In this document: one piece after another, positions 1 to 64,000 of the stretch
Layout: each line of letters starts with the position of its first letter
Numbering within the stretch: the stretch's first letter is position 1
Assembly: GCF_963668385.1 (NCBI RefSeq)
Contig: NZ_OY764327.1
Span: 3,506,501-3,570,500 of the forward strand
Source: an uncultured Carboxylicivirga sp.
Lineage (GTDB): Bacteria > Bacteroidota > Bacteroidia > Bacteroidales > Marinilabiliaceae
DNA: 64,000 nucleotides
Reading direction: 5' to 3'
Notes under the pieces: generated by a model
Told to the model about the DNA's origin: nothing
What the model saw: only the letters and a program-made list of their open reading frames with translations
The model's database searches: none
Position numbers and translations under genes: made by a program

Positions 1-210
1 GGAACGGCTAATCCAATTGGCGTGATTGGTGCTCCGGTGGGTTTTGTTAATGTTCGCGAATCAAAATGGCAGTTGAAGCATGGTTGTACCCAAACACCTC
101 ATATTATTGTTAGTGGTCGAAAAGGCGGTAGTAACCTGGCTGCAACTATCATAAATGCTGCTCTTTCGTGGAGCGATTTTAAAAACATGAATCCGGGTGA
201 GGGACTCTAA
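1..210 (+). CDS. cbiC: Cobalt-precorrin-8 methylmutase, C-terminal part (truncated by window edge)
   Basis: This is the last 69 residues of a CbiC/CobH-family protein, open at the window start in frame 1. The enzyme moves the C11 methyl group of (cobalt-)precorrin-8 to C12 to give (cob)hydrogenobyrinate, in the cytoplasm. The visible stretch shows the family's C-terminal pattern: PIGVIGAPVGFVN, then ESK, then GRKGGSNLAA near the end. The catalytic histidine lies upstream of the window and cannot be checked. The stop codon is followed after 9 bp by the CbiET fusion, so it belongs to the same corrin-ring operon. The identity is firm from motif and neighbours. Confidence 0.93.
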   Translation, partial: GTANPIGVIGAPVGFVNVRESKWQLKHGCTQTPHIIVSGRKGGSNLAATIINAALSWSDFKNMNPGEGL

Positions 211-219
211 AAATTAAGC

Positions 220-1413
220 ATGGAACGTCAAAAGATTGTTGTTATTGGATTAAATGACCGGGCTTTAGAATTGAATGAAGAGCTGCAAAAAATTGTGGAT
301 TCAACCATTTGCTTCGGTGGTGGTGTGCGTCATTATAGTCTGGTAAATAAGATTCTTCCGCTTAAGGCTCAATGGTATAATATTACTGTGCCTTTGAGTG
401 GTATATTATCGGTGATGAAGGAAAGTCATAAAAATTGGGTGGTTTTTGCTTCGGGTGATCCTTTGTTTTTTGGAATGGCAAACACGCTTATTCGTGAATT
501 TCCTGAGGCTGATGTACAGGTTTATCCAACGTTTAATTCATTGCAGGTTTTGGCTCATAGATTAAAAATTAACTATGGCGAATATAAAACGGTTACGCTA
601 ACCGGTCGGCCTTGGGAAGAATTTGACAAGGCATTGATTCATAACGAGGCCAAATTGGCTGTACTAACCGATAGGAAGAAAACACCCGGAGCAATAGCTC
701 AACGTATGTTGGACGCAGGAATCAGCCATTATAAAATGTATGTAGGCGAGTGCATGGGTGGAGAGAAAGAGCGGGTAACCCAATGGAATTTGGATGATGC
801 TGCTTCTGAATCTTTTGAAGTTCCTAATTGTCTATTATTAGAGCAAACCGAAAGCAAGCCTGTTCAAAAAGGAATAGACGAAAAGCAGCTTACCACACTG
901 CCGAGGCGCCCCAATATGATAACCAAGATGCCTATACGTATGGCTACTTTGGCTTATTTATATCTTCACACCCAAAAGGTGTTTTGGGATATTGGAGCAT
1001 GCTCGGGAAGCGTATCCATCGATGCCAAATTAAATTATCCTCATCTTCAAGTGGTATCTTTCGAAAAGCGACCTGAATGCGAGGAAATCATACAATCCAA
1101 CATCAAAAAGTACAGAGCACCGGGAATAACATTGCGAATGGGTGATTTTGCCGAACTGGATAAAACAGATTTACCGCTTCCTGATGTAGCTTTCTTAGGT
1201 GGATATGGCGGACAAATGGATGAGATACTGGATCAAACCAATAGCTTTTTAGCACTTAACGGATTGATCGGGTTTAATTCGGTAAGTACCAAAAGTGCCG
1301 ATTCGTTTATAAACTGGGTGAATTCGCATTCATATACGCTGCTGACAAATACATTGCTAACCGTTGATGACCATAATCCTATACGTATTTTGGTTGCTCA
1401 AAAAATGAATTAA
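220..1413 (+). CDS. cbiET: Fused cobalt-precorrin-7 C5-methyltransferase / cobalt-precorrin-6B C15-methyltransferase (decarboxylating)
   Basis: A 397-residue fusion of CbiE (about residues 1-205) and CbiT (about 210-397), equivalent to CobL of the aerobic pathway. The CbiE half has the tetrapyrrole methylase signature ASGDPLFFG near residues 77-85. The CbiT half has a Rossmann SAM-binding motif, DIGACSGSVSID, from residue 257, then FEKRPEC and a PDVAFLGGYGG segment. It methylates C5 and C15 of the corrin ring and decarboxylates the C12 acetate. It starts 9 bp after cbiC, and its stop codon directly abuts the next ATG, so translation is probably coupled. The length is normal for the fused form. 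Confidence 0.95.
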   Translation: MERQKIVVIGLNDRALELNEELQKIVDSTICFGGGVRHYSLVNKILPLKAQWYNITVPLSGILSVMKESHKNWVVFASGDPLFFGMANTLIREFPEADVQVYPTFNSLQVLAHRLKINYGEYKTVTLTGRPWEEFDKALIHNEAKLAVLTDRKKTPGAIAQRMLDAGISHYKMYVGECMGGEKERVTQWNLDDAASESFEVPNCLLLEQTESKPVQKGIDEKQLTTLPRRPNMITKMPIRMATLAYLYLHTQKVFWDIGACSGSVSIDAKLNYPHLQVVSFEKRPECEEIIQSNIKKYRAPGITLRMGDFAELDKTDLPLPDVAFLGGYGGQMDEILDQTNSFLALNGLIGFNSVSTKSADSFINWVNSHSYTLLTNTLLTVDDHNPIRILVAQKMN

Positions 1414-3198
1414 ATGAAACACGAAAATATACATATCATAACTCACTCCAATGAAGGCGAAAAGTTAGCCCAACGTTTGGTTAAAGAAGGAATTCATGCA
1501 AATATTCATCGCAATAGTTCAAATATCGATGAGCTTTGGAAAACGGCTGATGCTTTGATTTTTATTGGAGCTTTGGGTATTTGCGTTCGCACCATTGCAC
1601 CTTTGTTGGTTGATAAACACACCGATCCTGCTGTTATTAATATGGATGCCAATGGAAGTTTTGTTCAGTCGGTGGTATCGGGTCATGTGGGTGGTGCCAA
1701 TCAGCTATGCTCACAAATAAGCAATATTTTGGGAGCTCAGCCCGTCATTACAACGGTTAGCGATACTTCTGGCTTATGGGCTTTAGATATGTTGCCATCT
1801 CAATACAATTGGAAGATGGAAATAACTCAGCCATTAACTCAGATTATCTCCCTTTTTGTTAATCGTAAGCCTACTGCTTTGCTGCTTCAATCGCGAGATA
1901 AAGGAACCTTGGTACTCGAAACAGAAATACCTGATTTTGTTACTGTTTTTACTGAGGAAAATGATATTAACGAGGATCAGTTTGATTTGATAATTGCGGT
2001 TACACCTTTTATTCACCAATTCTCAAAACCAGCAATTTTCTATCATCCTCAGATGATAAGTTTGGGAGTGGGATGTCAGCGCGATATTGATTCAGAACTT
2101 TTCTCAGTAGAGTTGGACAGAGTATTGGAAGAGAATAAGATATCAAAACTTTCCGTTGCCAATATTGGAACCATTGAATTAAAGGCTGATGAAAAAGCAT
2201 TGAATGATTATGCGAACAGTTTAAATCAGTCATTAAAAGTTTTTTCCGACCAGCAATTAGATGCAGTTACTATTCCTAATCCTTCCGAAAAGGTGGAGAG
2301 TGTAACTGGTTCATCAAGTGTTGCCGAAGCATCGGCCATGTTGTTATCCGAAAATAATCTTTGGCTTGAAAAGGTGAAAGCAAAGGCTGGAGACAAATAT
2401 TTTACCTGTGCGGTGGCCATTAATGCTGTCAATCAACGAAAAGGAATGGTTGAGATTGTGGGTGCCGGGCCCGGTGATCCGGAGCTTGTGTCAGTTCGAG
2501 GAAAACGCTTGTTGCAATCGGCCGATTTGATTTTGTATGCAGGAAGTCTGGTTCCTAAAGAATTGACATATTATGCCAAATCGGGTTGTGTGGTTAAGAG
2601 TTCTGCGGGTATGGATTTGCAAACGCAGATTGATACCATGAAACCTTTCTACTATCGTGGTTTGTTGGTGGTGCGTTTGCACACTGGCGATCCTTGTATC
2701 TATGGTGCTATTCAGGAGCAAATGGCTAAGATGGATGAGTTGAAGATGGATTATCGTATAACGCCGGGTATTTCATCGTTTCAGGCAGCTGCAGCAGCAC
2801 TTAAATCTCAGTTTACCATTCCTGAAGAAATTCAGAGCATAATTTTAACGAGAGGAGAAGGGCGCACTCCAATGCCAGAGAAGGAACAACTGCATAAATT
2901 GGCTCAGTCGCAAAGTACCATGTGTATTTACCTGAGTGCTTCAATTGCAGAAAAAGTTCAGAGCGAGCTAATGGTTCATTATCCGGCAGAAACTCCCGTG
3001 GCCATTTGTTATAAATTAACCTGGAAGGATGAAAAAATATGGAGAACCACTCTTGAAAATCTGGCACAGACAGTGAATGAAAACAATCTGTCGATGACCA
3101 CCATGATTGTGGTAGGCAAATCCATTGGTAACCGAAGTGGAGAATCAAAACTATATCACAAACAGTTTACTCATGCCTTTCGAAAAGGTAAGGAATAA
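1414..3198 (+). CDS. cbiG-cbiF: Fused cobalt-precorrin-5A hydrolase / cobalt-precorrin-4 C11-methyltransferase
   Basis: A 594-residue fusion. Residues 1 to about 340 are CbiG, which opens the C20 lactone and releases acetaldehyde: the conserved GALGICVRTIAPLL near 52-65 and SGHVGGANQL at 89-98 are visible, followed by LGVGCQRDI. From about 345 to the end is CbiF/CobM, a SAM-dependent C11 methyltransferase: VGAGPGDPELVSVRG from about 349, then ILYAGSLVP, HTGDPCIYGA and ITPGISSFQAAAA. The ATG directly follows the cbiET stop with no spacer. CbiG and CbiF act on nearby intermediates of the cobalt-early pathway. A 325-bp gap holding a structured repeat separates it from the next cob gene. Confidence 0.94.
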   Translation: MKHENIHIITHSNEGEKLAQRLVKEGIHANIHRNSSNIDELWKTADALIFIGALGICVRTIAPLLVDKHTDPAVINMDANGSFVQSVVSGHVGGANQLCSQISNILGAQPVITTVSDTSGLWALDMLPSQYNWKMEITQPLTQIISLFVNRKPTALLLQSRDKGTLVLETEIPDFVTVFTEENDINEDQFDLIIAVTPFIHQFSKPAIFYHPQMISLGVGCQRDIDSELFSVELDRVLEENKISKLSVANIGTIELKADEKALNDYANSLNQSLKVFSDQQLDAVTIPNPSEKVESVTGSSSVAEASAMLLSENNLWLEKVKAKAGDKYFTCAVAINAVNQRKGMVEIVGAGPGDPELVSVRGKRLLQSADLILYAGSLVPKELTYYAKSGCVVKSSAGMDLQTQIDTMKPFYYRGLLVVRLHTGDPCIYGAIQEQMAKMDELKMDYRITPGISSFQAAAAALKSQFTIPEEIQSIILTRGEGRTPMPEKEQLHKLAQSQSTMCIYLSASIAEKVQSELMVHYPAETPVAICYKLTWKDEKIWRTTLENLAQTVNENNLSMTTMIVVGKSIGNRSGESKLYHKQFTHAFRKGKE

Positions 3199-3259
3199 AC
3201 AAAAAGTGTTTTTAAATATTATTTATTGGTATTCAAATAGAAATATTCTTGATTTATCC

Positions 3260-3452
3260 CTCTAGCCGCGGGGCTTTTCATTTCTTGTCTTGATACAAGA
3301 AACGAAACAAAGAAAATCAAGGCTACATTGGAAATAAACTCTATTAATACATTCAACTTAAGTGCGGCCGGGCGATCTTCGAACAAGTTCTCAGCTTCCC
3401 GGTCTTACTAAAGTTCAATTTATTAATAATCATCTTTTCCAATGAGGCCAAT
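3260..3452. repeat. Structured dispersed repeat, copy 1 of 3 (inside the cobalamin operon)
   Basis: This fills most of the 325-bp gap between cbiG-cbiF and cbiJ-cbiD. Shared blocks with the copies at 12844 and 14552 are AGCCGCGGGG, CTTTTCATTTCTTG, AAAGAAAATCAAGGC, AAGTGCGGCCGGG, TTCCCGGTCTTACTAA and CCAATGAGGCC. Stems visible here are TTTCTTGT/ACAAGAAA (loop CTTGAT), CATTGGAAA/TTTCCAATG closing the distal half, CCGGG/CCCGG, and an apical GAAC-AA-GTTC hairpin. Relative to the other copies the stems change on both sides. It is the most diverged copy, with a mismatch in the ATTCAAC/GTTCAAT stem. It lies sense to the operon transcript. No coding function is seen. Confidence 0.8.
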
Positions 3453-3523
3453 TGCGAGATAGGTCTACTAATATTTAATCCATTTTTTGACTTTTGATTT
3501 TTCTCTTTTGACTTGAATTTATT

Positions 3524-5338
3524 TTGAAACAAAAAGCTAAAATACTCATATTCGGTGGTACCACCGAAGGGAAAAAAGCGGCATGGTTGCTCGATGCTAT
3601 TGGTGAATCATATATCTATTCAACCAAAACCAACAGTAATCATACGGTAAAGGGCAAACAGGTTAATGGTGCCATGAATTCGGAAGATATCGTTCGATTT
3701 TGTACTGATTATGAGATAAAAATGGTGATTGATGCGGCCCATCCTTTTGCCACCGAATTGCATCAGAACATACTGTTGGCTACTGAATCAATGAGTATCG
3801 AAACAATCCGTTTTGAAAGAACTTTTGCTGATTTAAGTCAAAATAAAAAGGTACGATTGTTTGATTGTTTTGAAGAACTAAGTACGGCCGTTTGCGAATC
3901 TCAATTCAATAACATTCTGGCGTTGACAGGAACACAAACTATCGATAAGCTAAAAGCAGTTTGGCAACAGAAAAATTGTATCTTTCGAATTTTGCCAACG
4001 CAATTGTCTTTAGATATTGCTTTGAGGAGTGGTATCGATCAAGATAAAGTGATTCAGGGATCGCCAGAAAAAGATGTGGCAAGTTTTTGTAAGTTGATGC
4101 TACATACCAAAGCCGAATTGGTATTAACCAAAGAAAGTGGAGAATCTGGTTTCTTTAACGAAAAGCTAGAAGCTGCCAAGGAGTTGGGGGTGCCCGTTTG
4201 GGTGGTTTCCAAGCCAACTTTTGAAGGTTATACTTATACTGTCAATTCTCAAAAAGCACTACAATCTTTAATCTATCAATTACGACGATCGATACTAAAA
4301 GAAGGTACAGAATTAAAGCATGGTTATACTACCGGAAGCTGCGTTACTGCAGCAGCCAAGGGGGCTTTTTTAACCTTGTTCGATGAGCGGCCACCACAGA
4401 AAGTAACTATTCAGATACCCAAAGGAGAGATGGTTGAATTTGTTACTTATTGTACCCTGATTTCACCAACAGAAGCTGTTTGTTCTGTAATTAAAAATGC
4501 TGGAGATGATCCGGATATAACGCATGGTGAAGAAGTAGGATGCAGAATTAGTTTGCAGTCGAAAGCTGGAATTCAGATTAAAGGAGGTAAAGGAATTGGT
4601 AAAGTAACTTTACCGGGTTTGGCTGTTCCGGTTGGTGAAGCGGCCATTAATCCGGTACCCAGACAGATGCTAACTAATATTCTAAGTTATCTGAAGGGTG
4701 AGTATGAATATGATGGAGGAGTGCTTGCCGAACCGTTTGTAACCAGGGGAGAAGAACTGGCAGAAAAAACCTTCAATCCCCGAATTGGAGTAATTGGGGG
4801 CATTTCTATATTGGGTACAACCGGGCGTGTTGAGCCCTATTCGAATGAAGCTTTTGTCGCTTCTATCAAAAAGCAAATTCAGGTGGCTAAGGCACTTAAT
4901 TGTACTAGTATTGTTCTAACATCAGGTCTTCGAAGCGAGAATAAAATGAAGACTATACTTCCTGAGCAACCACAACAGGCTTATATTCATTTTGGTAATC
5001 TGGTGGGCGATACTCTTGAATTGTGTGAGCAGGAAGGAATTGAAATAGCATATATTGGTTTGATGATTGGCAAAGCTATTAAGCTGGCCGAAGGGCATTT
5101 GAATACACACAGTAAAAAGGTTCAGTTCAATGCCGATTTTGCCTCTCAACTGGCTTTAAAAGCTGGCTATTCCGAACAAATAATTGAGCAGATAAAAGAA
5201 TTTAAATTGGCAAATGCCATCACCGGAATTATTCCTCTTACTAATGATGAACCCTTTTATAAAGAAGTTATTGCTCTTTGTAAAAAGCACTGTAAAACCA
5301 GGTTTAAGAAAGAGATACAATTTTATTTATTGCCATAA
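3524..5338 (+). CDS. cbiJ-cbiD: Fused precorrin-6A reductase / cobalt-precorrin-5B C1-methyltransferase
   Basis: A 604-residue fusion. Residues 1 to about 255 are CbiJ/CobK, the NAD(P)H-dependent reductase of (cobalt-)precorrin-6A: the N-terminal ILIFGGTTEGKKAA nucleotide-binding loop and the IDAAHPFA motif are visible. Residues from about 262 are CbiD, the SAM-dependent C1 methylase: LKHGYTTGSCVTAAAKGA from about 264, then GDDPDITHG and NPVPRQM. The start is unusual. An in-frame stop lies at 3509 and the first ATG would remove the GGTTEG loop, so the protein must begin at TTG 3524 (or ATT 3521), with no clear Shine-Dalgarno. It closes the cobalamin operon and is followed by a bidirectional terminator. 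Confidence 0.93.
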   Translation: MKQKAKILIFGGTTEGKKAAWLLDAIGESYIYSTKTNSNHTVKGKQVNGAMNSEDIVRFCTDYEIKMVIDAAHPFATELHQNILLATESMSIETIRFERTFADLSQNKKVRLFDCFEELSTAVCESQFNNILALTGTQTIDKLKAVWQQKNCIFRILPTQLSLDIALRSGIDQDKVIQGSPEKDVASFCKLMLHTKAELVLTKESGESGFFNEKLEAAKELGVPVWVVSKPTFEGYTYTVNSQKALQSLIYQLRRSILKEGTELKHGYTTGSCVTAAAKGAFLTLFDERPPQKVTIQIPKGEMVEFVTYCTLISPTEAVCSVIKNAGDDPDITHGEEVGCRISLQSKAGIQIKGGKGIGKVTLPGLAVPVGEAAINPVPRQMLTNILSYLKGEYEYDGGVLAEPFVTRGEELAEKTFNPRIGVIGGISILGTTGRVEPYSNEAFVASIKKQIQVAKALNCTSIVLTSGLRSENKMKTILPEQPQQAYIHFGNLVGDTLELCEQEGIEIAYIGLMIGKAIKLAEGHLNTHSKKVQFNADFASQLALKAGYSEQIIEQIKEFKLANAITGIIPLTNDEPFYKEVIALCKKHCKTRFKKEIQFYLLP

Positions 5339-5373
5339 TAAACAGAATTAAGTGTGGAGATGTACTTAAAATA

Positions 5374-5407
5374 AAAATGCCCGTAAGCAATGGCCTACGG
5401 GCATTTT
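5374..5407. terminator. Bidirectional intrinsic terminator between convergent genes
   Basis: A perfect 12-bp inverted repeat, AAAATGCCCGTA / TACGGGCATTTT, with a 10-nt loop. The A-rich left flank and T-rich right flank make it usable on both strands. It sits between the end of the cob operon (+) and the end of the PHP-protein gene (-). Confidence 0.85.
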
Positions 5408-5422
5408 GTTTTATTTGTTTAC

Positions 5423-8400
5423 TTATTGTCTAATAATTTTTTGAGTTGTCTTACCAGTTGTTTCGTTTATCATTACAAAATAAATTCCTTTTGAAAGATT
5501 CGATAAATCAATACTACAAGTGTTGTTGTTTGTGCTAATGGTTTTAACAACTGCACCGCTCATGTTGTAAATAGTGATGGTTTTAAAGTCATCATTCATA
5601 TTAGCAATGTTTATAAAACCATTGGTTGGATTGGGTGCAATGGTTATTGCCGATGTTCTAATTGGATCTTTATCGATAGCTGTTGGTGTTGTGGCAATAA
5701 ACACAGGGTTTGAATAGAACCATAAATCGTCAAAAGCTTCTTCGGCACCATCCATGCTCGATTCAAAATCAAGGATAGGATTGCCGTTTTCGTCCATTTC
5801 GTTTTCTTCATCCAGTCCTTTGTTCGATCCACGTAAACGAAGATACATATCGCCATCAACATCTAAAGTATAATCAATTTGTTTACGTCCGTTACCTAAA
5901 TCAGTCCAGGCAATGCTGGTAATGCCATTACCATCTGTAATTCCACCCACTGCATCAAAGCGTGCGATAACATGAGTTGTTGCAACTTCGGCAGTATTGT
6001 AATCTTCGCTCGAAGGATCAATTTTTCCACTTACTACACCGGCGATTAGGTCGATATGATCTAATTCAGGAGCATTGTAAGCTGTATATACGTTATTGTT
6101 GAATCCTTCAGGATCATTTACAACGATGGAAACATTTATCGTTTCGTCGGTTGTATTTAGTGTTTGCCCCATTTCAGCCGATGATGCATCATCCTTAACG
6201 GTGAATAACAATTCGTCGATTAAATCGCCGGTAACTATCCACGAGTTACCTGAGCGTAAACCATTGATAATAGATTGAGCGCTGGTACGGTCTTCTACAT
6301 ACGTGTATGTTTTTTGGTATTCACCCGGATAAAAGTCACCGCCTTCGTTATGAAAATCAGAGCTGGCAAATAACCACCATCCTCTACCTTCTGATAGAAG
6401 AGCATCCCACAATCCACCTACTTTAGCGGCATAAATTCCAGTACCTCCATATGTGCCACCTCCATCAGCAGTAGTGCTATATCCACCTCTGTTACCTGAT
6501 TTTTGATGACCCGACATGCTTTCAAAACCAAAGCATACATCAGGACCTGCATTATTCATATCGCGGAAATCAGCAACAGTGTATTTGCTTTTACGCTCGG
6601 GGTGAGCAGGTACCAGGTAACTATCGTGTTGATGATTGGATTGTAACCAGCTGATGGCTTCCAGTGTTTTTGCATGTCCCGAAGCTGAGCTTTTGGTCCA
6701 ACCCATATTTGCACCTCCGGTTTGGTCTCCATCACTGTTATCAAACATAAATTCGAATTGTGATAATGCATTCACATTAGGGGTTTGGCTAAATTGTTCT
6801 CCAAGTATTGCCACACTACCATGTTCGTGTCCCGGAACGTTCATTTCGTACCCTTGAACAATTACTTTATCGCCATAGGTATTACGAGCATCTAAAATTT
6901 CAGGGAAGGAATAATCCTGAATCATTTGCCAGCGCCACATGCTATAATAAGGATCGTTACCCGTTTGGTTTCCTTTTAATACAACGCTTGCATCTTCTGT
7001 CCAATAGTAGGTATTATTTTCGTCTGATGTGCGTCCATCGCGGTTGAAAGCTCCTCCATGCTCACTGTTTGCCCACCAATCTAATCCAAATTCATTGTTT
7101 TTAGCCATTACATGATCGATGTTAAACGATCCGTCGGTAAAAGTAGTATGCTGGTGAAAATCACCTTTTAGATAACCCGATTGCGCTATTTGTTTCACAA
7201 AAACAGGATTTGAGTAAAACCATAAATCGTCAAAGGCTTCTTCGGCTCCATTAAGACTTGATTCAAAATCGAGTAAGGGATTACCATTGGCATCGGTTTC
7301 GTTAGCTTCGTTCAAGCCTTTATTGGTTCCACGTAAGCGGAAATACATATTGCTGCTAATGGCTAATTGGTATGTTATTTTTTTACGACCATTGCCTAAA
7401 TCTTCCCAGGCAATACTGGTTAAACCATTTCCATCGATAACGCCACCATTAGCATCGAAACGCGCTATAACCTGAGTGGTGCTTACTTCGGGAGTATTGT
7501 AATTTTCATCAGAAGGGTTCAATTTATCACTTACAACGCCGGCAACTAAATCTATGTGATCAAGTTCAGGTGAATTATACGCTGTGTATGTGTTGAAATT
7601 GGTTCCATCAGGATCATTTACTATGATGGTAATGGTTACGTTTTGATCGAGTGTTTTTAATGTTTGGCCCATTGTGGCACCACTGCGGGCGTCGGATACA
7701 GTAAAGTTCAGTTCGTCGATTAAATCACCGGTAACAATCCAGGAATTACCAGAACGTAAACCGTTAATAATTGCTTTGGCATCCGATTTATCTTTTAAGT
7801 AAGTGTAGGTTTTTTGGTATTCTCCGGGATAAAAATCATCACCCTCACTATGAAAATCAGAACTGGCAAATAACCACCAGTTGCGACCTTCACTTAACAT
7901 AGCATCCCATAAACCACCAATTTTAGCTGCGTATACACCTGTTCCGCCATAGGTTCCTCCGCCATCAGCTGTTGTTTTATATCCACCTCTGTTATCATTT
8001 TTTTGATGACCAGGCATGCTTTCAAAACCGAAACAAACATCGGGTGCTGTAGTGTTCATATCGCGAAAATCGGCAATAGAATAGAGCTTCTTTCTTTCGG
8101 GGTGAGCTGGTATCAGGTAGCTGGATTTACGATGATTGGCTTGTAACCATGTTAGAGCTTCCAAAGTCTTTTCATGCCCCGATAGAGAACTTTTAACCCA
8201 GCCTTGGGCAGCACCTCCTGTTTGATCACCATCGTTATTATCAAACATATATTCGAATTGAGCTAACGCGTTAACATTCGGATCATTGTTGAATTGCTCT
8301 CCTAAAATGGCCACACTACCATGCTCGTGTCCTGGAACATTCATTTCGTATCCCTGAATAATAGTACGATCGTTGTAAGTAGAGCGTGCATCTAAAATTT

Positions 8401-8743
8401 CGGGAAAAGAAAAGTCGCGTAGCATTTGCCAGCGCCACATTTTGTAATTAGGTGCTTCGCCTGTTTGATCACCCAAGATAGTTACGTTTTCATCTTCGCT
8501 CCAATAAGTAGTTGTTGTTTCGTCAGAAGTACGACCGTCACGGTTAAAGGAGCCACCATGTTCGCTATTAGCCCACCAATCAAGGCCAAAAGCATTGTTT
8601 TTTTCCATTACATGATTGATGTTAAATGATCCATCGGTAAAAGTAGTGTGTTGATGGAAGTCGCCCTTAATATAGCCTTCCTGGGCAAATGTACTTCCGG
8701 AAATAAAAACTGCAATCAGCAGAGTTAAAGTAAAGTTTTTCAT
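5423..8743 (-). CDS. Secreted protein with two tandem PHP-type metal-binding modules and a T9SS C-terminal sorting domain
   Basis: 1106 residues. A signal peptide (residues 1-21, ending TFAQ) is followed by two near-identical modules, about 22-523 and 524-1018. Each starts G-[YI]-[IL]-KGDFHQHTTFTDGSFN, the HxH...D opening of PHP-domain phosphoesterases, and continues with WANSEHGG, GYEMNVPGHEHGSVAI, PAHPER and SSDFH, which would supply the other metal ligands. Each ends with a beta-rich part of about 150 residues (LRSGNSWIVTGDLIDEL onward). The last 85 residues form a type A T9SS sorting domain (ITIAPNPTNGFINI, MSGAVVKTI, LSKGIYFVMI, KTTQKIIRQ). It is probably exported to the surface or medium. 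The substrate is unknown: a phosphodiester or phosphomonoester is the family expectation, not shown here. It is transcribed alone. Confidence 0.85.
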   Translation of the reverse strand: MKNFTLTLLIAVFISGSTFAQEGYIKGDFHQHTTFTDGSFNINHVMEKNNAFGLDWWANSEHGGSFNRDGRTSDETTTTYWSEDENVTILGDQTGEAPNYKMWRWQMLRDFSFPEILDARSTYNDRTIIQGYEMNVPGHEHGSVAILGEQFNNDPNVNALAQFEYMFDNNDGDQTGGAAQGWVKSSLSGHEKTLEALTWLQANHRKSSYLIPAHPERKKLYSIADFRDMNTTAPDVCFGFESMPGHQKNDNRGGYKTTADGGGTYGGTGVYAAKIGGLWDAMLSEGRNWWLFASSDFHSEGDDFYPGEYQKTYTYLKDKSDAKAIINGLRSGNSWIVTGDLIDELNFTVSDARSGATMGQTLKTLDQNVTITIIVNDPDGTNFNTYTAYNSPELDHIDLVAGVVSDKLNPSDENYNTPEVSTTQVIARFDANGGVIDGNGLTSIAWEDLGNGRKKITYQLAISSNMYFRLRGTNKGLNEANETDANGNPLLDFESSLNGAEEAFDDLWFYSNPVFVKQIAQSGYLKGDFHQHTTFTDGSFNIDHVMAKNNEFGLDWWANSEHGGAFNRDGRTSDENNTYYWTEDASVVLKGNQTGNDPYYSMWRWQMIQDYSFPEILDARNTYGDKVIVQGYEMNVPGHEHGSVAILGEQFSQTPNVNALSQFEFMFDNSDGDQTGGANMGWTKSSASGHAKTLEAISWLQSNHQHDSYLVPAHPERKSKYTVADFRDMNNAGPDVCFGFESMSGHQKSGNRGGYSTTADGGGTYGGTGIYAAKVGGLWDALLSEGRGWWLFASSDFHNEGGDFYPGEYQKTYTYVEDRTSAQSIINGLRSGNSWIVTGDLIDELLFTVKDDASSAEMGQTLNTTDETINVSIVVNDPEGFNNNVYTAYNAPELDHIDLIAGVVSGKIDPSSEDYNTAEVATTHVIARFDAVGGITDGNGITSIAWTDLGNGRKQIDYTLDVDGDMYLRLRGSNKGLDEENEMDENGNPILDFESSMDGAEEAFDDLWFYSNPVFIATTPTAIDKDPIRTSAITIAPNPTNGFINIANMNDDFKTITIYNMSGAVVKTISTNNNTCSIDLSNLSKGIYFVMINETTGKTTQKIIRQ

Positions 8744-9212
8744 GAGTTTTTTTAAGTATGAGTTTAATAATCGTCACAAAGAACCTTTTTGTATATCAAC
8801 TGAAATATTCCTCTGTTTTAATTCTGTTTAATTCATTGTATAATTATCCGATAGTTTATTCAATATGATAATCTGATCTTTTATATTTATTCATATAAAA
8901 ATGGTATATAATAATGTTGTAATAGCATTGCAGTATTGATAATGCTTTAATGTACTAGCAAGTAAATAAGTAATGTTTTACCCGATATTAACTTTATGCT
9001 TACACAAAATAAAATTAAGACATAATTGAGGTTTAGACTACATTAGAGTTAGTTGTACAAAAAATATAGGAAAACTGAGGAGGTAGAAATTATTTTTTGT
9101 CATGGAGCAGACAACCATTTATACTAAAATATAATTCTATTTGATAGATGATTTGTTTGATTGCAACATCATCGTTTAATTTGAATTCAACTTAACTAAT
9201 AAGCTAAATAGA
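8744..9212. other. AT-rich divergent intergenic region
   Basis: 469 bp between the divergent PHP-protein gene (-) and the CPBP protease gene (+), so it should hold both promoters. It is very AT-rich. I found no full TTG/TAnnTTTG pair, hairpin, RNA gene or reading frame that I can support. Confidence 0.5.
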
Positions 9213-10010
9213 ATGAAAAGAAAATTGCCCGTATGGTTGGGAGCTACACTAATAATAGTTCTAACAGTAATTGTATTAATACTATCTGGAATTATAGCAA
9301 TGCCATTTTCAAATAAAGAACTTGGTGATGCAATTGGAGGTATGGTTGCAGCGTTGTGCTTATTTGGCTTAGTATATTGGTTTAGAGTAAAGCTGCATAA
9401 AGCAGATTTTGCCCAAGTAGGAATGACTTTTAACCTGAGAGATATTGGGATAGGCGCTATTATTGCACTGGTTATGATGAGCCTGGGTTTTCTATTATTA
9501 TTCCTTTTTGATCAGATAGAAATCTCCACTGTTAACTGGAGTGCAGGAAGCTTCTTATTGGCTTTTTTAAGTTATGTATTTGTTGGTTTTTACGAAGAAA
9601 TTGTATTTAGGGGATATATTCAAACATCTATAAGCGAATCGTTAAATCCTTTTTGGGGATTATTCATTAGCTCGGTATTGTTTGCTTTGTTACATGGATT
9701 AAATCCCGATTTAACTTTGGTGGCCATTTCAAATATCTTTTTAGCTGGTTTCTTTATTGGACGATTATATCAATTGTCAAAAAGCTTGTGGGCAGCCATT
9801 GGTTTTCATACTGTTTGGAACTTCACTCAAGGACCAGTATATGGATTTGCGGTAAGTGGCAATGATGGATATTCTCTACTAAAACAGCAAACATTGGGGC
9901 CTGACTATTTAACCGGTGGGATGTTCGGTTTTGAAGGATCGGCTATGTGTACTGTATTTTTTCTGGTAGTAATCGTTATTTCGTATCACAAGATGTTTAG
10001 CATTAAATAA
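9213..10010 (+). CDS. CPBP-family intramembrane metalloprotease (CAAX/Abi type)
   Basis: 265 residues with about eight hydrophobic segments. The family's catalytic motifs are all present: EE at 128-129 followed by R133 (YEEIVFRGY), H161 in LLHGLNPD, and H199 with N203 in GFHTVWNF. These place two glutamates and two histidines at the active site in the inner membrane. Bacterial members process prenylated or membrane peptides, give bacteriocin self-immunity or act in regulated proteolysis; which applies here cannot be told. A small membrane protein follows after 16 bp, probably co-transcribed. Confidence 0.88.
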   Translation: MKRKLPVWLGATLIIVLTVIVLILSGIIAMPFSNKELGDAIGGMVAALCLFGLVYWFRVKLHKADFAQVGMTFNLRDIGIGAIIALVMMSLGFLLLFLFDQIEISTVNWSAGSFLLAFLSYVFVGFYEEIVFRGYIQTSISESLNPFWGLFISSVLFALLHGLNPDLTLVAISNIFLAGFFIGRLYQLSKSLWAAIGFHTVWNFTQGPVYGFAVSGNDGYSLLKQQTLGPDYLTGGMFGFEGSAMCTVFFLVVIVISYHKMFSIK

Positions 10011-10026
10011 TTCATTCTTACTATTT

Positions 10027-10560
10027 ATGAATGCTATGCATCAAAATCAATTGCTGATAAAATTACCTATACCTATGCCTTTGGTTATTATTGGCTGTGT
10101 TTTAATTGCGGTGGGTTTAATGACCGGAATTAATTCGTGGTATGTAATGATACCAATTTTATTAGCAGGTATCTTTTGTATTTCGGTTAGAGATCGTCTT
10201 TTGTTTGATTTTAAAGAGAAAACACTTTATAAATACTCCTTATTTATTTTTTTGAAGAGAGGAGAATACATTAAGCTTCATCAAGCTGAATATATTTCGA
10301 TGATACCTGTAATACTATCTCAAAATTTGTATATGCGCGGGCCTACTCATACGTTAACAGATACAGCGGTGGTTACTAATCTAATATTCCCCAACCATAA
10401 GATTGTGAAATTATTTAGGATGAATTACGAAGCCAGTTTGAAATACAATAAGGTTATTTCTAATGGTCTTAATGTTAAAATTATGATTTCATCATCTGGT
10501 AATCATCAATGGATTGAACCTGAAAGTCAGAATGAAATCTCAAAAAAGGTAGTATCCTAA
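10027..10560 (+). CDS. Membrane protein of unknown function
   Basis: 177 residues, not recognised. Two adjacent hydrophobic helices (about 17-34 and 38-53) are followed by a soluble region of mixed strands (RDRLLFDFKEKTLYKYSLFIFLKRGEYIKL...) that could be a PH-like or similar small beta domain, which is a guess from pattern only. There is no cysteine-rich, nucleotide-binding or catalytic motif. It starts 16 bp after the CPBP protease gene on the same strand, so it may be a partner or substrate of that protease. A second in-frame ATG lies four codons downstream of the chosen start. Confidence 0.7.
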   Translation: MNAMHQNQLLIKLPIPMPLVIIGCVLIAVGLMTGINSWYVMIPILLAGIFCISVRDRLLFDFKEKTLYKYSLFIFLKRGEYIKLHQAEYISMIPVILSQNLYMRGPTHTLTDTAVVTNLIFPNHKIVKLFRMNYEASLKYNKVISNGLNVKIMISSSGNHQWIEPESQNEISKKVVS

Positions 10561-10610
10561 AGAAGTAAGTTGAAGTTAAATATCTCTATCGAAAAGTGAA
10601 GATAAATCAT

Positions 10611-10636
10611 AAAAAAAGCCGGCCCGTTGGCCGACT
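10611..10636 (-). terminator. Intrinsic terminator of the starch PUL operon
   Basis: Read on the minus strand: stem AGTCGGCC / GGCCGGCT (one T-G wobble), AACG tetraloop, then seven T. It lies about 30 bp after the GH97 stop codon and ends the susC-to-GH97 transcription unit. Confidence 0.85.
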
Positions 10637-10666
10637 AATTAAGAAAATCTATGTTTAACTGATCAG

Positions 10667-12736
10667 TTACTTTTTAATAAGCGAAAGGGCAAAGCCTCCG
10701 CCCGGAGCTAACCTTGTATCAAGGGTGTCTCCTTTTTTAACGTCTTTTGTTGTGATGGTATAAAGTGCTGGATTCAGATCCCAATCTGCATTGGCGTCAT
10801 CGGCATAAAGGGTACACTCGTAGGTAGCTCCTTCGTCCAGAAAATCCAGTTTTAACGATTCTTGTCTTTCATCACCATTGGTTACACCACCAATAAACCA
10901 ATTATCAGAGTGTTTGTCTTTGCGTGCAATGGTACAGAATTCACCAATTTCGGCATTCAGTACTTTGGTATCGGCCCAATCAACCGGAACATCTTTTATA
11001 AATTGTAAGGCATCAACACCTTCATAGTTCTCTGGTAAATCTGCCGCCATTTGTATAGGACTGTAGAAAACAACATATAAGGCCAGTTGATGTGCCAGCG
11101 TTGTTTTTACTCTATGTTTGAACGGGTAGTTTTTACGTTCCTCATCAGTCTTCAGCTTTTTATAATCCTTGTTTACAGAATTAAGCAATTGCAAATCAAA
11201 TATACCTGGAGTATAATCCATTGGTCCGGCTAAGTTGCGCGTGAAAGGTAATATGGCATCATGGTTCAAAGCATTACCATCACTCCAGGCATTAAACTCC
11301 TGACCACGCATTCCTTCACCACTCAACAGATTAGGGTAGGTGCGGTTCAGACCACTAGGTTTAATTGGTTCGTGAATATTAACAGCTATCTGATGTTTAG
11401 AAGCTAGTTCAACCGTATGATTGTAATGATTCACCATCCACTGATCGTAGTGGTAATGGTTTTCGATTTTACCAACATAGCCTGTTTTAACAGCATGGAT
11501 ACCATTATCCTGATAATACTGATAGGCGTCTTCCAATTGTCGTTCGTAGTTGGCTACCTGGGCTCCTGTTTCGTGGTGACCAATTATACCTACACCTTTT
11601 GAATCTGCGTATGCACTCAATTCTTCCATGTCAAAATCGGCATAGGGTTGTGTGTAATTAAAATTCACCCAACCGTTCCATCCCTTGTTCCATCCTTCAA
11701 CCAGTACACCTCCAAAACCGTTTTCAGCAGCGAAGTCGATGTAGCGTTTTACGTTAGCCGTGTTGGCTCCATGGTTAGGGCTCCCTTCCATTTCCCAGGT
11801 TGATTTTTTAACATGCATCTCCCACCAGATACCAACGTATTTCATGGGTTTTATGTAGCTGATATCTTCCAGTTTATTGGGTTCGTTGAGGTTTAAAATC
11901 AACGATGATTCAATTAAATCGCCTGCTTTTTTACCTACTGTAATGGTACGCCACGGTGTACTGAAAGGTAAATTAACTTTAGCTATCTCACCTTTTTTAC
12001 CGGCTGCAACCATGCCAATTTTTAAAGTTTGAGGATCGAGACATAACGATGATCCCGGATAGTTAACAATTGCTGCTTCATGAATACTCAAATAGTTACC
12101 TGCAGGAGTTTTCATGGTTACTGGTGTATTAAAGCCGGTTGAACATGCAAAATGATTGGCATGAGCTGATGTAGCAGATTGGTTACGCAACTCTTCGCTT
12201 ACTTCACTCAACTTGGTTGTTTGGTAAGTATATTCGTCATTATCCCAACAAGGAGCAATCCACCAGGTTTTATTGTCGGATACCATGTTAAATTGGGTTT
12301 CTTCACTGTTGATGGTTGCCTCTCCTTCGCCATATATAGTGTAGCGAAATCCTAAACCATCATTGTATACTCTGAAAGTAACATCAATTTGTTGATCATC
12401 TTTTTGAAGACTTAAAACTCCTTGATTGTAATTATTTTCAATTTCGGAATATTGTCCCCAAACTGGTTTCCAGTTTTCATTAAAAGAGCTAATGGTTAAA
12501 TCTTTAATCCTTACTCCGGAGCTTAAATCAATACCATTCATTTGTAGTCCAAGTGCGGCATCAGTAATCAATTTTTCTCCGTTAAAAATTACTGAGTAGG
12601 TTGCTTGACCTGCCTCGTTGACATTCACAAATACTTGCAGATTACCATCCGGCGAGTGAATGCTGTTATGCTTATCAGTACATGATGAGAGTACCAAAAC
12701 AAGCGTAAATAGTAAATAAAAAAGTTGTTTTATCAT
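10667..12736 (-). CDS. susB: Glycoside hydrolase family 97 alpha-glucosidase, SusB-type, lipoprotein
   Basis: 689 residues with a lipoprotein signal (Cys at residue 19, LSSC). It has the GH97 N-terminal beta-sandwich (SPDGNLQVFVNV...), the central barrel (YVGIWWEMHVKKSTWEMEGS) and a C-terminal beta domain. Three glutamates, E389 (GHHETG), E456 (NIHEPIKP) and E480 (RGQEF), have spacings of 67 and 24, very close to the base/base/acid set E439, E508 and E532 that I recall for Bacteroides SusB. The aspartate nucleophile of retaining GH97 enzymes is absent (KTGYVG instead). It should therefore be an inverting, Ca-dependent exo-alpha-glucosidase acting in the periplasm on maltooligosaccharides. It is the last gene of the starch PUL. 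Confidence 0.93.
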   Translation of the reverse strand: MIKQLFYLLFTLVLVLSSCTDKHNSIHSPDGNLQVFVNVNEAGQATYSVIFNGEKLITDAALGLQMNGIDLSSGVRIKDLTISSFNENWKPVWGQYSEIENNYNQGVLSLQKDDQQIDVTFRVYNDGLGFRYTIYGEGEATINSEETQFNMVSDNKTWWIAPCWDNDEYTYQTTKLSEVSEELRNQSATSAHANHFACSTGFNTPVTMKTPAGNYLSIHEAAIVNYPGSSLCLDPQTLKIGMVAAGKKGEIAKVNLPFSTPWRTITVGKKAGDLIESSLILNLNEPNKLEDISYIKPMKYVGIWWEMHVKKSTWEMEGSPNHGANTANVKRYIDFAAENGFGGVLVEGWNKGWNGWVNFNYTQPYADFDMEELSAYADSKGVGIIGHHETGAQVANYERQLEDAYQYYQDNGIHAVKTGYVGKIENHYHYDQWMVNHYNHTVELASKHQIAVNIHEPIKPSGLNRTYPNLLSGEGMRGQEFNAWSDGNALNHDAILPFTRNLAGPMDYTPGIFDLQLLNSVNKDYKKLKTDEERKNYPFKHRVKTTLAHQLALYVVFYSPIQMAADLPENYEGVDALQFIKDVPVDWADTKVLNAEIGEFCTIARKDKHSDNWFIGGVTNGDERQESLKLDFLDEGATYECTLYADDANADWDLNPALYTITTKDVKKGDTLDTRLAPGGGFALSLIKK

Positions 12737-12843
12737 TTTTAAAAGTTTTAGATAAAAGGTAAAAAGAAAGACGCAATAATATTTTTTTGTAATAGTTTTT
12801 ACTGTTGATTTTGAATCTTCATTTATTAAAGATTGAATTTCCT

Positions 12844-13044
12844 CCGCTCAAGCCGCGGGGGCTTTTCATTTCTTGCCTTGATGCAAGAAACGGAAACAAA
12901 GAAAATCAAGGCAACATTGGATATGACAATTGTTTTTTTGTTGAACCTAAGTGCGGCCGGGTGATTTTCGAGCAAAGCTCTCAACTTCCCGGTCTTTCTA
13001 ATGTCCAACTTCATAACACTTATCATATCCAATGAGGCCGAATT
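12844..13044. repeat. Structured dispersed repeat, copy 2 of 3 (between the GH13 and GH97 genes)
   Basis: It occupies most of the 321-bp gap between two starch PUL genes. Stems: TTTCTTGC/GCAAGAAA with loop CTTGAT; a perfect 12-bp pair CATTGGATATGA (12915-12926) / TCATATCCAATG (13023-13034); GTTGAAC/GTCCAAC (one non-Watson-Crick position, G-U if read on the minus strand); GGCCGGG/CCCGGT; apical GAGC-AAA-GCTC. It shares the conserved blocks with the copies at 3260 and 14552. It lies antisense to the surrounding operon, whereas copy 1 lies sense to its operon. Overlapping short reading frames on both strands here are not credible genes. Confidence 0.85.
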
Positions 13045-13057
13045 CCCTAATTTCATA

Positions 13058-14428
13058 TTATTTTTTCAGGATTAAAAATTCGTATGGTGATAGAGTTATT
13101 GTTTCTCCTATTGTGTAGGATGCATCATTCATCAGGTTGATTCGTGTATCAGAAACAAAGACATCAGGTACTGAGAATGAAATATTGGTATTTTTTACAT
13201 TAACTATAACCAGAATATTTTCTTCATCTATCGAACGTGTAAAACACATTACATTATCATCTTCGAACGTTTCAAGTGCACCTGTTTTCATAGCTTCAAA
13301 TGAGTTGTATATATCCATTATTTTCTGATACGACTGATAGATATCCTGATTATTATTCCAGCCTACATTTACAAAATTGAAAAAGTTAATGGTTGATGAG
13401 TAACCTACTTCTTGTGAACTGTACATTAGCGGAACTCCCCCTAATGTGGTTGAAATAACGTAGGCAGAAAGAGCTCCCTGTTGACTATTATACTTTGTAA
13501 TCGGACTGTTTTCTGAAGCACGATCGTGGTTGGTAGTAAAACGTAGTTTCTGTTTGCCTTCCGGTATCTGACCAAATTCATTTTGATGAGACGCATATAA
13601 ATCAGCAGTACTTCCGTTTCCGGCATAAAGTCTTTCCAGAACATCGCAGAAATTCCATCCGTAATCTAAATCAAATCCAGCCTGAAGATTGATAGGATCT
13701 GTTCCTTCTGCCAACATTATCACAGTGCGTCCTTCCTGCATATTTTTTAACTCATAAATGGCATCGCGCCAAAAGCCAGCAGGAATCCAGTCGGCAGCAT
13801 CGCAACGGAAACCATCCACATTAGCCTCGCGTACCCAGTATTTCATGGATGATATCATTTCATTACGCATTTTGTGATTGTTATAGTTGAGATCTGCTAC
13901 GTCGGACCAGTTAGTACCAACCGGAGGAATAATATTTCCATCGGCATCTTGTGTATACCAATCTTTATGATTTTTTACCCACTCGCTATCCCATGAGGTA
14001 TGATTTGCAACCCAGTCGAGTATAACAGCTATTTCTCTGTTGTGAGCTTGTTGAACCAGTTCTCTTAGTTCATCCAGTGTTCCGTATTCGGGTTCTGGTG
14101 CAATGTAGTTTTTAATACAATACGGTGAACCAATGGCATTTTCAATACCTTGTTCGTTTATCGGCATTAACCAAAGTACATTTACTCCAAGCGATTTTAT
14201 CTCATCCAAACGATCAGTAATGGCATTGAAAGAATTATCAGAAGCAAAAACCCGTTCATTGGCTTCGTACATTACAATGTTATTAATTGATGGTACTTTG
14301 TCAAAAGGTTTGGCATAGAATTCTTCATTTTTTTGAGGTTCGTCAGGGGTAGGTGTATCGTTGCTGCTACAGGCCTCAAATAGTGACAATGTCATTAATA
14401 ATCCGGCCAGAATTACTATCTTCTTCAT
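13058..14428 (-). CDS. susG: GH13 alpha-amylase, surface lipoprotein (SusG-like)
   Basis: 456 residues from the chosen ATG at 14428, which gives a clean lipoprotein signal (MKKIVILAGL...EAC, Cys at 20). A longer in-frame start at 14470 would put 14 extra residues before it. GH13 motifs are complete: DWVANHT (region I), VDGFRCDAAD with nucleophile D210, LAEGTDP with acid/base E241, and TTNHD with D302. A beta-sandwich closes the C terminus. It is shorter than Bacteroides SusG (about 690 residues), with no room for the CBM58 insert. It should cut starch at the outer surface. The gaps on both sides hold copies of the structured repeat, unlike the tight spacing elsewhere in the operon. Confidence 0.92.
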   Translation of the reverse strand: MKKIVILAGLLMTLSLFEACSSNDTPTPDEPQKNEEFYAKPFDKVPSINNIVMYEANERVFASDNSFNAITDRLDEIKSLGVNVLWLMPINEQGIENAIGSPYCIKNYIAPEPEYGTLDELRELVQQAHNREIAVILDWVANHTSWDSEWVKNHKDWYTQDADGNIIPPVGTNWSDVADLNYNNHKMRNEMISSMKYWVREANVDGFRCDAADWIPAGFWRDAIYELKNMQEGRTVIMLAEGTDPINLQAGFDLDYGWNFCDVLERLYAGNGSTADLYASHQNEFGQIPEGKQKLRFTTNHDRASENSPITKYNSQQGALSAYVISTTLGGVPLMYSSQEVGYSSTINFFNFVNVGWNNNQDIYQSYQKIMDIYNSFEAMKTGALETFEDDNVMCFTRSIDEENILVIVNVKNTNISFSVPDVFVSDTRINLMNDASYTIGETITLSPYEFLILKK

Positions 14429-14551
14429 AAAAGTATTGTTATTACACAAGTTATATTTGATTTCGAACACGCGGTAAAGTGATATTATTTAATGTGTTCG
14501 AAATAAGTTTAATGTCGGTTAATACCTAAATAATCTTTTACGTGATTTTCA

Positions 14552-14751
14552 CCGCTCAAGCCGCGGGGGCTTTTCATTTATTGTATCAAGACAAGAAATG
14601 GAAACAAAGAAAATCAAGGCTCCATTGAGAATGACTCTTGTTTAATTGTTGAACTTAAGTGCGGCCGGGTGATTTTCGAGCGAGGCTCTCAACTTCCCGG
14701 TCTTACTAATGTTCAACTACGTAACACTCCTCATTCTCAATGAGGCCGAAT
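14552..14751. repeat. Structured dispersed repeat, copy 3 of 3 (between the susF-like and GH13 genes)
   Basis: It sits in the 352-bp gap upstream of the GH13 gene. Stems: TTTATTGT/ACAAGAAA (one mismatch), perfect 12-bp CATTGAGAATGA (14623-14634) / TCATTCTCAATG (14731-14742), perfect GTTGAAC (14648-14654) / GTTCAAC (14711-14717), CCGGG/CCCGG, and apical GAGC-GAG-GCTC. The long stem has a different sequence from copy 2 yet pairs perfectly, so the two arms have changed together. It has the same window orientation as the other copies and is antisense to the PUL transcript. Confidence 0.85.
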
Positions 14752-14780
14752 AGGTATTATAGTGATTATCCAATTTGTTC

Positions 14781-15866
14781 TCAGTTACAATCAACTACCG
14801 TATAGGAATCAGAGGTTATCTCGAGACATACATCTTCGGTAATAGACATCGAAAGATCGAATTGACCACCATCGCCTCCGGTTCCGTTATTGAAAATGAC
14901 GTTACCCACAGTTTGGCCTGCAGGAACGCTTACGCTACACCAGCCTTCGGCATCGGGAGTGACTGTTTGTCCGGGCCAAGCTCCAAACGTTTCACCAACC
15001 GGATCGCCGCCCCATGCATAAATATTGGAAGAAGCCCAGTCGCTACCTATATATTTCCAACGTATGGTAATTGGTGGTGTTGGGCAATCGGCAAGGGTGA
15101 AGGTGCCATTATCGGTGTCAAACTCATAACAGGCACTTTCAGTAGGATCAACTAAAAAATCGAATTGCTGACCTACTCCGTTATCATTCATGATAAGGTT
15201 GATAGGACGACTTGTAGGTACGGTGAAAGAATACCATCCTTCGGCATCTGCTGTTAAAACTTCACCCGGCCATCCTCCGTATGCCTCTTCTTCGCCCCAG
15301 GCATACACAGCAAATTCTGCCCAATTACCTGTTGTTTGCTTAAACCTGATGGTTAATTCTTCAGGTTGCCAGGTGGCTACCGGAGATACAACTACAGGTA
15401 TTGAATTGGAAATGATTGAATCGGAACCTCCTTCATAAGAAGCTACTATGCGAAATTCAATATTTTGTGTTTCTTCAAAATTTTCATCTGCTAAACTTTT
15501 AGCAACTTTGTATAATGCGCTTGAGTAAATATCTAAGAATAGCTCATCTGTAGAATTTATTTCTACTTTATTTACGAAGTCATTGCTTAGTATTCCTGCT
15601 TCTAAAGTATAGCTTATGTCTTGTACATCAACAGGCAAACCATTATCGTATGAGATACGAGGTCGTGTCCATGTTGTTCGGAACAAAAAGTCACCATCGT
15701 CACCTTCTTCCGGAGCTTCCAATGTAAATTCATTTTCAGTTAAAGCATTCAGTACCGGGTTTGTCGTTAAGATGTCTCCACCAGCCGAGCGTTCGTATGT
15801 TTCTTCGCAGGATGACATGATGGCTGCAAGAAATACGAATCCAATTATATATTTTATTTTATTCAT
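14781..15866 (-). CDS. SusF-like starch-binding outer-membrane lipoprotein with two CBM26-like modules
   Basis: 361 residues with a lipoprotein signal (Cys at 20, MSSC). Residues about 35-165 match the SusE/SusF N-terminal Ig-like domain (LTENEFTLEAPEE, FRTTWTRP). Two related C-terminal modules follow, about 170-265 and 270-361. Each carries the pattern [TI]IR[FW]K...W...YAWG...GGWPG or FGAWPG..., T-DAEGW-[YC]-S-[FV]-[TS]-VP, N...FN/MNDNG, QFDFLVD or QFDLSMS. This resembles starch-binding CBM26 rather than the modules of classic SusF. It should hold starch at the cell surface beside SusCD. The domain name is pattern recognition and was not searched. Confidence 0.82.
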   Translation of the reverse strand: MNKIKYIIGFVFLAAIMSSCEETYERSAGGDILTTNPVLNALTENEFTLEAPEEGDDGDFLFRTTWTRPRISYDNGLPVDVQDISYTLEAGILSNDFVNKVEINSTDELFLDIYSSALYKVAKSLADENFEETQNIEFRIVASYEGGSDSIISNSIPVVVSPVATWQPEELTIRFKQTTGNWAEFAVYAWGEEEAYGGWPGEVLTADAEGWYSFTVPTSRPINLIMNDNGVGQQFDFLVDPTESACYEFDTDNGTFTLADCPTPPITIRWKYIGSDWASSNIYAWGGDPVGETFGAWPGQTVTPDAEGWCSVSVPAGQTVGNVIFNNGTGGDGGQFDLSMSITEDVCLEITSDSYTVVDCN

Positions 15867-15885
15867 GATAATTACATTTTAAAGT

Positions 15886-17049
15886 TTACTCCTGAAGCAT
15901 TATCACATAATGTCCTGTTAGGTCATTGAAGCGAACGTTATAAGTACCCAAACCAAATTCATCTAAACTGATGTTGTTGTCGTGAGTTGTTGGGTTCAAT
16001 TCAGCAACACCCCACGGAGCATCGGTTGATACTTTTGGACCCCAGCGATTATCCCAACTGTTGTTGGCACGGAATTTCACACCGTACTCGATGTTATCCA
16101 ACGTAATATCCAAACTCCATTGGTGAGGATCGTAGCTCGAAACTAGCATATCGGGTTCGTCAACTTCACCCCATTCCGAAAAAGCGCCGACCAAACTTAT
16201 TACGGGCCATTCGTCAGCACCACTTGCATCGTAATTTTCGATGGACCATGTCATGGCATTCACATCAATACTTAATGTATAATAGCCATCTGTTTCGATA
16301 AAAAAGGAACCTAGGTCACCCACTTCCAGCACTCCGTCAGCACCTGCACAGTACATGTTATCCCAGGTACCCAAATAACTTTCGGAACAAAATTTAAAGT
16401 AAGTATTGCCTGCAATAAATCCGGTGTAGGTATAGGTATAATCATCCGAAGCATTACTATTGCGATACATCATAAACTCAGTACTGGTGTTATTCCATCC
16501 TTGCATATCACCAATAATATAAATCGGTTCAATATCTGTTGGAGGATTGTAAGTAGTAATGGTAACCGGTAAAGTATTGGCTGAATTGACAACATTGTCG
16601 GGATTATTCTCGCCGTAAGCGGCTACCACTCTCATTTCGTAATTGACAGCCTCTGCCGGTTGAATTTCAAACTCTGTTAACAGAAAGGTGTTTAAATCTG
16701 CCACAAAAATATCGGTGTACAATTGCATGGTAGATGCAAGTGTTTTGGCATTGGCAAAATTGTTTCCTTCGATATCAATCTGTAACTGATAACTAACCGG
16801 ACCAGCCGGCATTGATTGATCAGAACCATCGAGATAGAAGTTGGTTTCGGTCCAGGTAGCCGTAAAAAGTAATGGGTTAGTGCCTTTCTCAGCGGTTTCA
16901 AGCACAATCATGTTGGAAGGCAGATAGTTTAACTCGCTGGCTTCTATATGGGTCAGAACCGGATTATTCTCGTCATCGCTACAGCTAAACAGCACAAACG
17001 ATAAGAAAAGTAAGCTCAGATATATTATTTGTTTTTTCATTTTTCTCAA
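15886..17049 (-). CDS. susE: SusE-like starch-binding outer-membrane lipoprotein
   Basis: 387 residues with a lipoprotein signal (LFSC, Cys at 23; an alternative start three codons later also works). There is an N-terminal SusE Ig-like domain (about 38-175: YLPSNMIVLETAEKG, FTATWTET). Two starch-binding modules of SusE/SusF type follow: about 178-275 (YIIGDMQGWNN...YTGFIAGNTYFKFCS) and about 283-387 (ISLVGAFSEWG...VKFRANNSWDNRWGP...YNVRFNDLTGHYVIM). The aromatic residues in these segments are typical of starch platforms. It is separated by 22 bp from susD and 19 bp from the next gene, so it is firmly within the operon. Confidence 0.88.
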   Translation of the reverse strand: MRKMKKQIIYLSLLFLSFVLFSCSDDENNPVLTHIEASELNYLPSNMIVLETAEKGTNPLLFTATWTETNFYLDGSDQSMPAGPVSYQLQIDIEGNNFANAKTLASTMQLYTDIFVADLNTFLLTEFEIQPAEAVNYEMRVVAAYGENNPDNVVNSANTLPVTITTYNPPTDIEPIYIIGDMQGWNNTSTEFMMYRNSNASDDYTYTYTGFIAGNTYFKFCSESYLGTWDNMYCAGADGVLEVGDLGSFFIETDGYYTLSIDVNAMTWSIENYDASGADEWPVISLVGAFSEWGEVDEPDMLVSSYDPHQWSLDITLDNIEYGVKFRANNSWDNRWGPKVSTDAPWGVAELNPTTHDNNISLDEFGLGTYNVRFNDLTGHYVIMLQE

Positions 17050-17071
17050 ATTTTGATTTATAAATCACCAA

Positions 17072-18673
17072 TTAATAACCCGGATTTTGTTCGACATTAG
17101 TATTAGCCACTAACTCGGCTGCCGGAATTGGGAATATCTTATAAATGTTGTTGATGTTGGCAGTACCACTGTAAACACCGTTTTTCCATGGCCATGCATA
17201 GTTGGCCGTAAACTGGTTAAAACGAATAAGGTCTGTACGGCGATGTCCTTCCCAATAAAGTTCTCTTGAGCGTTCCTGTAGTATAAAATCAAGTGTCATA
17301 TCACTATCCGAAATGGTTGAAGCATTGGCTCTACCACGAATCTCGTTGATATATCCTAAAGCCGTTGTTCTGTCGCCTCCGGTTCCACCACGCAGAACAG
17401 CTTCGGCATACATCAGGTAGGCATCAGCCAAGCGATACATCGGAAAGTCGGTATCGGGGAACTGATTGTCGGAACCAAATTCGCGATTTTCAACCGGCAC
17501 ATTCAATGGATTGCTTCGTTTGATGTTGGTATATTTGATTACTGAGTAACCGAAGTTAAAATCGTTTAAAACGCTGGTTTCCTGAGTGCGTTTATCAGTC
17601 CAGAACATAGCTCGTGCATCATTATCTTCAAACAAGGAGCTAAGGGTTTCTTTAGCTCTGAGTCCCGACCATGATTGACCCAATCCAAAATTACTTCCAG
17701 GCTCCATATCCGATCCCCATGAGGCTGCCATCAGGTAAGTTGTTCCACCATAAGTAGTGGCTTTTTTACCATCAAAAACAATTGGAAAAATGATTTCGGG
17801 TGAAAGATCATTATCAGCACCAAACATATAACTATATTGGGTATCTAATTCATAATCTTCTGCCATTAGTTTATTCAAATAGGTAAGGCTTTCGGTGTAT
17901 TTGTTTTCACCGATATACACTTCGGCGTTCAGATACATTTTAGACAATACCATCCAGATAACGCCGTTGGTTACTTTGCCATAATTTGCATCACTTCTTA
18001 CCGGAAGATTGTTTTCGCAGGCAAGCAATTCACTTTCAATCCATGGAAATAGAAAGTCGCGTCCTTTTTGTTCAGGCATATAGGCACCCACACCATCTTC
18101 CTGATTTAAGAAAGGAACATTGGCAAACAAATCCATCAATAAATAATAGTTAATTGCTCTGATGGCTTTTACTTCGGTTCGGTATTCCTGAATTTCTGTT
18201 TTTAGTGCTTCATCCACATTACGTTCGTTCAGTGCCTCTTCTTCTGTTTCGCGAAGAAATTCGTTACAGAAAGCAACAGTTACCAGCAAACGGTTGTAAG
18301 TAAGCTCGCAGAATCGGTTACTTGATGTCCAGTTGCAGAAAGCTAGTCCGTTTAATCCATCATCCGACCATGCACAAACTGCTTCATCAGTGGTTAATTC
18401 CTGTAAATTCCAGTAGGAGCGAAGGAAGGTTGCTTCCCCCTGATCATCGCCTACAATGTCATCATATCCGCTAGGGCCCTGGTTACCCGATAGAGCAAAA
18501 CAAGCATAAATTTTTGCAACAAATTTGTTGTATGTTTCCGGATCGTCCCATGCTTCTTCGGCGGTTGTTTCTTTTCCTCCGGGAGGAACCGTATTTAAAT
18601 CGTCGGTACAGGACGATAAGTTCATTGTTAATGCTACTGCAAAGAGTATTGTTATTTTATTTATGATTTTCAT
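17072..18673 (-). CDS. susD: SusD-like starch-binding lipoprotein
   Basis: 533 residues with a lipoprotein signal (MNLSSC, Cys at 22). It has the SusD/RagB architecture: an N-terminal TPR-like helical part (WDDPETYNKFVAKIYACFALSG), the LVTVAFCNEFLRET and RAINYYLLMDLFANVPF segments, and the C-terminal block YRLADAYLMYAEAVLRGG...YINEIRGRA, LDFILQERSRELYWEGHRRTDLIRF, ending IFPIPAAEL...NPGY. It caps the SusC channel and binds starch. It follows susC after 11 bp. Confidence 0.95.
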   Translation of the reverse strand: MKIINKITILFAVALTMNLSSCTDDLNTVPPGGKETTAEEAWDDPETYNKFVAKIYACFALSGNQGPSGYDDIVGDDQGEATFLRSYWNLQELTTDEAVCAWSDDGLNGLAFCNWTSSNRFCELTYNRLLVTVAFCNEFLRETEEEALNERNVDEALKTEIQEYRTEVKAIRAINYYLLMDLFANVPFLNQEDGVGAYMPEQKGRDFLFPWIESELLACENNLPVRSDANYGKVTNGVIWMVLSKMYLNAEVYIGENKYTESLTYLNKLMAEDYELDTQYSYMFGADNDLSPEIIFPIVFDGKKATTYGGTTYLMAASWGSDMEPGSNFGLGQSWSGLRAKETLSSLFEDNDARAMFWTDKRTQETSVLNDFNFGYSVIKYTNIKRSNPLNVPVENREFGSDNQFPDTDFPMYRLADAYLMYAEAVLRGGTGGDRTTALGYINEIRGRANASTISDSDMTLDFILQERSRELYWEGHRRTDLIRFNQFTANYAWPWKNGVYSGTANINNIYKIFPIPAAELVANTNVEQNPGY

Positions 18674-18684
18674 TTCCGCTTCAA

Positions 18685-21600
18685 TTAAAAGTTAACACTC
18701 ACACCCAATACATAAATGACCGGACGAGGGTAGAAATTGCTGTCTACGCCGCCATATACTTCCGGATCGAGGCCTTCGTATTTTGTAAATACAAATGGAT
18801 TTTGAACTGCCATTGATAATCGTGTTTGAGTATCAAAACCCAGCACTTTGTCTATCGAATATCCAAGTGTGATATTGTCGATTCTGAAGAACGATGCATC
18901 CTGCACGTAGTAATCAGACAACACTCTCTTATAGTTGAAATTGGTTTCAAAAGCTGTTGCATGTCGGTTACTTAAAAACTCGTTGGCATACACACGGGCA
19001 GGAGCCAACTCTGCATTATTAGCTGCAATGGCATTGTAGTTGTAATTGCCCAGACTACCGTGAGACGCAATGGACAAGTCCCAGTTTTTGTAGTTCAGTT
19101 TGGTGTTAAAACCAAGGTTCCAATCAGGGGTAAACTTGTGGTACAAATACAAATCTTCTTCGTTGATGGTACCGTCGTTATTTCTGTCGACATACATTCC
19201 TTCAATTGGCTTACCGGCTTCATCGTATATTTGTTCATACACATAATACATCGAGTGTGGATTACCTACGGTATGAGCAAGTAAATCGAATCCTCCGTCA
19301 CCTCCAGTATTACCAAAACGGTGTATAGCTGCATCGTTATTGAAAGTAAGTGCAGTAATTTCATTTTTATTGTAGGCGAAATTAAATCCGAACTCCCACT
19401 TCCAGTTGTTTTTTACAATAGGAACCACATTTACCGAAAATTCAGTACCGATATTTTCCAGCGTACCAATATTGGCTACCACATATTCGCTGAAGTTACT
19501 ACCTGCTGCCACCTTAACCTCTTGATTCAACAAGTCACGGGTTTCGCGACTATAGAAGTCGATGGTACCATTCAATCGGTTATTGAAGAAACCATAATCA
19601 AATCCAACGTTCCAGGTACGGGTGGTTTCCCATTTTAGATTGTTATTGTATGATAAAGGTTTGATAAGGGATTGCCATACTCCGTTTCGATAATAATTGG
19701 CTGCTTCACCCACACTATTTTGGTATACTCTTACAGATGGATAGGTATAACCAATATCTTGTTGTCCGGTTAGTCCCCAACCCAAACGAAGTTTCAGATT
19801 AGATAAAACACCTGAATCTTTCAGGAAATTTTCTTGGTTGATGCGCCATGCAAAGGCAGCAGCCGGGAATACTCCCCATCTGTTGTCCTCGTTAAATCTA
19901 GATGAACCATCCTGACGAACTGTAAAAGTAAGCAGGTATTTGTTATACATGTTCCAGTTCATTCGTCCGAAGAACGATACCAGGTAATATTCTTCAGCAT
20001 AGGGTACATTGTCTTCGATTACTTCGCCATAGCGGTCGGGAGCAGTGCGAATAGCCATATTGCTGTTTTCCCACCAGAAGTGTTGCCACGAATAACCTGC
20101 CATCACCTCCATGTTACTTTGCATAAAGTCCATATCAGTTTTGTACTGACCATAGAAATCGAGCAAAGAATTGTTTCGAGTGTTCTTCCAATCGTTTTGG
20201 TAACCACCTGAATTAGCTTCGGCAGGTGCTGTGTGGGGTGTTGCATTATGTCCGGTTGTTTCGGAATAATCAATCCCCATATTTAGATTGAAATTAATTT
20301 TTGGAAAGAAGTGCAGTTTATAATCAGCCTGTGCATTACCAATAAACTGGTAACCATCAGAAGTGTCGTGACGCATTTCAAGTAACGAAACCGGGTTTTT
20401 AGTAGCCACACTTAAAATGTTTCCATCGCTTCCTGTCCACGACCAGTAACCTCCATATGGGCTGTTTTCGTCGTAAATAGGCTGAGTTGGATCCATTGAT
20501 ATGGCTGATCCAATGGCACCCTGATCGGCAAAACGGTTTTTAATATACATTCCACGTCCGTTCAGGTTTACCGATAAATGATCGTCTAACAACTTAGGTG
20601 TAACAGAGAAACTACCGGTGAAACGTTCCATATTGGATGTTCTCAGAATACCATTTTGATTGGTATAGCCAACCGATGCACGATAAGGCATCATATCTTT
20701 ATAAGAACCAAACGCGCTTAAGTTGTGCTCGGTACTTATCGAGGTACGGAAAATAGCATCCTGCCAATCCGTGTTTTCGGTTCCTAGTTTTGCAACCACT
20801 TCATCTTCGTTGGATAAGCCTGCGAAAGTGTCTTGAATAAATGTTCGAAACTCGTCTCCGTTTAGTACATCAATTCCTTCTTTGCGTTGACTTACCGATA
20901 CGTTACCATCGTAATTGATGCGTAGCTTACCTGATTTACCTTTTTTAGTGGTGATAAGAATAACACCGTTGGAGGCACGTGAACCGTAAATGGCGGTTGC
21001 CGATGCATCTTTTAATACTGTAAAAGTTTCGATGTCGGTTGGGTTAATGGTACTTAGCATGTTACCTACACCACCAGGGCCACCTCCCAAAGGAATTCCA
21101 TCCACAACAATAAGCGGATCGTTATTGGCCGAAAGTGATGAACCACCTCTGATACGAATGGTTGCTCCTGCACTTGGCGATCCACCAGCAGTAGTTATCT
21201 GTACCCCGGGAACTTTACCAATTAGCATATCCTGCGGATTAGGCGCAGAACCACGGCTTTTTAAATCGGGTTTTAATACTGCTACCGATCCGGTTAGATC
21301 ATCTTTTTTAACCGATCCGTAACCAATAATTACTACTTCATCAACCAATTCGGAAGCTGAAATCATAACAACATCAATTGTACTACGACCCGCTATAGCT
21401 ATCATCTGATCATCAAAACCAATAAAGGAAAACACTAAAGTGTCGGAGACCGATACGTTACTCAACGAGAATTGCCCGTTGGGATCGGTTACCGTTCCAA
21501 TGGTTTTGTTTTTAACAATAACATTAACACCTATTATGGTCTCGCCCGATTGATCTTTGACAATACCAGAGACGGAATGTGTTTCCTGGGCGAAGCCGGA

Positions 21601-21690
21601 AATACTAGTTAGTAATAACAGAAGTGCAAAGACTTTTGGTAACCACATATGGGTATGCAAAGTCCTTGAGCTCACATAGATTTTTTTCAT
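18685..21690 (-). CDS. susC: SusC-like TonB-dependent starch oligosaccharide transporter
   Basis: 1001 residues. Signal peptide (to about residue 35, SGFAQ), carboxypeptidase-like regulatory domain (SGIVKDQSGETIIGVNVIVK...FSFIGFDDQ), a TonB-box-like region (ELVDEVVIIGYGSVKKDDLTGSV), plug domain (IRIRGGSSLSANNDPLIVVDGIPLGG, ILKDASATAIYGSRASNGVILITTKKG) and a 22-strand barrel ending VIYVLGVSVNF. It forms the outer-membrane channel with SusD. It is the first gene of the starch PUL. A -7 box lies about 40 bp upstream in an otherwise non-coding 870-bp region. Confidence 0.95.
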   Translation of the reverse strand: MKKIYVSSRTLHTHMWLPKVFALLLLLTSISGFAQETHSVSGIVKDQSGETIIGVNVIVKNKTIGTVTDPNGQFSLSNVSVSDTLVFSFIGFDDQMIAIAGRSTIDVVMISASELVDEVVIIGYGSVKKDDLTGSVAVLKPDLKSRGSAPNPQDMLIGKVPGVQITTAGGSPSAGATIRIRGGSSLSANNDPLIVVDGIPLGGGPGGVGNMLSTINPTDIETFTVLKDASATAIYGSRASNGVILITTKKGKSGKLRINYDGNVSVSQRKEGIDVLNGDEFRTFIQDTFAGLSNEDEVVAKLGTENTDWQDAIFRTSISTEHNLSAFGSYKDMMPYRASVGYTNQNGILRTSNMERFTGSFSVTPKLLDDHLSVNLNGRGMYIKNRFADQGAIGSAISMDPTQPIYDENSPYGGYWSWTGSDGNILSVATKNPVSLLEMRHDTSDGYQFIGNAQADYKLHFFPKINFNLNMGIDYSETTGHNATPHTAPAEANSGGYQNDWKNTRNNSLLDFYGQYKTDMDFMQSNMEVMAGYSWQHFWWENSNMAIRTAPDRYGEVIEDNVPYAEEYYLVSFFGRMNWNMYNKYLLTFTVRQDGSSRFNEDNRWGVFPAAAFAWRINQENFLKDSGVLSNLKLRLGWGLTGQQDIGYTYPSVRVYQNSVGEAANYYRNGVWQSLIKPLSYNNNLKWETTRTWNVGFDYGFFNNRLNGTIDFYSRETRDLLNQEVKVAAGSNFSEYVVANIGTLENIGTEFSVNVVPIVKNNWKWEFGFNFAYNKNEITALTFNNDAAIHRFGNTGGDGGFDLLAHTVGNPHSMYYVYEQIYDEAGKPIEGMYVDRNNDGTINEEDLYLYHKFTPDWNLGFNTKLNYKNWDLSIASHGSLGNYNYNAIAANNAELAPARVYANEFLSNRHATAFETNFNYKRVLSDYYVQDASFFRIDNITLGYSIDKVLGFDTQTRLSMAVQNPFVFTKYEGLDPEVYGGVDSNFYPRPVIYVLGVSVNF

Positions 21691-21729
21691 AACAAAACTT
21701 TTAATTTTGAACTCGGATTATTTCAAATA

Positions 21730-21737
21730 CAAAACTA
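21730..21737 (-). promoter_or_regulatory. Candidate -7 box of the susC operon
   Basis: Read on the minus strand this is TAGTTTTG, matching the Bacteroidota -7 consensus TAnnTTTG, 39 bp before the susC start codon. I see no TTG at the usual 19-21 bp upstream, which fits an activator-dependent promoter such as one driven by SusR. Confidence 0.45.
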
Positions 21738-22250
21738 TTTGTGATCTATGTGCTTTGTTGATGTGTATGAAGGAAAATATAGACTTTTTTGAAGGGGTGA
21801 ATTCTTTAAGATGTTGATAGGTAGGTGTATGTGGTTTTATTGTGGGATGAAAAATATAGATAGAGTAATATGAAATATGGGTGGTTTTAGCTTAATTATA
21901 TATTATCCGGATACGAAATAGTGATTCAAAACGTAGATATGAATGGAGCAATTCTTCTTTTGTTGACAAATCAAAAATGTAGAAATATATATTCTATCAT
22001 TACTGAACGATTAAATATGTAAAAAAACATAGAAACACCTATAGGATATGCAATCCTGCTGAGATTGTTATTAATAGGGTAGGCTTATTTTTTCTATAAA
22101 TATTCAACTTCTCCGAAGTTGTTTTATTATCTCCGGCGGCGATAAATATTTATAGATATCGATAATATAAATGATCAATTAACCTCAGCGAGTTTGAATA
22201 TATATTTAATCGGTTATTTAAAGATATTCTACGCTCCTTTTTTGAATAAG

Positions 22251-22367
22251 AAAACAAAGACTTTTGTGATTGAGGCCCTTGCTGCGTAACGTTGACGAAC
22301 CTATGGCTTCAGGTCCAACTTCTAGTACCTCGAAGCCACCATTCTGCCATGTTCGCAACTTTGTTTT
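22251..22367. repeat. Long imperfect inverted repeat with bulges (second structured element)
   Basis: It lies in the 876-bp non-coding stretch between the SusR-like gene and susC. Nested arms: AAAACAAAG (22251-22259) / CTTTGTTTT (22359-22367); GTTGaCGAACctATGGC (from 22291) / GCCATGTTCGCAAC (22346-22359), paired apart from bulged bases; GGCTTC-a-GGT / ACC-tc-GAAGCC at the tip. It differs in sequence from the three-copy family apart from a shared GAGGCC. The rest of 21691-22566 is AT-rich, with the susC promoter and no gene I can support. Confidence 0.6.
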
Positions 22368-22566
22368 GATTGAAGAGTTGGTGTATCATTAAATTTTCAG
22401 TAGATCGACTTCAATTTCATGTTAGAGGAATAATAATACATTTGTTTGCTGCCCGATATGTCGAAAAGCAGGGGCATAAGGCTGGTGAAAAGTAACTCGT
22501 TTGAATAGCTTAAAGAAGGGGTAACCTTTTTTTGTAAATAAAACGAAAGGGGTTGAATATTATCAG

Positions 22567-24177
22567 CTAAGCAGTAAAACTATCTATCTTCATAATTTCA
22601 TTTTCGAATTTATCCCTATCGATCTTAGCTCGGTTTTTAACTTTGGTGCGATATGTATAAACGGTATTTACCGAGTAGCGTAAAAACTGTGCAATCTTCG
22701 AACTATCGTGAACACCCAAACGGATTAATGCAAAAATGCGTAGTTCGGTATTTAAAAGCTCGTCTTTCTTTAACGAGAATTGATTTTCAGGTTCAAAGAG
22801 GGCGTTGAATTCATCTTTAAAATCAGGAAACAGTTTCAGGAAGATACGATCGAAACTCATTAAAAGCTCCTGCATCTCTTCATTAATCAGTTTTTTCGAT
22901 TTGGTCATAGCTAGTAATGAATCAATCTGTCCCACTTTAATTTTGCGTTGAACCAATTGCTGAAATTGCTCAATTTTATCAATATACTGAGAGCAAAGAT
23001 TGAGGAAATGACCAATGTATTCTTCCTTGATTTTATTCGATTCGAGTAAGTCGCGGTTTAATTGCTGCAGCTGATCATTGGTTGACTGAATGACCTGACG
23101 GTTTTGTCTCAGCTGTTTTACTTGTTTGAAGATATAAAATGCTGCCAGTAAAATGATAAGAGCCAAAAAGCTAATGGCTGCCAGAGCAATGGCCAGTCTT
23201 CTTTTTTCGTGATTTAACTTATCATGAAAAGCTTTTTCGATGATGGGTAACGATTTGGCAATTTCAACTCTTCGTAAGCGGGCATTGTAATAATTGGCAT
23301 CGTCGAGCGATAGCTTAATAAGCTGATAGGCCCTTTCTGTATCACCTTCGTCGTATAATATTAAGGCTAGTTTATGAAACGAAGCGTTTTCGGTTATGGC
23401 ACAATGAATATCAGAAATGGCCGACATAATGGCGTATTGTTTTTGCAATTGCGGATTATCGGATACACTGTAAATAAATGAAAGGGTAGAGGTAGTAATG
23501 GAATAATCCTGACTGTATGAATCCTCACTTTTTAGAAAGTTAAGGTAATGTTGTTTTGCCCGCTCAATATTACCATCGTATAATTCCAGCTGTCCGCGGT
23601 GTATCAAATCGGGTTGATTCAATTCTTCGGCTAGTGAGATGAGCGAAACCAGTAAATCGCGCGATTTATACCAGTATTCATCTGAAAAAAGATTACGACC
23701 ATTAAAAAGAGTAAGATCGTGGTAATACCTTGAGCAATAGTTATAATATTTTAGTTGTTGTTCCGAAGTAAGAGAATCTGTAACAATGCTTTCAATAAAT
23801 CGAAACGAATCGCCATATAACCCTGATGAGGTCATGATAAAAGATAAATCGAGGCAACTTTCGTTGTACCAAAAGGTATTATTGTGTTTTTTCGATAGAT
23901 TGTAAATGGTTAAGGCATAATGGTAAGCCGAATCGTATTGAAACGTTTTGTATTCGTCGTAAAGTTGTTGGCTAAACTGATAAATATCCTCGTTGGTTTC
24001 GGTATGGTTAAGTTGTGTTTTCAGGCTATCGATAGTAAGTATTCTAGCATGAATAAAAGCCGGTTTTTGTTTGATGGCTTTATCCAATAAATGATACAAC
24101 GAATCGATGGATGTATTTTGCGCATGTAGGGTAATAAGGCAACCTAAACTAAGTATCAGGAAGCAGAATTTTTTCAT
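22567..24177 (-). CDS. SusR-like membrane-spanning transcriptional regulator (TPR sensor, coiled coil, C-terminal HTH)
   Basis: 536 residues from the ATG at 24177, chosen because it gives a proper signal peptide (MKKFCFLILS...LHAQ); an in-frame ATG at 24210 would add 11 residues. The periplasmic part is alpha-helical, TPR-like (about 25-315). One membrane segment follows (about 322-345, ALAAISFLALIILLAAFYIF), then a coiled coil (QNRQVIQSTNDQLQQLNRDLLE). The C-terminal region (about 455-536) has a LuxR-like helix-turn-helix (ELRIFALIRLGVHDSSKIAQFLRYSV, NTVYTYRTKVKNRAK). This is the DUF6377/SusR architecture: maltose-type ligands are sensed in the periplasm and the PUL is activated directly. 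Its position beside susC supports control of the starch PUL. Confidence 0.85.
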   Translation of the reverse strand: MKKFCFLILSLGCLITLHAQNTSIDSLYHLLDKAIKQKPAFIHARILTIDSLKTQLNHTETNEDIYQFSQQLYDEYKTFQYDSAYHYALTIYNLSKKHNNTFWYNESCLDLSFIMTSSGLYGDSFRFIESIVTDSLTSEQQLKYYNYCSRYYHDLTLFNGRNLFSDEYWYKSRDLLVSLISLAEELNQPDLIHRGQLELYDGNIERAKQHYLNFLKSEDSYSQDYSITTSTLSFIYSVSDNPQLQKQYAIMSAISDIHCAITENASFHKLALILYDEGDTERAYQLIKLSLDDANYYNARLRRVEIAKSLPIIEKAFHDKLNHEKRRLAIALAAISFLALIILLAAFYIFKQVKQLRQNRQVIQSTNDQLQQLNRDLLESNKIKEEYIGHFLNLCSQYIDKIEQFQQLVQRKIKVGQIDSLLAMTKSKKLINEEMQELLMSFDRIFLKLFPDFKDEFNALFEPENQFSLKKDELLNTELRIFALIRLGVHDSSKIAQFLRYSVNTVYTYRTKVKNRAKIDRDKFENEIMKIDSFTA

Positions 24178-24328
24178 AGCAGATTTGTTAACGGGGGCTA
24201 ATAAGCACAATTAACCCGATATGTATATTAGCTTGCGGTAAAGATAACAATGTTTGAGCATCAGCAACAATAAATGATACAGAAGTTAGTATAGTGCTTA
24301 AAAAGAGAGAGTGTTTTTTTGAAGATGT

Positions 24329-24368
24329 AAAAAGCCCGGATCAGGAATTCATCCGATCCGGGCTTTTT
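24329..24368. terminator. Strong bidirectional intrinsic terminator
   Basis: A perfect 14-bp inverted repeat, AAAAAGCCCGGATC / GATCCGGGCTTTTT, with a 12-nt loop. It lies 21 bp after the GH63-type glucosidase stop codon (minus strand) and separates that gene from the SusR-like gene. Confidence 0.9.
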
Positions 24369-24389
24369 TATAATTTCTTATTTATTGCT

Positions 24390-27122
24390 CTAAAAGGTAA
24401 TGTTACCTACCAAATGCATGTTTTTATTAAAATTCTTTTCTGTTACATCGTAAACCAATGTCATTAAATCGGTGATACAACCGGTCCATCCTGTTTGATG
24501 ACTGGCTCCTAATCCTTTTCCTGTTTCGGCATTGAAATACTCATAAAACAACAGGTTATCGGCCCAGTTTGGATCGGTTCGGAATTTATCATTCCCAAGA
24601 TTGTAGGGACGCTGTCCATTCTCATCTTTCAAAAACAGTTTTAAAACCCTTTTGGCAACATATTGAGCCGCATGTAACAGATGCATTTTATTACCCGAAC
24701 CGGTTGGGCATTCTACTTGCAAGCTATCGCCATAATATGTATAGTAGGCAAGTAATGAATTAAGAAGTAAAATATTGGTTGGTATCCATATGGGACCCCG
24801 CCAGTTAGAGTTGCCACCAAACATATCACTGTCTGATTCGCCGGGAATATATTCAACTTTAAATTCTTCGTCGCCCCATTCGAAAACATAAGGATTGGCT
24901 TCGTGAAATTTCGACAAAGAACGAATTCCATAAGGACTTAAGAATTCTTCTTCGTCTAACATGCGATTTAATATGCAGGTTAATTTATGCTTGTTTAAAA
25001 TAGAAACCATTATACTGTTTTGTTCACCTAAAATACCGGGGCGATGAATATTACGGTATATCTCAGGGAATCGATTTGCAAAATCTTCGACACGCTCTGT
25101 TATTTGAGGAAATTCTTCCAAAATACTTTGTGGTAAAATACATACCGACATCAAGGGAAGCAATCCAACCAGCGATCTTGTTTTTAAACGTAAGGTTTCT
25201 CCATCGGGGAAATGAAGCAGATCGTAAAAGAAGTTATCTTCCTCATCCCACATTTGATGCCCATTTTCGTTTTTATTATTAAGGGCACCTGCTATCCAAA
25301 TGGTTTGCATAAAATACTTAAACACAAAGCTGTTGTAAATATCCTCTTCTTTCGACAGCTCAATGGCCATCCTAAACATTTGTAAGCTAAAAAAAGCCAT
25401 CCATGATGTGCCGTCGGCTTGTTCTATACTTCCACCGGTAGGCAGATTATTACTCCGATCGAATACCCCAATATTATCCAATCCTAAAAAGCCACCTTCA
25501 AACAGGTTGTTGCCATCGGGATCTTTACGATTCAACCACCAGTTAAAGTTTAAGCTAAGTTTTTGAAAGCAATAGGCCAACCATTTTTTATCTCCTCTGC
25601 CTTTAACTCCTTCCCGTTCTCTCAGGTAGGTTTCCATTACCGCCCATGCATGCACAGGAGGGTTTACATCGCTAAAATTCCATTCGTAGGCTGGTATCTG
25701 ACCATTAATCGACATATAGTCGGCACTTAGCATTTGCTTAAGCTGCATTTTAGTAAAATCCGGATCCAGTTCCATAAAAGGAATCATGTGAAAAGCCAGA
25801 TCCCATGCGGCAAACCATGGATATTCCCATTTATCAGGCATCGATAATATATCTTGACACTTCAGTTGATACCACGAGGCATTTCTTCTGTTTTCTCGGG
25901 TTTCCATTTGCACCCAGGGTTTGATGCCGTTTGCCGAAAGCCATTTCGAAACATCAAACTCGTAATACTGTTTAGTCCATAACATGCCACACTTAGCCTG
26001 ACGAAAGATGTTTTGTACATCGGCATCATCAGTATCAGGAGCTATGCTTTTATAAAAAGCATTGGCATCGTCGAGGCAATCCTGAAAAACTTCGTGCTTG
26101 TTTTCAAACGGATTTTCGCCTGAATTAAACTCTTTGGTTGATAAGCGAAAACAAAGCGATTGCTTTTCGCCACTCTCGATATCTAAAATATAATGAGCCG
26201 AAGCTTTGGTGCCAAATAAATATGGATTAATGGCTTCGGACTGGTTGTTGATTACAAAGTTGTTAATGCCGTCTTTGGTATACTCGGTGCAGTTGTTACC
26301 GTTAAATAGCTCTTTGTTATTGGTGTCGTTGTTGCAAAATAACAGCGAGGTATGAGTGTCGAAATACAAGTAATAGGTCTGATCTTCTTTGGTTTTTTGT
26401 TTATTATAATGAGCCATTATAAACTGTCGATCATCAGCATTGGTTCCTTTTAAAGTAGGACTTATCTGATCGGGTTTCTTTTCCCACGACCAGGTGTTGC
26501 GAAACCATAGCGTTGGAAGTAAATGTATCTGTGACTTTTCAGGCCCCCGGTTTGTAATACTGGCGCAAATAAAAATGTCGTCGTGTTCCACTTTTGCATA
26601 TTCAATGCTAATTTCGAAGTATTCGTTTTGATCGAATATTCCTGTATCGATTAACTCAAATTCATCTTCTTGTCGGGTTCGTTTAGCATTTTCTTCAATA
26701 AGTTCACTGTATGGAAACGGATTTTGAGGATACATGTAAATGTATTTCATATAGCTGTGAGTTGGAGTATTATCCTTGTAGAAATAATATTCTTTCACAT
26801 CCTCTCCATGATTACCCTGGTTATTGGTAAGACCAAACAAACGTTCTTTTAAAATAGGATCTTTGCCATTCCAAAAAGCAAAGGCCAAACATAGCTGTTG
26901 TGTATCGTCAGATATACCAGCAATGCCATCCTCCCCCCATCTGTAGGCACGCATCAGACTTTGGGCATGCGAAAAATAATTCCAGGCATCACCCTCTTCG
27001 CTATAGTCTTCGCGAACCGTTCCCCATTGTCGTTCGCTCAGGTATGGACCCCACAAATGCCAGTTCTCAACACCTTCTTTTGTCAGAGCAAGACGAATTC
27101 TCTCATTCAGTTGTTTTTTCAT
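24390..27122 (-). CDS. Cytoplasmic GH63-type glucosidase
   Basis: 910 residues with no signal peptide. The N terminus (NWHLWGPYLSERQWGTVREDYSEEGDAW) and later blocks (WAWDLAFHMIPF-like WFAAWDLAFHMIPFMELDP, QIPAYEWNFSDVNPPVHAWA, LPTGGSIEQADGTSWMAFF, LSPYGIRSLSKFH, NWRGPIWIPTNILL, HQTGWTGCITDLM) fit the bacterial GH63-like (alpha/alpha)6-barrel glucosidases. Acidic residues in DLAFH and DGTSW sit where this clan keeps its catalytic acids; I cannot assign them individually. The probable substrate is an alpha-glucoside such as a maltooligosaccharide or mannosyl/glucosyl-glycerate. It has its own promoter and terminator, so it is a single-gene unit although it neighbours the starch PUL. Confidence 0.82.
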   Translation of the reverse strand: MKKQLNERIRLALTKEGVENWHLWGPYLSERQWGTVREDYSEEGDAWNYFSHAQSLMRAYRWGEDGIAGISDDTQQLCLAFAFWNGKDPILKERLFGLTNNQGNHGEDVKEYYFYKDNTPTHSYMKYIYMYPQNPFPYSELIEENAKRTRQEDEFELIDTGIFDQNEYFEISIEYAKVEHDDIFICASITNRGPEKSQIHLLPTLWFRNTWSWEKKPDQISPTLKGTNADDRQFIMAHYNKQKTKEDQTYYLYFDTHTSLLFCNNDTNNKELFNGNNCTEYTKDGINNFVINNQSEAINPYLFGTKASAHYILDIESGEKQSLCFRLSTKEFNSGENPFENKHEVFQDCLDDANAFYKSIAPDTDDADVQNIFRQAKCGMLWTKQYYEFDVSKWLSANGIKPWVQMETRENRRNASWYQLKCQDILSMPDKWEYPWFAAWDLAFHMIPFMELDPDFTKMQLKQMLSADYMSINGQIPAYEWNFSDVNPPVHAWAVMETYLREREGVKGRGDKKWLAYCFQKLSLNFNWWLNRKDPDGNNLFEGGFLGLDNIGVFDRSNNLPTGGSIEQADGTSWMAFFSLQMFRMAIELSKEEDIYNSFVFKYFMQTIWIAGALNNKNENGHQMWDEEDNFFYDLLHFPDGETLRLKTRSLVGLLPLMSVCILPQSILEEFPQITERVEDFANRFPEIYRNIHRPGILGEQNSIMVSILNKHKLTCILNRMLDEEEFLSPYGIRSLSKFHEANPYVFEWGDEEFKVEYIPGESDSDMFGGNSNWRGPIWIPTNILLLNSLLAYYTYYGDSLQVECPTGSGNKMHLLHAAQYVAKRVLKLFLKDENGQRPYNLGNDKFRTDPNWADNLLFYEYFNAETGKGLGASHQTGWTGCITDLMTLVYDVTEKNFNKNMHLVGNITF

Positions 27123-27140
27123 AGTATAATAGGCTTAGCT

Positions 27141-27171
27141 CAAAAGTATAAAAGATAGGCCTATTCTGCAA
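27141..27171 (-). promoter_or_regulatory. Promoter of the GH63-type glucosidase gene
   Basis: Minus strand: TTG (27169-27171), 20-bp spacer, TACTTTTG (27141-27148). This is a full match to the Bacteroidota -33/-7 pattern, 18 bp before the start codon, so the leader is very short. Confidence 0.7.
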
Positions 27172-27208
27172 TTGCTAATAATTATTGAATGAATTTATAT
27201 TAATCTGA

Positions 27209-27826
27209 TTATAACTGCCATTGGTTATTGTTTGATGAGCTTAGTTGTATTTGGGAAATATGCTCGGCCTTATTGATAAATATTATTTTAACAGAACCAT
27301 CGGACATTAATTTAAATCGGCTGATAGAAGTGTTTTTTGGAGATTCCCATTGATGGTACGAATCTACTTCATAACCATGCAGAACGGTCCAAAAGGCACG
27401 GATTAATCCACCATGGCTCATGGCTGCAATTTTCTTTCCTTGATGATGAACCGAAATCAATTTAATAAATGCTTTTGCCCGATGGATGAGGTCTTGGGCT
27501 GTTTCGGCACCTTCAGGAAGTGTTTTCATATCCCAGTTTTTTGGAAAAGGTTTTCCTTGCCATCCGGCCAAATATCGTTCGCGAAGTAATGGCTTAGGAA
27601 TGATTGCCTGATTATTATGGTACTGGGTTATGGCTTGCATGCTTTCCATCGTACGTTTCAAATCGCTAGAATAAAACAGATCGAACGATTCATCTTTTAA
27701 AACCTCACCAACAGCTTGGGCTTGTAGTTTACCAATGGAACTTAATGTGCCGGGTGTTTGGCCTTGGCAAATGCCAGCTGCATTCTCTTCGGTTTCACCA
27801 TGTCGTATTAACCAAAAGTCAATCAT
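27209..27826 (-). CDS. Histidine phosphatase family protein (phosphoglycerate mutase-like; possibly alpha-ribazole phosphatase)
   Basis: 205 residues. The RHG signature is at the N terminus (LIRHGETEENAAGICQGQ, His9), followed by a second arginine motif (YSSDLKRTMES), the acid GAET and the second catalytic histidine in AAMSHGGLIRAF. It is a cytoplasmic phosphomonoesterase. CobC (alpha-ribazole-5'-phosphate phosphatase of cobalamin assembly) belongs to this family and the window holds cobalamin genes, but they are 22 kb away, so that assignment is only possible. It sits 86 bp downstream of the GH63 promoter region, which points away from it, so it is a separate unit. Confidence 0.82.
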   Translation of the reverse strand: MIDFWLIRHGETEENAAGICQGQTPGTLSSIGKLQAQAVGEVLKDESFDLFYSSDLKRTMESMQAITQYHNNQAIIPKPLLRERYLAGWQGKPFPKNWDMKTLPEGAETAQDLIHRAKAFIKLISVHHQGKKIAAMSHGGLIRAFWTVLHGYEVDSYHQWESPKNTSISRFKLMSDGSVKIIFINKAEHISQIQLSSSNNNQWQL

Positions 27827-28024
27827 TGAATTGTATTTTGTATTGCTCTTAGGAGCAGTTATTAATAGTTGCAGTGAAGATAGAAAACGAATGGAAATAT
27901 TTTAAACATTTCATTTAATTAACTAATGGGAGGTGGGGTGTTTAAATTCGTTATTAAGTTGAGTATTGTATAGGTAAAATGTTAGTCAGCTTGAGTTTTT
28001 ACTGATAATTTATAAAAGCACCTA

Positions 28025-28056
28025 TTGACTTATTGCATCTATTTTCTATAACTTTA
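28025..28056 (+). promoter_or_regulatory. Candidate promoter of the chemoreceptor gene
   Basis: TTG (28025-28027), 21-bp spacer, TAACTTTA (28049-28056), which matches seven of eight positions including spacers of TAnnTTTG. It lies 86 bp upstream of the start codon. The rest of the 316-bp divergent gap shows only a small TGCTC-TTAG-GAGCA hairpin at 27844-27857. Confidence 0.4.
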
Positions 28057-28142
28057 TTAATGAAGGATGATTCAAATAATATTTAATATAAGGAAATGGC
28101 AGAAAGTTTTGAATTATCCTTTTTAATCAAACCTCATTTATA

Positions 28143-30161
28143 ATGAAAAAATTCTCTGTAGCTACCAAGTTAATTGTTGTAGGATCATTAATAGTACTAA
28201 TGTCAACCGGTATTGTTGGATTATTGTCTATTCTTCAATCATCAAAGGCTCTAAGGCAAGAAAATTATGAAAAAGTTGAAGCTCTTTCGGGGTTAAAAAA
28301 ACATGAAATAGAAGAGTTTTATTTATCTCTGCTTAATAGTGTAAAAAGTCTTACCAATACCATGGATATAGGCTTATTATACAACGATCTGAAGCAATAT
28401 CATGATGATATGCACACTGGAGAACAGGATAATTTTGATATTAGTACACCTGAATACAATCAAATTCATGAGCGTTTTACAAGACACATGAGTAATATTG
28501 TTGAGAGTAATCAATATTACGACTTGTTTGTTATTTGTGCTGCACATGGTCATGTAATGTACACGTATGCTAAAGAAAGCGATTTGGGTGAAAATTTAGC
28601 ATACGGGCAACTTAAGAATAGTCATTTAGCTGAGGCATGGAAAGGTGCTATAGATAACAATGATGCTTATATTACCGATTTAAAACCATACGCACCAAGT
28701 AATGGTGCGCCGGCCCAATTTTTATCTTACCCTATTAATGACGAAAAAGGAACAACTTTAGCTGTATTAGTTATTCAGATACCTGATCCTTTGATTAATA
28801 ATATTATGACCAATCGTCTGGGATTGGGTGAAACTGGTGAGTCATATCTGGTTGGTAAGGATCATTTAATGCGTTCTGATTCTAGATTTCATGAAAAGGC
28901 GGTGCTAAACACTGAAGTTCATTCTCAAACCATGCAAAAAGCATTATTGGGAGAAAAAGGTATTGAAACGGTGAAAGATTATAGAGGTGAGAAAGTTATT
29001 AGTGCATATGACAAAATTGATGTTAAAGGACTTGATTGGATTATGTTAACTGAAATTGATCAGGCCGAAGTATTAGCTGCAACAGTTGTTTTACGTCGTT
29101 ATATAATTGTTACATCGGTTGTAATACTAATTTTATCAATACTATTTATCGGCTTTGGTTCCAGAATGATATCAAAACCAGTTAAGGATGCTGCCCGATT
29201 TGCAGAAGCCATTGCTTCAGGAGACTTAACTGCATCTATTGATTTTGATCAGGATGATGAAATTGGTCAAATGGTAAAAGCATTGACGGCTATGTCGGTT
29301 AAGCTTAAAGAAATAATATCATCGGTTATAACAGGATCTGATAATATAGCATCAGCCAGCCATCAATTAAGTGGTGCTTCACTACAAATGAGCCAAGGGG
29401 CTAGCGAACAAGCTTCCTCTGTTGAAGAGGTTTCATCCACTATGGAAGAAATGGTTTCTAACATTCAACAAAATACCGAAAATGCTACTCAAACTGAAAA
29501 AACAGCGGTTGTGGCAAAAACAGGTATCGACGAAGTAGAGCTAATATATAAGGAAGCAATTGAAGCAAATATGGCTATTTCTGAAAAGATAAATATAATT
29601 AACGACATTGCTTCACGAACTAATATACTGGCTCTTAATGCGGCTGTTGAAGCAGCTAGTTCAGGTCATCAGGGTAAAGGATTTGCTGTAGTTGCTGCTG
29701 AAGTGAAGAAACTTGCTGAGAGCAGTAAGCAAGCTGCAGAAGAAATAGTTTCTCTTGCCCAAAGAAGTTTTGAACAAGCAGAAAAAACAGGATTGAAATT
29801 ACAGGAAATAATACCAGAAGTTGAACGAACATCACAACTGGTGAAGGAAATTACGGCTGCTAGCACAGAGCAAAATCATGGAGCGAATCAGGTTAATAGT
29901 GCTTTGCAACAGCTAAACACCGTAACCCAACAGAATGCTTCGGTTAGTGAAGAATTGGCAACCAGTGCCGAAGAAATGAGTAGCCAGGCAGAACAACTCA
30001 AGGATATAATAAGCTTTTTTAAAGTAGATGGAGAGGGGAATTCAATTAGTCTAATCTCAGAAAAGAAATCAAAGAAAAAGATTAGAGCAAAAAGTGCAAA
30101 GGATAAGGATATACCAGAGCAGGAATTAGAGCGATTGATTGAAGATTTCGAAAGTAATTAA
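28143..30161 (+). CDS. Methyl-accepting chemotaxis protein
   Basis: 672 residues. TM1 (about 10-32), a periplasmic sensor of about 290 residues in dCache style ([48 protein letters not shown]), TM2 (about 322-345), HAMP (about 346-398) and a cytoplasmic signalling coiled coil. The hairpin tip is clear: [41 protein letters not shown] basic tail ([13 protein letters not shown]) precedes an acidic C terminus. The [14 protein letters not shown] segment is typical of Cache domains that bind small metabolites. No che or motility gene is nearby, so it must work with a chemosensory array encoded elsewhere. Confidence 0.93.
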
Positions 30162-30219
30162 TTCCTTTTTTAAGAACGGGGGTAGAAAAAATATGTTCAT
30201 TGACTTATTATAATAAACA

Positions 30220-30260
30220 AATCCCGGTATCAATAAAAGTAGGAACGTGATACCGGGATT
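30220..30260. terminator. Bidirectional terminator between convergent genes
   Basis: A perfect 13-bp inverted repeat, AATCCCGGTATCA / TGATACCGGGATT, with a 15-nt loop. It lies between the chemoreceptor gene (+) and the end of the ORP-like operon (-). Flanking T-runs are weak. Confidence 0.75.
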
Positions 30261-30328
30261 CGTAAAAATAAAACTAAACTGTACTAAAACTAAGTTTGAG
30301 TTCGGATATTTAAATCGAGCTCAACTAA

Positions 30329-32020
30329 TTATTTTTCTTTTTCGAAAGGCCAGCCCATAATGCCACCTTCCAATACTTTAATATTGGTGTAGCCATGAGC
30401 TTTTAATACACGAGAAGCTTCATAACCGCGTAAGGAGATTTTACAATAAGTCACAATTGGTGTGTCTTTGTCATCTGGTAGCTCTTGAATACGTTTACGC
30501 AGTTGACCAATAGGAATTAAAGTTTCTCCAGCTCCCAATCGGGTTTGTTCGTACTCGTCGGGTCCGCGGGTGTCTAGTAAATATAGGTGTTCATTCTTAT
30601 CAATTTTTTCTTTTACCTCTAATGCTGATATTCCATCGAATAATCCGCGCATTTTGTTTTGCATGATATGAGCTGTTGCAATGCTGTGATCTATGGCTAA
30701 TGAGAAAGGAGGAGCATAAGGTAAGTCATTATTTACCAAATCGTCTACAGTAAGTTTACCCATGATGGCAGTAGCCCATATAGCAATTTGTTTGCTCACA
30801 TCACCCGGACCAATAACTTGGGCACCCAGCACACGCCCTGTTTGTTTTTCGGCAACCAGTTTGGTGATGAGTAGTTTGCCATTCATAAAGCCGGGTTTGT
30901 CCGGACTAGCATTGACAACTTTTATGTAGTCTAATCCTTCTTTTTCAGCAACAGATTCTGATAAACCGGTTATACCCACTCCGTAGTCAAATATTTTACA
31001 CATACCGGTTTGAATGGTACCTTTAAATGTTGCAACATCATTTAGGATAACATTTTCGCCGGCAACCCGACCTTCAAGATTGGCAAGGTCACCGTATGGA
31101 GCCAACACTTTTTTGCCTGTTATTTTATTGGTCACCTCAATGCAATCGCCAACAGCATAAATGTCTTTATCTGATGTTTGCATATAATCATTAACCGATA
31201 TTCCACCCAAATCACCAATATCCAATCCAGCTTCGCGAGCCAGATCAACACGAGGTGTTACACCAATGGCAACAACAGCTAGTTCGCAAGGAATCTCGGT
31301 ACCGTTGGCTAGTTTTACAGCTTTTAGTTTGCCATTTTCGCCAATAAATTCGGCAACTCCGTTTTTTGTAATTACGTTGGCTTTGGTTTTTAAATAATTC
31401 TCAACTAGTTTAGCCATTTTCCAATCCAGGAAAGTTAGCAGTTGAGGTAATAATTCAATAAGAGTTAATTCAATTCCAGCCAAATGAAGTGCTTCAGTGG
31501 TTTCTATGCCAATTAATCCACCACCAATAACCACTGCTTTTTTAATGCTTTTATCATCGCGTATTTTGCGAAGGTAATCTGCATTTTGCATCGATTGTAA
31601 CGGAGTAATTCCTTCCAGATCAATGCCCGGAATAGGAGGCATTTTAGGAGTGGTACCGGTTGCAAGAATCAGCTTGTCGTATGTATGAGTCCCTGTTTCT
31701 CCTGTTGTCAAATCCTTATACTCAATCAGCATATTTTTACGGTCAATACGGGTTACTTCCGTATTAATCTTAGCCTCAATTCCTTTTGCATTGAGATAGT
31801 ATTTCGGATCGCGAACAACTCCTGTTGGTGTACAAAGTAATTTATTTCTGTCATCGAAAAAACCACCTACATAATAAGGATACCCGCAAGAAGCCATTGA
31901 TAAATCAGGGGCTTTCTGGAAGATAGTAATTTCAGCAAACTCGTCTAATCGTCTTGCTCTGGCTGCGGCTTTAGGTCCGGCAGCAGATCCACCAATAATA
32001 ACGATTCGTTTATTTTTCAT
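30329..32020 (-). CDS. CoA-disulfide/persulfide reductase with C-terminal rhodanese domain
   Basis: 563 residues. It is an FAD/NAD(P)H disulfide-oxidoreductase of the CoADR class: FAD loop IIGGSAAGPKAAARARR at the N terminus, single active Cys45 in ASCGYPYYVGG, NAD loop VVIGGGLIGIETTEAL, and a second FAD motif IYAVGDC. Residues from about 470 form a rhodanese domain with intact loop cysteine C526 (VTYCKISLRGYEA). The arrangement matches CoADR-Rhd enzymes and NADH-dependent persulfide reductases, which reduce CoA disulfide, polysulfide or persulfides. It starts 24 bp after the mrp gene and is the last gene of the ORP-like operon, suggesting sulfur supply or handling for that system. Confidence 0.88.
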   Translation of the reverse strand: MKNKRIVIIGGSAAGPKAAARARRLDEFAEITIFQKAPDLSMASCGYPYYVGGFFDDRNKLLCTPTGVVRDPKYYLNAKGIEAKINTEVTRIDRKNMLIEYKDLTTGETGTHTYDKLILATGTTPKMPPIPGIDLEGITPLQSMQNADYLRKIRDDKSIKKAVVIGGGLIGIETTEALHLAGIELTLIELLPQLLTFLDWKMAKLVENYLKTKANVITKNGVAEFIGENGKLKAVKLANGTEIPCELAVVAIGVTPRVDLAREAGLDIGDLGGISVNDYMQTSDKDIYAVGDCIEVTNKITGKKVLAPYGDLANLEGRVAGENVILNDVATFKGTIQTGMCKIFDYGVGITGLSESVAEKEGLDYIKVVNASPDKPGFMNGKLLITKLVAEKQTGRVLGAQVIGPGDVSKQIAIWATAIMGKLTVDDLVNNDLPYAPPFSLAIDHSIATAHIMQNKMRGLFDGISALEVKEKIDKNEHLYLLDTRGPDEYEQTRLGAGETLIPIGQLRKRIQELPDDKDTPIVTYCKISLRGYEASRVLKAHGYTNIKVLEGGIMGWPFEKEK

Positions 32021-32044
32021 TTGGACTCGGATTTAAGTTGATAA

Positions 32045-32866
32045 TTAATTTACTTGTTTGAGTATATTATTTGTCAGCTCTTGAAAAGCCTTATGAACAG
32101 ATGGGGTATCGGTTAGAAAGATGTTTTTTCCTTTGTCTGATGTTTCTTCAATCTCCATTACCAATGGTATTTGCCCAATCAAAGGAGCATTTAACTCATC
32201 AGCTAATTGTTGACCTCCGCCTTTGCCAAAAATAAAGTAGCGTTCATCGGGATGATTAGCAGGTGTAAACCAGGCCATGTTTTCGATGATTCCCAAAACA
32301 GGCGTTTGTACATGAGGATTTGCGAACATATATCCGGCTTTGCGGCCATCCGCAACGGCTAATTGTTGTGGTGTAATTACAATTAAAGCTTTGGCTTTTT
32401 TGATGTCCTGAGCCATGGTAATGGCAATGTCACCGGTTCCGGGAGGCATATCAATCAACAGAAAATCCAGTGCACCCCATTTGGTATCTTCCATTACTTG
32501 TTTCAGCGTTTTTGATGCCATCGGACCACGCCAAATCATGGCATCTTCCTCTTTAGTTAGTAAACCAATCGACATTATTTTAACGCCATATTTTTCAATG
32601 GGGATAATTCTTGCTTTGTCGTTTTCTTTTTCAGCAACTGGTCGTTCGTTTGTGATGTCAAACAACAAAGGAACCGATGGTCCATATACGTCTGCATCAA
32701 GCAAACCCGTTTTGTATCCTTCGCGGGCCAAACTAATAGCAAGGTTAGCTGCCATGGTTGATTTTCCAACACCTCCTTTTCCCGACGCTACCAAAATAAC
32801 GTTCTTAACAGAACTTAAAAGCTCGGGTTGCTTTTGCAAAGGTGTTACCATTTTATAATCGGACAT
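32045..32866 (-). CDS. mrp: Mrp/NBP35-type Fe-S carrier ATPase
   Basis: 273 residues. Deviant Walker A GKGGVGKST at 29-37, switch LLDADVYGPSVP, Walker B-like LLIDMPPGTGDIAI and the MIWRGPMASKTL segment are all present, so it is an Mrp/ApbC ATPase. Two things are absent: the N-terminal MIP18/DUF59 domain of longer Mrp proteins, and the CxxC cluster ligand pair, replaced by ENMAWFTPANHPDERYFIFGKGG. I recall similar cysteine-free versions in other Bacteroidota Mrp proteins. It would shuttle or assemble a metal-sulfur cluster in the cytoplasm; an Mrp protein (DVU2109) is also part of the Desulfovibrio ORP gene set. Confidence 0.88.
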   Translation of the reverse strand: MSDYKMVTPLQKQPELLSSVKNVILVASGKGGVGKSTMAANLAISLAREGYKTGLLDADVYGPSVPLLFDITNERPVAEKENDKARIIPIEKYGVKIMSIGLLTKEEDAMIWRGPMASKTLKQVMEDTKWGALDFLLIDMPPGTGDIAITMAQDIKKAKALIVITPQQLAVADGRKAGYMFANPHVQTPVLGIIENMAWFTPANHPDERYFIFGKGGGQQLADELNAPLIGQIPLVMEIEETSDKGKNIFLTDTPSVHKAFQELTNNILKQVN

Positions 32867-32872
32867 GATTTT

Positions 32873-33784
32873 TTATTGATGAGTTATAATTGTGTTTTTC
32901 GATAAAAGTTCGGGTTGATACTCGATCAACTTATTCCATATATTTTTTATGGCTTCAGCCGGTTCGGACGAAGGAGCATATTCAAAGATGTTTTTTTGCT
33001 CTTTCATAGCTTCCCAAAATATTTTCGAATAGGGTACTTTGCCTATTAATGGGACATTCCTACTACTTAAGCTATCTATTATCTTTTCTTCAACAGTATG
33101 ATTGATGCCTGCTTTATTTAAAATAGCATAAGCAGGAATTTTAAAAGTCTCGATTAAATCCAATACCCTTAAGGCGTCGTGCTGGCCCGATAGTGTTGGT
33201 TCAATAACCAACAAAACCATATTCGATCCTGTTAAAGATGCTATCACAGGACACCCAATTCCCGGAGGTCCGTCGTTGAGTAAAATTCCCGCACTTTGTT
33301 TGGATGCCAGGTCTTTTGCTTTTTTGCGAATAAAAGTAACCAGTTTGCCAGAGTTTTCTTCGCCTGGTTCCATTTGAGCATGCACAAATGATCCGAATCG
33401 GGTTTCCGACTCGTACCACTTGTGATCATTAATCGGATAGGTTTTAATGGAAGACTGTGGGCAGGCTCGTTCGCACAAACGGCAACCTTCGCAATTGAAA
33501 GGATCAATTACGTATTGTCCGTCATGGTCTTGTTTGATTGCATTAAAACGGCACAGCGATTCGCACAAGCCACACTGAGAGCATGTATCCGTATTTATTT
33601 TAGCTGTCTGGCCACTTATGAAGTTTCCCTGCTCTTTAATGGTTGGAGTAAGAATCAGAAATAGATCGGCAGCATCAACATCGTTATCGCACATGACCGC
33701 TGGTGCAACAAGGCTTGCTAATGCCGCCGTAATGGTTGTTTTTCCTGTGCCACCTTTGCCGCTTAAAACTGTAATCTCAAGCAT
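32873..33784 (-). CDS. MinD-like ATPase with inserted 2x[4Fe-4S] ferredoxin domain (ORP-complex type), second copy
   Basis: 303 residues. P-loop VLSGKGGTGKTTITAAL at the N terminus. Two ferredoxin motifs lie at about 66-115 (CSQCGLCESLC, CEGCRLCERAC), and the ATPase fold continues with LLNDGPPGIGCPVIAS and LVIEPTLSGQHDALR. It is a paralogue of the next gene upstream, and its start overlaps that gene's end by 8 bp (coupled translation). Such pairs (DVU2103/DVU2104) accompany the orange protein in Desulfovibrio. It is followed by mrp after 6 bp. It should be a cytoplasmic partner that loads or moves a metal-sulfur cofactor; the exact role is unproven. Confidence 0.87.
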   Translation of the reverse strand: MLEITVLSGKGGTGKTTITAALASLVAPAVMCDNDVDAADLFLILTPTIKEQGNFISGQTAKINTDTCSQCGLCESLCRFNAIKQDHDGQYVIDPFNCEGCRLCERACPQSSIKTYPINDHKWYESETRFGSFVHAQMEPGEENSGKLVTFIRKKAKDLASKQSAGILLNDGPPGIGCPVIASLTGSNMVLLVIEPTLSGQHDALRVLDLIETFKIPAYAILNKAGINHTVEEKIIDSLSSRNVPLIGKVPYSKIFWEAMKEQKNIFEYAPSSEPAEAIKNIWNKLIEYQPELLSKNTIITHQ

Positions 33785-34655
33785 AATGAACCCACTTGTT
33801 TTTTAGTTTAGAAATTAATGCGGTGTATGCCTTATTAATTTCATCAGGTATGTTTTTTAATATATTACCTTGTGCATATAATGATGCATAATTAACATCA
33901 AAAGGAATTTCGGCTAATATTTCTATTCCTTCGTTCAGAAGGTAAGTATGTGTGTCGTCAAAACCTTTGTCTGCTTTATTAATAATTACTCCAAAGGGTT
34001 TATCTAACTTTCGGACTAATTCAATCATTAATTTAAGATCGTGCAGACCAAATGGAGTTGGTTCGGTAACCAATATTATATAGTTGGCTAAACTAACAGT
34101 AGAAACAACTGAGCAACTGGTTCCGGGAGGAGCATCGTACAAAACAATATCTCCGTTGATCCATTCATCTTGAACCAACTGATTGATAACCATGGTTTGC
34201 ATGGCTGAACCAACTTTTAGTTTTCCTTCGATTAAAGGCGTGTTATTATTATCTCCGTATTTTATTAATTGCCCAATTGAGTGTTGCTGCTCTTCTAAAG
34301 CATTATGAGGACAAGCATAAAGACAAGCACCGCACGAATGACACAAAGCAGAATTGACTTCGGCAAAACCAGCAGGAGGAATAACCACAATGGCATTAAA
34401 TTCGCAGTACTCAACGCACTTGCGACAGAATGTACATTGATCAGTATTGATAAATGGTATTGATTGAGAAACGTTCTTTCTTTCAATAGGCTTCAAATTG
34501 TCAAAGAAAAGAGACGAATTCGGTTCTTCTACATCACAATCGGCTATTTGCACATTGGGTGTAATATTCTCTTTAATAAAATGAAATAAATTGACTGTAA
34601 CGGTTGTTTTTCCAGTACCTCCTTTGCCACTTGCTATAGCTATCCTTATTGGCAT
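33777..34655 (-). CDS. MinD-like ATPase with inserted 2x[4Fe-4S] ferredoxin domain (ORP-complex type), first copy
   Basis: 292 residues. P-loop IASGKGGTGKTTVTVNLF at the N terminus, SLFFDNL, then two ferredoxin clusters at about 73-122 (CTFCRKCVEYC, CHSCGACLYAC), then LYDAPPGTSCSVVSTV and LVTEPTPFGLHDLKL. This is the same domain order as the following paralogue, with which it overlaps by 8 bp. Two unlike copies suggest a heterodimer. It lies in one operon with the NifX/ORP-like protein and Mrp, the same set as the Desulfovibrio ORP complex. A hairpin (34684-34714) lies just upstream in the 101-bp gap to the DUF5320 gene. Confidence 0.87.
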   Translation of the reverse strand: MPIRIAIASGKGGTGKTTVTVNLFHFIKENITPNVQIADCDVEEPNSSLFFDNLKPIERKNVSQSIPFINTDQCTFCRKCVEYCEFNAIVVIPPAGFAEVNSALCHSCGACLYACPHNALEEQQHSIGQLIKYGDNNNTPLIEGKLKVGSAMQTMVINQLVQDEWINGDIVLYDAPPGTSCSVVSTVSLANYIILVTEPTPFGLHDLKLMIELVRKLDKPFGVIINKADKGFDDTHTYLLNEGIEILAEIPFDVNYASLYAQGNILKNIPDEINKAYTALISKLKNKWVHYA

Positions 34656-34683
34656 TTGTGTTTAATGTTAACAGGGTTGAAAT

Positions 34684-34714
34684 GGTGGAGAGTCTGCCCC
34701 ACAAACTCTCCACC
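34684..34714 (-). promoter_or_regulatory. Intra-operon hairpin between the DUF5320 and ATPase genes
   Basis: A perfect 10-bp inverted repeat, GGTGGAGAGT / ACTCTCCACC, with an 11-nt loop, without a T-run on the minus strand. It may stabilise or process the mRNA, or act as a leaky terminator that lowers ATPase expression relative to the first three genes. Confidence 0.55.
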
Positions 34715-34756
34715 GTAATACTCAGACAAAGTTAAAGACAGATTAAAGATTGAGTG

Positions 34757-34939
34757 CTAACCTTTATCTGATTCAAACCACTTAAATCCACGTCCTTTTC
34801 CACGACCTGAATTTCTTCCCATTCCACTTCCTGCTGAAGAAGAACGATTGTTGCTTTTGTTCGAAGACTGGCATTTGCCTTGTCTTCTTCCGGTTCCAGA
34901 ACCTTGTCCTGCAGGACCGGTACCATCCATTCTTGGCAT
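34757..34939 (-). CDS. DUF5320-like small Gly/Ser/Arg-rich protein
   Basis: 60 residues: starts MPRMDGTGPAGQGSGTGRRQGKC, the characteristic opening of DUF5320-type proteins (MP-x-DGTGP-x-G-x-G-x-TGR-x-x-G-x-C), followed by a low-complexity Ser/Asn/Gly/Arg stretch and FKWFESDKG. One cysteine is present. Genes of this kind regularly accompany NifX-like proteins and MinD-like ferredoxin ATPases in anaerobes; the function is unknown. It lies 9 bp after the NifX-like gene. A longer-looking frame on the same strand (34732-34926) is an out-of-frame shadow. Confidence 0.75.
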   Translation of the reverse strand: MPRMDGTGPAGQGSGTGRRQGKCQSSNKSNNRSSSAGSGMGRNSGRGKGRGFKWFESDKG

Positions 34940-34948
34940 AATGTTAAA

Positions 34949-35266
34949 TTAATGAGCTATTTGTTCGATGATAGATGATATTTTTTTAGTGTCATCATCT
35001 AGCATAACCATTTGAATTTTAAATTTATCCAACATGTCTTTTGCCTTAGGGCCAAAATCTCCCGAGATTACTCTTGTGGCGCCCAACTCAATAATTTTTT
35101 CGGCAGCTTTAACTCCAGCTCCACTGTTGGCATTTACATTTTCGTTTTCGATAAACGAAGTTGACTTATCTTCAGTATCAAAAATGCAGAAATAGGCAGC
35201 ACGTCCAAAACGAAGATCGAAATTTGAATCAAGAGTATTGTTTGTTGATGTAATTGCTATTTTCAT
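34949..35266 (-). CDS. NifX/NifB-C-type Fe-Mo cofactor-binding family protein (orange-protein-like)
   Basis: 105 residues: MKIAITSTNNTLDSNFDLRFGRAAYFCIFD, then NVNANSGAGVKAAEKIIELGATRVISGDFGPKAKDMLDKFKIQM. This is the dinitrogenase iron-molybdenum cofactor family, in the single-domain size of the Desulfovibrio orange protein (ORP), which carries a Mo-Cu-S cluster bound non-covalently. Only one cysteine is present, so cluster binding would also have to be largely non-covalent. It lies 3 bp after the DUF134 regulator gene and 9 bp before DUF5320. There is no nif gene in the window, so nitrogen fixation is not implied. Confidence 0.85.
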   Translation of the reverse strand: MKIAITSTNNTLDSNFDLRFGRAAYFCIFDTEDKSTSFIENENVNANSGAGVKAAEKIIELGATRVISGDFGPKAKDMLDKFKIQMVMLDDDTKKISSIIEQIAH

Positions 35267-35269
35267 GAT

Positions 35270-35683
35270 TTACTTGTTATGGATTGATAGTATTGACTCA
35301 ATATTTTTTGATTGGCACATTGGACAACAATCATTTTTTGAAGCATCCGGAATGTTAAAACGAGCATTACATCGGTTACATACATACCAACTTTCGTCCA
35401 TGTGTGCATTCCCAAAAACAGTTTTTATTTCTTTGGTTTCGACTAGTGCTTCAGCTATTTTTCGTCGAGCCGTTTCGTAAATTCTTGCAAAAGTAGCTCG
35501 TGAGATTCCCATTAGTTTCGAAGCTTCTAGTTGATTCATTAAGTCGTAATCAGCTAATTTTATGGCTTCGTATTCTTCATATAATAATTCAACAGAGCGG
35601 TTGTTGGGTCTGTGTCCGTATGGTTTGTACCCTTTAAATCCCGGCGGAGCAACTATCTTTCTTAATCTTCTTCGACGTGGCAT
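35270..35683 (-). CDS. DUF134-family DNA-binding regulator with C-terminal zinc ribbon
   Basis: 137 residues. The N-terminal part is DUF134: MPRRRRLRKIVAPPGFKGYKP, then ELLYEEYEAIKLADYDLMNQLEASKLMGISRATFARIYETARRKIAEAL, an obvious helix-turn-helix of sigma-factor region 4 type. A C-terminal extension (about 100-132) has two CxxC pairs (WYVCNRCNARF, CCPMCQS), probably a zinc ribbon or redox-sensitive site. It is the first gene of the ORP-like operon and likely binds the paired repeats in its own promoter. The Desulfovibrio ORP operons use a sigma54 activator instead. Confidence 0.87.
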   Translation of the reverse strand: MPRRRRLRKIVAPPGFKGYKPYGHRPNNRSVELLYEEYEAIKLADYDLMNQLEASKLMGISRATFARIYETARRKIAEALVETKEIKTVFGNAHMDESWYVCNRCNARFNIPDASKNDCCPMCQSKNIESILSIHNK

Positions 35684-35706
35684 ATATGCTTCTATTTTTT
35701 TAATAA

Positions 35707-35747
35707 GAATATGCTCAAAAGTATAAATAATGAGAATATGCTCAAAA
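35707..35747 (-). promoter_or_regulatory. Promoter and tandem operator of the ORP-like operon
   Basis: Minus strand: TTG (35743-35745), 19-bp spacer, TACTTTTG (35716-35723), a full -33/-7 match, 33 bp before the DUF134 start codon. A 14-bp sequence (GAATATGCTCAAAA on +; TTTTGAGCATATTC on -) occurs twice, at 35707-35720 and 35734-35747, 27 bp apart. One copy covers the -33 box and the other covers the -7 box. Each contains a near-palindrome of the form T[GA]AGnATATnCTCA. The likely binder is the DUF134 protein (inference). Confidence 0.7.
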
Positions 35748-35908
35748 TAAATTAGATATTTTTTTAATTCATATTTAAATTTAAGCTTTTGAAATTGTGG
35801 TTAAATGTATTTGTAAAGTGTTACTAATAATCCACGAATGTTGTATAACTTTACGTGAGTGTGTTTAATTTCAGGGTATTATTAATTAATTTTGCACCGA
35901 TTTTAATA

Positions 35909-35916
35909 TACCTTTG
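35909..35916 (+). promoter_or_regulatory. Weak candidate -7 box for the histidine kinase gene
   Basis: TACCTTTG matches TAnnTTTG 15 bp before the ATG. The nearest TTG is only 14 bp upstream of it, shorter than usual, so this is a low-confidence call. Confidence 0.25.
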
Positions 35917-35931
35917 ACCAAATCAAACTAG

Positions 35932-37899
35932 ATGAGTATCCAAATGTTGTCTGTAAACCGGGGAAAGACAATTTTATTAGGGATTATCTTAATTCTTGCC
36001 TTTTTTCCTGAAAGCTACGCAAGAGGTAGCAAGCTTCCACCTGTTGAATTAAAAGATAGTTTAGAGAATGTGTTATCTAATGCCGGTAATGATACGGTAT
36101 TAATCGACAGTGTTTATGTACTCATAAAAATCTATCGACGCCAATTAAAAGAAGAGTATAAAGATATTCTGGTTGATTATATCAACTACTCCTCTAAGAT
36201 AGGGTACAGCCGTGGAGCCATGCGGATGTATGATCGATTAGGTTTAAACGAACGATATAGCGAGCGATTCGATTCAGCTGTTTTTTATCATCTTAAGTCG
36301 TTGGAACTGGCCATGCAACTCAAGGATAGTTTTCAGATGGCATATAACTATAATAATATTGGTCAGGCGTATCGGCTCCAGGATATGAATAGTTTAGCCA
36401 TTAAAAATTTCCACAAAGCTTTGGAATTACAGGAGGCTAATGGAAATGAGAAAGGAGCCTCGTTTACTCAAAATACACTAGGAGCGGTTTATGTTGTGCA
36501 AAAGGAGTATGATCAGGCGATGCATTATTTCAGAGAGTCGCAAAAAATAGCTAGGCATAGAAATGATTTACGAACCCAATCTTATAATTACGGAGCTATT
36601 GGAGAGGTTTATATGTTACAAAATCAACCAGATTCAGCAATCTTATACTACAACATAGCCAAAGATATTAAACTGGAAATGGGAGATAAGAAGGGGCTTG
36701 GCGTGTCGAACCATTTAATAGGTCAGGCTTATTTTAATAAAGGCGATTATGCCAAAGCTGAATCATTTTTGAATGAAGCATTAAAATTACATCTTAAATA
36801 TCATACAGAGCGATACATAGCATTGTGTTACGATTTTTTAGGAAAGATAAAGTTAAAGCAAAATCATAATACCGAAGCCATCGATTATTTACTGAAAGCA
36901 AAAGCGATATCTACTAATATACATTCATACGAAAACCTTTTGTCTATCAATAGTAGTTTAAAAGAACTGTATCAAAAACAACATCAATGGCCATTGGCAA
37001 TGCAGGTGATGCTGCAAAATGAGCAAATAAACGATAGTATCTACAGCTTGAAGAAAACGCGGGAAATGCAAGCGCTCGAAATTGAATACGAGACCGAAAA
37101 ACGCGAACAGCAAATAAAATTGCTTTCAGCCGAAAATGAAATAAAAGAGCAGCGAATAAAAATAGGTATTGCCATTATTGCATTGCTGATTCTTACTGTT
37201 GGTTTCTGGTTTTTTATGCAGAGGGAGAAGCAAAAAAGGATTCAACTTGAGCGAGATAAAGTTCGACAACAGTTGTTGCGATCGCAAATGAATCCTCACT
37301 TCTTATTTAATGCTTTAGGAAGTATTCAGAGTTATATGTATCAGAATGATGTTAAAACTGCTGCAAGATATATGGGTAACTTTGCTTCGTTAACGCGCTC
37401 GATATTGAATAACTCGGCAGTTGAGCAGGTATCGCTAGATGAAGAAATCAGTACGCTGAAAAATTATCTGGAACTCGAAAAAATGCGTTTGCAATCCAAT
37501 TTTCAGTATAGTATTGAAGTTCCTGCGGATTTGGATGTAGAATTTATTGCTGTTCCTCCTATGTTGATTCAACCTTTTGTTGAAAATGCTATCAAACATG
37601 GTATAAAAAATTATAGTTCGGGTGGAAGAGTAAAGCTTGTATTTGAAGAAAAGGATGATCTTATCCATGTAATGATTGAAGATAATGGGGAGGGAATTAA
37701 TACGACAAAAGAAAAAGGCACAAGCAATCATAAGTCCATGGCTACTACTATTTTCAAGCAGAGGATGAAAATAATCCGCGATAAGTTCCCGAATGTGCCT
37801 GAGCCTGTTATCTTCGATTTGTCAGAGAACGATAGTAAAGGTACCCATATTGATTTGTATCTACCCATACTTGAATTAAGTCCCATTTTAAATACCTGA
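35932..37899 (+). CDS. TPR-containing LytS-type sensor histidine kinase
   Basis: 655 residues. N-terminal signal/anchor (about 12-27), about six TPR repeats (about 75-350; e.g. MAYNYNNIGQAYRLQDMNSLAIKNFHKALEL), coiled coil (MQALEIEYETEKREQQIKLLSAENEIKEQ), one membrane helix (about 410-430), then a His_kinase domain with H-box NPHFLFNALGS (His456), N-box FVENAIKHG (Asn552) and a GTHIDLYLPI end. The histidine in the NPHFLFN motif is the phosphorylated residue of the LytS class. The stop lies 4 bp before the LytTR regulator ATG, so the two form a two-component pair. Confidence 0.92.
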   Translation: MSIQMLSVNRGKTILLGIILILAFFPESYARGSKLPPVELKDSLENVLSNAGNDTVLIDSVYVLIKIYRRQLKEEYKDILVDYINYSSKIGYSRGAMRMYDRLGLNERYSERFDSAVFYHLKSLELAMQLKDSFQMAYNYNNIGQAYRLQDMNSLAIKNFHKALELQEANGNEKGASFTQNTLGAVYVVQKEYDQAMHYFRESQKIARHRNDLRTQSYNYGAIGEVYMLQNQPDSAILYYNIAKDIKLEMGDKKGLGVSNHLIGQAYFNKGDYAKAESFLNEALKLHLKYHTERYIALCYDFLGKIKLKQNHNTEAIDYLLKAKAISTNIHSYENLLSINSSLKELYQKQHQWPLAMQVMLQNEQINDSIYSLKKTREMQALEIEYETEKREQQIKLLSAENEIKEQRIKIGIAIIALLILTVGFWFFMQREKQKRIQLERDKVRQQLLRSQMNPHFLFNALGSIQSYMYQNDVKTAARYMGNFASLTRSILNNSAVEQVSLDEEISTLKNYLELEKMRLQSNFQYSIEVPADLDVEFIAVPPMLIQPFVENAIKHGIKNYSSGGRVKLVFEEKDDLIHVMIEDNGEGINTTKEKGTSNHKSMATTIFKQRMKIIRDKFPNVPEPVIFDLSENDSKGTHIDLYLPILELSPILNT

Positions 37900-37903
37900 A
37901 ATT

Positions 37904-38656
37904 ATGAGTCGCTTAAAAGCTGTAATTATTGACGATGAACCTAATATGCGTTTATTGCTTCGAGAGATGGTTGCTGATAATTTCGTGGATATTCAAATAA
38001 TGGATGAAGCCGGATCTGTAGATGAAGGTGTGGCAATTATTCAGCAACATCAACCTGATATTGTATTTTTAGATATAGAAATTAAAGGTGGAACAGGATT
38101 TCATATTTTGCAAAAGGTAAAACCTTACTCTTTCAAACTTATTTTTATTACGGCATTTAATCAATTTGCCATTAAAGCCATTAAGTTTAGTGCTATTGAT
38201 TATATTCTTAAGCCGGTAAACGAAACCGAGTTTGTGCAAGCTGTTAATACTGCTATCGATAGTATTCAGCAAACTTTAAGTTCGTCTCAGATGAATAATT
38301 TTATCGATCATTTTGAGAAGGAAGAGCAGCGCAAAAAAATCATACTTCGTACTTCTGATGCTATCCATTTAGTTGAAGTAAGCGACATTGTTTATTGTAA
38401 AAGCGATAATAGTTATACCTCTTTTTATTTAAAAGATCAAAAAGAAATTCTGGTATCAAAATCGATTAAAGAGTTTGCCGATTTATTGGAAGAATATAGG
38501 TTCTTTCGACCCCATCAATCATTCTTGGTTAATCTGAATTGTGTAAATAAGATTGACAAAACAGATGGAGGATTTATCATTCTTAATAACGGAAAAGAAA
38601 TACCCGTATCCGGGCGTCGAAAAGCTTATGTACTGCAGATGGTAGAAGCTTTATGA
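37904..38656 (+). CDS. LytTR-family response regulator
   Basis: 250 residues. The receiver domain (1-120) has the acidic pair DDE (11-13), phosphoacceptor Asp57 (IVFLDIEIKGG), T/S in IFITAFNQFA and K in YILKPVNETEF. The LytTR DNA-binding domain (about 145-250) shows IILRTSDAIHLVEVSDIVYCKSDNSYTSF and FFRPHQSFLVNLNCVNKID. It binds direct-repeat sites as a dimer. It is translated with the upstream histidine kinase. The envelope genes downstream (38800 onward) are the obvious candidate targets, but this is inference. Confidence 0.93.
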   Translation: MSRLKAVIIDDEPNMRLLLREMVADNFVDIQIMDEAGSVDEGVAIIQQHQPDIVFLDIEIKGGTGFHILQKVKPYSFKLIFITAFNQFAIKAIKFSAIDYILKPVNETEFVQAVNTAIDSIQQTLSSSQMNNFIDHFEKEEQRKKIILRTSDAIHLVEVSDIVYCKSDNSYTSFYLKDQKEILVSKSIKEFADLLEEYRFFRPHQSFLVNLNCVNKIDKTDGGFIILNNGKEIPVSGRRKAYVLQMVEAL

Positions 38657-38763
38657 ACGTATATGATCATCCTTTCAAAAACAAATTCAGGTAAATTCAA
38701 TACGTATTCAAGTTAGCACGTTGCCAATTCAAATTTACCCCTAAAACACATATTGATAGGTTC

Positions 38764-38771
38764 TACTTTTG
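38764..38771 (+). promoter_or_regulatory. Candidate -7 box of the envelope gene cluster
   Basis: TACTTTTG, 28 bp before the outer-membrane beta-barrel gene start. No TTG lies 19-21 bp upstream, which would suit activation by the adjacent LytTR regulator. Confidence 0.4.
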
Positions 38772-38799
38772 GAGTATAAACAATTAAAAACCTATTGAC

Positions 38800-39381
38800 A
38801 TGAGAACAATTAAAATGTATTTAGTGCTAGGTGCACTATGTGTTTTGGGATTAACAGCTAAAGCTCAGGATTCGAAATTTATGTTGGGTGCCGGCCTCGA
38901 TTATGCAACTGAGATTGATAATTTGGGTATCCACCTAAAGGGCTTGTATCTTATTAACGATGCGTGGGAAGCAGATGCTGGCTATACCTACTACTTCAAA
39001 AAGAATTATACCAACTGGTCATCACTTGATTTTAATGGACACTATGTTTTTACAAGTAGTGATAAAGGCGTTTTGTATGCACTGGCGGGGCTAAACGTTA
39101 CTTTCTATAAAATGGAACTGGGCGATTTGATGGGAGATTATACTAGTGGATATGATGATTATTACAACGATTACTATGGTGATGAATATTCTGATTTAAT
39201 AGGAGGAATGGCAAGTCTGACTTCAGATATGGAATCAAAAGGTTCGGAAGTTGGTGTTAATATTGGCTTGGGCGGCAGAATGGGTTTGAGCGATAATCTG
39301 TTTCTTTCTGGCGAAATAAAATACACTTTGGGCGGAGCCGATTACTTAAATATTGGGGCCGGATTAATGTACTGCTTCTGA
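38800..39381 (+). CDS. Small outer-membrane beta-barrel protein
   Basis: 193 residues with a signal peptide (MRTIKMYLVLGALCVLGLTAKAQ). Alternating hydrophobic strands (FMLGAGLDYA, LGIHLKGLYL, WEADAGYTYYF, SSLDFNGHYVF, VLYALAGLNVTFY, GVNIGLGGRMGLS, LFLSGEIKYTL, LNIGAGLMYCF) suggest an eight-strand barrel ending in an aromatic residue, as outer-membrane barrels do. One long loop (about 107-130) is extremely rich in Tyr and Asp (DYTSGYDDYYNDYYGDEY). Function unknown. It is the first gene after the two-component pair. Confidence 0.8.
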   Translation: MRTIKMYLVLGALCVLGLTAKAQDSKFMLGAGLDYATEIDNLGIHLKGLYLINDAWEADAGYTYYFKKNYTNWSSLDFNGHYVFTSSDKGVLYALAGLNVTFYKMELGDLMGDYTSGYDDYYNDYYGDEYSDLIGGMASLTSDMESKGSEVGVNIGLGGRMGLSDNLFLSGEIKYTLGGADYLNIGAGLMYCF

Positions 39382-39477
39382 TTATAAATTATCGGGAAAT
39401 AAGTTTCGGGATATTCTTCAGCGGATGTTCCGAAACAATTCTTGGATTTCAATTCGATTAACCCAAAAATATTCACT

Positions 39478-40728
39478 ATGAGAAATGTAATAATCTTAGT
39501 ATGCCTTATTGTGCTTTCTTTTCAGATAAAAGCACAGGTAAAGGTTGATGTTGGTAAAAAAGTTGAAAACTCGGCCAACCGAAAAGCCAATCAAAAAACA
39601 GATCAGGCTATTGATAAATCTTTCGATAAACTCGAAGAAGGTATTGGCTCATTATTTGGTAAGAAAAAGAAAAAATCTTCAAAGGGTACTACCGCTAAAG
39701 AGAATGTCGAAGTTTCAAATTCAACTTCAAACAAGGAAGAGGCAGAGAAAGAACCAAAAGTTGATAAGGTAACCATGAACCGGAGTAAATTCGATTTTGT
39801 GCCCGGTGATGAGGTTATTTTTTCTGATGCTCCCGATATGGATGAAGAGAACGGTGAATTTCCCACACGTTGGGATTTAAAAAGCGGTCAGGTTGAAATT
39901 GTTGAAGTCGATGGTGAGAAAGTAATGGCTTTCTTTGACGGTAGCCCTGAAATCGTTCCGTACCTTAAAAATGCTGAAACCGATTATCTGCCTGATGTTT
40001 TTACCATCGAATTTGATATTTATCGCCCTGCTCATGGGAATCGTTTCTTTGTTTATTTATATGATCGAAAACGTCAACGTAGTGGCGGTGATCAGGAAAT
40101 AGAAATCAACATCAACACGGTTAATGTTAATGATGTTACAGGCGAATATGCCCCTGCGCGAGATCGGGATCAAGGGCGTTGGATGCATATTTCCATTGCT
40201 TATACCAAAGGCAAATTGAAAGTTTATTTGGATGATACACGACTCATTAATATTCCTCATTACGAATTCGATCCGTCAGGATTATCCATACAATGTTATT
40301 TTGCCGATGTAAATGAAAAGAAAATCTGGTATCTGAAAAATGTCAGAATTGCCAAGGGTGGTGTGAAGTATTACGATCGGGTTTTAAGCGATGGAAAGAT
40401 AGTTTGTAATGGCATTCGATTTGATGTGAATAAAGCTACTCTCAAGCCCGAATCTATGGGGCAAATAAACGAGATTTATGAATTGATGGAGAAAAATACC
40501 GACCTGAAATTCTCAGTTGAGGGCCATACTGATAGTGATGGAGATGATCAGAGGAATCAATCATTATCCGAAAAACGTGCTCAGGAAGTGATGAATACTT
40601 TGATAAAGATGGGAATTGATTCTTCTCGTTTGCAAGCAAAAGGATTTGGCGAATCGGTTCCATTGAATCACAATGCTACTCCTGAAGAAAAAGCCAATAA
40701 CAGGCGCGTTGAATTTGTGAAAATATAG
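39478..40728 (+). CDS. OmpA-family outer-membrane protein with a central jelly-roll-like domain
   Basis: 416 residues from ATG 39478, which gives a standard signal peptide (MRNVIILVCLIVLSFQIKAQ); an in-frame ATG at 39442 would add 12 residues before it. A lysine-rich linker (about 50-95) is followed by a beta-sandwich region (about 97-300: FDFVPGDEVIFSDAPDMDEENGEFPTRW, FTIEFDIYRPAHGNRFFVYLYDR, WMHISIAYTKGKLKVYLDDTRLI) resembling LamG-type folds. The C terminus (about 305-416) is OmpA: FDVNKATLKPESMGQI, VEGHTDSDGDDQRNQSLSEKRAQEV, AKGFGESVP, NNRRVEFVKI. It should bind peptidoglycan and link it to the outer membrane. Confidence 0.85.
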   Translation: MRNVIILVCLIVLSFQIKAQVKVDVGKKVENSANRKANQKTDQAIDKSFDKLEEGIGSLFGKKKKKSSKGTTAKENVEVSNSTSNKEEAEKEPKVDKVTMNRSKFDFVPGDEVIFSDAPDMDEENGEFPTRWDLKSGQVEIVEVDGEKVMAFFDGSPEIVPYLKNAETDYLPDVFTIEFDIYRPAHGNRFFVYLYDRKRQRSGGDQEIEININTVNVNDVTGEYAPARDRDQGRWMHISIAYTKGKLKVYLDDTRLINIPHYEFDPSGLSIQCYFADVNEKKIWYLKNVRIAKGGVKYYDRVLSDGKIVCNGIRFDVNKATLKPESMGQINEIYELMEKNTDLKFSVEGHTDSDGDDQRNQSLSEKRAQEVMNTLIKMGIDSSRLQAKGFGESVPLNHNATPEEKANNRRVEFVKI

Positions 40729-40744
40729 TCTAAAAACAATAGTT

Positions 40745-40984
40745 ATGGAAATCCTAATACCAATTATCATATTACTTGCTGTCATATTTTTTACCATTTG
40801 GGGCATTGTCAAAGGCATAAAAAGAGCAAAAGAAAACTTTAGCTATGGAATTAGTGCAGCACAAGATAAAGTGAGTGAAATTAGAATGGAGTCAGATAGG
40901 GAAACTAATGAGGATAAAAAACTGAATGCTCAACAGGAAAAAGGACTTGATAAGATATCGCAGCTTCTTGATAAACTAAATTAA
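40745..40984 (+). CDS. Small single-pass membrane protein
   Basis: 79 residues: one hydrophobic helix (about 4-24, PIIILLAVIFFTIWGIVKGI) followed by a charged, probably helical tail (KVSEIRMESDRETNEDKKLNAQQEKGLDKISQLLDKLN). Not recognised beyond this. It sits 16 bp after the OmpA gene and 11 bp before lemA, so it is part of the same operon and could pair with LemA or DUF3137 at the inner membrane (inference). Confidence 0.7.
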   Translation: MEILIPIIILLAVIFFTIWGIVKGIKRAKENFSYGISAAQDKVSEIRMESDRETNEDKKLNAQQEKGLDKISQLLDKLN

Positions 40985-40995
40985 AACGAAACAAA

Positions 40996-41559
40996 ATGAA
41001 TATGAATTATATAATCGGAATTGTAGTTGTGCTGGTTGTAATGATTACTATCAGTTTGTACAATCGTTTAATCCGACGTAATAACGAAGTGGAAAATGCC
41101 TTTGGAGGTGTTGATGTTCAGTTGAAGAAACGTTATGATTTAATTCCAAATTTAGTAGCTGCAGTTAAGCAATATGCAGCTCACGAAAAGGGATTACTTA
41201 CCAATATAACTGCGTTACGGAGCAAAGCTATAGATAAGAATTTAAGTAATGACGAGAAAGTAGCAATTGATAATCAGATTTCATCAGCTATGAAAAGCAT
41301 AATGGTCGCAGTTGAGAATTACCCAGATTTAAAGGCGAATGAAAATTTTATGAATTTGCAGCGAAACCTTACCGAAGTGGAGTCTCAGATTTCGGCAGCT
41401 CGGCGCACTTATAATGCTGTGGTAACAGATTATAACAATAGTATTCAAACATTTCCGGGCAATTTAATGGCAGCTTTTCTTCATTACACCCGAAAAGCAG
41501 TGTTTGTTATTCCTGAAGTTGAAAGAGTTAATGTGAATGTGTCAGCCATGTTTAACTAA
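40996..41559 (+). CDS. lemA: LemA family protein
   Basis: 187 residues. N-terminal membrane helix (about 4-21), then the LemA signature YNRLIRRNNEVENAFGGVDVQLKKRYDLIPNLVAAVKQYA, helical region, RNLTEVESQISAARRTYNAVVTDYNNSIQTFPGNLMA, ending PEVERVNVNVSAMF. The length and pattern are typical. The cellular role of LemA is not firmly known; in other bacteria lemA neighbours genes for stress or envelope functions. Here it precedes a DUF3137 gene by 13 bp, a pairing I recall from other genomes. Confidence 0.92.
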   Translation: MNMNYIIGIVVVLVVMITISLYNRLIRRNNEVENAFGGVDVQLKKRYDLIPNLVAAVKQYAAHEKGLLTNITALRSKAIDKNLSNDEKVAIDNQISSAMKSIMVAVENYPDLKANENFMNLQRNLTEVESQISAARRTYNAVVTDYNNSIQTFPGNLMAAFLHYTRKAVFVIPEVERVNVNVSAMFN

Positions 41560-41572
41560 AAGCACTTAACCA

Positions 41573-42529
41573 ATGGAAAACCAAAATTTATTAGCTCTTT
41601 TTAATCAGGAATTAAAGCCTGAATTAGAAAATATTGAGAGTCAGCGAAAAACCATCAAGCGATTGATTGGTGTATTAATAGCTGGTTTGGTATTGGCTAA
41701 AATTATGTACGAAAGTATTCGAAACGATTATGTAGCCTGGCCTGTAGCCATTGCTTTGGCTCTTATTGGATTGGTGATGGGAGCCAAAGCTTTACTAAAA
41801 TATTTCAAGTATCGTTCTGTTTTTAAAAAAGAGGTTGTAACTAAAATTGTTCATTTCATCAATCCTGATTATGTATATGATCACAAACGCCATATTAATA
41901 CAGGTGATGTTATTAAGAGTAACCTGTTTGGTGATAAAATTGATCGTTGTCAGGGTGATGATTTTGTAGCCGGGATAATTGATAAAACAGATTTTCAATT
42001 CTCTGAAATACATCCTCAATATAAACGTGTTACCACTGAGGATGGCCAACGTAAAACGGAGTGGGTAACCTTGTTCAATGGCTTGTTTTTTATGGCTGAC
42101 TTTAATAAGCATTTAGCTGCCGAAACGTATGTTATGCCCGATAAATCGGAAAAGAGACTAGGGAAATGGGCTCAAAAATTCCAGAAAAGTAGTCGTTTGG
42201 GAACATTAGTGAAATTGGAAGATCCGGAATTTGAACGTGAGTTTAAAGTGTTTTCATCAAGTCAGCAAGAAGCTCGCTATGTTTTAACTCCAACTATGAT
42301 GCAGGCGATGGTCAAAATTCGTCAGACTTTGAAAGAAGACTTCCGCTTTTCATTTGTAGGTAACCGTGTTTATTGTGCTGTTGGGTTTAATAAAGGATTA
42401 TTCGAACCTCGAATACGAAAATCGGGTGTCAACTTTCAGGATGTTGAGTTTATGCATCAGCTTTTCTCTCTTATTGAATTGATTATTCATGAAATGAATT
42501 TGAATACGCGAATCTGGACTAAAGAATAA
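41573..42529 (+). CDS. DUF3137 domain-containing membrane protein
   Basis: 318 residues. Two adjacent membrane helices (about 27-45 and 51-67: LIGVLIAGLVLAKIMY, WPVAIALALIGLVMGAKAL) follow a coiled-coil-like start. The soluble C-terminal domain has VKIVHFINPDYVYD-type strands, WVTLFNGLFFMADFNKH, FEREFKVFSSSQQEARYVLTPTMMQAMVKI and FSFVGNRVYCAVGFNKGLFEP, which is the DUF3137 pattern. Function unknown. It lies between lemA and a lipoprotein gene (4-bp gap), forming an inner-membrane set. Confidence 0.85.
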   Translation: MENQNLLALFNQELKPELENIESQRKTIKRLIGVLIAGLVLAKIMYESIRNDYVAWPVAIALALIGLVMGAKALLKYFKYRSVFKKEVVTKIVHFINPDYVYDHKRHINTGDVIKSNLFGDKIDRCQGDDFVAGIIDKTDFQFSEIHPQYKRVTTEDGQRKTEWVTLFNGLFFMADFNKHLAAETYVMPDKSEKRLGKWAQKFQKSSRLGTLVKLEDPEFEREFKVFSSSQQEARYVLTPTMMQAMVKIRQTLKEDFRFSFVGNRVYCAVGFNKGLFEPRIRKSGVNFQDVEFMHQLFSLIELIIHEMNLNTRIWTKE

Positions 42530-42533
42530 AACC

Positions 42534-43040
42534 ATGAAAAATATATATGTTTTTACGTTGTTAGCGTTACTGATAATCATGCCATCGTGCAATAGTCGTA
42601 ACTACTTGCCACCTGTCGATCCTGAAATCCCTGTACTATTTAAGCAAGATAGTTTGTCGGATGCTTTAATTCATAATAAGCTGGAGCAGATTAACGAATT
42701 AAGTAGAAAGGCTGAAGATATCGCTCATTTGATGGAGGGAACAGGAACTCTGGATATGGATGAAATGAAAGGGTTGGATAAAATTCGGTTTATGAAAAAT
42801 TTTGCTCAGGTGATGTTTATTATGAAGGATTTTGGTGAGGGAATGGAAGAGTATCAGGATTCACCATCTGTAGAATTAGCTGTTGGTGATACGTTAAATG
42901 CGGTTGATTTTTTAATGAAGGTGATGGCACTCCGTATGATTGAAATTCAACAAAAGTATCCACATTTAAAAGGTGTTTTGGCAAAAGCTTCTGATGTAGA
43001 ATCTGATTCGACTCATACTGTTATGGATTTCGGTTTCTAA
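42534..43040 (+). CDS. Lipoprotein of unknown function
   Basis: 168 residues with a lipoprotein signal (MKNIYVFTLLALLIIMPSC, Cys at 19). The mature part is mostly helical and acidic, with Met-rich stretches (MDEMKGLDKIRFMKNFAQVMFIMKDFGEGMEEY). No family recognised. It starts 4 bp after the DUF3137 gene, so it is translated together with it. Confidence 0.72.
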   Translation: MKNIYVFTLLALLIIMPSCNSRNYLPPVDPEIPVLFKQDSLSDALIHNKLEQINELSRKAEDIAHLMEGTGTLDMDEMKGLDKIRFMKNFAQVMFIMKDFGEGMEEYQDSPSVELAVGDTLNAVDFLMKVMALRMIEIQQKYPHLKGVLAKASDVESDSTHTVMDFGF

Positions 43041-43086
43041 TTATTTGAATTGTAATGTTAAACCTTAACTTATTATGTAATCCAAT

Positions 43087-44547
43087 ATGAAAAAGAAAAT
43101 TTTACTATTTGTTTTTATGGTGTTAGCAGGAATAGTTTGTGTAAATGCACAACTAGTTACTGTTAAAGGTATTTCTAAAACAAGAATTGATCTAACAAGC
43201 TCAACTGTTGTAGGTCAAGTAACAATTAACCCTACCGTTTCAGGTAAAGTAATCGTACGATTTGATGGCAATTGTTTATCAGATTTTGGTGATCGAATTA
43301 TATTGGCCGCTAGCAATACTACCTCTTGGGGAATAAATGATGGATGTGTTGCTGTTGAAGGTGTTAGTGATGATCTACGAAGCAGACCATTTAGCCATAC
43401 TCGAGTATATAATGTAGATGCCGGGAATCATACTTTTTATGCAATAGCTCATAACTATGTTGAAACCGAAGGATCAGGAAAAGCTTCGATATACGGAAGT
43501 TTATCTGTTGAGTTTATTCCAGATGGAGCTTATTGGGTTGCATTTGATAATATTTCAGAAATGGATATCAATTTAGCTAATAGCACTGCAGTAGGACATA
43601 TAACAATTAATCCGGCTACTTCAGGTAGGGTAATTGTTCATTTCGATGGACAATGTATATCTGATCCAGGTGACCGAATAATATTGGCAGCTAGTAATAC
43701 GACATCATGGGGAGTTAATGATGGAAATGTAGGTGTTGAGGCAATAGATTCAGATTTAAACCAAAATTCATTTTCACATACCCGTGTATACAATGTGAGT
43801 GCGGGAAGTCAATCATTTTATGCTATTGCACAAAATTATGCTGAGACTGAAGGATCTGGGATTGCATCAATTTATGGGACCTTAACTGCTGTTTTTATTC
43901 CTGATGGTGTTTTGTCTGTGTCCTATGATCGAATTGTAGAAACGAATATTGATGTAACCAATGTTGCAACTGTGGGGCAAGTTACCATAAATCCACAGGT
44001 TGCAGGAAGAGCTTTTGTTCATTTCGATGGCATGTGTTATTCTTCTAAAGGCGATCGGATTCTACTAGCTGCAAGTAATGTGCAGGATTGGGGAGTAAAT
44101 GATGGATGTGTTTCTGTTCAGGCTGTTAATCAGGATAATAATATAAATTCATTTTCGCATACGCGTGCATATGATGTTGATGCAGGAAGTAGTACTTTCT
44201 ATGCGATCGCTCATAATTATGTAGATACTGAAGGAGATGGGGAAGTGTCTGTTTACGGAATGCTTACTGTTGAGTTTGTTCCAAATGCAACTAGCACTGT
44301 CATTGATGATGGCTTAATTGAATCTGTAGTGAATATTTATCCGAATCCTTGTGTTGATGGTTTTATGGTTAAAGGACTTGATAACTTTAATTGCGAAGTA
44401 TATAATATGTCCGGCAAATTAATGCTTAGTTACGTTGATTTAAATTATTCATCAACAATTAAAACGGATGTTTTACCTAAAGGAACATACTTGGTTAAAA
44501 TCAAATCAAAAACTAATTCTGTTGTTAAGAAGTTAGTTGTTAAATAA
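43087..44547 (+). CDS. Secreted three-repeat protein with T9SS C-terminal sorting domain
   Basis: 486 residues with a signal peptide (to about 21, CVNAQ). Three tandem repeats of about 126 residues (about 23-148, 149-274, 275-402) share VGQVTINP...G[KR][VA][IF]V[RH]FDG.C.S..GDRI[IL]LAASN...WG[IV]NDG, SFSHTR[VA]Y[ND]V.AG...FYAIA.NY..TEG.G..S[IV]YG.L. Each repeat keeps one conserved Cys after FDG. No known domain name comes to mind. The last 75 residues are a T9SS sorting domain (VNIYPNPCVDGFMV, NMSGKLML, LPKGTYLVKI, KKLVVK). It is probably surface-displayed; the repeats look adhesive or ligand-binding by shape only. Confidence 0.8.
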   Translation: MKKKILLFVFMVLAGIVCVNAQLVTVKGISKTRIDLTSSTVVGQVTINPTVSGKVIVRFDGNCLSDFGDRIILAASNTTSWGINDGCVAVEGVSDDLRSRPFSHTRVYNVDAGNHTFYAIAHNYVETEGSGKASIYGSLSVEFIPDGAYWVAFDNISEMDINLANSTAVGHITINPATSGRVIVHFDGQCISDPGDRIILAASNTTSWGVNDGNVGVEAIDSDLNQNSFSHTRVYNVSAGSQSFYAIAQNYAETEGSGIASIYGTLTAVFIPDGVLSVSYDRIVETNIDVTNVATVGQVTINPQVAGRAFVHFDGMCYSSKGDRILLAASNVQDWGVNDGCVSVQAVNQDNNINSFSHTRAYDVDAGSSTFYAIAHNYVDTEGDGEVSVYGMLTVEFVPNATSTVIDDGLIESVVNIYPNPCVDGFMVKGLDNFNCEVYNMSGKLMLSYVDLNYSSTIKTDVLPKGTYLVKIKSKTNSVVKKLVVK

Positions 44548-44555
44548 TTAAGGCT

Positions 44556-45206
44556 ATGAAAAAATATCGAAATATACTATCTATTATATTGTTAGGTTGC
44601 TCAGTTGTGATGAGCGCTCAGATTAATCCAGAAAAATATGCTGTAAAATCCGGACATGTCGAATATACTCTAACTGGTAATACAACTGGTACTAAAAGTA
44701 TTTGGTGGGATGATTACGGAGATAAAACCTATGAAGAAATAAAAGCTGTTACCGAAGTGAAAATGTTTGGAATGAAGAGTCGAGATGAAGCACATACAAT
44801 TACCGTAATGCTTGGTGATAAATTTTGGTCAGTAAATGTGATTGAGGGCACGGGGCAAAAAGGAGTCTTGGAAACACAGGAAATGGCTAAGGCCATTGCT
44901 GAGGATATGACAGAAGAAGAGGCAAAACAATTAGAGCAGCAAATAATGGATGCTTTAGGTGGCGAAAAATTAGGCAACGAAACTTTTTTAGGTCATTCCT
45001 GCGAAATATTATCTGTAATGGGAGCTAAAACCTGGATATATAAAGGTGTAGTGTTAAAGTCAGAGGCTAAACTAATGGGTATCAAAAGCAACGAAGTGGC
45101 AACTTTGTTTGATGAAGATATCAACGTTCCATCCAGTCGCTTTACACCACCTGCAGATGTCGAATATCAAGATATTTCACAAATGCAGCAAAGCTTATTT
45201 GAATAA
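44556..45206 (+). CDS. Secreted or periplasmic protein of unknown function
   Basis: 216 residues with a signal peptide (to about 22, VVMSAQ). The mature protein has repeated beta strands with KSGHVEYTLTGNTTGTKSIWWDDYG, HTITVMLGDKFWSVNVIEGTGQKG, a helical acidic insert (EMAKAIAEDMTEEEAKQLEQQI), then LGNETFLGHSCEILSVMGAKTWIYKGVVLKSEAKLMG. The last part resembles DUF4412-like periplasmic proteins, which is only a pattern impression. It starts 8 bp after the repeat-protein gene and ends the envelope cluster. Confidence 0.65.
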   Translation: MKKYRNILSIILLGCSVVMSAQINPEKYAVKSGHVEYTLTGNTTGTKSIWWDDYGDKTYEEIKAVTEVKMFGMKSRDEAHTITVMLGDKFWSVNVIEGTGQKGVLETQEMAKAIAEDMTEEEAKQLEQQIMDALGGEKLGNETFLGHSCEILSVMGAKTWIYKGVVLKSEAKLMGIKSNEVATLFDEDINVPSSRFTPPADVEYQDISQMQQSLFE

Positions 45207-45260
45207 GAATATTAATGAATAATCAGATTCTCAGCGAATGGGTTAATTGTTGTTGAGTCA

Positions 45261-45289
45261 GGAGGTTGCCAGAACGTTTGGTAACCTCC
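45261..45289. terminator. Hairpin between convergent genes
   Basis: Inverted repeat GGAGGTTGCCA / TGGTAACCTCC (one G-T pair), 7-nt loop, between the end of the envelope cluster (+) and the end of the AraC gene (-). T-runs are weak, so it is a probable rather than certain terminator. Confidence 0.6.
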
Positions 45290-45294
45290 TATTG

Positions 45295-46173
45295 TTAAAA
45301 GACACTACGCGTACCTGTAAAGTTTGTTCTGAACTCCGATGGTGTGCAGTTTTGTCTTTTCTTAAAAATGCGATTAAAGTTTGAGATGTTGTTAAATCCA
45401 CATTCAAAACAAATCTCACCGATACTTTTATTGCTTTCAATTAACAAACGAGTAGCGTAACCTAATCGAATTTCATTTACAAAGTCAACAAATGACTTTC
45501 CGGTACGTTGTTTAATTAATCGACTGAACGAAACCACAGTCATATTTACATGGCTGGCCGCATCCTCCAATTTTATCTTCTTACCAAAATTTTCTTTTAC
45601 ATAGGTATAGATGGATTCAATTCGTTCACTATTATGGAAGTCATTTTGACGAAGAAACGACATATTGGTCAATAGTTGCTGATCTCTCGATATGGCCAAA
45701 TCGTATAGTAGTGATTGAAATTCTAAATAACTGTCAAAGCCTCTTTTTTGGCTTAAGCGCTGTAAGCGAGGCTCAATCATTCTAATAGTTTCCTGCGAAA
45801 AAAGAATACCACGATAGGCATTGTTAAGAAGTTCTTTAACGGGTTGAAGCAGGTTTCTTCCTAAAAGTTCATCGTTAAATAACTCCCTGGGAAACTGTAT
45901 GGTTATCTCGTGTAGGGAATCTCCTCCGGTATTTCTGTAGTTCTCCCACCCATGATAAAGGTTGGGGCCAACCATTACCAATTCGGTTTCATCTATTTCT
46001 CCAATGTGATCTCCAACAACGCGCTTGCCACCCTTTGCATGACGAATATAATTTATCTCAAATTCGGGATGAAAATGAATGGGGAAGTTGAAGAATTCTC
46101 TTTCTCTATCGAATATTAAGAAACAATCATTCTCTTTCAGTGGTGTTATTTCGCGATGGATTTGACTCGACAT
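45295..46173 (-). CDS. AraC-family transcriptional regulator of the mannan PUL
   Basis: 292 residues. The N-terminal cupin-like sensor (about 1-150) includes FPIHFHPEFEINYIRHAKGGKRVVGDHIGEI. The C-terminal pair of helix-turn-helices (about 190-285) shows IKLEDAASHVNMTVVSFSRLIKQRTGKSFVDFVNEIRLGYATRLLIESNKSIGEICFECGFNNISNFNRIFKKRQNCTPSEFR in pieces typical of AraC. It is divergent from the GH26-GH130-symporter-GH2 operon across a 284-bp region with two consensus promoters, so it most likely controls that operon in response to a mannooligosaccharide. Bacteroides PULs more often use hybrid two-component systems or SusR-type sensors. Confidence 0.9.
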   Translation of the reverse strand: MSSQIHREITPLKENDCFLIFDREREFFNFPIHFHPEFEINYIRHAKGGKRVVGDHIGEIDETELVMVGPNLYHGWENYRNTGGDSLHEITIQFPRELFNDELLGRNLLQPVKELLNNAYRGILFSQETIRMIEPRLQRLSQKRGFDSYLEFQSLLYDLAISRDQQLLTNMSFLRQNDFHNSERIESIYTYVKENFGKKIKLEDAASHVNMTVVSFSRLIKQRTGKSFVDFVNEIRLGYATRLLIESNKSIGEICFECGFNNISNFNRIFKKRQNCTPSEFRTNFTGTRSVF

Positions 46174-46191
46174 GTTATATTGGATTTGTTA

Positions 46192-46222
46192 CAAATATAG
46201 CAGAAGTGATAAGATAGTACAA
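46192..46222 (-). promoter_or_regulatory. Promoter of the AraC regulator gene
   Basis: Minus strand: TTG (46220-46222), 20-bp spacer, TATATTTG (46192-46199), a full -33/-7 match, 18 bp before the start codon. Confidence 0.7.
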
Positions 46223-46393
46223 TCAATTATAACTATAAATAATACATGTATATTAAAAAAATAATCAAATATCATATGCGTAAGTATTGTAAAGTATCAG
46301 TTATATAGGTTTATATGGTTTGTTTTGTTGTTTTTGTATTGATCATGGATAATATGATTGATAAGATAGTATTTGTGTGTGATCCAAAAATAC

Positions 46394-46424
46394 TTGTAAC
46401 GATGTAGGTGTCGAACTAATTTTG
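46394..46424 (+). promoter_or_regulatory. Promoter of the mannan degradation operon
   Basis: TTG (46394-46396), 20-bp spacer, TAATTTTG (46417-46424), a full -33/-7 match, 33 bp before the GH26 start codon. The 170 bp between this and the AraC promoter should contain the AraC operator; I see no clear direct repeat to assign. Confidence 0.7.
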
Positions 46425-46457
46425 CTTATGTAATTAAATAAGCTTTCTGAATCGGTT

Positions 46458-47564
46458 ATGATGAAATGTATTTATAGATTAGGTTATACTTTAATAATTG
46501 TCGGTTTATTTTCTGCATGTAATAATCAGAAAAGTAAAGAATTATCTGGAAAAGAACAGCTGATTGACGTTTTGAATTCAGTAAAAGGAAAAGGTATTCT
46601 TTTTGGTCATCAGGATGATTTGGCCTATGGTATTAACTGGAAATACGTCGATGGTCAATCGGATGTAAAGCGCGTGGCAGGCGACTATCCGGCTTTGTTT
46701 GGTTGGGAGTTGGGAGGCTTGGAACGAGGTGATGCTGTTAATCTCGATAGTGTTCCATTTGATACAATGCGTCGCTTGGCTTTAACTGCCTATCAAAAAG
46801 GTGGAATTAACTCTTTTAGTTGGCATCCTTATTCGGTAGTTAATGGTGAAAACTCGTGGAATACTGATACAACTGTTGTTAAGTACATTATTCCTGGTGG
46901 AGATAAGCATGAGGCATTTGTACATCAATTAGATAAAATAGCTGATTTTCTTAATTCTATTAAAACCGAAAATGGTGAGAAAATACCATTTATTTTCCGT
47001 CCGTGGCATGAGATGGATGGAGGTTGGTTTTGGTGGGGCAGTAAAAGTTGTACTCCAGATGAATTTAAACAACTTTTCCAATTTACCATTGATTACCTGA
47101 GAAATGAAAAGGGTGTTGATCAAATGGTGGTAGCCTATTCGCCTGATTGCAGCTTTACTTCGCTCAATCAGTATTTAACCTGGTATCCTGGAGATGAATA
47201 CATAGATGTTGTTGGTGTTGATAATTATTATGATTTACGTGTTGGAGGTGATGTGCAAGCTGCAATTAACAAGCTTCATATTGTAATTGATTATGCCAAC
47301 CAGAATGGGAAAATATCTGCCTTAACAGAATCCGGAATTGAGAATGTTGCCGATTCAACCTGGTATGTGCAAAAGCTAGGTGTGGTTTTAAATGATGATA
47401 AAGTAGCTGCTAATATTAGTTATGCAATGGTTTGGAGAAATGATCCGGATGTCCATTTCTTTTTTCCTTATCCAGGGCATCCGGGTGCAAAATATGCAAA
47501 AGAGTTATTGAATCAGGATCATATTTGGTTATTGAATGATCTTGTGGCATTGGAGAAAAAATAG
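46458..47564 (+). CDS. GH26 endo-beta-1,4-mannanase, lipoprotein
   Basis: 368 residues with a lipoprotein signal (FSAC, Cys at 21). GH26 motifs: GKGILFGHQDDLAYG near the N terminus, FRPWHEMDGGWFWWG with acid/base E185, and ALTESGIENV with nucleophile E291, plus WYPGDEYIDVVGVDNY. It cuts beta-1,4-mannan to mannobiose or longer oligosaccharides outside the cytoplasm. It is the first gene of an operon whose next genes are GH130 and a GPH symporter, the same order as the Bacteroides fragilis mannan operon (manA, mannosylglucose phosphorylase, transporter). Confidence 0.93.
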   Translation: MMKCIYRLGYTLIIVGLFSACNNQKSKELSGKEQLIDVLNSVKGKGILFGHQDDLAYGINWKYVDGQSDVKRVAGDYPALFGWELGGLERGDAVNLDSVPFDTMRRLALTAYQKGGINSFSWHPYSVVNGENSWNTDTTVVKYIIPGGDKHEAFVHQLDKIADFLNSIKTENGEKIPFIFRPWHEMDGGWFWWGSKSCTPDEFKQLFQFTIDYLRNEKGVDQMVVAYSPDCSFTSLNQYLTWYPGDEYIDVVGVDNYYDLRVGGDVQAAINKLHIVIDYANQNGKISALTESGIENVADSTWYVQKLGVVLNDDKVAANISYAMVWRNDPDVHFFFPYPGHPGAKYAKELLNQDHIWLLNDLVALEKK

Positions 47565-47599
47565 AGTGAGTAAATCAATAAGAAAGAATTATAAAAGGT

Positions 47600-48793
47600 A
47601 TGAAAGAAGATATTTTTGAATCAAGACTAGAAAAAGTCAAGAAAAAGCACCGTAAGGTTATTAATAAACCTAACAAAGCTTTGTTCAGTGAGAATGGAAT
47701 ATATACACGATATAAATATCCGGTAATTACACGTAATCATGTGCCTTTGCATTGGCGTTTTGATTTAAACAAAGAAACCAATCCATATTTTATGGAACGC
47801 ATTGGTTTTAATGCAGCTTTTAATGCTGGAGCTATCAAGTTGAACGATAAATATTTGATGGTTGTACGTACCGAAGGAAATGATCGTAAATCGTTTTTTG
47901 CAGTAGCTGAAAGTGACAACGGTATCGATGGATTTAAGTTTTGGGATAAGCCTATTACATTGCCTCAAACCAATGAGTTTGATACCAATGTTTACGATAT
48001 GCGCTTAACACAACACGACGATGGTTGGATTTATGGCGTTTTCTGCACCGAACGTAAAGATCCGGATGCTCCTGATGGAGATACCAGTAGTGCTGTAGCA
48101 GCAGCTGGAATTGCTCGCACTAAAGATTTAGTAGAGTGGGAGCGTCTTCCTGATTTAATATCAACCACAGGTCAGCAACGTAATGTGGTATTATTCCCTC
48201 ATTTGATTGATGGTAAATACGCATTTTACACTCGTCCACAAGATGGGTTTATCGATACCGGTAAAGGTGGAGGAATTGGTTTTGGCTTATCAGAAACCAT
48301 CGAAAATGCCGAAGTGAAAGAAGAGGTTATTGTTGATGCTAAAACTTATCATACCATTTATGAAGTGAAGAATGGTTTGGGGCCTGCACCTATTAAAACC
48401 GAACATGGTTGGTTGCAATTGGCACATGGTGTTCGTAATACTGCTGCTGGTTTACGTTATACCTTGTATGTGTTTATGACGGATTTGGAAAAACCATGGA
48501 TTGTAACTCATAAACCTAACGGTCATTTTATTTCTCCATTGAAAGATGAGCGTGTGGGTGATGTATCCAATGTTGTTTTTGCCAATGGATGGATTGCTGA
48601 TGAAGACGGAAAAGTGTTCATCTATTATGCATCGTCCGATACTCGCATGCATGTGGCTACAACCACTATTGATCAGTTGGTTGATTATTGTTTGAATACG
48701 CCAGAAGATAAATTGCATTCGCATTTAAGTGTTGAAACTATTAATGAGTTAATCGATAAGAACAAAGATTTTATGGGTCTTTTGAATGATTAA
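47600..48793 (+). CDS. GH130 beta-mannoside phosphorylase (4-O-beta-D-mannosyl-D-glucose phosphorylase type)
   Basis: 397 residues without a signal peptide, so cytoplasmic. Five-bladed propeller of GH130: [105 protein letters not shown] and [14 protein letters not shown]. The sequence is closest in my reading to the GH130_1 mannosylglucose phosphorylases, which convert Man-beta-1,4-Glc plus phosphate to mannose-1-phosphate and glucose; a mannobiose/mannooligosaccharide phosphorylase (GH130_2) is the alternative. It lies between the mannanase and the symporter in one operon. Confidence 0.9.
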
Positions 48794-48821
48794 GTACTAC
48801 ATTTAAGAACAAAAAATAATG

Positions 48822-48842
48822 GCCTCTGCTTAATGCAGGGGC
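48822..48842 (+). promoter_or_regulatory. Intergenic hairpin between GH130 and symporter genes
   Basis: GCCTCTGC / GCAGGGGC (one T-G pair) with loop TTAAT, in the 78-bp gap. There is no T-run, so it is more likely an mRNA-stabilising or attenuating hairpin than a terminator. Confidence 0.45.
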
Positions 48843-48871
48843 TTCACCCTTTATGCTAACAAACTTTTTTT

Positions 48872-50248
48872 ATGACTGATAAAGTTACTTTAAGAGAAAA
48901 AATTGGATATGGTTTTGGCGATGCCGCCTCATCTATGTTTTGGAAAGTGTTTTCAATATTTCTACCTATTTTTTATACCGATGTTTTTGGGATTTCAGCT
49001 GCTGCTGTTGGTACTATGCTATTAGTAACCCGAATATGGGATACCGCTAATGACCCAATAATGGGGATCATTAGTGATCGCACAAACTCAAAATGGGGGA
49101 AGTTTCGCCCTTATATGTTGTGGATTGCAGTGCCGTTTGGTTTAGCAGGAATTCTAATGTTTACTACTCCTGATTTAGGAATAACCGGTAAATTGATATA
49201 TGCTTATATTACATATACTATTATGATGATGGCATATACCGCTATTAATGTTCCATATGCAAGTTTGCTTGGGGTGATGTCTCCTAAATCCGATGATCGT
49301 ACTTCTTTTGCATCGTACCGTATGGTTTTTGCTTTTGCCGGAAGTATTTTGGTGGTTTTAATTTATCAGCCATTGGTTGATTTATTTAAAGGGATGGTCA
49401 GCGAACAAACCTCTTATCAATTAACAATGATAGTGGTAGGAGTTTTGGCTGTATTCTTCTTTATTCTTACATTCTCCTGGACTCGCGAACGTATTTCACC
49501 TCCAAAAGAGCAGCAGAACAATTTAAAGGAGGATTTAAAAAATCTTGGAAAAAATATTCCTTGGTTTGTTTTGCTCGGAGCTGGTGTTGCAACACTTATT
49601 TTTAACTCAGTTCGCGATGGTGTTGCTTTATATTACTTTAAATATTTTATTGGCGATGGAGCTGCTATTACTTGGAGTGCAACAACATTGAGTTTTAGTA
49701 CAGCATATCTTTTCTTAGGTCAGGCCACTAATATGTTTGGAGTAATGATGGCTAAACCTGTTTCTGCACGTATTGGTAAGCGAAAAACCTTTATGTATGC
49801 GATGTTTATAGCAGCTATCTTAAGTGGAGTTTTCTATCATATCGATAAAGATAATCTGGTTATGATTTATCTTTTACAGGCATTAATTAGCTTTTGTGCA
49901 GGTATTATTTTCCCATTGTTGTGGTCGATGTATGCTGATTCTGCTGACTATTCGCAGTGGAAAACAGGGCGTAGAGCTACTGGCTTAGTCTTTTCTGCTT
50001 CAAGTATGACTCAAAAATTAGGCTGGACCATTGGTGGATCAGTTACACTTTGGCTGCTTTCTTATTATGGTTTTGAGGCTAATGTGGAACAATCACCAGA
50101 AACTCTGGATGGTATTAAATATATGATGAGTTATTTCCCTGGTGTTGCTGCATTAATTTCTGGATTAGTAATGGTATTCTATAGTCTGAGTGATGAAAAA
50201 ATGGAAGAAATCATTTCAGATTTAGATAAACGCCGCGAAGAAGAATAA
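48872..50248 (+). CDS. GPH-family (MFS) glycoside:cation symporter
   Basis: 458 residues with about 12 membrane segments. Family features: N-terminal KIGYGFGDAASSMFWK...FYTDVFGI, the loop RIWDTANDPIMGIISDRTNSKWGKFRPYMLW (MelB/GPH signature), NVPYASLLGVMSP and SMYADSADYSQWKTGRRATGLVFS. It should import mannobiose or mannosylglucose across the inner membrane with Na+ or H+. Its placement right after GH130 matches the B. fragilis mannan operon. Confidence 0.92.
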   Translation: MTDKVTLREKIGYGFGDAASSMFWKVFSIFLPIFYTDVFGISAAAVGTMLLVTRIWDTANDPIMGIISDRTNSKWGKFRPYMLWIAVPFGLAGILMFTTPDLGITGKLIYAYITYTIMMMAYTAINVPYASLLGVMSPKSDDRTSFASYRMVFAFAGSILVVLIYQPLVDLFKGMVSEQTSYQLTMIVVGVLAVFFFILTFSWTRERISPPKEQQNNLKEDLKNLGKNIPWFVLLGAGVATLIFNSVRDGVALYYFKYFIGDGAAITWSATTLSFSTAYLFLGQATNMFGVMMAKPVSARIGKRKTFMYAMFIAAILSGVFYHIDKDNLVMIYLLQALISFCAGIIFPLLWSMYADSADYSQWKTGRRATGLVFSASSMTQKLGWTIGGSVTLWLLSYYGFEANVEQSPETLDGIKYMMSYFPGVAALISGLVMVFYSLSDEKMEEIISDLDKRREEE

Positions 50249-50275
50249 AATTTGAGTTAACGAAGAATCCAAAAT

Positions 50276-52870
50276 ATGATGAAGAAATTAATAGTTGCTT
50301 CTTTATGTGCTTTAGGAATACTTAACGCATGTCAGCAACCTCAATCAGAAACAATGGTTGTTAAACAAATAAATAAAGGCTGGACTTATCAGCAGGTAAA
50401 TGGCAAATATTCGGGTAAAGCAACCGTACCCGGAACCATTCATACCGATTTGCTGAACAATAGTCAGATTGAAGATCCTTTTTATCGAACCAACGAAAAA
50501 AAGCTACAATGGATTGATAAGGAAGATTGGGTGTATCAAACGGTGATTAATCTTGATGATGAAACATTGTCGCGCGATAGAATTGTATTGCATTTTTATG
50601 GTTTAGATACTTATGCCGATGTCTATTTGAATGATTCCTTATTACTAAAAGCTTTTAATATGCATCGTCAGTGGGAAGTGGATATTAAGAAATTTGCTAA
50701 GGTAGGTGAAAACAATCTGAAAGTATATTTGCATTCGCCGGTAAAAAAAGGATTGGAGTTGTACGAAACAGCTGATTATTCATATCCGGCACCCAACGAT
50801 CAATCGGAAAATGGAGAGTTAGGAGATAAGAAAATTTCTGTTTTTACACGTAAAGCGGGTTATCATTACGGATGGGACTGGGGCCCTCGATTTGTGACTT
50901 CAGGTATTTGGCGTCCCATTGAGTTGCAGGCATGGAATGATGCGCGTGTTAGATCGTTGTATATTAAGCAGCCTTCGGTAACTGCCGAAAAAGCAAAGCT
51001 GCAGGCTTTGGTTGATATCGATGCGGAATTGAAAGGTGAGGTGCAAATTGAATTGTATAATAATTCCGATCAAACTATGTTGGTGAGTCGCGAAGCTGAA
51101 TTACAATTAGGAAGTAATGAGATAATGATTCCTTTTGAAATTAAAAATCCTAAACTTTGGTGGAGTAATGGTTTGGGAGATGCTCATATGTACAATTTTG
51201 AAGTACGAATTAAAAAGGGTAGTACCTTACTTGCAGGTAAGAAAGTATCAACCGGTATTCGTTCTGTTAAACTTATTCGTGAAAAAGATGAGAAAGGAGA
51301 ATCTTTTTTATTTGAGTTAAACGGATTACGTGTTTTTGCAAAAGGAGCTAATTATATTCCAAATGATAATTTTTTGCCTCGTGTAAGCAAAGAAGATTAT
51401 CAAAAAGTAGTTGCTGATGCTGTTGATGCTAACATGAATATGCTTCGCGTATGGGGTGGTGGTGTTTATGAAGATGATTATTTCTATGATTTATGTGATA
51501 AGAATGGTATTCTAATTTGGCAGGATTTTATGTTCGCCTGCTCTATGTATCCTGGCGATCAGGAATTCTTAGATAATGTAAAACAAGAAGCAATTGATAA
51601 TGTAACACGTTTAAGAAATCACCCTTCAATCGCTTTGTGGTGTGGTAATAACGAAATAAATACTGCCTGGCATTATTATGGAAAAGGCGGATGGGGCTGG
51701 AAACAAAAATATACCAAGGAGCAGCAGGAAGAAATGCAAACAGCTTATTTAGATTTGTTTCATAAGGTTTTACCCGATGTAGTTGCTCAAAATGATTCGG
51801 ATATAGCTTATTGGCCATCATCACCTCAAGCGGGTTACGAACCTAAAGAGCATGCCGGGTACAAAAGTACTTCGGGTGATATGCATTATTGGGGTGTATG
51901 GCATGGATTGCACCCATTCGAAGATTTTAAAAAGTATAAATCAAGATTTATAAGTGAGTATGGTTTTCAATCATTTCCCGATTTTGAAACTGTTCAAACT
52001 TATGCTATTCCTGAAGATTATGATATTGAGTCGGAAGTGATGGCTGCTCATCAACGAAGTGGTATTGGAAATCTTCGTATAAAGGAATATATGGGCTGGG
52101 AATATAAGGTGGTTCCTGATGATTTTGAGCAGTTTTTGTATATGAGTCATGTTTTACAGGCTCGTGCAGCTAAAATGGCTATAGAAGCACATCGTCGCGA
52201 AATGCCTTATTGTATGGGTACTTTATTTTGGCAAATAAACGATTGTTGGCCGGTAGCCAGTTGGAGCAGTACCGACTATTATCATAAGTGGAAAGCCATG
52301 CAATATGCTGTAAAAAGAGGTTATAAACCTGTTTTAGTTTCGGCAGATGTTCAAAAAGAAGGAGTGGATCTTTATTTGGTTTCTGATATTCATCAACCCG
52401 TGAAGGTTAATTTATCACTTACTGTTATGAAGTTAGACGGTGAAGTTGTTTCGTCGTTTAATAAAGAAGTAGAAATGGCTCCTAATACGTCTTCTTTGAT
52501 AAAATCATTTAGTTATGATGCTTTATTGAAAGGAGCTAAAAAGGAAGATGTTGTATTGTATATGGTTGTAAAGCAAGATGAAAAAGTTTTAGCTGATAAT
52601 ATTTCAACCTTAGTTAAGCCAAAGTATATGCAACTTCCTAAGGCTATCATTAAAAAAGAAATTCGTAAAGAAGGCGATAAAACTTATCTTGATTTAACGA
52701 CTGATAAGATGGTGTTTAGCTTGTATATTAAAGGTAAAGATCAGCAGTTTGGGTTGTCGGATAATTATTTTAATATGCTTCCCGGAGTAAAGTATTCGGT
52801 AGAAATGAAAGATGTTGATTCGATCTTGTCTGATGATATTGAATTAATGCATTTGCAAGAGGTGAATTAA
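50276..52870 (+). CDS. GH2 beta-mannosidase, lipoprotein
   Basis: 864 residues with a lipoprotein signal (LNAC, Cys at 19). GH2 sandwich domain (WTYQQVNGKYSGKATVPGTIHTDLLNN; GYHYGWDWGPRFVTSGIWRPIEL), TIM barrel with acid/base E460 (WCGNNEINTAW) and nucleophile E561 (FISEYGFQSFPDF), and mannosidase-type segments NMLRVWGGGVYEDDYFYDLCDKNGILIWQDFMFAC and GTLFWQINDCWPVASWSSTDY. It removes mannose from the non-reducing end of mannooligosaccharides in the periplasm or at the surface. It occupies the operon position where B. fragilis has a mannobiose 2-epimerase. A strong terminator follows. Confidence 0.93.
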   Translation: MMKKLIVASLCALGILNACQQPQSETMVVKQINKGWTYQQVNGKYSGKATVPGTIHTDLLNNSQIEDPFYRTNEKKLQWIDKEDWVYQTVINLDDETLSRDRIVLHFYGLDTYADVYLNDSLLLKAFNMHRQWEVDIKKFAKVGENNLKVYLHSPVKKGLELYETADYSYPAPNDQSENGELGDKKISVFTRKAGYHYGWDWGPRFVTSGIWRPIELQAWNDARVRSLYIKQPSVTAEKAKLQALVDIDAELKGEVQIELYNNSDQTMLVSREAELQLGSNEIMIPFEIKNPKLWWSNGLGDAHMYNFEVRIKKGSTLLAGKKVSTGIRSVKLIREKDEKGESFLFELNGLRVFAKGANYIPNDNFLPRVSKEDYQKVVADAVDANMNMLRVWGGGVYEDDYFYDLCDKNGILIWQDFMFACSMYPGDQEFLDNVKQEAIDNVTRLRNHPSIALWCGNNEINTAWHYYGKGGWGWKQKYTKEQQEEMQTAYLDLFHKVLPDVVAQNDSDIAYWPSSPQAGYEPKEHAGYKSTSGDMHYWGVWHGLHPFEDFKKYKSRFISEYGFQSFPDFETVQTYAIPEDYDIESEVMAAHQRSGIGNLRIKEYMGWEYKVVPDDFEQFLYMSHVLQARAAKMAIEAHRREMPYCMGTLFWQINDCWPVASWSSTDYYHKWKAMQYAVKRGYKPVLVSADVQKEGVDLYLVSDIHQPVKVNLSLTVMKLDGEVVSSFNKEVEMAPNTSSLIKSFSYDALLKGAKKEDVVLYMVVKQDEKVLADNISTLVKPKYMQLPKAIIKKEIRKEGDKTYLDLTTDKMVFSLYIKGKDQQFGLSDNYFNMLPGVKYSVEMKDVDSILSDDIELMHLQEVN

Positions 52871-52891
52871 AAAGAATAAAACGTTTTATTG

Positions 52892-52925
52892 AGGCATTAT
52901 TGGTTTACTGATAATGCCTTTTTTT
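52892..52925 (+). terminator. Intrinsic terminator of the GH26-GH130-symporter-GH2 operon
   Basis: A perfect 9-bp stem, AGGCATTAT / ATAATGCCT, with a 10-nt loop followed by T7, 22 bp after the GH2 stop. Confidence 0.9.
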
Positions 52926-53410
52926 ATGTTCTTATATTTAGATTCTATTTTACAACTATTTAATATTTACATAAAAATAAGTTAAAAATATTTAGTTTTT
53001 TGTAACAAAATTAACTCTCGGCCGTTATTGCTCTTATCTGTCAAGTATAAATAGTCTTGATAGATTCTATCCCGAATTTAGCATTAGAATCTTATTAGTT
53101 TTGTTTGTCAGCTTTTATCAGAGTTAAAGTAGTTAATATTTGTAGGCTCCTTAAGGTTTTTATTAGCAATTAATTTATCTCGTTGTTTTGGTAGTTAATT
53201 ATTATTCAGACTATAGTGAGTATCTATTTTTTAGGATCTAAAGAAATTATGCTTTACGTATTAAACTCTTTGAGGTTAGATAAAAGTATTTGTAAATGAT
53301 TAAATAGTATTATTATGTAGTGTTAATAATGTCTAATTTTGATTATTATAATATAATACTACATTAAGTAATTTAATCAATTATCTCAAAAATTTAACAA
53401 ATCAAATTTT
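52926..53410 (+). promoter_or_regulatory. Long AT-rich leader region upstream of the mannan susC
   Basis: 485 bp without a credible reading frame. Two -7-like boxes are visible: TAGTTTTG at 53096-53103 and TAATTTTG at 53334-53341; the second is 69 bp before the susC ATG. Neither has a TTG at 19-21 bp upstream. The terminator before it and these boxes suggest that susCD and the following genes form a separate, activated unit. Confidence 0.45.
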
Positions 53411-56400
53411 ATGAATCACATTTTTAAAATGATGAGTCTGTTTGTACTGCTGTGTTTGCAACAGGTGATAATAGGGCAGAATCATGTTATAAAGGGTAAT
53501 GTTGTAGATGAATATGGTCTGCCCTTACCCGGAGTTTCGGTGTTTTTTGAAGGAACGACTAATGGAACGATTACCGATGGAGATGGTAATTATAGTATTA
53601 TTGCCAAGGATGTCGAAACTAGATTGGTTTTTTCGTTTATTGGTTTCGAAATACAAACTCTCGATATTGCGGGCAGAAGCATTATTAATATGAAGATGAA
53701 ACCCGAATCTCTTGGTTTGGATGAGGTGGTAGTGGTTGGTTATGGCCAAATGAAAAAAAGTGATTTGTCGGGTTCTGTTGTTCAGGTAAAGGCTGATGAT
53801 CTTACACAAGGTAATCCTTCGATGAGTATCAACCAGGCTATGCAAGGACGTGTTGCTGGTGTTCAGGTTAATCAAAATGATGGATCGCCAGGAGCTGGAG
53901 TGAGTATTACTATTCGTGGAGCTAATTCCTTTAGCACTAACTCGCAGCCGTTATTTATTGTTGATGGAATTCCATTTAATTCAGCTGCAACTCCAGCAAG
54001 TGAAGCTAATGCTGATAATAATCAAACAAGTAATCCATTAACATTAATACCACCTCAAAATATCGAGTCGGTTGAAATATTAAAAGATGCTTCAGCAACT
54101 GCCATTTATGGTTCTCGTGGAGCAAATGGAGTTGTTATTATTACTACAAAACGAGGTAAAAAGGGAAAAGATAAAGTTGAGGTTTCAACAAACTTTAGTG
54201 TATCGAAGATTGCAAATAAAATAGATGTGCTTAATGCATATGATTATGCTAATTATATCAATGAACAAACCATTAATGATGCCATTTATATGGGAGGTTC
54301 ATATACTCATTTGCCTTATTCAGGTAATTGGTTCTATAATTATGATGCAAGTGGCAATATCATTCCAAGTTCTGGTAGATATGATCCTAGTCCAGAGGAT
54401 TTTTTACGACCACGTACTATTTACGATGAATATGGTTACTCTCAGAAAATCAGTGATACGGATTGGCAAGATGAGATTTTTCAGGTAGGTATATCTCAGG
54501 ATTATAACGTAACAGTATCGGGTGGTGATGATAATGGTTGGCACTCTTACTATGCCGGATATTCAAATCAGGATGGTATTATTTATGGTTCTGGTTTTGA
54601 GCGTTATTCATTAGGTACTAATATTGGGCGTAAAGCAAAAGATTGGCTTGAGTTGGGTATGAATATTAATGTAAGTCATTCTAAAACAAATTTTGCAAAG
54701 AGTAATACCTATAATACAAGTATTATTCGTTCGGCATTAATGTTTCCATCTACACACGATCCGGAAATGGATCCAACTAAATCAGATGAATTAAATTGGT
54801 TAGCAGCTAATCCATACATGTATGTGCGTACTGCAAAAGATGAATTGGTGGCAAATAATATTTTTACATCAAGTTATATCGAAGCCAAAATTACCGATAA
54901 TCTTAAATTCAGACAGAATATTGGTATAAGTAATTCGAGCAATGCTCGTTCAACTTATTATGGCCGCCATACACAAGAAGGCAGACCTCCTGTTAATGGC
55001 TTAGCTGGTCAAAGTGATAATTGGTGGATGAATGTAGCATCAGAATCTATTCTTACCTATGATAATAAGTGGAATGAAATTCATGGATTAAACGTTGTAG
55101 GAGCATTTACTTTTGAGGAAGGAAATTTTGGAAGTAAATCTATGTCTTCATCAAATTTTCCTACTGATGCTACTGGTGACTATGATATGAGTCAGGGACT
55201 TAATCCGGGGGTGCCAGAAAGTACACGTGGTCAGCAGCGTTTAATGTCATTTTTGGGTCGTGCTAATTATGTATTAAAAGATAAATACATTTTTACAGCT
55301 TCTTTCCGTCGCGATGGTTCGAGTAAATTCGTGGAAGGTAATAAGTTTGCCAACTTTGCTTCAGGAGCCTTTGCGTGGAGAATATCGGAAGAAGAATTTA
55401 TTAAAAACCTGAATGTATTTTCAAATCTGAAACTTCGTTTAAGTTATGGTCAAACAGGTAACCAAGGTATTAGTAGTTATCAAACACTACCTATGTTGGG
55501 TACTGCCAATTATCCTGTTGGTGGATCATTAGGTGGTGGTTTAGCTGAAATTTCTTGGCGCGGACCTTTAAATCCTGATTTAAAATGGGAAACCACAGAT
55601 CAGTACAATGTTGGTTTAGACATGGGGTTTGTGGATAATCGTATTAGTCTGGCAGTCGATATGTATTACAAAAAAACCAACGATTTGCTACAAAATGTAC
55701 TGATTCCTAGTAGTTCTGGTTTTACAGGAATGTGGACTAATTTTGGTAATGTTACAAATAAGGGGATTGAGCTATCCGGTAATTTTGCCATCCTTACTAA
55801 AGGATCTCTGAAATGGAATATGGATGCTAATATATCATTTAATAGGAATCAGATTGGTGGATTAGATGCTGATCAATTCTCGCAGGCTCTTTGGTATTCG
55901 GCTGATCAAGTATTTATTCAACGTAATGGAATGCCAATTGGTGCTATTTATGGATATGTTGAAGATGGATTTTATAATAACGAGGCGGAAGTTCGAGCTG
56001 ATCCTATTTATGCCAATGCTAGCGATGCTGTGGTTAGGTCAATGGTTGGTGAAATTAAGTATCGCGATTTAGATGGTGATGGTGTTATTACCGATGCTGA
56101 TCGTACAATTATAGGAGACACTAATCCTGATTATATCTTTGGTATTACCAACAATTTCTCCTATAAAAGATTTACATGTAGCTTCTTTATTCAGGGTACC
56201 GTTGGCAACGATATTTTTAATGGTAACCTAATGGATATTCAAATGGGAAATATGGGAAATATTACTCAAGATGCCTATGACAATCGTTGGACACCTGAAA
56301 ATAAAGATAATGCGCAATGGCCTAAAGCTACTGGTGGTTATTCTCGAGTATGGAGACTGTCTGATCGATATGTTGAAGATGGATCATATATCCGTTTGAA

Positions 56401-56620
56401 AAATGTGAGTTTTGGGTATAATCTGCCCGACAATCTTATTTCAGGTATCTCAAATATTAATGTTTTTGTAAGTGCCAATAATTTGTTAACGCTAACAAAA
56501 TATAGTTGGTACGATCCGGATGTGAATGCTTTTGGTGGTGATGCTTCGCGCCGTGGTGTTGATATTTATTCATATCCAAGTAGTATGACCTTTTCGATGG
56601 GATTCAAGTTATCTTTTTAA
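53411..56620 (+). CDS. SusC-like TonB-dependent transporter of the mannan PUL
   Basis: 1069 residues. Signal peptide (to about 24, QVIIGQ), carboxypeptidase-like domain (IKGNVVDEYGLPLPGVSVFFEGTTNG...FSFIGFEIQ), TonB-box-like GLDEVVVVGYGQMKKSDLSGSVV, plug (ITIRGANSFSTNSQPLFIVDGIPFN, ILKDASATAIYGSRGANGVVIITTKRGKKG), a DGDGVITDADRTIIGDTNPDYIFG segment, and a barrel ending SMTFSMGFKLSF. With the SusD that follows after about 50 bp it should import mannan oligosaccharides. Confidence 0.94.
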   Translation: MNHIFKMMSLFVLLCLQQVIIGQNHVIKGNVVDEYGLPLPGVSVFFEGTTNGTITDGDGNYSIIAKDVETRLVFSFIGFEIQTLDIAGRSIINMKMKPESLGLDEVVVVGYGQMKKSDLSGSVVQVKADDLTQGNPSMSINQAMQGRVAGVQVNQNDGSPGAGVSITIRGANSFSTNSQPLFIVDGIPFNSAATPASEANADNNQTSNPLTLIPPQNIESVEILKDASATAIYGSRGANGVVIITTKRGKKGKDKVEVSTNFSVSKIANKIDVLNAYDYANYINEQTINDAIYMGGSYTHLPYSGNWFYNYDASGNIIPSSGRYDPSPEDFLRPRTIYDEYGYSQKISDTDWQDEIFQVGISQDYNVTVSGGDDNGWHSYYAGYSNQDGIIYGSGFERYSLGTNIGRKAKDWLELGMNINVSHSKTNFAKSNTYNTSIIRSALMFPSTHDPEMDPTKSDELNWLAANPYMYVRTAKDELVANNIFTSSYIEAKITDNLKFRQNIGISNSSNARSTYYGRHTQEGRPPVNGLAGQSDNWWMNVASESILTYDNKWNEIHGLNVVGAFTFEEGNFGSKSMSSSNFPTDATGDYDMSQGLNPGVPESTRGQQRLMSFLGRANYVLKDKYIFTASFRRDGSSKFVEGNKFANFASGAFAWRISEEEFIKNLNVFSNLKLRLSYGQTGNQGISSYQTLPMLGTANYPVGGSLGGGLAEISWRGPLNPDLKWETTDQYNVGLDMGFVDNRISLAVDMYYKKTNDLLQNVLIPSSSGFTGMWTNFGNVTNKGIELSGNFAILTKGSLKWNMDANISFNRNQIGGLDADQFSQALWYSADQVFIQRNGMPIGAIYGYVEDGFYNNEAEVRADPIYANASDAVVRSMVGEIKYRDLDGDGVITDADRTIIGDTNPDYIFGITNNFSYKRFTCSFFIQGTVGNDIFNGNLMDIQMGNMGNITQDAYDNRWTPENKDNAQWPKATGGYSRVWRLSDRYVEDGSYIRLKNVSFGYNLPDNLISGISNINVFVSANNLLTLTKYSWYDPDVNAFGGDASRRGVDIYSYPSSMTFSMGFKLSF

Positions 56621-56672
56621 TTCAGGATTATACAAATGCCATAGTATGATGGCTGTAAAACAAGAACAAAAA

Positions 56673-58457
56673 ATGAATAGAAATATATTAAATAAGGGCT
56701 TTCTTTCTGTCAGCCTTTTAACAATAGCATTGTTGTTTTCTTCGTGCGAGGATTGGTTGAGGGAGAAAACGTATGATTTTATAAGTGAGGTAGAAGATTC
56801 TGATTCGGGTGCAGATCAGCTGGTTTTAGGAACATATAGTTATTTATTAGATGATATGTTTCGATGGAATCAATTTCCAAAAGTGCTGGACATGGATTGC
56901 GATTACGCTAGTGGGCCCGATTGGTCATTGTCTCAGATTGGAGCAGGTAACTTTCAAGGTGATCAAGGAATGGATCCGGTGTGGAAAAAGAGTTATACTT
57001 TAATTCACCGAGCTAACAATGCTATTGAATTAATTAGTAAAATGAACAATGTTACCGAAGCTCATAAACTAAATACCATTGGCGAGATGAAGTTTATTAA
57101 GGCTTGGGGGTATTTTTTATTGGTTAGGGCTTATGGAGATGTGCCAATTTACAAACAATCGGTCAATACGGGTGTAGATTTTAATCAACCTCGAAAACCA
57201 ATAAAAGAAGTGTGGGATTATATTATCGAATTGCTACAAGATGCCGAAAGAGATATGTATAAAAATACCGATCCTCAATTTCAGGAAGGAAGGGCATCGG
57301 CCGGAGCAGCAGCTTCGCTGTTGGCAAAATCGTATTTAACAATCGCATCAGCTTCGATGCCATCGGGTAATATTACGGTTAAAGGGGGTATTCCTTATGA
57401 AGATAGAGGAGAGGTAAGATATTATACCAACCCTGTATCAATGGTGTTTGAAAAAGATCAGGTTGCTGGTTATGAAGAATTCGATTCTCAAGCCTTTTAT
57501 AAATTGGCTCGCGATAAGGCTAAACAAGTGATGGATCAAGAGTACGGTAACTATGGATTTTTATCGTTCGATCAATTATGGGCTTTGGCATATCAAAACA
57601 AAACAGAGCATATCTGGAGTATTCAGGCACGATCTGGTGATGTTAAGTACGGATCGGGTGTTTCAATGTACTATACTGGCACCGAAGATGGATCAGGTGT
57701 GATCATCACCGGTTTATGGCACGGATGTCGCGATCACTGGTATAAGTTGTTCGAAAGAAATGATTTGCGAATTGTAGATGGAGTAATGCATCGTTGGTTG
57801 CATAATATGCACATGAGCTGGAATGGAGGAGCTTTTTATCCTAATAACGACGAATATTCGATTAGAGCACGTGGTTATTATGTCTCGGGTAATGATACTA
57901 TTTATAACGATCCTGTAACTGGCAATCCTTTTCAAAAATCTCCCGAATATAACGATGGACGTAATTATGTGTGTGATCAAACCAGTGACTATTTAGCTTT
58001 TCTAACAAAATATTACGATGTATCGGATCGAACTCAGGAAAAAACCGATGCAGCATGGCCTGTGTTGCGTTATGCTGATGTTGTATTGATGTTTGCCGAA
58101 GCCGAAAATGAAGTAAGTGGAGGTGGATCTAACGAAGCTCTTAATGCTTTAAACGAAGTGCGTTTGAGAAGTCGTGCAAGTGCAAAAACCTTTACTGGCG
58201 AGGCTTCTATTGCTTCAGTTGATGCTTTCCGTTCAGCGGTTATCGAAGAGCGTGCAATGGAATTGGCCTTGGAAGGTGATCGTCGTTGGGATTTAATTCG
58301 TTGGGGTATTTATTTGCAGGTAATGAACAGTATTGGGGGTAACGATGAGGTTGGAGTGCGTAAAGTTCGTGAGCCTAAGCACTTATTATATCCTATTCCG
58401 GTTGATGAAGTACTTACTAATGGTGCTATCAACCGAAACAATCCTGGCTGGGATTAA
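56673..58457 (+). CDS. SusD-like glycan-binding lipoprotein of the mannan PUL
   Basis: 594 residues from ATG 56673, which puts the lipoprotein Cys (LFSSC) at residue 25; an in-frame ATG at 56646 would place it at 34. It has the RagB/SusD pattern: helical N-terminal part with NAIELISKMNN, GEMKFIKAWGYFLLVRAYGDVPIYKQ, SLLAKSYLTIASASM, then LRYADVVLMFAEAENEVSGG, ALNEVRLRSRA, VIEERAMELALEGDRRWDLIRWGIY and LLYPIPVDEV...NRNNPGWD. It pairs with the preceding SusC. Confidence 0.94.
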   Translation: MNRNILNKGFLSVSLLTIALLFSSCEDWLREKTYDFISEVEDSDSGADQLVLGTYSYLLDDMFRWNQFPKVLDMDCDYASGPDWSLSQIGAGNFQGDQGMDPVWKKSYTLIHRANNAIELISKMNNVTEAHKLNTIGEMKFIKAWGYFLLVRAYGDVPIYKQSVNTGVDFNQPRKPIKEVWDYIIELLQDAERDMYKNTDPQFQEGRASAGAAASLLAKSYLTIASASMPSGNITVKGGIPYEDRGEVRYYTNPVSMVFEKDQVAGYEEFDSQAFYKLARDKAKQVMDQEYGNYGFLSFDQLWALAYQNKTEHIWSIQARSGDVKYGSGVSMYYTGTEDGSGVIITGLWHGCRDHWYKLFERNDLRIVDGVMHRWLHNMHMSWNGGAFYPNNDEYSIRARGYYVSGNDTIYNDPVTGNPFQKSPEYNDGRNYVCDQTSDYLAFLTKYYDVSDRTQEKTDAAWPVLRYADVVLMFAEAENEVSGGGSNEALNALNEVRLRSRASAKTFTGEASIASVDAFRSAVIEERAMELALEGDRRWDLIRWGIYLQVMNSIGGNDEVGVRKVREPKHLLYPIPVDEVLTNGAINRNNPGWD

Positions 58458-58493
58458 TGTTGATCACAATTTGTAATTTAAAAAAGAAATTCA

Positions 58494-59627
58494 ATGAAAA
58501 AGAAACTATATAGTAATATGCTTTTAATCCTCATGGGATTAATTGCTTTTACGTCATGCGAAGATATTGTTACTTATAATGATGGGTATGATGATGGAAC
58601 AAAGTCATACGGACCTCCTGAAATTACTAAAATTACTACTGTTGGAGATAGTTCGGTTGTGATTGATCAGGCTGACTTTGCTGATGTAATTTCAATTTAT
58701 GGAGTAAATTTAAGTCAGGTTGTTTCAATTACTTTTAATGATGTTCAAGTTGATTTAGATGAGATATTTGCTCGTAATTCCCGCATCGTTTTGCCAGTTC
58801 CAAGACAAGTGCCTGATGAAATTGATAATACTTTAACTATTATTACGGAGTTAGGAAATACTTCAACTGAATTTGTTGTTGAAGTTCCCCCATTGATTGT
58901 TGATGGACTCTATAATGAGTTTGCAACTGCTGGTGATGAAGTAGAGGTGATTGGTAAAAACTTCGATTTATATGGAGTTACAGTTGATGATGCAGTAGTT
59001 GAAATTAATGGTCAAGAAATTGAAGTTTTGGATGCTACTGAAACGGGACTTAAATTCGTAATTCCTGAACAAACAGCTGATAACACAAGCATATACATCA
59101 GTAGCCCAAAGGTTGAAACCCCAATAGAAGTGCAATTTCGAAATGCTGGTTATAGAATATTATACTTCGATAGCGAAAATGGAGGAATGTGGAGTGGTTT
59201 TGAATATCTGACTGACGGTTCAAATGATGGAGATCCTTTACCATTGTATGGTGTTAGTCCGTATTCGCGTGTTTTAGGAAATTTTGAGGCTTGGAGTTGG
59301 AGCGTCCCTTTTGGCGGAGGTTTTAATTTAGATGATGAAGATATTGTTTCTAATCCAGGTGATTATTGGGTGAAATTCGAAATGCTTACCAAAAGTAATA
59401 AAGCCTTGAGTATCGGTAATTTAATTGTTGGCGAAAAATCGTGGAATCCAGCCGAAGGAGGTTTGGCTTTTAATACTTACAATAATTGGAAAACTATCAC
59501 TTTTGATTTAGTTGAAGTGATTTCAGCGCCTGCAATAGGGTGGAATGGTTGGGCCTTTGTGTTTCAGCCATCAGATAATATTGATGCTGACTTCAGTTTT
59601 TGCAATATGCGAATCGTCAAAAAATAA
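58494..59627 (+). CDS. IPT/TIG-domain surface glycan-binding lipoprotein (SGBP-like), first
   Basis: 377 residues with a lipoprotein signal (FTSC, Cys at 22). Two IPT/TIG-like Ig domains (about 40-130 and 135-218: ITKITTVGDSSVVIDQADFADVISIYGVNLSQV; LYNEFATAGDEVEVIGKNFDLYGV) precede a C-terminal beta-sandwich (about 220-377: RILYFDSENGGMWSGFEYLTDG, WSWSVPFGGGFNLDDED, YWVKFEMLTKSNKALSIGNLIVGEKSW). The tryptophan-rich C-terminal domain is typical of surface glycan-binding proteins in the SusE position. It should capture mannan. Confidence 0.82.
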   Translation: MKKKLYSNMLLILMGLIAFTSCEDIVTYNDGYDDGTKSYGPPEITKITTVGDSSVVIDQADFADVISIYGVNLSQVVSITFNDVQVDLDEIFARNSRIVLPVPRQVPDEIDNTLTIITELGNTSTEFVVEVPPLIVDGLYNEFATAGDEVEVIGKNFDLYGVTVDDAVVEINGQEIEVLDATETGLKFVIPEQTADNTSIYISSPKVETPIEVQFRNAGYRILYFDSENGGMWSGFEYLTDGSNDGDPLPLYGVSPYSRVLGNFEAWSWSVPFGGGFNLDDEDIVSNPGDYWVKFEMLTKSNKALSIGNLIVGEKSWNPAEGGLAFNTYNNWKTITFDLVEVISAPAIGWNGWAFVFQPSDNIDADFSFCNMRIVKK

Positions 59628-59641
59628 AAAAGCAAATTAAG

Positions 59642-61027
59642 ATGAAGAATCCTAAATATTTAAATTTCAAATCATTTATGTTGGTAATATTGGTAGTATT
59701 TACTCTTGTTGCCTGCGAAGATGATGATAATGATGTGATAAACGGTATCATTCCAACTGTTTCTGGAATTACTCCAAGTCAGAATGTATTTCCTGGTGAT
59801 ATTATAGCCATTGAAGGGAGCGATTTGGAACAAATTCATATTATTCGAATTGGAGAAGTGTTTTTGATAAAGGAGTCGGGGATAATTTCCAAAACCGATG
59901 AAAAACTTGAGTTTGAATTGCCAGCAGAAGCTCCGGAAGGAGAAGTTTTTGTAGTGAGTAGTGAAGAAACAATTCCGAATGTGTTGGCTGGCGAAATTAC
60001 TTTGCAAAAAAGTATAATAGAAACAGTTGAACCTGAAGTGGTAGAACCTGGTACTGTTATAAGTGTTTTTGGGCAGTATCTCCACTTAGTAGCTGAAGTA
60101 TGGGTAGGTAACGTTGAGTTGGTGAATATTACTATCGATGCAGATAATACTATTATTACGGCTACTTGTCCTGAGAATATCGAAACAGGTTTCTTAAAAC
60201 TGATTATGGTAAATGGAATCGAAATTACTTATCCAAATCCAATTACAAAGAAAGAAGTGATATTGCCTGTTGTTGGAAGTATAACAGATGGTTATTTAAA
60301 TGAATCCATTAAGATTACGGGTGATAATCTGGATCAGGTAACCGCAATTGTTTTTCAGGATGATCTGGTTGTTAATAGTATCGATTTTGTTACGCTACAA
60401 CAGCGCGAAATTGAAGTAATAGTACCTGTTGATGCTAAAACAGGTTTGGTTACGGCAATTTTAAAGAGTACAGATGGTGATGTCGTAACTCCCGAATTTA
60501 CTTTAGAAGAAAGAGAAAGTAATGTCGATCCCATTACGCCAGAAACAATTGTTATAATCGACTATGAAGTTCACGGAGGTCATGATGGTAGTTGGGATCC
60601 CGGTTGGAGTGGAGGTACTGAAATCGTTACTGAAGCTGAGAATACATTTTTGATTACCAATGCAGATGTTGATGGATGGATCATGAATTGTAATCATCAA
60701 AGTGATGGTGCTCCTTCTCATTTAATTGAAAATGTAGAAAATTATATACTTAAGTTAGATGTTCGTGTTCAGGAAGGTGTTACCGGAGCTGATGAAGCAG
60801 CTATGCAATTTGTACTAGGGGATGAAGGAAATGGCCCCGGATGGGTATGGTTTGGAGCAGGTTTGCTGCCTGCTTCAACAAATGGAAGCTGGGTTACAAT
60901 TTCGATTGATCCTACTGATATTGGATTGAGTGGAGATGTTGATTTGCGAACCGGAACAAATGGTTTATATGGTGGTGTTGTTCCTGCTGGAGTAAGTTTT
61001 GATAATTTAAGGTTTGATCCGAAGTAA
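59642..61027 (+). CDS. IPT/TIG-domain surface glycan-binding lipoprotein (SGBP-like), second
   Basis: 461 residues from ATG 59642, 14 bp after the previous gene; an upstream in-frame ATG (59600) lies inside that gene and is unlikely. Lipoprotein signal with Cys at 26 (FTLVAC). Three IPT/TIG-like domains (about 38-118, 120-205 and 208-292) precede a C-terminal carbohydrate-binding-type domain (about 300-461: IDYEVHGGHDGSWDPGWSGGTE, WIMNCNHQSDGAPS, GPGWVWFGAGLLPASTNGSWVTISID). One more TIG unit than its neighbour extends the binding domain further from the membrane. A hairpin follows. Confidence 0.82.
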   Translation: MKNPKYLNFKSFMLVILVVFTLVACEDDDNDVINGIIPTVSGITPSQNVFPGDIIAIEGSDLEQIHIIRIGEVFLIKESGIISKTDEKLEFELPAEAPEGEVFVVSSEETIPNVLAGEITLQKSIIETVEPEVVEPGTVISVFGQYLHLVAEVWVGNVELVNITIDADNTIITATCPENIETGFLKLIMVNGIEITYPNPITKKEVILPVVGSITDGYLNESIKITGDNLDQVTAIVFQDDLVVNSIDFVTLQQREIEVIVPVDAKTGLVTAILKSTDGDVVTPEFTLEERESNVDPITPETIVIIDYEVHGGHDGSWDPGWSGGTEIVTEAENTFLITNADVDGWIMNCNHQSDGAPSHLIENVENYILKLDVRVQEGVTGADEAAMQFVLGDEGNGPGWVWFGAGLLPASTNGSWVTISIDPTDIGLSGDVDLRTGTNGLYGGVVPAGVSFDNLRFDPK

Positions 61028-61040
61028 AATATAGTAAAAA

Positions 61041-61063
61041 AGGGCCGAATTTAATTCGGCCCT
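61041..61063. terminator. Hairpin after the SGBP genes
   Basis: A perfect 9-bp stem, AGGGCCGAA / TTCGGCCCT, with loop TTTAA-like five bases, 14 bp after the stop codon. The T-run is on the minus-strand side, so termination on + is plausible but not certain; it may only lower read-through into the GH5 gene. Confidence 0.6.
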
Positions 61064-61115
61064 AGTTAATTTAGTAAAACTCGGCTTAGTTTTATATTTT
61101 ACAATTTATTCATGT

Positions 61116-61346
61116 ATGAGTCAATTAAATACTTGTATTCTTATGTTTCTGTCTTTACTATTTTATAACTGTTCTAATAATAGTGCTGTTAGTACCAAAG
61201 TTCCCAAAATTGTTTCTACTATTTTTGATCATGAGGTATTAGGTGTGCAAATACCTTCTTCAATACAAATTATTTATGATATGGGAGTGTGTTTCTCTTC
61301 TATTTTTAATACGGTTTTCAGGAAAATACTATACATTAATGCCTGA
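61116..61346 (+). CDS. Small putative lipoprotein, possibly a gene remnant
   Basis: 76 residues: a lipoprotein-like signal (MSQLNTCILMFLSLLFYNC, Cys at 19), then NNSAVSTKVPKIVSTIFDHEVLGVQIPSSIQIIYDMGVCFSSIFNTVFRKILYINA. No family recognised. It sits between the SGBP hairpin and the GH5 gene (17-bp gap). It may be a real small lipoprotein or the N-terminal remnant of a larger degraded lipoprotein gene; I cannot decide. Confidence 0.4.
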   Translation: MSQLNTCILMFLSLLFYNCSNNSAVSTKVPKIVSTIFDHEVLGVQIPSSIQIIYDMGVCFSSIFNTVFRKILYINA

Positions 61347-61363
61347 TTGGAAAAGGAATGGTT

Positions 61364-62341
61364 ATGAATAAATTTATTGGACTTTTATTACTTGTATTTA
61401 CAATAGTAGTTTACTCATGTCAATCAGAGCATGAGCAGACTAGTTTTAAAGTAAAGGATGGTCGGTTATTTGATGCTCGTAACAATGAGTTTGTTATACG
61501 AGGAATGAATATGCCACATGCATGGTTTACCAATTCATCGTTTAAAGCATTAGATGAACTTACAAAATACAATGTTAATTGCGTAAGAATTGTTTGGGAA
61601 GTAGGGTTACAAGTAGCCGAATTAGAAAAAGTGGTTGAACATTGTGTGGATCTGCAAATGATTCCAATGATTGAATTGCATAATGCAACGGGAGACTCTA
61701 CTGATACAAAACTATTAGAGATGGTTCAATACTATACCAGTGATGAAATGAAAGCATTGGTAAAAAAGTATGAAAGCTATATACTACTTAATATTGCCAA
61801 TGAATGGGGAGATCATTCAATGAGTGATGAATATTGGAGGGATGCTTATAATAAGGCCGTTAGAATTATGCGTAATGCTGGTTATAAAACTACAATCGTT
61901 ATTGATGCTCCAGGGTGGGGACAAAATGTAACACCCATTCTTAATTATGGTCAGCAATTATTAGATGAAGATCCAATGCATAATCTTTTGTTTTCGATCC
62001 ATATGTATGGTTCATGGAACGATGAAGGCAAAATCAAAAGTACTCTTACACAAGTAAAAGAAATGAAGATACCTCTTGTAATTGGCGAGTTTGGCTATAA
62101 CTTCCATGATGGGGATAATAACCTTTCTTGTACAGTCAATCATCAGGTAATTTTAAAAGAATGCGAAAAACTTCATATAGGATATATTCCGTGGTCGTGG
62201 ACTGGGAATAATGATGAAAACCGATGGCTTGATATTGTTTCAAGAGATGATTGGAAATCTCTTACTAAATGGGGTAGAGAAGTTCTGATGTCGGACTATG
62301 GTATTAAAAATACAGGTAAAAAGGCTAGTGTTTTTCGTTAG
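61364..62341 (+). CDS. GH5 endo-beta-mannanase, lipoprotein (GH5_8-like)
   Basis: 325 residues from ATG 61364 (an in-frame ATG lies two codons upstream). Lipoprotein signal (YSC, Cys at 19). (beta/alpha)8 GH5 motifs: FVIRGMNMPHAWF, NCVRIVWEVG, MIPMIELHNATGD, acid/base E147 in LNIANEWGDH, IHMYGSW and nucleophile E242 in VIGEFGYN. The NIANEW pattern resembles bacterial GH5_8 mannanases as I recall them. It should act with GH26 on mannan. It is followed by a clear terminator and closes the mannan PUL. Confidence 0.9.
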   Translation: MNKFIGLLLLVFTIVVYSCQSEHEQTSFKVKDGRLFDARNNEFVIRGMNMPHAWFTNSSFKALDELTKYNVNCVRIVWEVGLQVAELEKVVEHCVDLQMIPMIELHNATGDSTDTKLLEMVQYYTSDEMKALVKKYESYILLNIANEWGDHSMSDEYWRDAYNKAVRIMRNAGYKTTIVIDAPGWGQNVTPILNYGQQLLDEDPMHNLLFSIHMYGSWNDEGKIKSTLTQVKEMKIPLVIGEFGYNFHDGDNNLSCTVNHQVILKECEKLHIGYIPWSWTGNNDENRWLDIVSRDDWKSLTKWGREVLMSDYGIKNTGKKASVFR

Positions 62342-62370
62342 CTAGTTAGACATAGATATAATAATAGTGA

Positions 62371-62402
62371 AGAGGTTGCTCAAATGGGTAGCCTCTTTTT
62401 TT
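62371..62402 (+). terminator. Intrinsic terminator after the GH5 mannanase gene
   Basis: Stem AGAGGTTGCT / GGTAGCCTCT (with wobble pairs), 5-nt loop, followed by a run of T, 30 bp after the GH5 stop. Confidence 0.85.
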
Positions 62403-62492
62403 ATTATCTGTGTTATGTGAAGCTTACCATATGTAATTGAGATGTCCTTCTGATGTTGACGTGATCGAATTTATATAATTTCATATCAAACA

Positions 62493-62548
62493 CATATTAA
62501 ATTCAAATTCAATTCATATTAAATTCGATTTATATTGAATTTAATATG
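62493..62548. repeat. AT-rich inverted repeat in the region between PULs
   Basis: A perfect 14-bp inverted repeat, CATATTAAATTCAA (62493-62506) / TTGAATTTAATATG (62535-62548), with an extra direct copy of CATATTAAATTC at 62515-62526. It lies in the 920-bp non-coding stretch 62342-63261, which otherwise shows a terminator, a -7 box and no gene I can support. It could be an operator or a remnant repeat. Confidence 0.5.
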
Positions 62549-63189
62549 GATATGGTAAGAGTTAATTATAGTTTATAATTAAGATTGAAGAGAGGTTGTT
62601 ACGTTACTGAAAGTATTCTGATACTTACCTAGCCATAATTGAACCTTACCCTAAAAGGTTTCTTAATCTTTGTTTCTTCTTTGAATACTTAAGCATTTCT
62701 TCTTAGTCAAATAGAATTCAAAGTACTCTATTGGTGAAAATACTTTATTGACGCCCTTTTTTTATGAATTAAGAGAAGAGGAGGTGTTTTTGTTAATCCC
62801 GACTATGGTTTTGAAGGAAAAACAATGTTAGTGTTTATAGTACATTCATAAAAGTGGCTTTTTAAGGTGAATTTTGCGGTTAATATATGTTAATCAAAGC
62901 TGTGTTTATTTACTTTTCTTAATACTATAGGGTGTAGTAATATATTCAATAGTAAAGCGTTAAAATTCAATTCTGTATTGAATGGTAGATGAGTATTGAC
63001 AGTGCTTTTATGAATGTTAAATTGCAGTATTGCAGGTGTAAAACAATTTGATTGGCTTGTTGATTATTTATATGTACATATATATAAATGCGTATGCGTA
63101 ACAGGCTGGTATTAAGGATAAAAATATTTTAGTCTTAAAAAAAAATAAAACTTAATGCGGTAAAGTATAAAAACTAATATAAAAATGTA

Positions 63190-63197
63190 TAAATTTG
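63190..63197 (+). promoter_or_regulatory. Candidate -7 box of the last susC-like gene
   Basis: TAAATTTG matches TAnnTTTG, 64 bp before the ATG at 63262. No TTG lies 19-21 bp upstream, as for the other susC promoters in the window. Confidence 0.4.
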
Positions 63198-63261
63198 TTA
63201 ATGAATCTTAGTGTTGATTCTACAATAACTAAAACAAATCAGTTAATCTAAATTAAAATCT

Positions 63262-64000
63262 ATGAATGTAAATCTGCGATTTTTAACTGTTATTGTTATA
63301 TGGCTGATGGTTCATACTATATATGGACAAAGCAAAACAATAACCGGAACAGTTAAAGATGATACCGGGGAGCCTTTACCTGGTGTATCTATAATTATTG
63401 AAGGTACAGCTACAGGAACTATTTCTGATGTAAATGGTTATTTTAGCTTGAATGTTCCACAAGGAGATGTAAATCTTGTTTTTTCTTTTATTGGATTTAA
63501 AAAACAAACTATTAATGTTACAAAGCAAACTGAATTAAAAGTTCAATTGATATCTGATACCAAAGGGCTTGATGAAGTTGTGGTGGTTGGATATGGAACA
63601 ATGAAGAAAAGTGATTTATCCGGAGCTTCTGTATCGGTTGGAGAAGATAAAATTAAAGGATCAGTAATAACAAACATTGATCAGTCGTTACAAGGACGTG
63701 CTGCAGGTGTTACTTCTGTGTCAACTTCCGGTGCTCCGGGTTCGTCATCTTCAATACGTGTACGTGGGCAGTCCACAATCAATTCAAATGCAGAACCTCT
63801 TTATGTAATTGATGGTGTTATTATTCAAGGTGGTGGAAATAGTGGCGGTGATTTTGGGTTGGGTGATGCTTTAGGTAATGGATCAACCTCAACAATTTCT
63901 CCACTCTCTACGATAAATCCGTCTGATATTGTATCAATGGAGATACTCAAGGATGCCTCTGCTACTGCCATATATGGAGCTCAGGGAGCAAACGGAGTTG
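63262..64000 (+). CDS. SusC-like TonB-dependent transporter, N-terminal part (cut by window edge)
   Basis: 246 residues visible, open at the window end. Signal peptide (MNVNLRFLTVIVIWLMVHTIYGQ), carboxypeptidase-like domain (ITGTVKDDTGEPLPGVSIIIEGTATG...FSFIGFKKQ), GLDEVVVVGYGTMKKSDLSGASV, plug region (IRVRGQSTINSNAEPLYVIDGVIIQ, MEILKDASATAIYGAQGANGV). It is a different gene from the mannan susC and has its own 920-bp upstream region, so it probably opens a further PUL or a second mannan transporter unit. Confidence 0.93.
   Translation, partial: MNVNLRFLTVIVIWLMVHTIYGQSKTITGTVKDDTGEPLPGVSIIIEGTATGTISDVNGYFSLNVPQGDVNLVFSFIGFKKQTINVTKQTELKVQLISDTKGLDEVVVVGYGTMKKSDLSGASVSVGEDKIKGSVITNIDQSLQGRAAGVTSVSTSGAPGSSSSIRVRGQSTINSNAEPLYVIDGVIIQGGGNSGGDFGLGDALGNGSTSTISPLSTINPSDIVSMEILKDASATAIYGAQGANGV

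Follow-up and report, generated by a model that had tools for sequence, protein, structure and literature searches.

The three repeat copies in the window, by which we mean the whole 64,000-nucleotide stretch analysed, appear to be small mobile DNA repeats encoding an elaborately folded RNA, and this RNA appears to end in a triple-stranded knot. We think it fairly probable, from sequence comparison, that the repeat is a MITE-like non-autonomous element whose cargo is a structured RNA acting in cis on the host mRNA. Intergenic repeats of high copy number are commonly regarded as inert or as plain hairpins; in this genome, about 35 copies encode a covarying RNA.

The repeat family and its insertions

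An initial annotation of the window had described three copies and quoted their stems, and both copies and stems are indeed present where it placed them. It had proposed a covariance-model search, which finds a dispersed family at 35 places in the window's own genome (E ≤ 1.1e-5) and up to 45 matches in each relative's genome, in line with its tentative mention of dispersed relatives in other Bacteroidota. With copy 3 as blastn query, 49 matches occur across the 6.27-Mb genome, some of them self-complementary matches on the opposite strand at the same places. The window copies are a real repeat family and not a chance resemblance. Their features are as follows.

3200..3483, minus strand: copy 1 inserted element, approximate extent; no counterpart at the orthologous site of sister genome G001 (11 bp instead)
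3274..3451, minus strand: copy 1 structured RNA core (model R1, E 8.7e-41 in own genome)
3272..3324, minus strand: copy 1 3' pseudoknot (model R2, E 2.4e-15; loop in register)
3258..3276, minus strand: copy 1 G+C-rich 3' hairpin region beyond the pseudoknot, the 5' end of the initial annotation (from the sequence)
12776..13055, minus strand: copy 2 inserted element, approximate; no counterpart in G001 (16 bp instead)
12862..13041, minus strand: copy 2 structured RNA core (model R1, E 8.2e-41)
12860..12913, minus strand: copy 2 3' pseudoknot (model R2, E 1.5e-13)
14570..14749, minus strand: copy 3 structured RNA core (model R1, E 2.3e-38)
14568..14621, minus strand: copy 3 pseudoknot, loop inverted relative to the G001 orthologue (model R2 weaker, E 6e-7)
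14471..14782, minus strand: copy 3 intergenic stretch, 38 bp in G006 instead (orthologous-site comparison)

Judged by orthologous sites, the window copies are insertions, because the matching places are empty in sister species. The stretches missing from G001 measure 284 bp for copy 1 and 280 bp for copy 2, and copy 2 is missing from sister genome G006 as well. The place orthologous to copy 3 is occupied in G001 and empty in G006, a comparison that does not fix the element ends, as the BLAST break points coincide with gene ends.

Clearer ends are seen in relatives from the sister genomes G005 and G007, where the terminal inverted repeats (TIRs) CAATNGCGTCCTAAA...TTTAGGACNNNATTG bound 24 distinct elements (27 rows minus 3 duplicate rows), 16 of which carry the pseudoknot by a simple pattern. 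A 9-bp target duplication with at most one mismatch accompanies 16 of the 24, against 1 of 193 with swapped flanks. Two pseudoknot-bearing loci of the own genome, L034 and L036, have related ends and perfect 9-bp duplications, as read by eye. The same left TIR belongs to an IS4-type transposon in G007 (L138, with DUF4372 and DDE_Tnp_1), whose reading frame is interrupted and whose right end was not seen; for the 402-aa open relative in G006, the inverted-repeat test found none.

In the window-type copies, the outer closing helix or TIR scored 17.5 versus 17.1 with swapped flanks, exact 9-bp repeats occurred in 5 of 35 copies versus 117 of 1000 swapped, and 12-mers with at most two mismatches in 11 of 35 versus 364 of 1000 swapped, without excess; GTCC/GGAC ends were present in none of these 35 copies (25 own, 10 from G001). 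An exact 12-bp repeat is found in L006 and L101 only among the 35 (14 of 5000 when swapped), and a TTGTAC-like motif lies 4-5 nt before GGCC in some window-type copies only. The window copies may have moved by a cut-and-paste route comparable to that of the TIR-bounded relatives, with ends that would by now be too decayed or too different to name the enzyme.

The initial annotation had pointed to a RAYT/IS200 transposase, and a REP-like element is extremely improbable here. REP elements, as characterized in the relevant part of PMC3733652, are 20-40 bp long with GTAG or CGTC tags, are associated with RAYT transposases and have been proposed to be RNA elements. The window repeat resembles them in being dispersed, intergenic, palindromic and of high copy number, and Y1 transposases (PF01797) are common in these genomes (50 of 60 relatives). 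However, it is far longer, its young relatives have TIRs and 9-bp duplications, and it shows no RAYT association, since Y1 counts do not follow repeat copy number: G014 has seven Y1 transposases and no repeat match, and G024 six repeat matches and no Y1.

Nor did the initial annotation name any known RNA family, and Rfam 15 agrees, with 0 matches within the window at gathering scores. Allowing E values up to 10, copy 3 matched only the snoRNA snR161 (17.6 bits, cut-off 50). At gathering scores, eight other repeat loci gave only a tRNA and an Acido-Lenti-1 match, both outside the modelled core. It is very improbable that the repeat is a fragment of an ordinary gene, an IS end, a riboswitch, a ribozyme or another catalogued RNA: we found no point in favour, and Rfam has no match at gathering scores for the repeat in the window or in the eight other loci. 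A riboswitch is further disfavoured because the genes flanking the three window copies belong to unrelated pathways (cobalamin synthesis; starch use). In the literature search, none of the listed titles or abstract openings describes the window repeat and sequence strings gave no relevant match; most subscription journals and all preprints lay outside this search, so that the absence is weak.

The folded strand and its covariation

Across 82 model-aligned matches (76 distinct rows), changes on both sides of a pair occur in 589 cells, compared with 155.7 ± 12.5 after shuffling, which bears out the strongly covarying structured family first proposed. In the same 82 matches the covariation score is 0.456, compared with 0.141 ± 0.006 shuffled and at most 0.096 with the 3' partners slid, in an alignment that leans towards structure because it was fitted to the structure.

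The strand of the fold, on the other hand, had to be reversed. When the long-stem arms of 24 own copies are scored by identity only, the strand first read contains 31 A.C and 3 G.U oppositions, whereas the reverse strand of these copies contains 31 G.U and 3 A.C. Copies from other genomes, again on the reverse strand, have 58 G.U and 16 A.C (37 of 38 copies). RNAalifold gives -48.2 kcal/mol on the reverse strand, where 28 of 47 pairs covary, versus -33.0 kcal/mol and 19 of 38 on the strand first read, the two alignments having been built separately. To go by these wobble counts, the folded strand is the opposite one, that is, the minus strand of the window.

On this strand, the closing stem consists of GGC..GCC plus a variable stem of 9-12 bp. 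It encloses an inner variable stem, followed by a G+C stem that is conserved, as are the bases of its internal loop. The architecture also includes an apical hairpin that can be exchanged and, at the 3' end, an H-type pseudoknot.

The 3' pseudoknot and its loop 1

What had been taken for a 5' hairpin is stem 2 of this pseudoknot and lies at the 3' end of the RNA, an end that the initial annotation had missed. Considered alone, the pseudoknot is 93.0% paired versus 81.3% in the control, with 97 versus 28.9 both-side cells. Pairing is kept in 93.5% of the main part of stem 2 and 77.3% of its outer part, and in 99.2% of stem 1, for which the evidence is thin because the rows were selected by CTTGA/TCAAG, four of the six pairs being invariant and one having both-side changes. 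A rule-based search recovered L027 and L039, which have a different stem 1 that still pairs.

Loop 1 follows the purine strand of stem 2 in a fixed parallel register. The best match is at offset 0 in 40 of 41 distinct pairs, with 6.46 triples versus 5.61 ± 0.14 when loops are swapped (maximum of 2000 swaps, 6.12). A second set, made of copies found later by model or BLAST, has offset 0 best in 24 of 25, with 6.64 triples versus 5.83 ± 0.13 swapped (maximum 6.32). Nine new pairs from pattern-chosen loci, where the pattern itself fixes loop 1 and stem 2, are all at offset 0 and show no excess of triples (6.22 versus 6.33 swapped); a mixed validation set including such loci gives 33 of 34, and 6.53 versus 5.38 ± 0.16. 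The parallel register exceeds the antiparallel one (6.46 versus 5.51) in the fixed-register test, which is the only test that separates the two, a longest-run triplex test without register finding them equal (5 versus 5 distinct pairs).

This register is as a major-groove triple helix of U.A-U and C+.G-C triples would require. Telomerase RNA, SAM-II and preQ1-II contain natural H-type pseudoknots with major-groove triples, and the proposed principle is the same here, loop 1 being U-rich and placed in the major groove that stem 2 forms; the knot of the present family differs in sitting on a dispersed mobile element. The family is a candidate for a natural triple helix in bacteria, one whose base triples are legible in the sequence.

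The hairpin loop of copy 3 is inverted relative to its orthologue, which should break stem 1, and the rule-based search finds no pseudoknot in this copy. In the orthologous pair L021/L115, the apical hairpin became a perfect palindrome. Both cases look like template-switch footprints, template switching having been reported to make concerted stem changes and loop inversions (in the portion of PMC8794818 concerned with such changes). One orthologous pair has 22 differences over 178 positions of the RNA versus 2 over 250 upstream, which looks like replacement and not constrained evolution.

Such footprints bear on an explanation at the DNA level, in which the arms covary as a single-stranded DNA hairpin or through template switching during replication, and the RNA has no function. 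The loop inversion, the palindrome, the reported effects of template switching (PMC8794818, same portion) and the mobility of the element all fit it, and G.T wobble in single-stranded DNA could still yield the observed asymmetry. Nevertheless, we consider it unlikely: template switching is expected to be strand-blind, yet G.U prevails over A.C on one strand in both sets of copies, arm-to-arm copying does not produce the register of loop 1 with the stem-2 purines, and the copies have a sense bias. It is the asymmetry and the in-register loop that point to selection acting on a single strand in its folded form. The initial claim that both-side changes mean a preserved structure is made too strong, when it stands by itself, by the template-switch footprints; covariation would also be expected if folding were needed in the moving copy only. 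The family may serve as a test case for telling RNA selection from template-switch mutation.

Gene context and spread of the pseudoknot

The copies lie tens of bases past a stop codon, and their orientation bias is modest on each side. Relative to their neighbours, 19 of 28 copies in the own genome (G000) have the same sense as both, 5 the opposite sense to both and 4 are mixed; the corresponding same-sense and opposite counts are 12 and 4 in G001 (n=21) and 11 and 2 in G007 (n=21), the G000 and G001 counts including shared orthologous copies. With the sides taken apart, the upstream gene agrees in 20/28 (p 0.036), 15/20 (p 0.041) and 14/19 (p 0.064) cases in G000, G001 and G007, respectively, and the downstream gene in 22/28 (p 0.0037), 14/20 (p 0.115) and 15/21 (p 0.078).

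Since in-sense copies between co-directional genes outnumber the others, read-through from the upstream gene would be the main source of the RNA. Its rigid pseudoknot could then act in cis on the host mRNA, most likely as an exonuclease block or a processing boundary. To go only by position and orientation, such a role is probable. Through such a cis effect the insertion might be tolerated or be of use, as with ERIC and NEMIS, though the fold is a different one. ERIC, NEMIS (Correia), RUP and YPAL, as covered in the pertinent part of PMC2229807, are RNA-folding MITEs with long stem-loops in other bacteria, and for ERIC the same source reports transcription together with the neighbours and an effect that depends on orientation. 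The window repeat is likewise a small non-autonomous intergenic repeat, and several of those families have TIRs and duplications (PMC2229807, same part); it differs from what is described there in being a multi-helix RNA with a pseudoknot of covarying loop register, joined to different domains in several lineages.

The pseudoknot is the constant part. Of 296 genomes sampled from the phylum, 71 (about a quarter) contain it, and it is also present on a plasmid of Ilyobacter (Fusobacteriota). It persists where the domain upstream of it and the 3' hairpin have changed, and TIRs of two different kinds are found around it. Among plasmids and phages, a 301-base query had no match, whereas the 58-base pseudoknot query matched two plasmids and no phage; the exact pattern had 0 matches in IMG/VR. 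With one module constant amid changes in the remaining RNA and in the element ends, the family is an evolutionary experiment at hand.

These features would also suit an RNA or RNP handle working in trans, in which the 3' pseudoknot of a mobile RNA family with exchangeable 5' domains serves as the binding site for a protein, from the host or a transposon, by which the RNA is spread or used, effects on mRNA being secondary. The recurrence of the knot across the phylum and on the Fusobacteriota plasmid, its constancy beside variable domains and the two TIR kinds speak for this handle, but no protein gene tracks the repeat among the TnpB-type zinc ribbon, Y1 and IS4-type transposases, and we regard it as rather doubtful. 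Omega-RNA of IS200/IS605 TnpB elements is a structured RNA at a mobile-element end; unlike in those systems, the TnpB zinc ribbon (PF07282) is missing from all six repeat-bearing genomes searched (13 to 45 repeat matches each), and it is found in 6 of 14 control genomes. Y1 counts are, as above, uncorrelated. The triplex pseudoknot could quite plausibly, if a little short of probably, be the signature of a cross-phylum mobile-RNA superfamily (Bacteroidota, Fusobacteriota, and Clostridium if a record label is right), which would swap 5' domains and ride different transposon vehicles; the pseudoknot would be the functional part common to its members and would either protect the RNA or recruit a host protein that is itself conserved.

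Integron-like arrays were considered and rejected, as the L296 clusters look like repeated element copies and not gene cassettes (ORFs of at least 90 aa). The clusters in G154 and G330 were scanned for the pseudoknot.

Repeat family and folding strand

The three repeats proposed in the initial annotation are all present at its positions; their RNA is read from the minus strand:

3260-3452, minus strand: copy 1, with cobalamin genes on either side, both in the opposite sense to it
12844-13044, minus strand: copy 2, surrounded by starch-use genes
14552-14751, minus strand: copy 3, surrounded by starch-use genes; its pseudoknot is at 14568-14621

The genome to which the window belongs, a single contig of 6.27 Mb, has 49 blastn matches to copy 3. 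We ran the covariance-model search suggested earlier with R1, a model of the structured core (178 positions, 47 pairs) built on the reverse strand from 24 of 30 own-genome copies fetched, and it found 35 places in this genome at E <= 1.1e-5. The impression that no known RNA family is involved agrees with Rfam, which has no match in the whole window at gathering scores; copy 3 alone, relaxed to E 10, gives a single sub-threshold snoRNA match.

We aligned the long-stem arms of 24 copies mutually by identity alone, a procedure that does not favour wobble pairs. On the strand folded in the initial annotation, the arms show 625 Watson-Crick pairs, 31 A·C, 3 G·U, 190 other combinations and 48 gaps. 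Since each G·U reads as A·C on the complementary strand, it is the reverse strand that folds. Of 38 copies in a second set, drawn from other genomes, 37 contribute 58 G·U versus 16 A·C on the reverse strand (p about 1e-6, assuming independent cells). RNAalifold predictions, compared across two separately made alignments, agree with reverse-strand folding (-48.2 kcal/mol with 28 of 47 pairs covarying, against -33.0 kcal/mol and 19 of 38). A hairpin acting at the DNA level is one of the main rivals to the RNA function proposed below.

The covarying stems noticed earlier are borne out by 82 model-aligned matches from the own and related genomes (76 distinct rows), in which 93.9% of cells are paired versus 76.3% after shuffling, 38 of 47 pairs change on both sides (589 such cells versus 155.7 +- 12.5 shuffled), and the covariation score is 0.456 versus 0.141 +- 0.006 shuffled and at most 0.096 for slid versions, all figures biased towards the structure because the alignment was fitted to it. 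The identity-only strand test is free of this bias.

Pseudoknot and loop register

In 5'-to-3' order, the RNA has GGC..GCC closing pairs flanking a small internal loop, a variable stem of 9-12 bp and a second variable stem. The G+C stem that comes next and its internal-loop bases are conserved, and the apical hairpin has several alternative sequences. 3' of this domain lies a pseudoknot composed of stem 1 (CUUGAU/AUCAAG), loop 1 (UUUCUUUG) and stem 2 (UUUCUUG/CAAGAAA), followed by a 3' hairpin of several kinds. What had been called a 5' hairpin is indeed a paired stem, but a misplaced one, corresponding to pseudoknot stem 2. In three loci insertions interrupt the pseudoknot region (L023 1390-1638, L116 571-774, L118 585-775), the insertion in L116 and L118 being an additional G+C-rich hairpin within stem 2.

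The pseudoknot stems are 93.0% paired versus 81.3%, with 97 both-side cells versus 28.9, support that comes mostly from stem 2 because the rows were selected on an invariant CTTGA/TCAAG in stem 1. The purine strand of stem 2 is mirrored in loop 1. Parsing succeeded for 86 of 96 copies and gave 41 distinct pairs, each of a loop 1 with its stem-2 3' strand; in 40 of these, precisely offset 0 is the best parallel register. Triples average 6.46 there, 4.66 at the next-best offset, 5.51 in the best antiparallel register and 5.61 +- 0.14 when strands are swapped among copies (maximum of 2000 swaps, 6.12); such register figures are not probabilities, because related copies are not independent. In most pairs a loop-1 C shares its index (3, 5, 6 or 9) with a purine-strand G, and the exceptions, such as L020, L029, L054, L056, L085 and L098, each carry a mismatch.

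A further set places 33 of 34 new distinct pairs at offset 0. We split it, as part of its loci were preselected by a pattern fixing loop 1 and stem 2. The 25 pairs obtained by model or BLAST (24 at offset 0) have 6.64 triples versus 5.83 +- 0.13 swapped (maximum 6.32), and add C/G positions at index 2 (L289) and 7 (L285); offset 0 is also best in all nine pattern-chosen pairs, whose triples do not exceed the swaps (6.22 versus 6.33), as preselection would lead one to expect. A run-length test without register did not separate parallel from antiparallel.

Mobility and divergence between orthologues

We compared the orthologous sites across 13 genomes from the same genus. In the sister genome, G001, 3200-3483 (covering copy 1) and 12776-13055 (covering copy 2) are absent, with 11 and 16 bp in their places, and copy 3 is present; copies 2 and 3 are missing from another genome, G006. 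Element ends read from near-identical copies in a third, G007, are CAATAGCGTCCTAAA ... TTTAGGACAACATTG. The first-end sequence, searched in five genomes (20 loci fetched), yields elements of 270-392 bp bearing terminal inverted repeats (TIRs). Of 24 distinct TIR-bounded elements from G005 and G007, 16 are flanked by a 9-bp target duplication that has no more than one mismatch (swapped flanks, 1/193). With a simple pattern we detected the pseudoknot in 16 of the 24. It finds none in L121, L123, L124, L129, L133, L134, L135 and L137, same-TIR MITEs that may hold other cargo or a variant pseudoknot. In the own genome, the pseudoknot-bearing L034 and L036 show, by eye, perfect 9-bp duplications and related ends.

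One G007 locus, L138, has the same left end, followed by a transposase that matches DUF4372 (E 4.9e-22) and DDE_Tnp_1 (E 1.8e-25); the reading frame of this transposase is interrupted, and the right end was not seen. The IS4-type transposase lies at positions 684-1704 of L138, and an ORF in opposite orientation follows it. G006 has an open 402-aa relative (82% over the first 137 residues), around which we found no inverted repeat; relatives in G059 are 50% identical and have their own TIRs, and the search of the own genome found only distant ones (26-27%). Our search did not define element ends for the window's own repeat type, so an IS4-type link is only putative for its three copies. The RAYT/IS200-like transposase suggested earlier was tested and found unsupported, as was a TnpB link.

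The sequence evidence shows a mobile element whose fold is structured, single-stranded and specific to one strand, and includes a pseudoknot; that it is a mobile structured RNA with both pseudoknot and triplex, taken as one claim, is very probable.

The RNA differs at 0 to 4 positions in 8 of 11 orthologous pairs. In L021/L115 (1498-1674 and 609-790), 15 of 177 positions differ, mostly because the apical domain became a perfect palindrome, a quasi-palindrome correction with a new G+C stem. The hairpin loop of copy 3 is inverted relative to its G001 orthologue (L071), which looks like a template-switch footprint within the pseudoknot; PMC8794818 describes footprints of such kinds. Some of the concerted change in the arms can thus be of mutational origin, but template switching does not readily explain the strand asymmetry and loop register. 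L015/L113 differ at 14 of 177 RNA positions (flanks, 40/250 and 73/313), and L007/L104 at 22 of 178 versus 2/250 upstream, which suggests that at this site one element took the place of another.

Gene context and spread among genomes

For 28 of the 35 own-genome places, considered in RNA orientation with ORF-based gene calls, 19 lie between two same-sense genes, 5 between two opposite-sense genes and 4 are mixed. The corresponding counts for same and opposite sense are 12/21 and 4/21 in G001, which overlap those of the own genome through common orthologous copies, and 11/21 and 2/21 in G007. Twenty own copies share the sense of the upstream gene, and 17 of them start 13 to 45 bases past its stop codon. 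The element would be transcribed by read-through, and its RNA may act in cis on mRNA decay or processing. The model is ERIC, for which PMC2229807 reports co-transcription and an orientation-dependent effect; by this analogy, the cis role on its own is a tentative proposal, less likely than not. Besides the DNA-level hairpin, the main rival is an RNA that acts in trans or as a protein handle.

The related repeats suspected in other Bacteroidota do exist. R1 matches 26 of 60 relatives including the own genome (12 of 45 genera; up to 45 matches), and R2, a model of the 3' pseudoknot with 32 places in the own genome at E <= 1.4e-5, has matches in 71 of 296 sampled genomes across the phylum, from 39 of 140 genera. 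The exact pseudoknot pattern occurs in at least 119 stretches of named genomes. Among the 80 matches listed are Carboxylicivirga linearis FB218 and records titled Clostridium sp., Bacillota, Psychrilyobacter and Ignavibacteria, all four metagenome bins. The Bacillota (L164) and Ignavibacteria (L208) bins are likely misbinned, since their upstream domain is that of Bacteroidales bins; the Clostridium-titled copies have an upstream domain of their own. Firmer than the bin records is Ilyobacter polytropus DSM 2926 (Fusobacteriota), whose finished replicon pILYOP01 has a pseudoknot match with the loop in register, the surrounding 401 bases matching 19 places in the replicon. Upstream domains vary among lineages, and one containing GAGCGAAGCGAG is common to Ilyobacter and the window's phylum.

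Within that phylum and Ilyobacter, we also observe the pseudoknot joined to other RNA domains (L034, L036, L056-L061, L125, L129, L285, L293), several with GTTTGAG / GAGCGAAGCGAG and CGTAG motifs. In three loci of other genomes (L296, L286, L206), pseudoknot repeats are densely clustered or arranged in tandem, spaced about 270-510 bases. A minus-strand stretch of L055 in G059 (1913-1958), lying some 100 bases downstream of a pseudoknot element, matches the Rfam Acido-Lenti-1 RNA (39.8 bits against a cut-off of 37).
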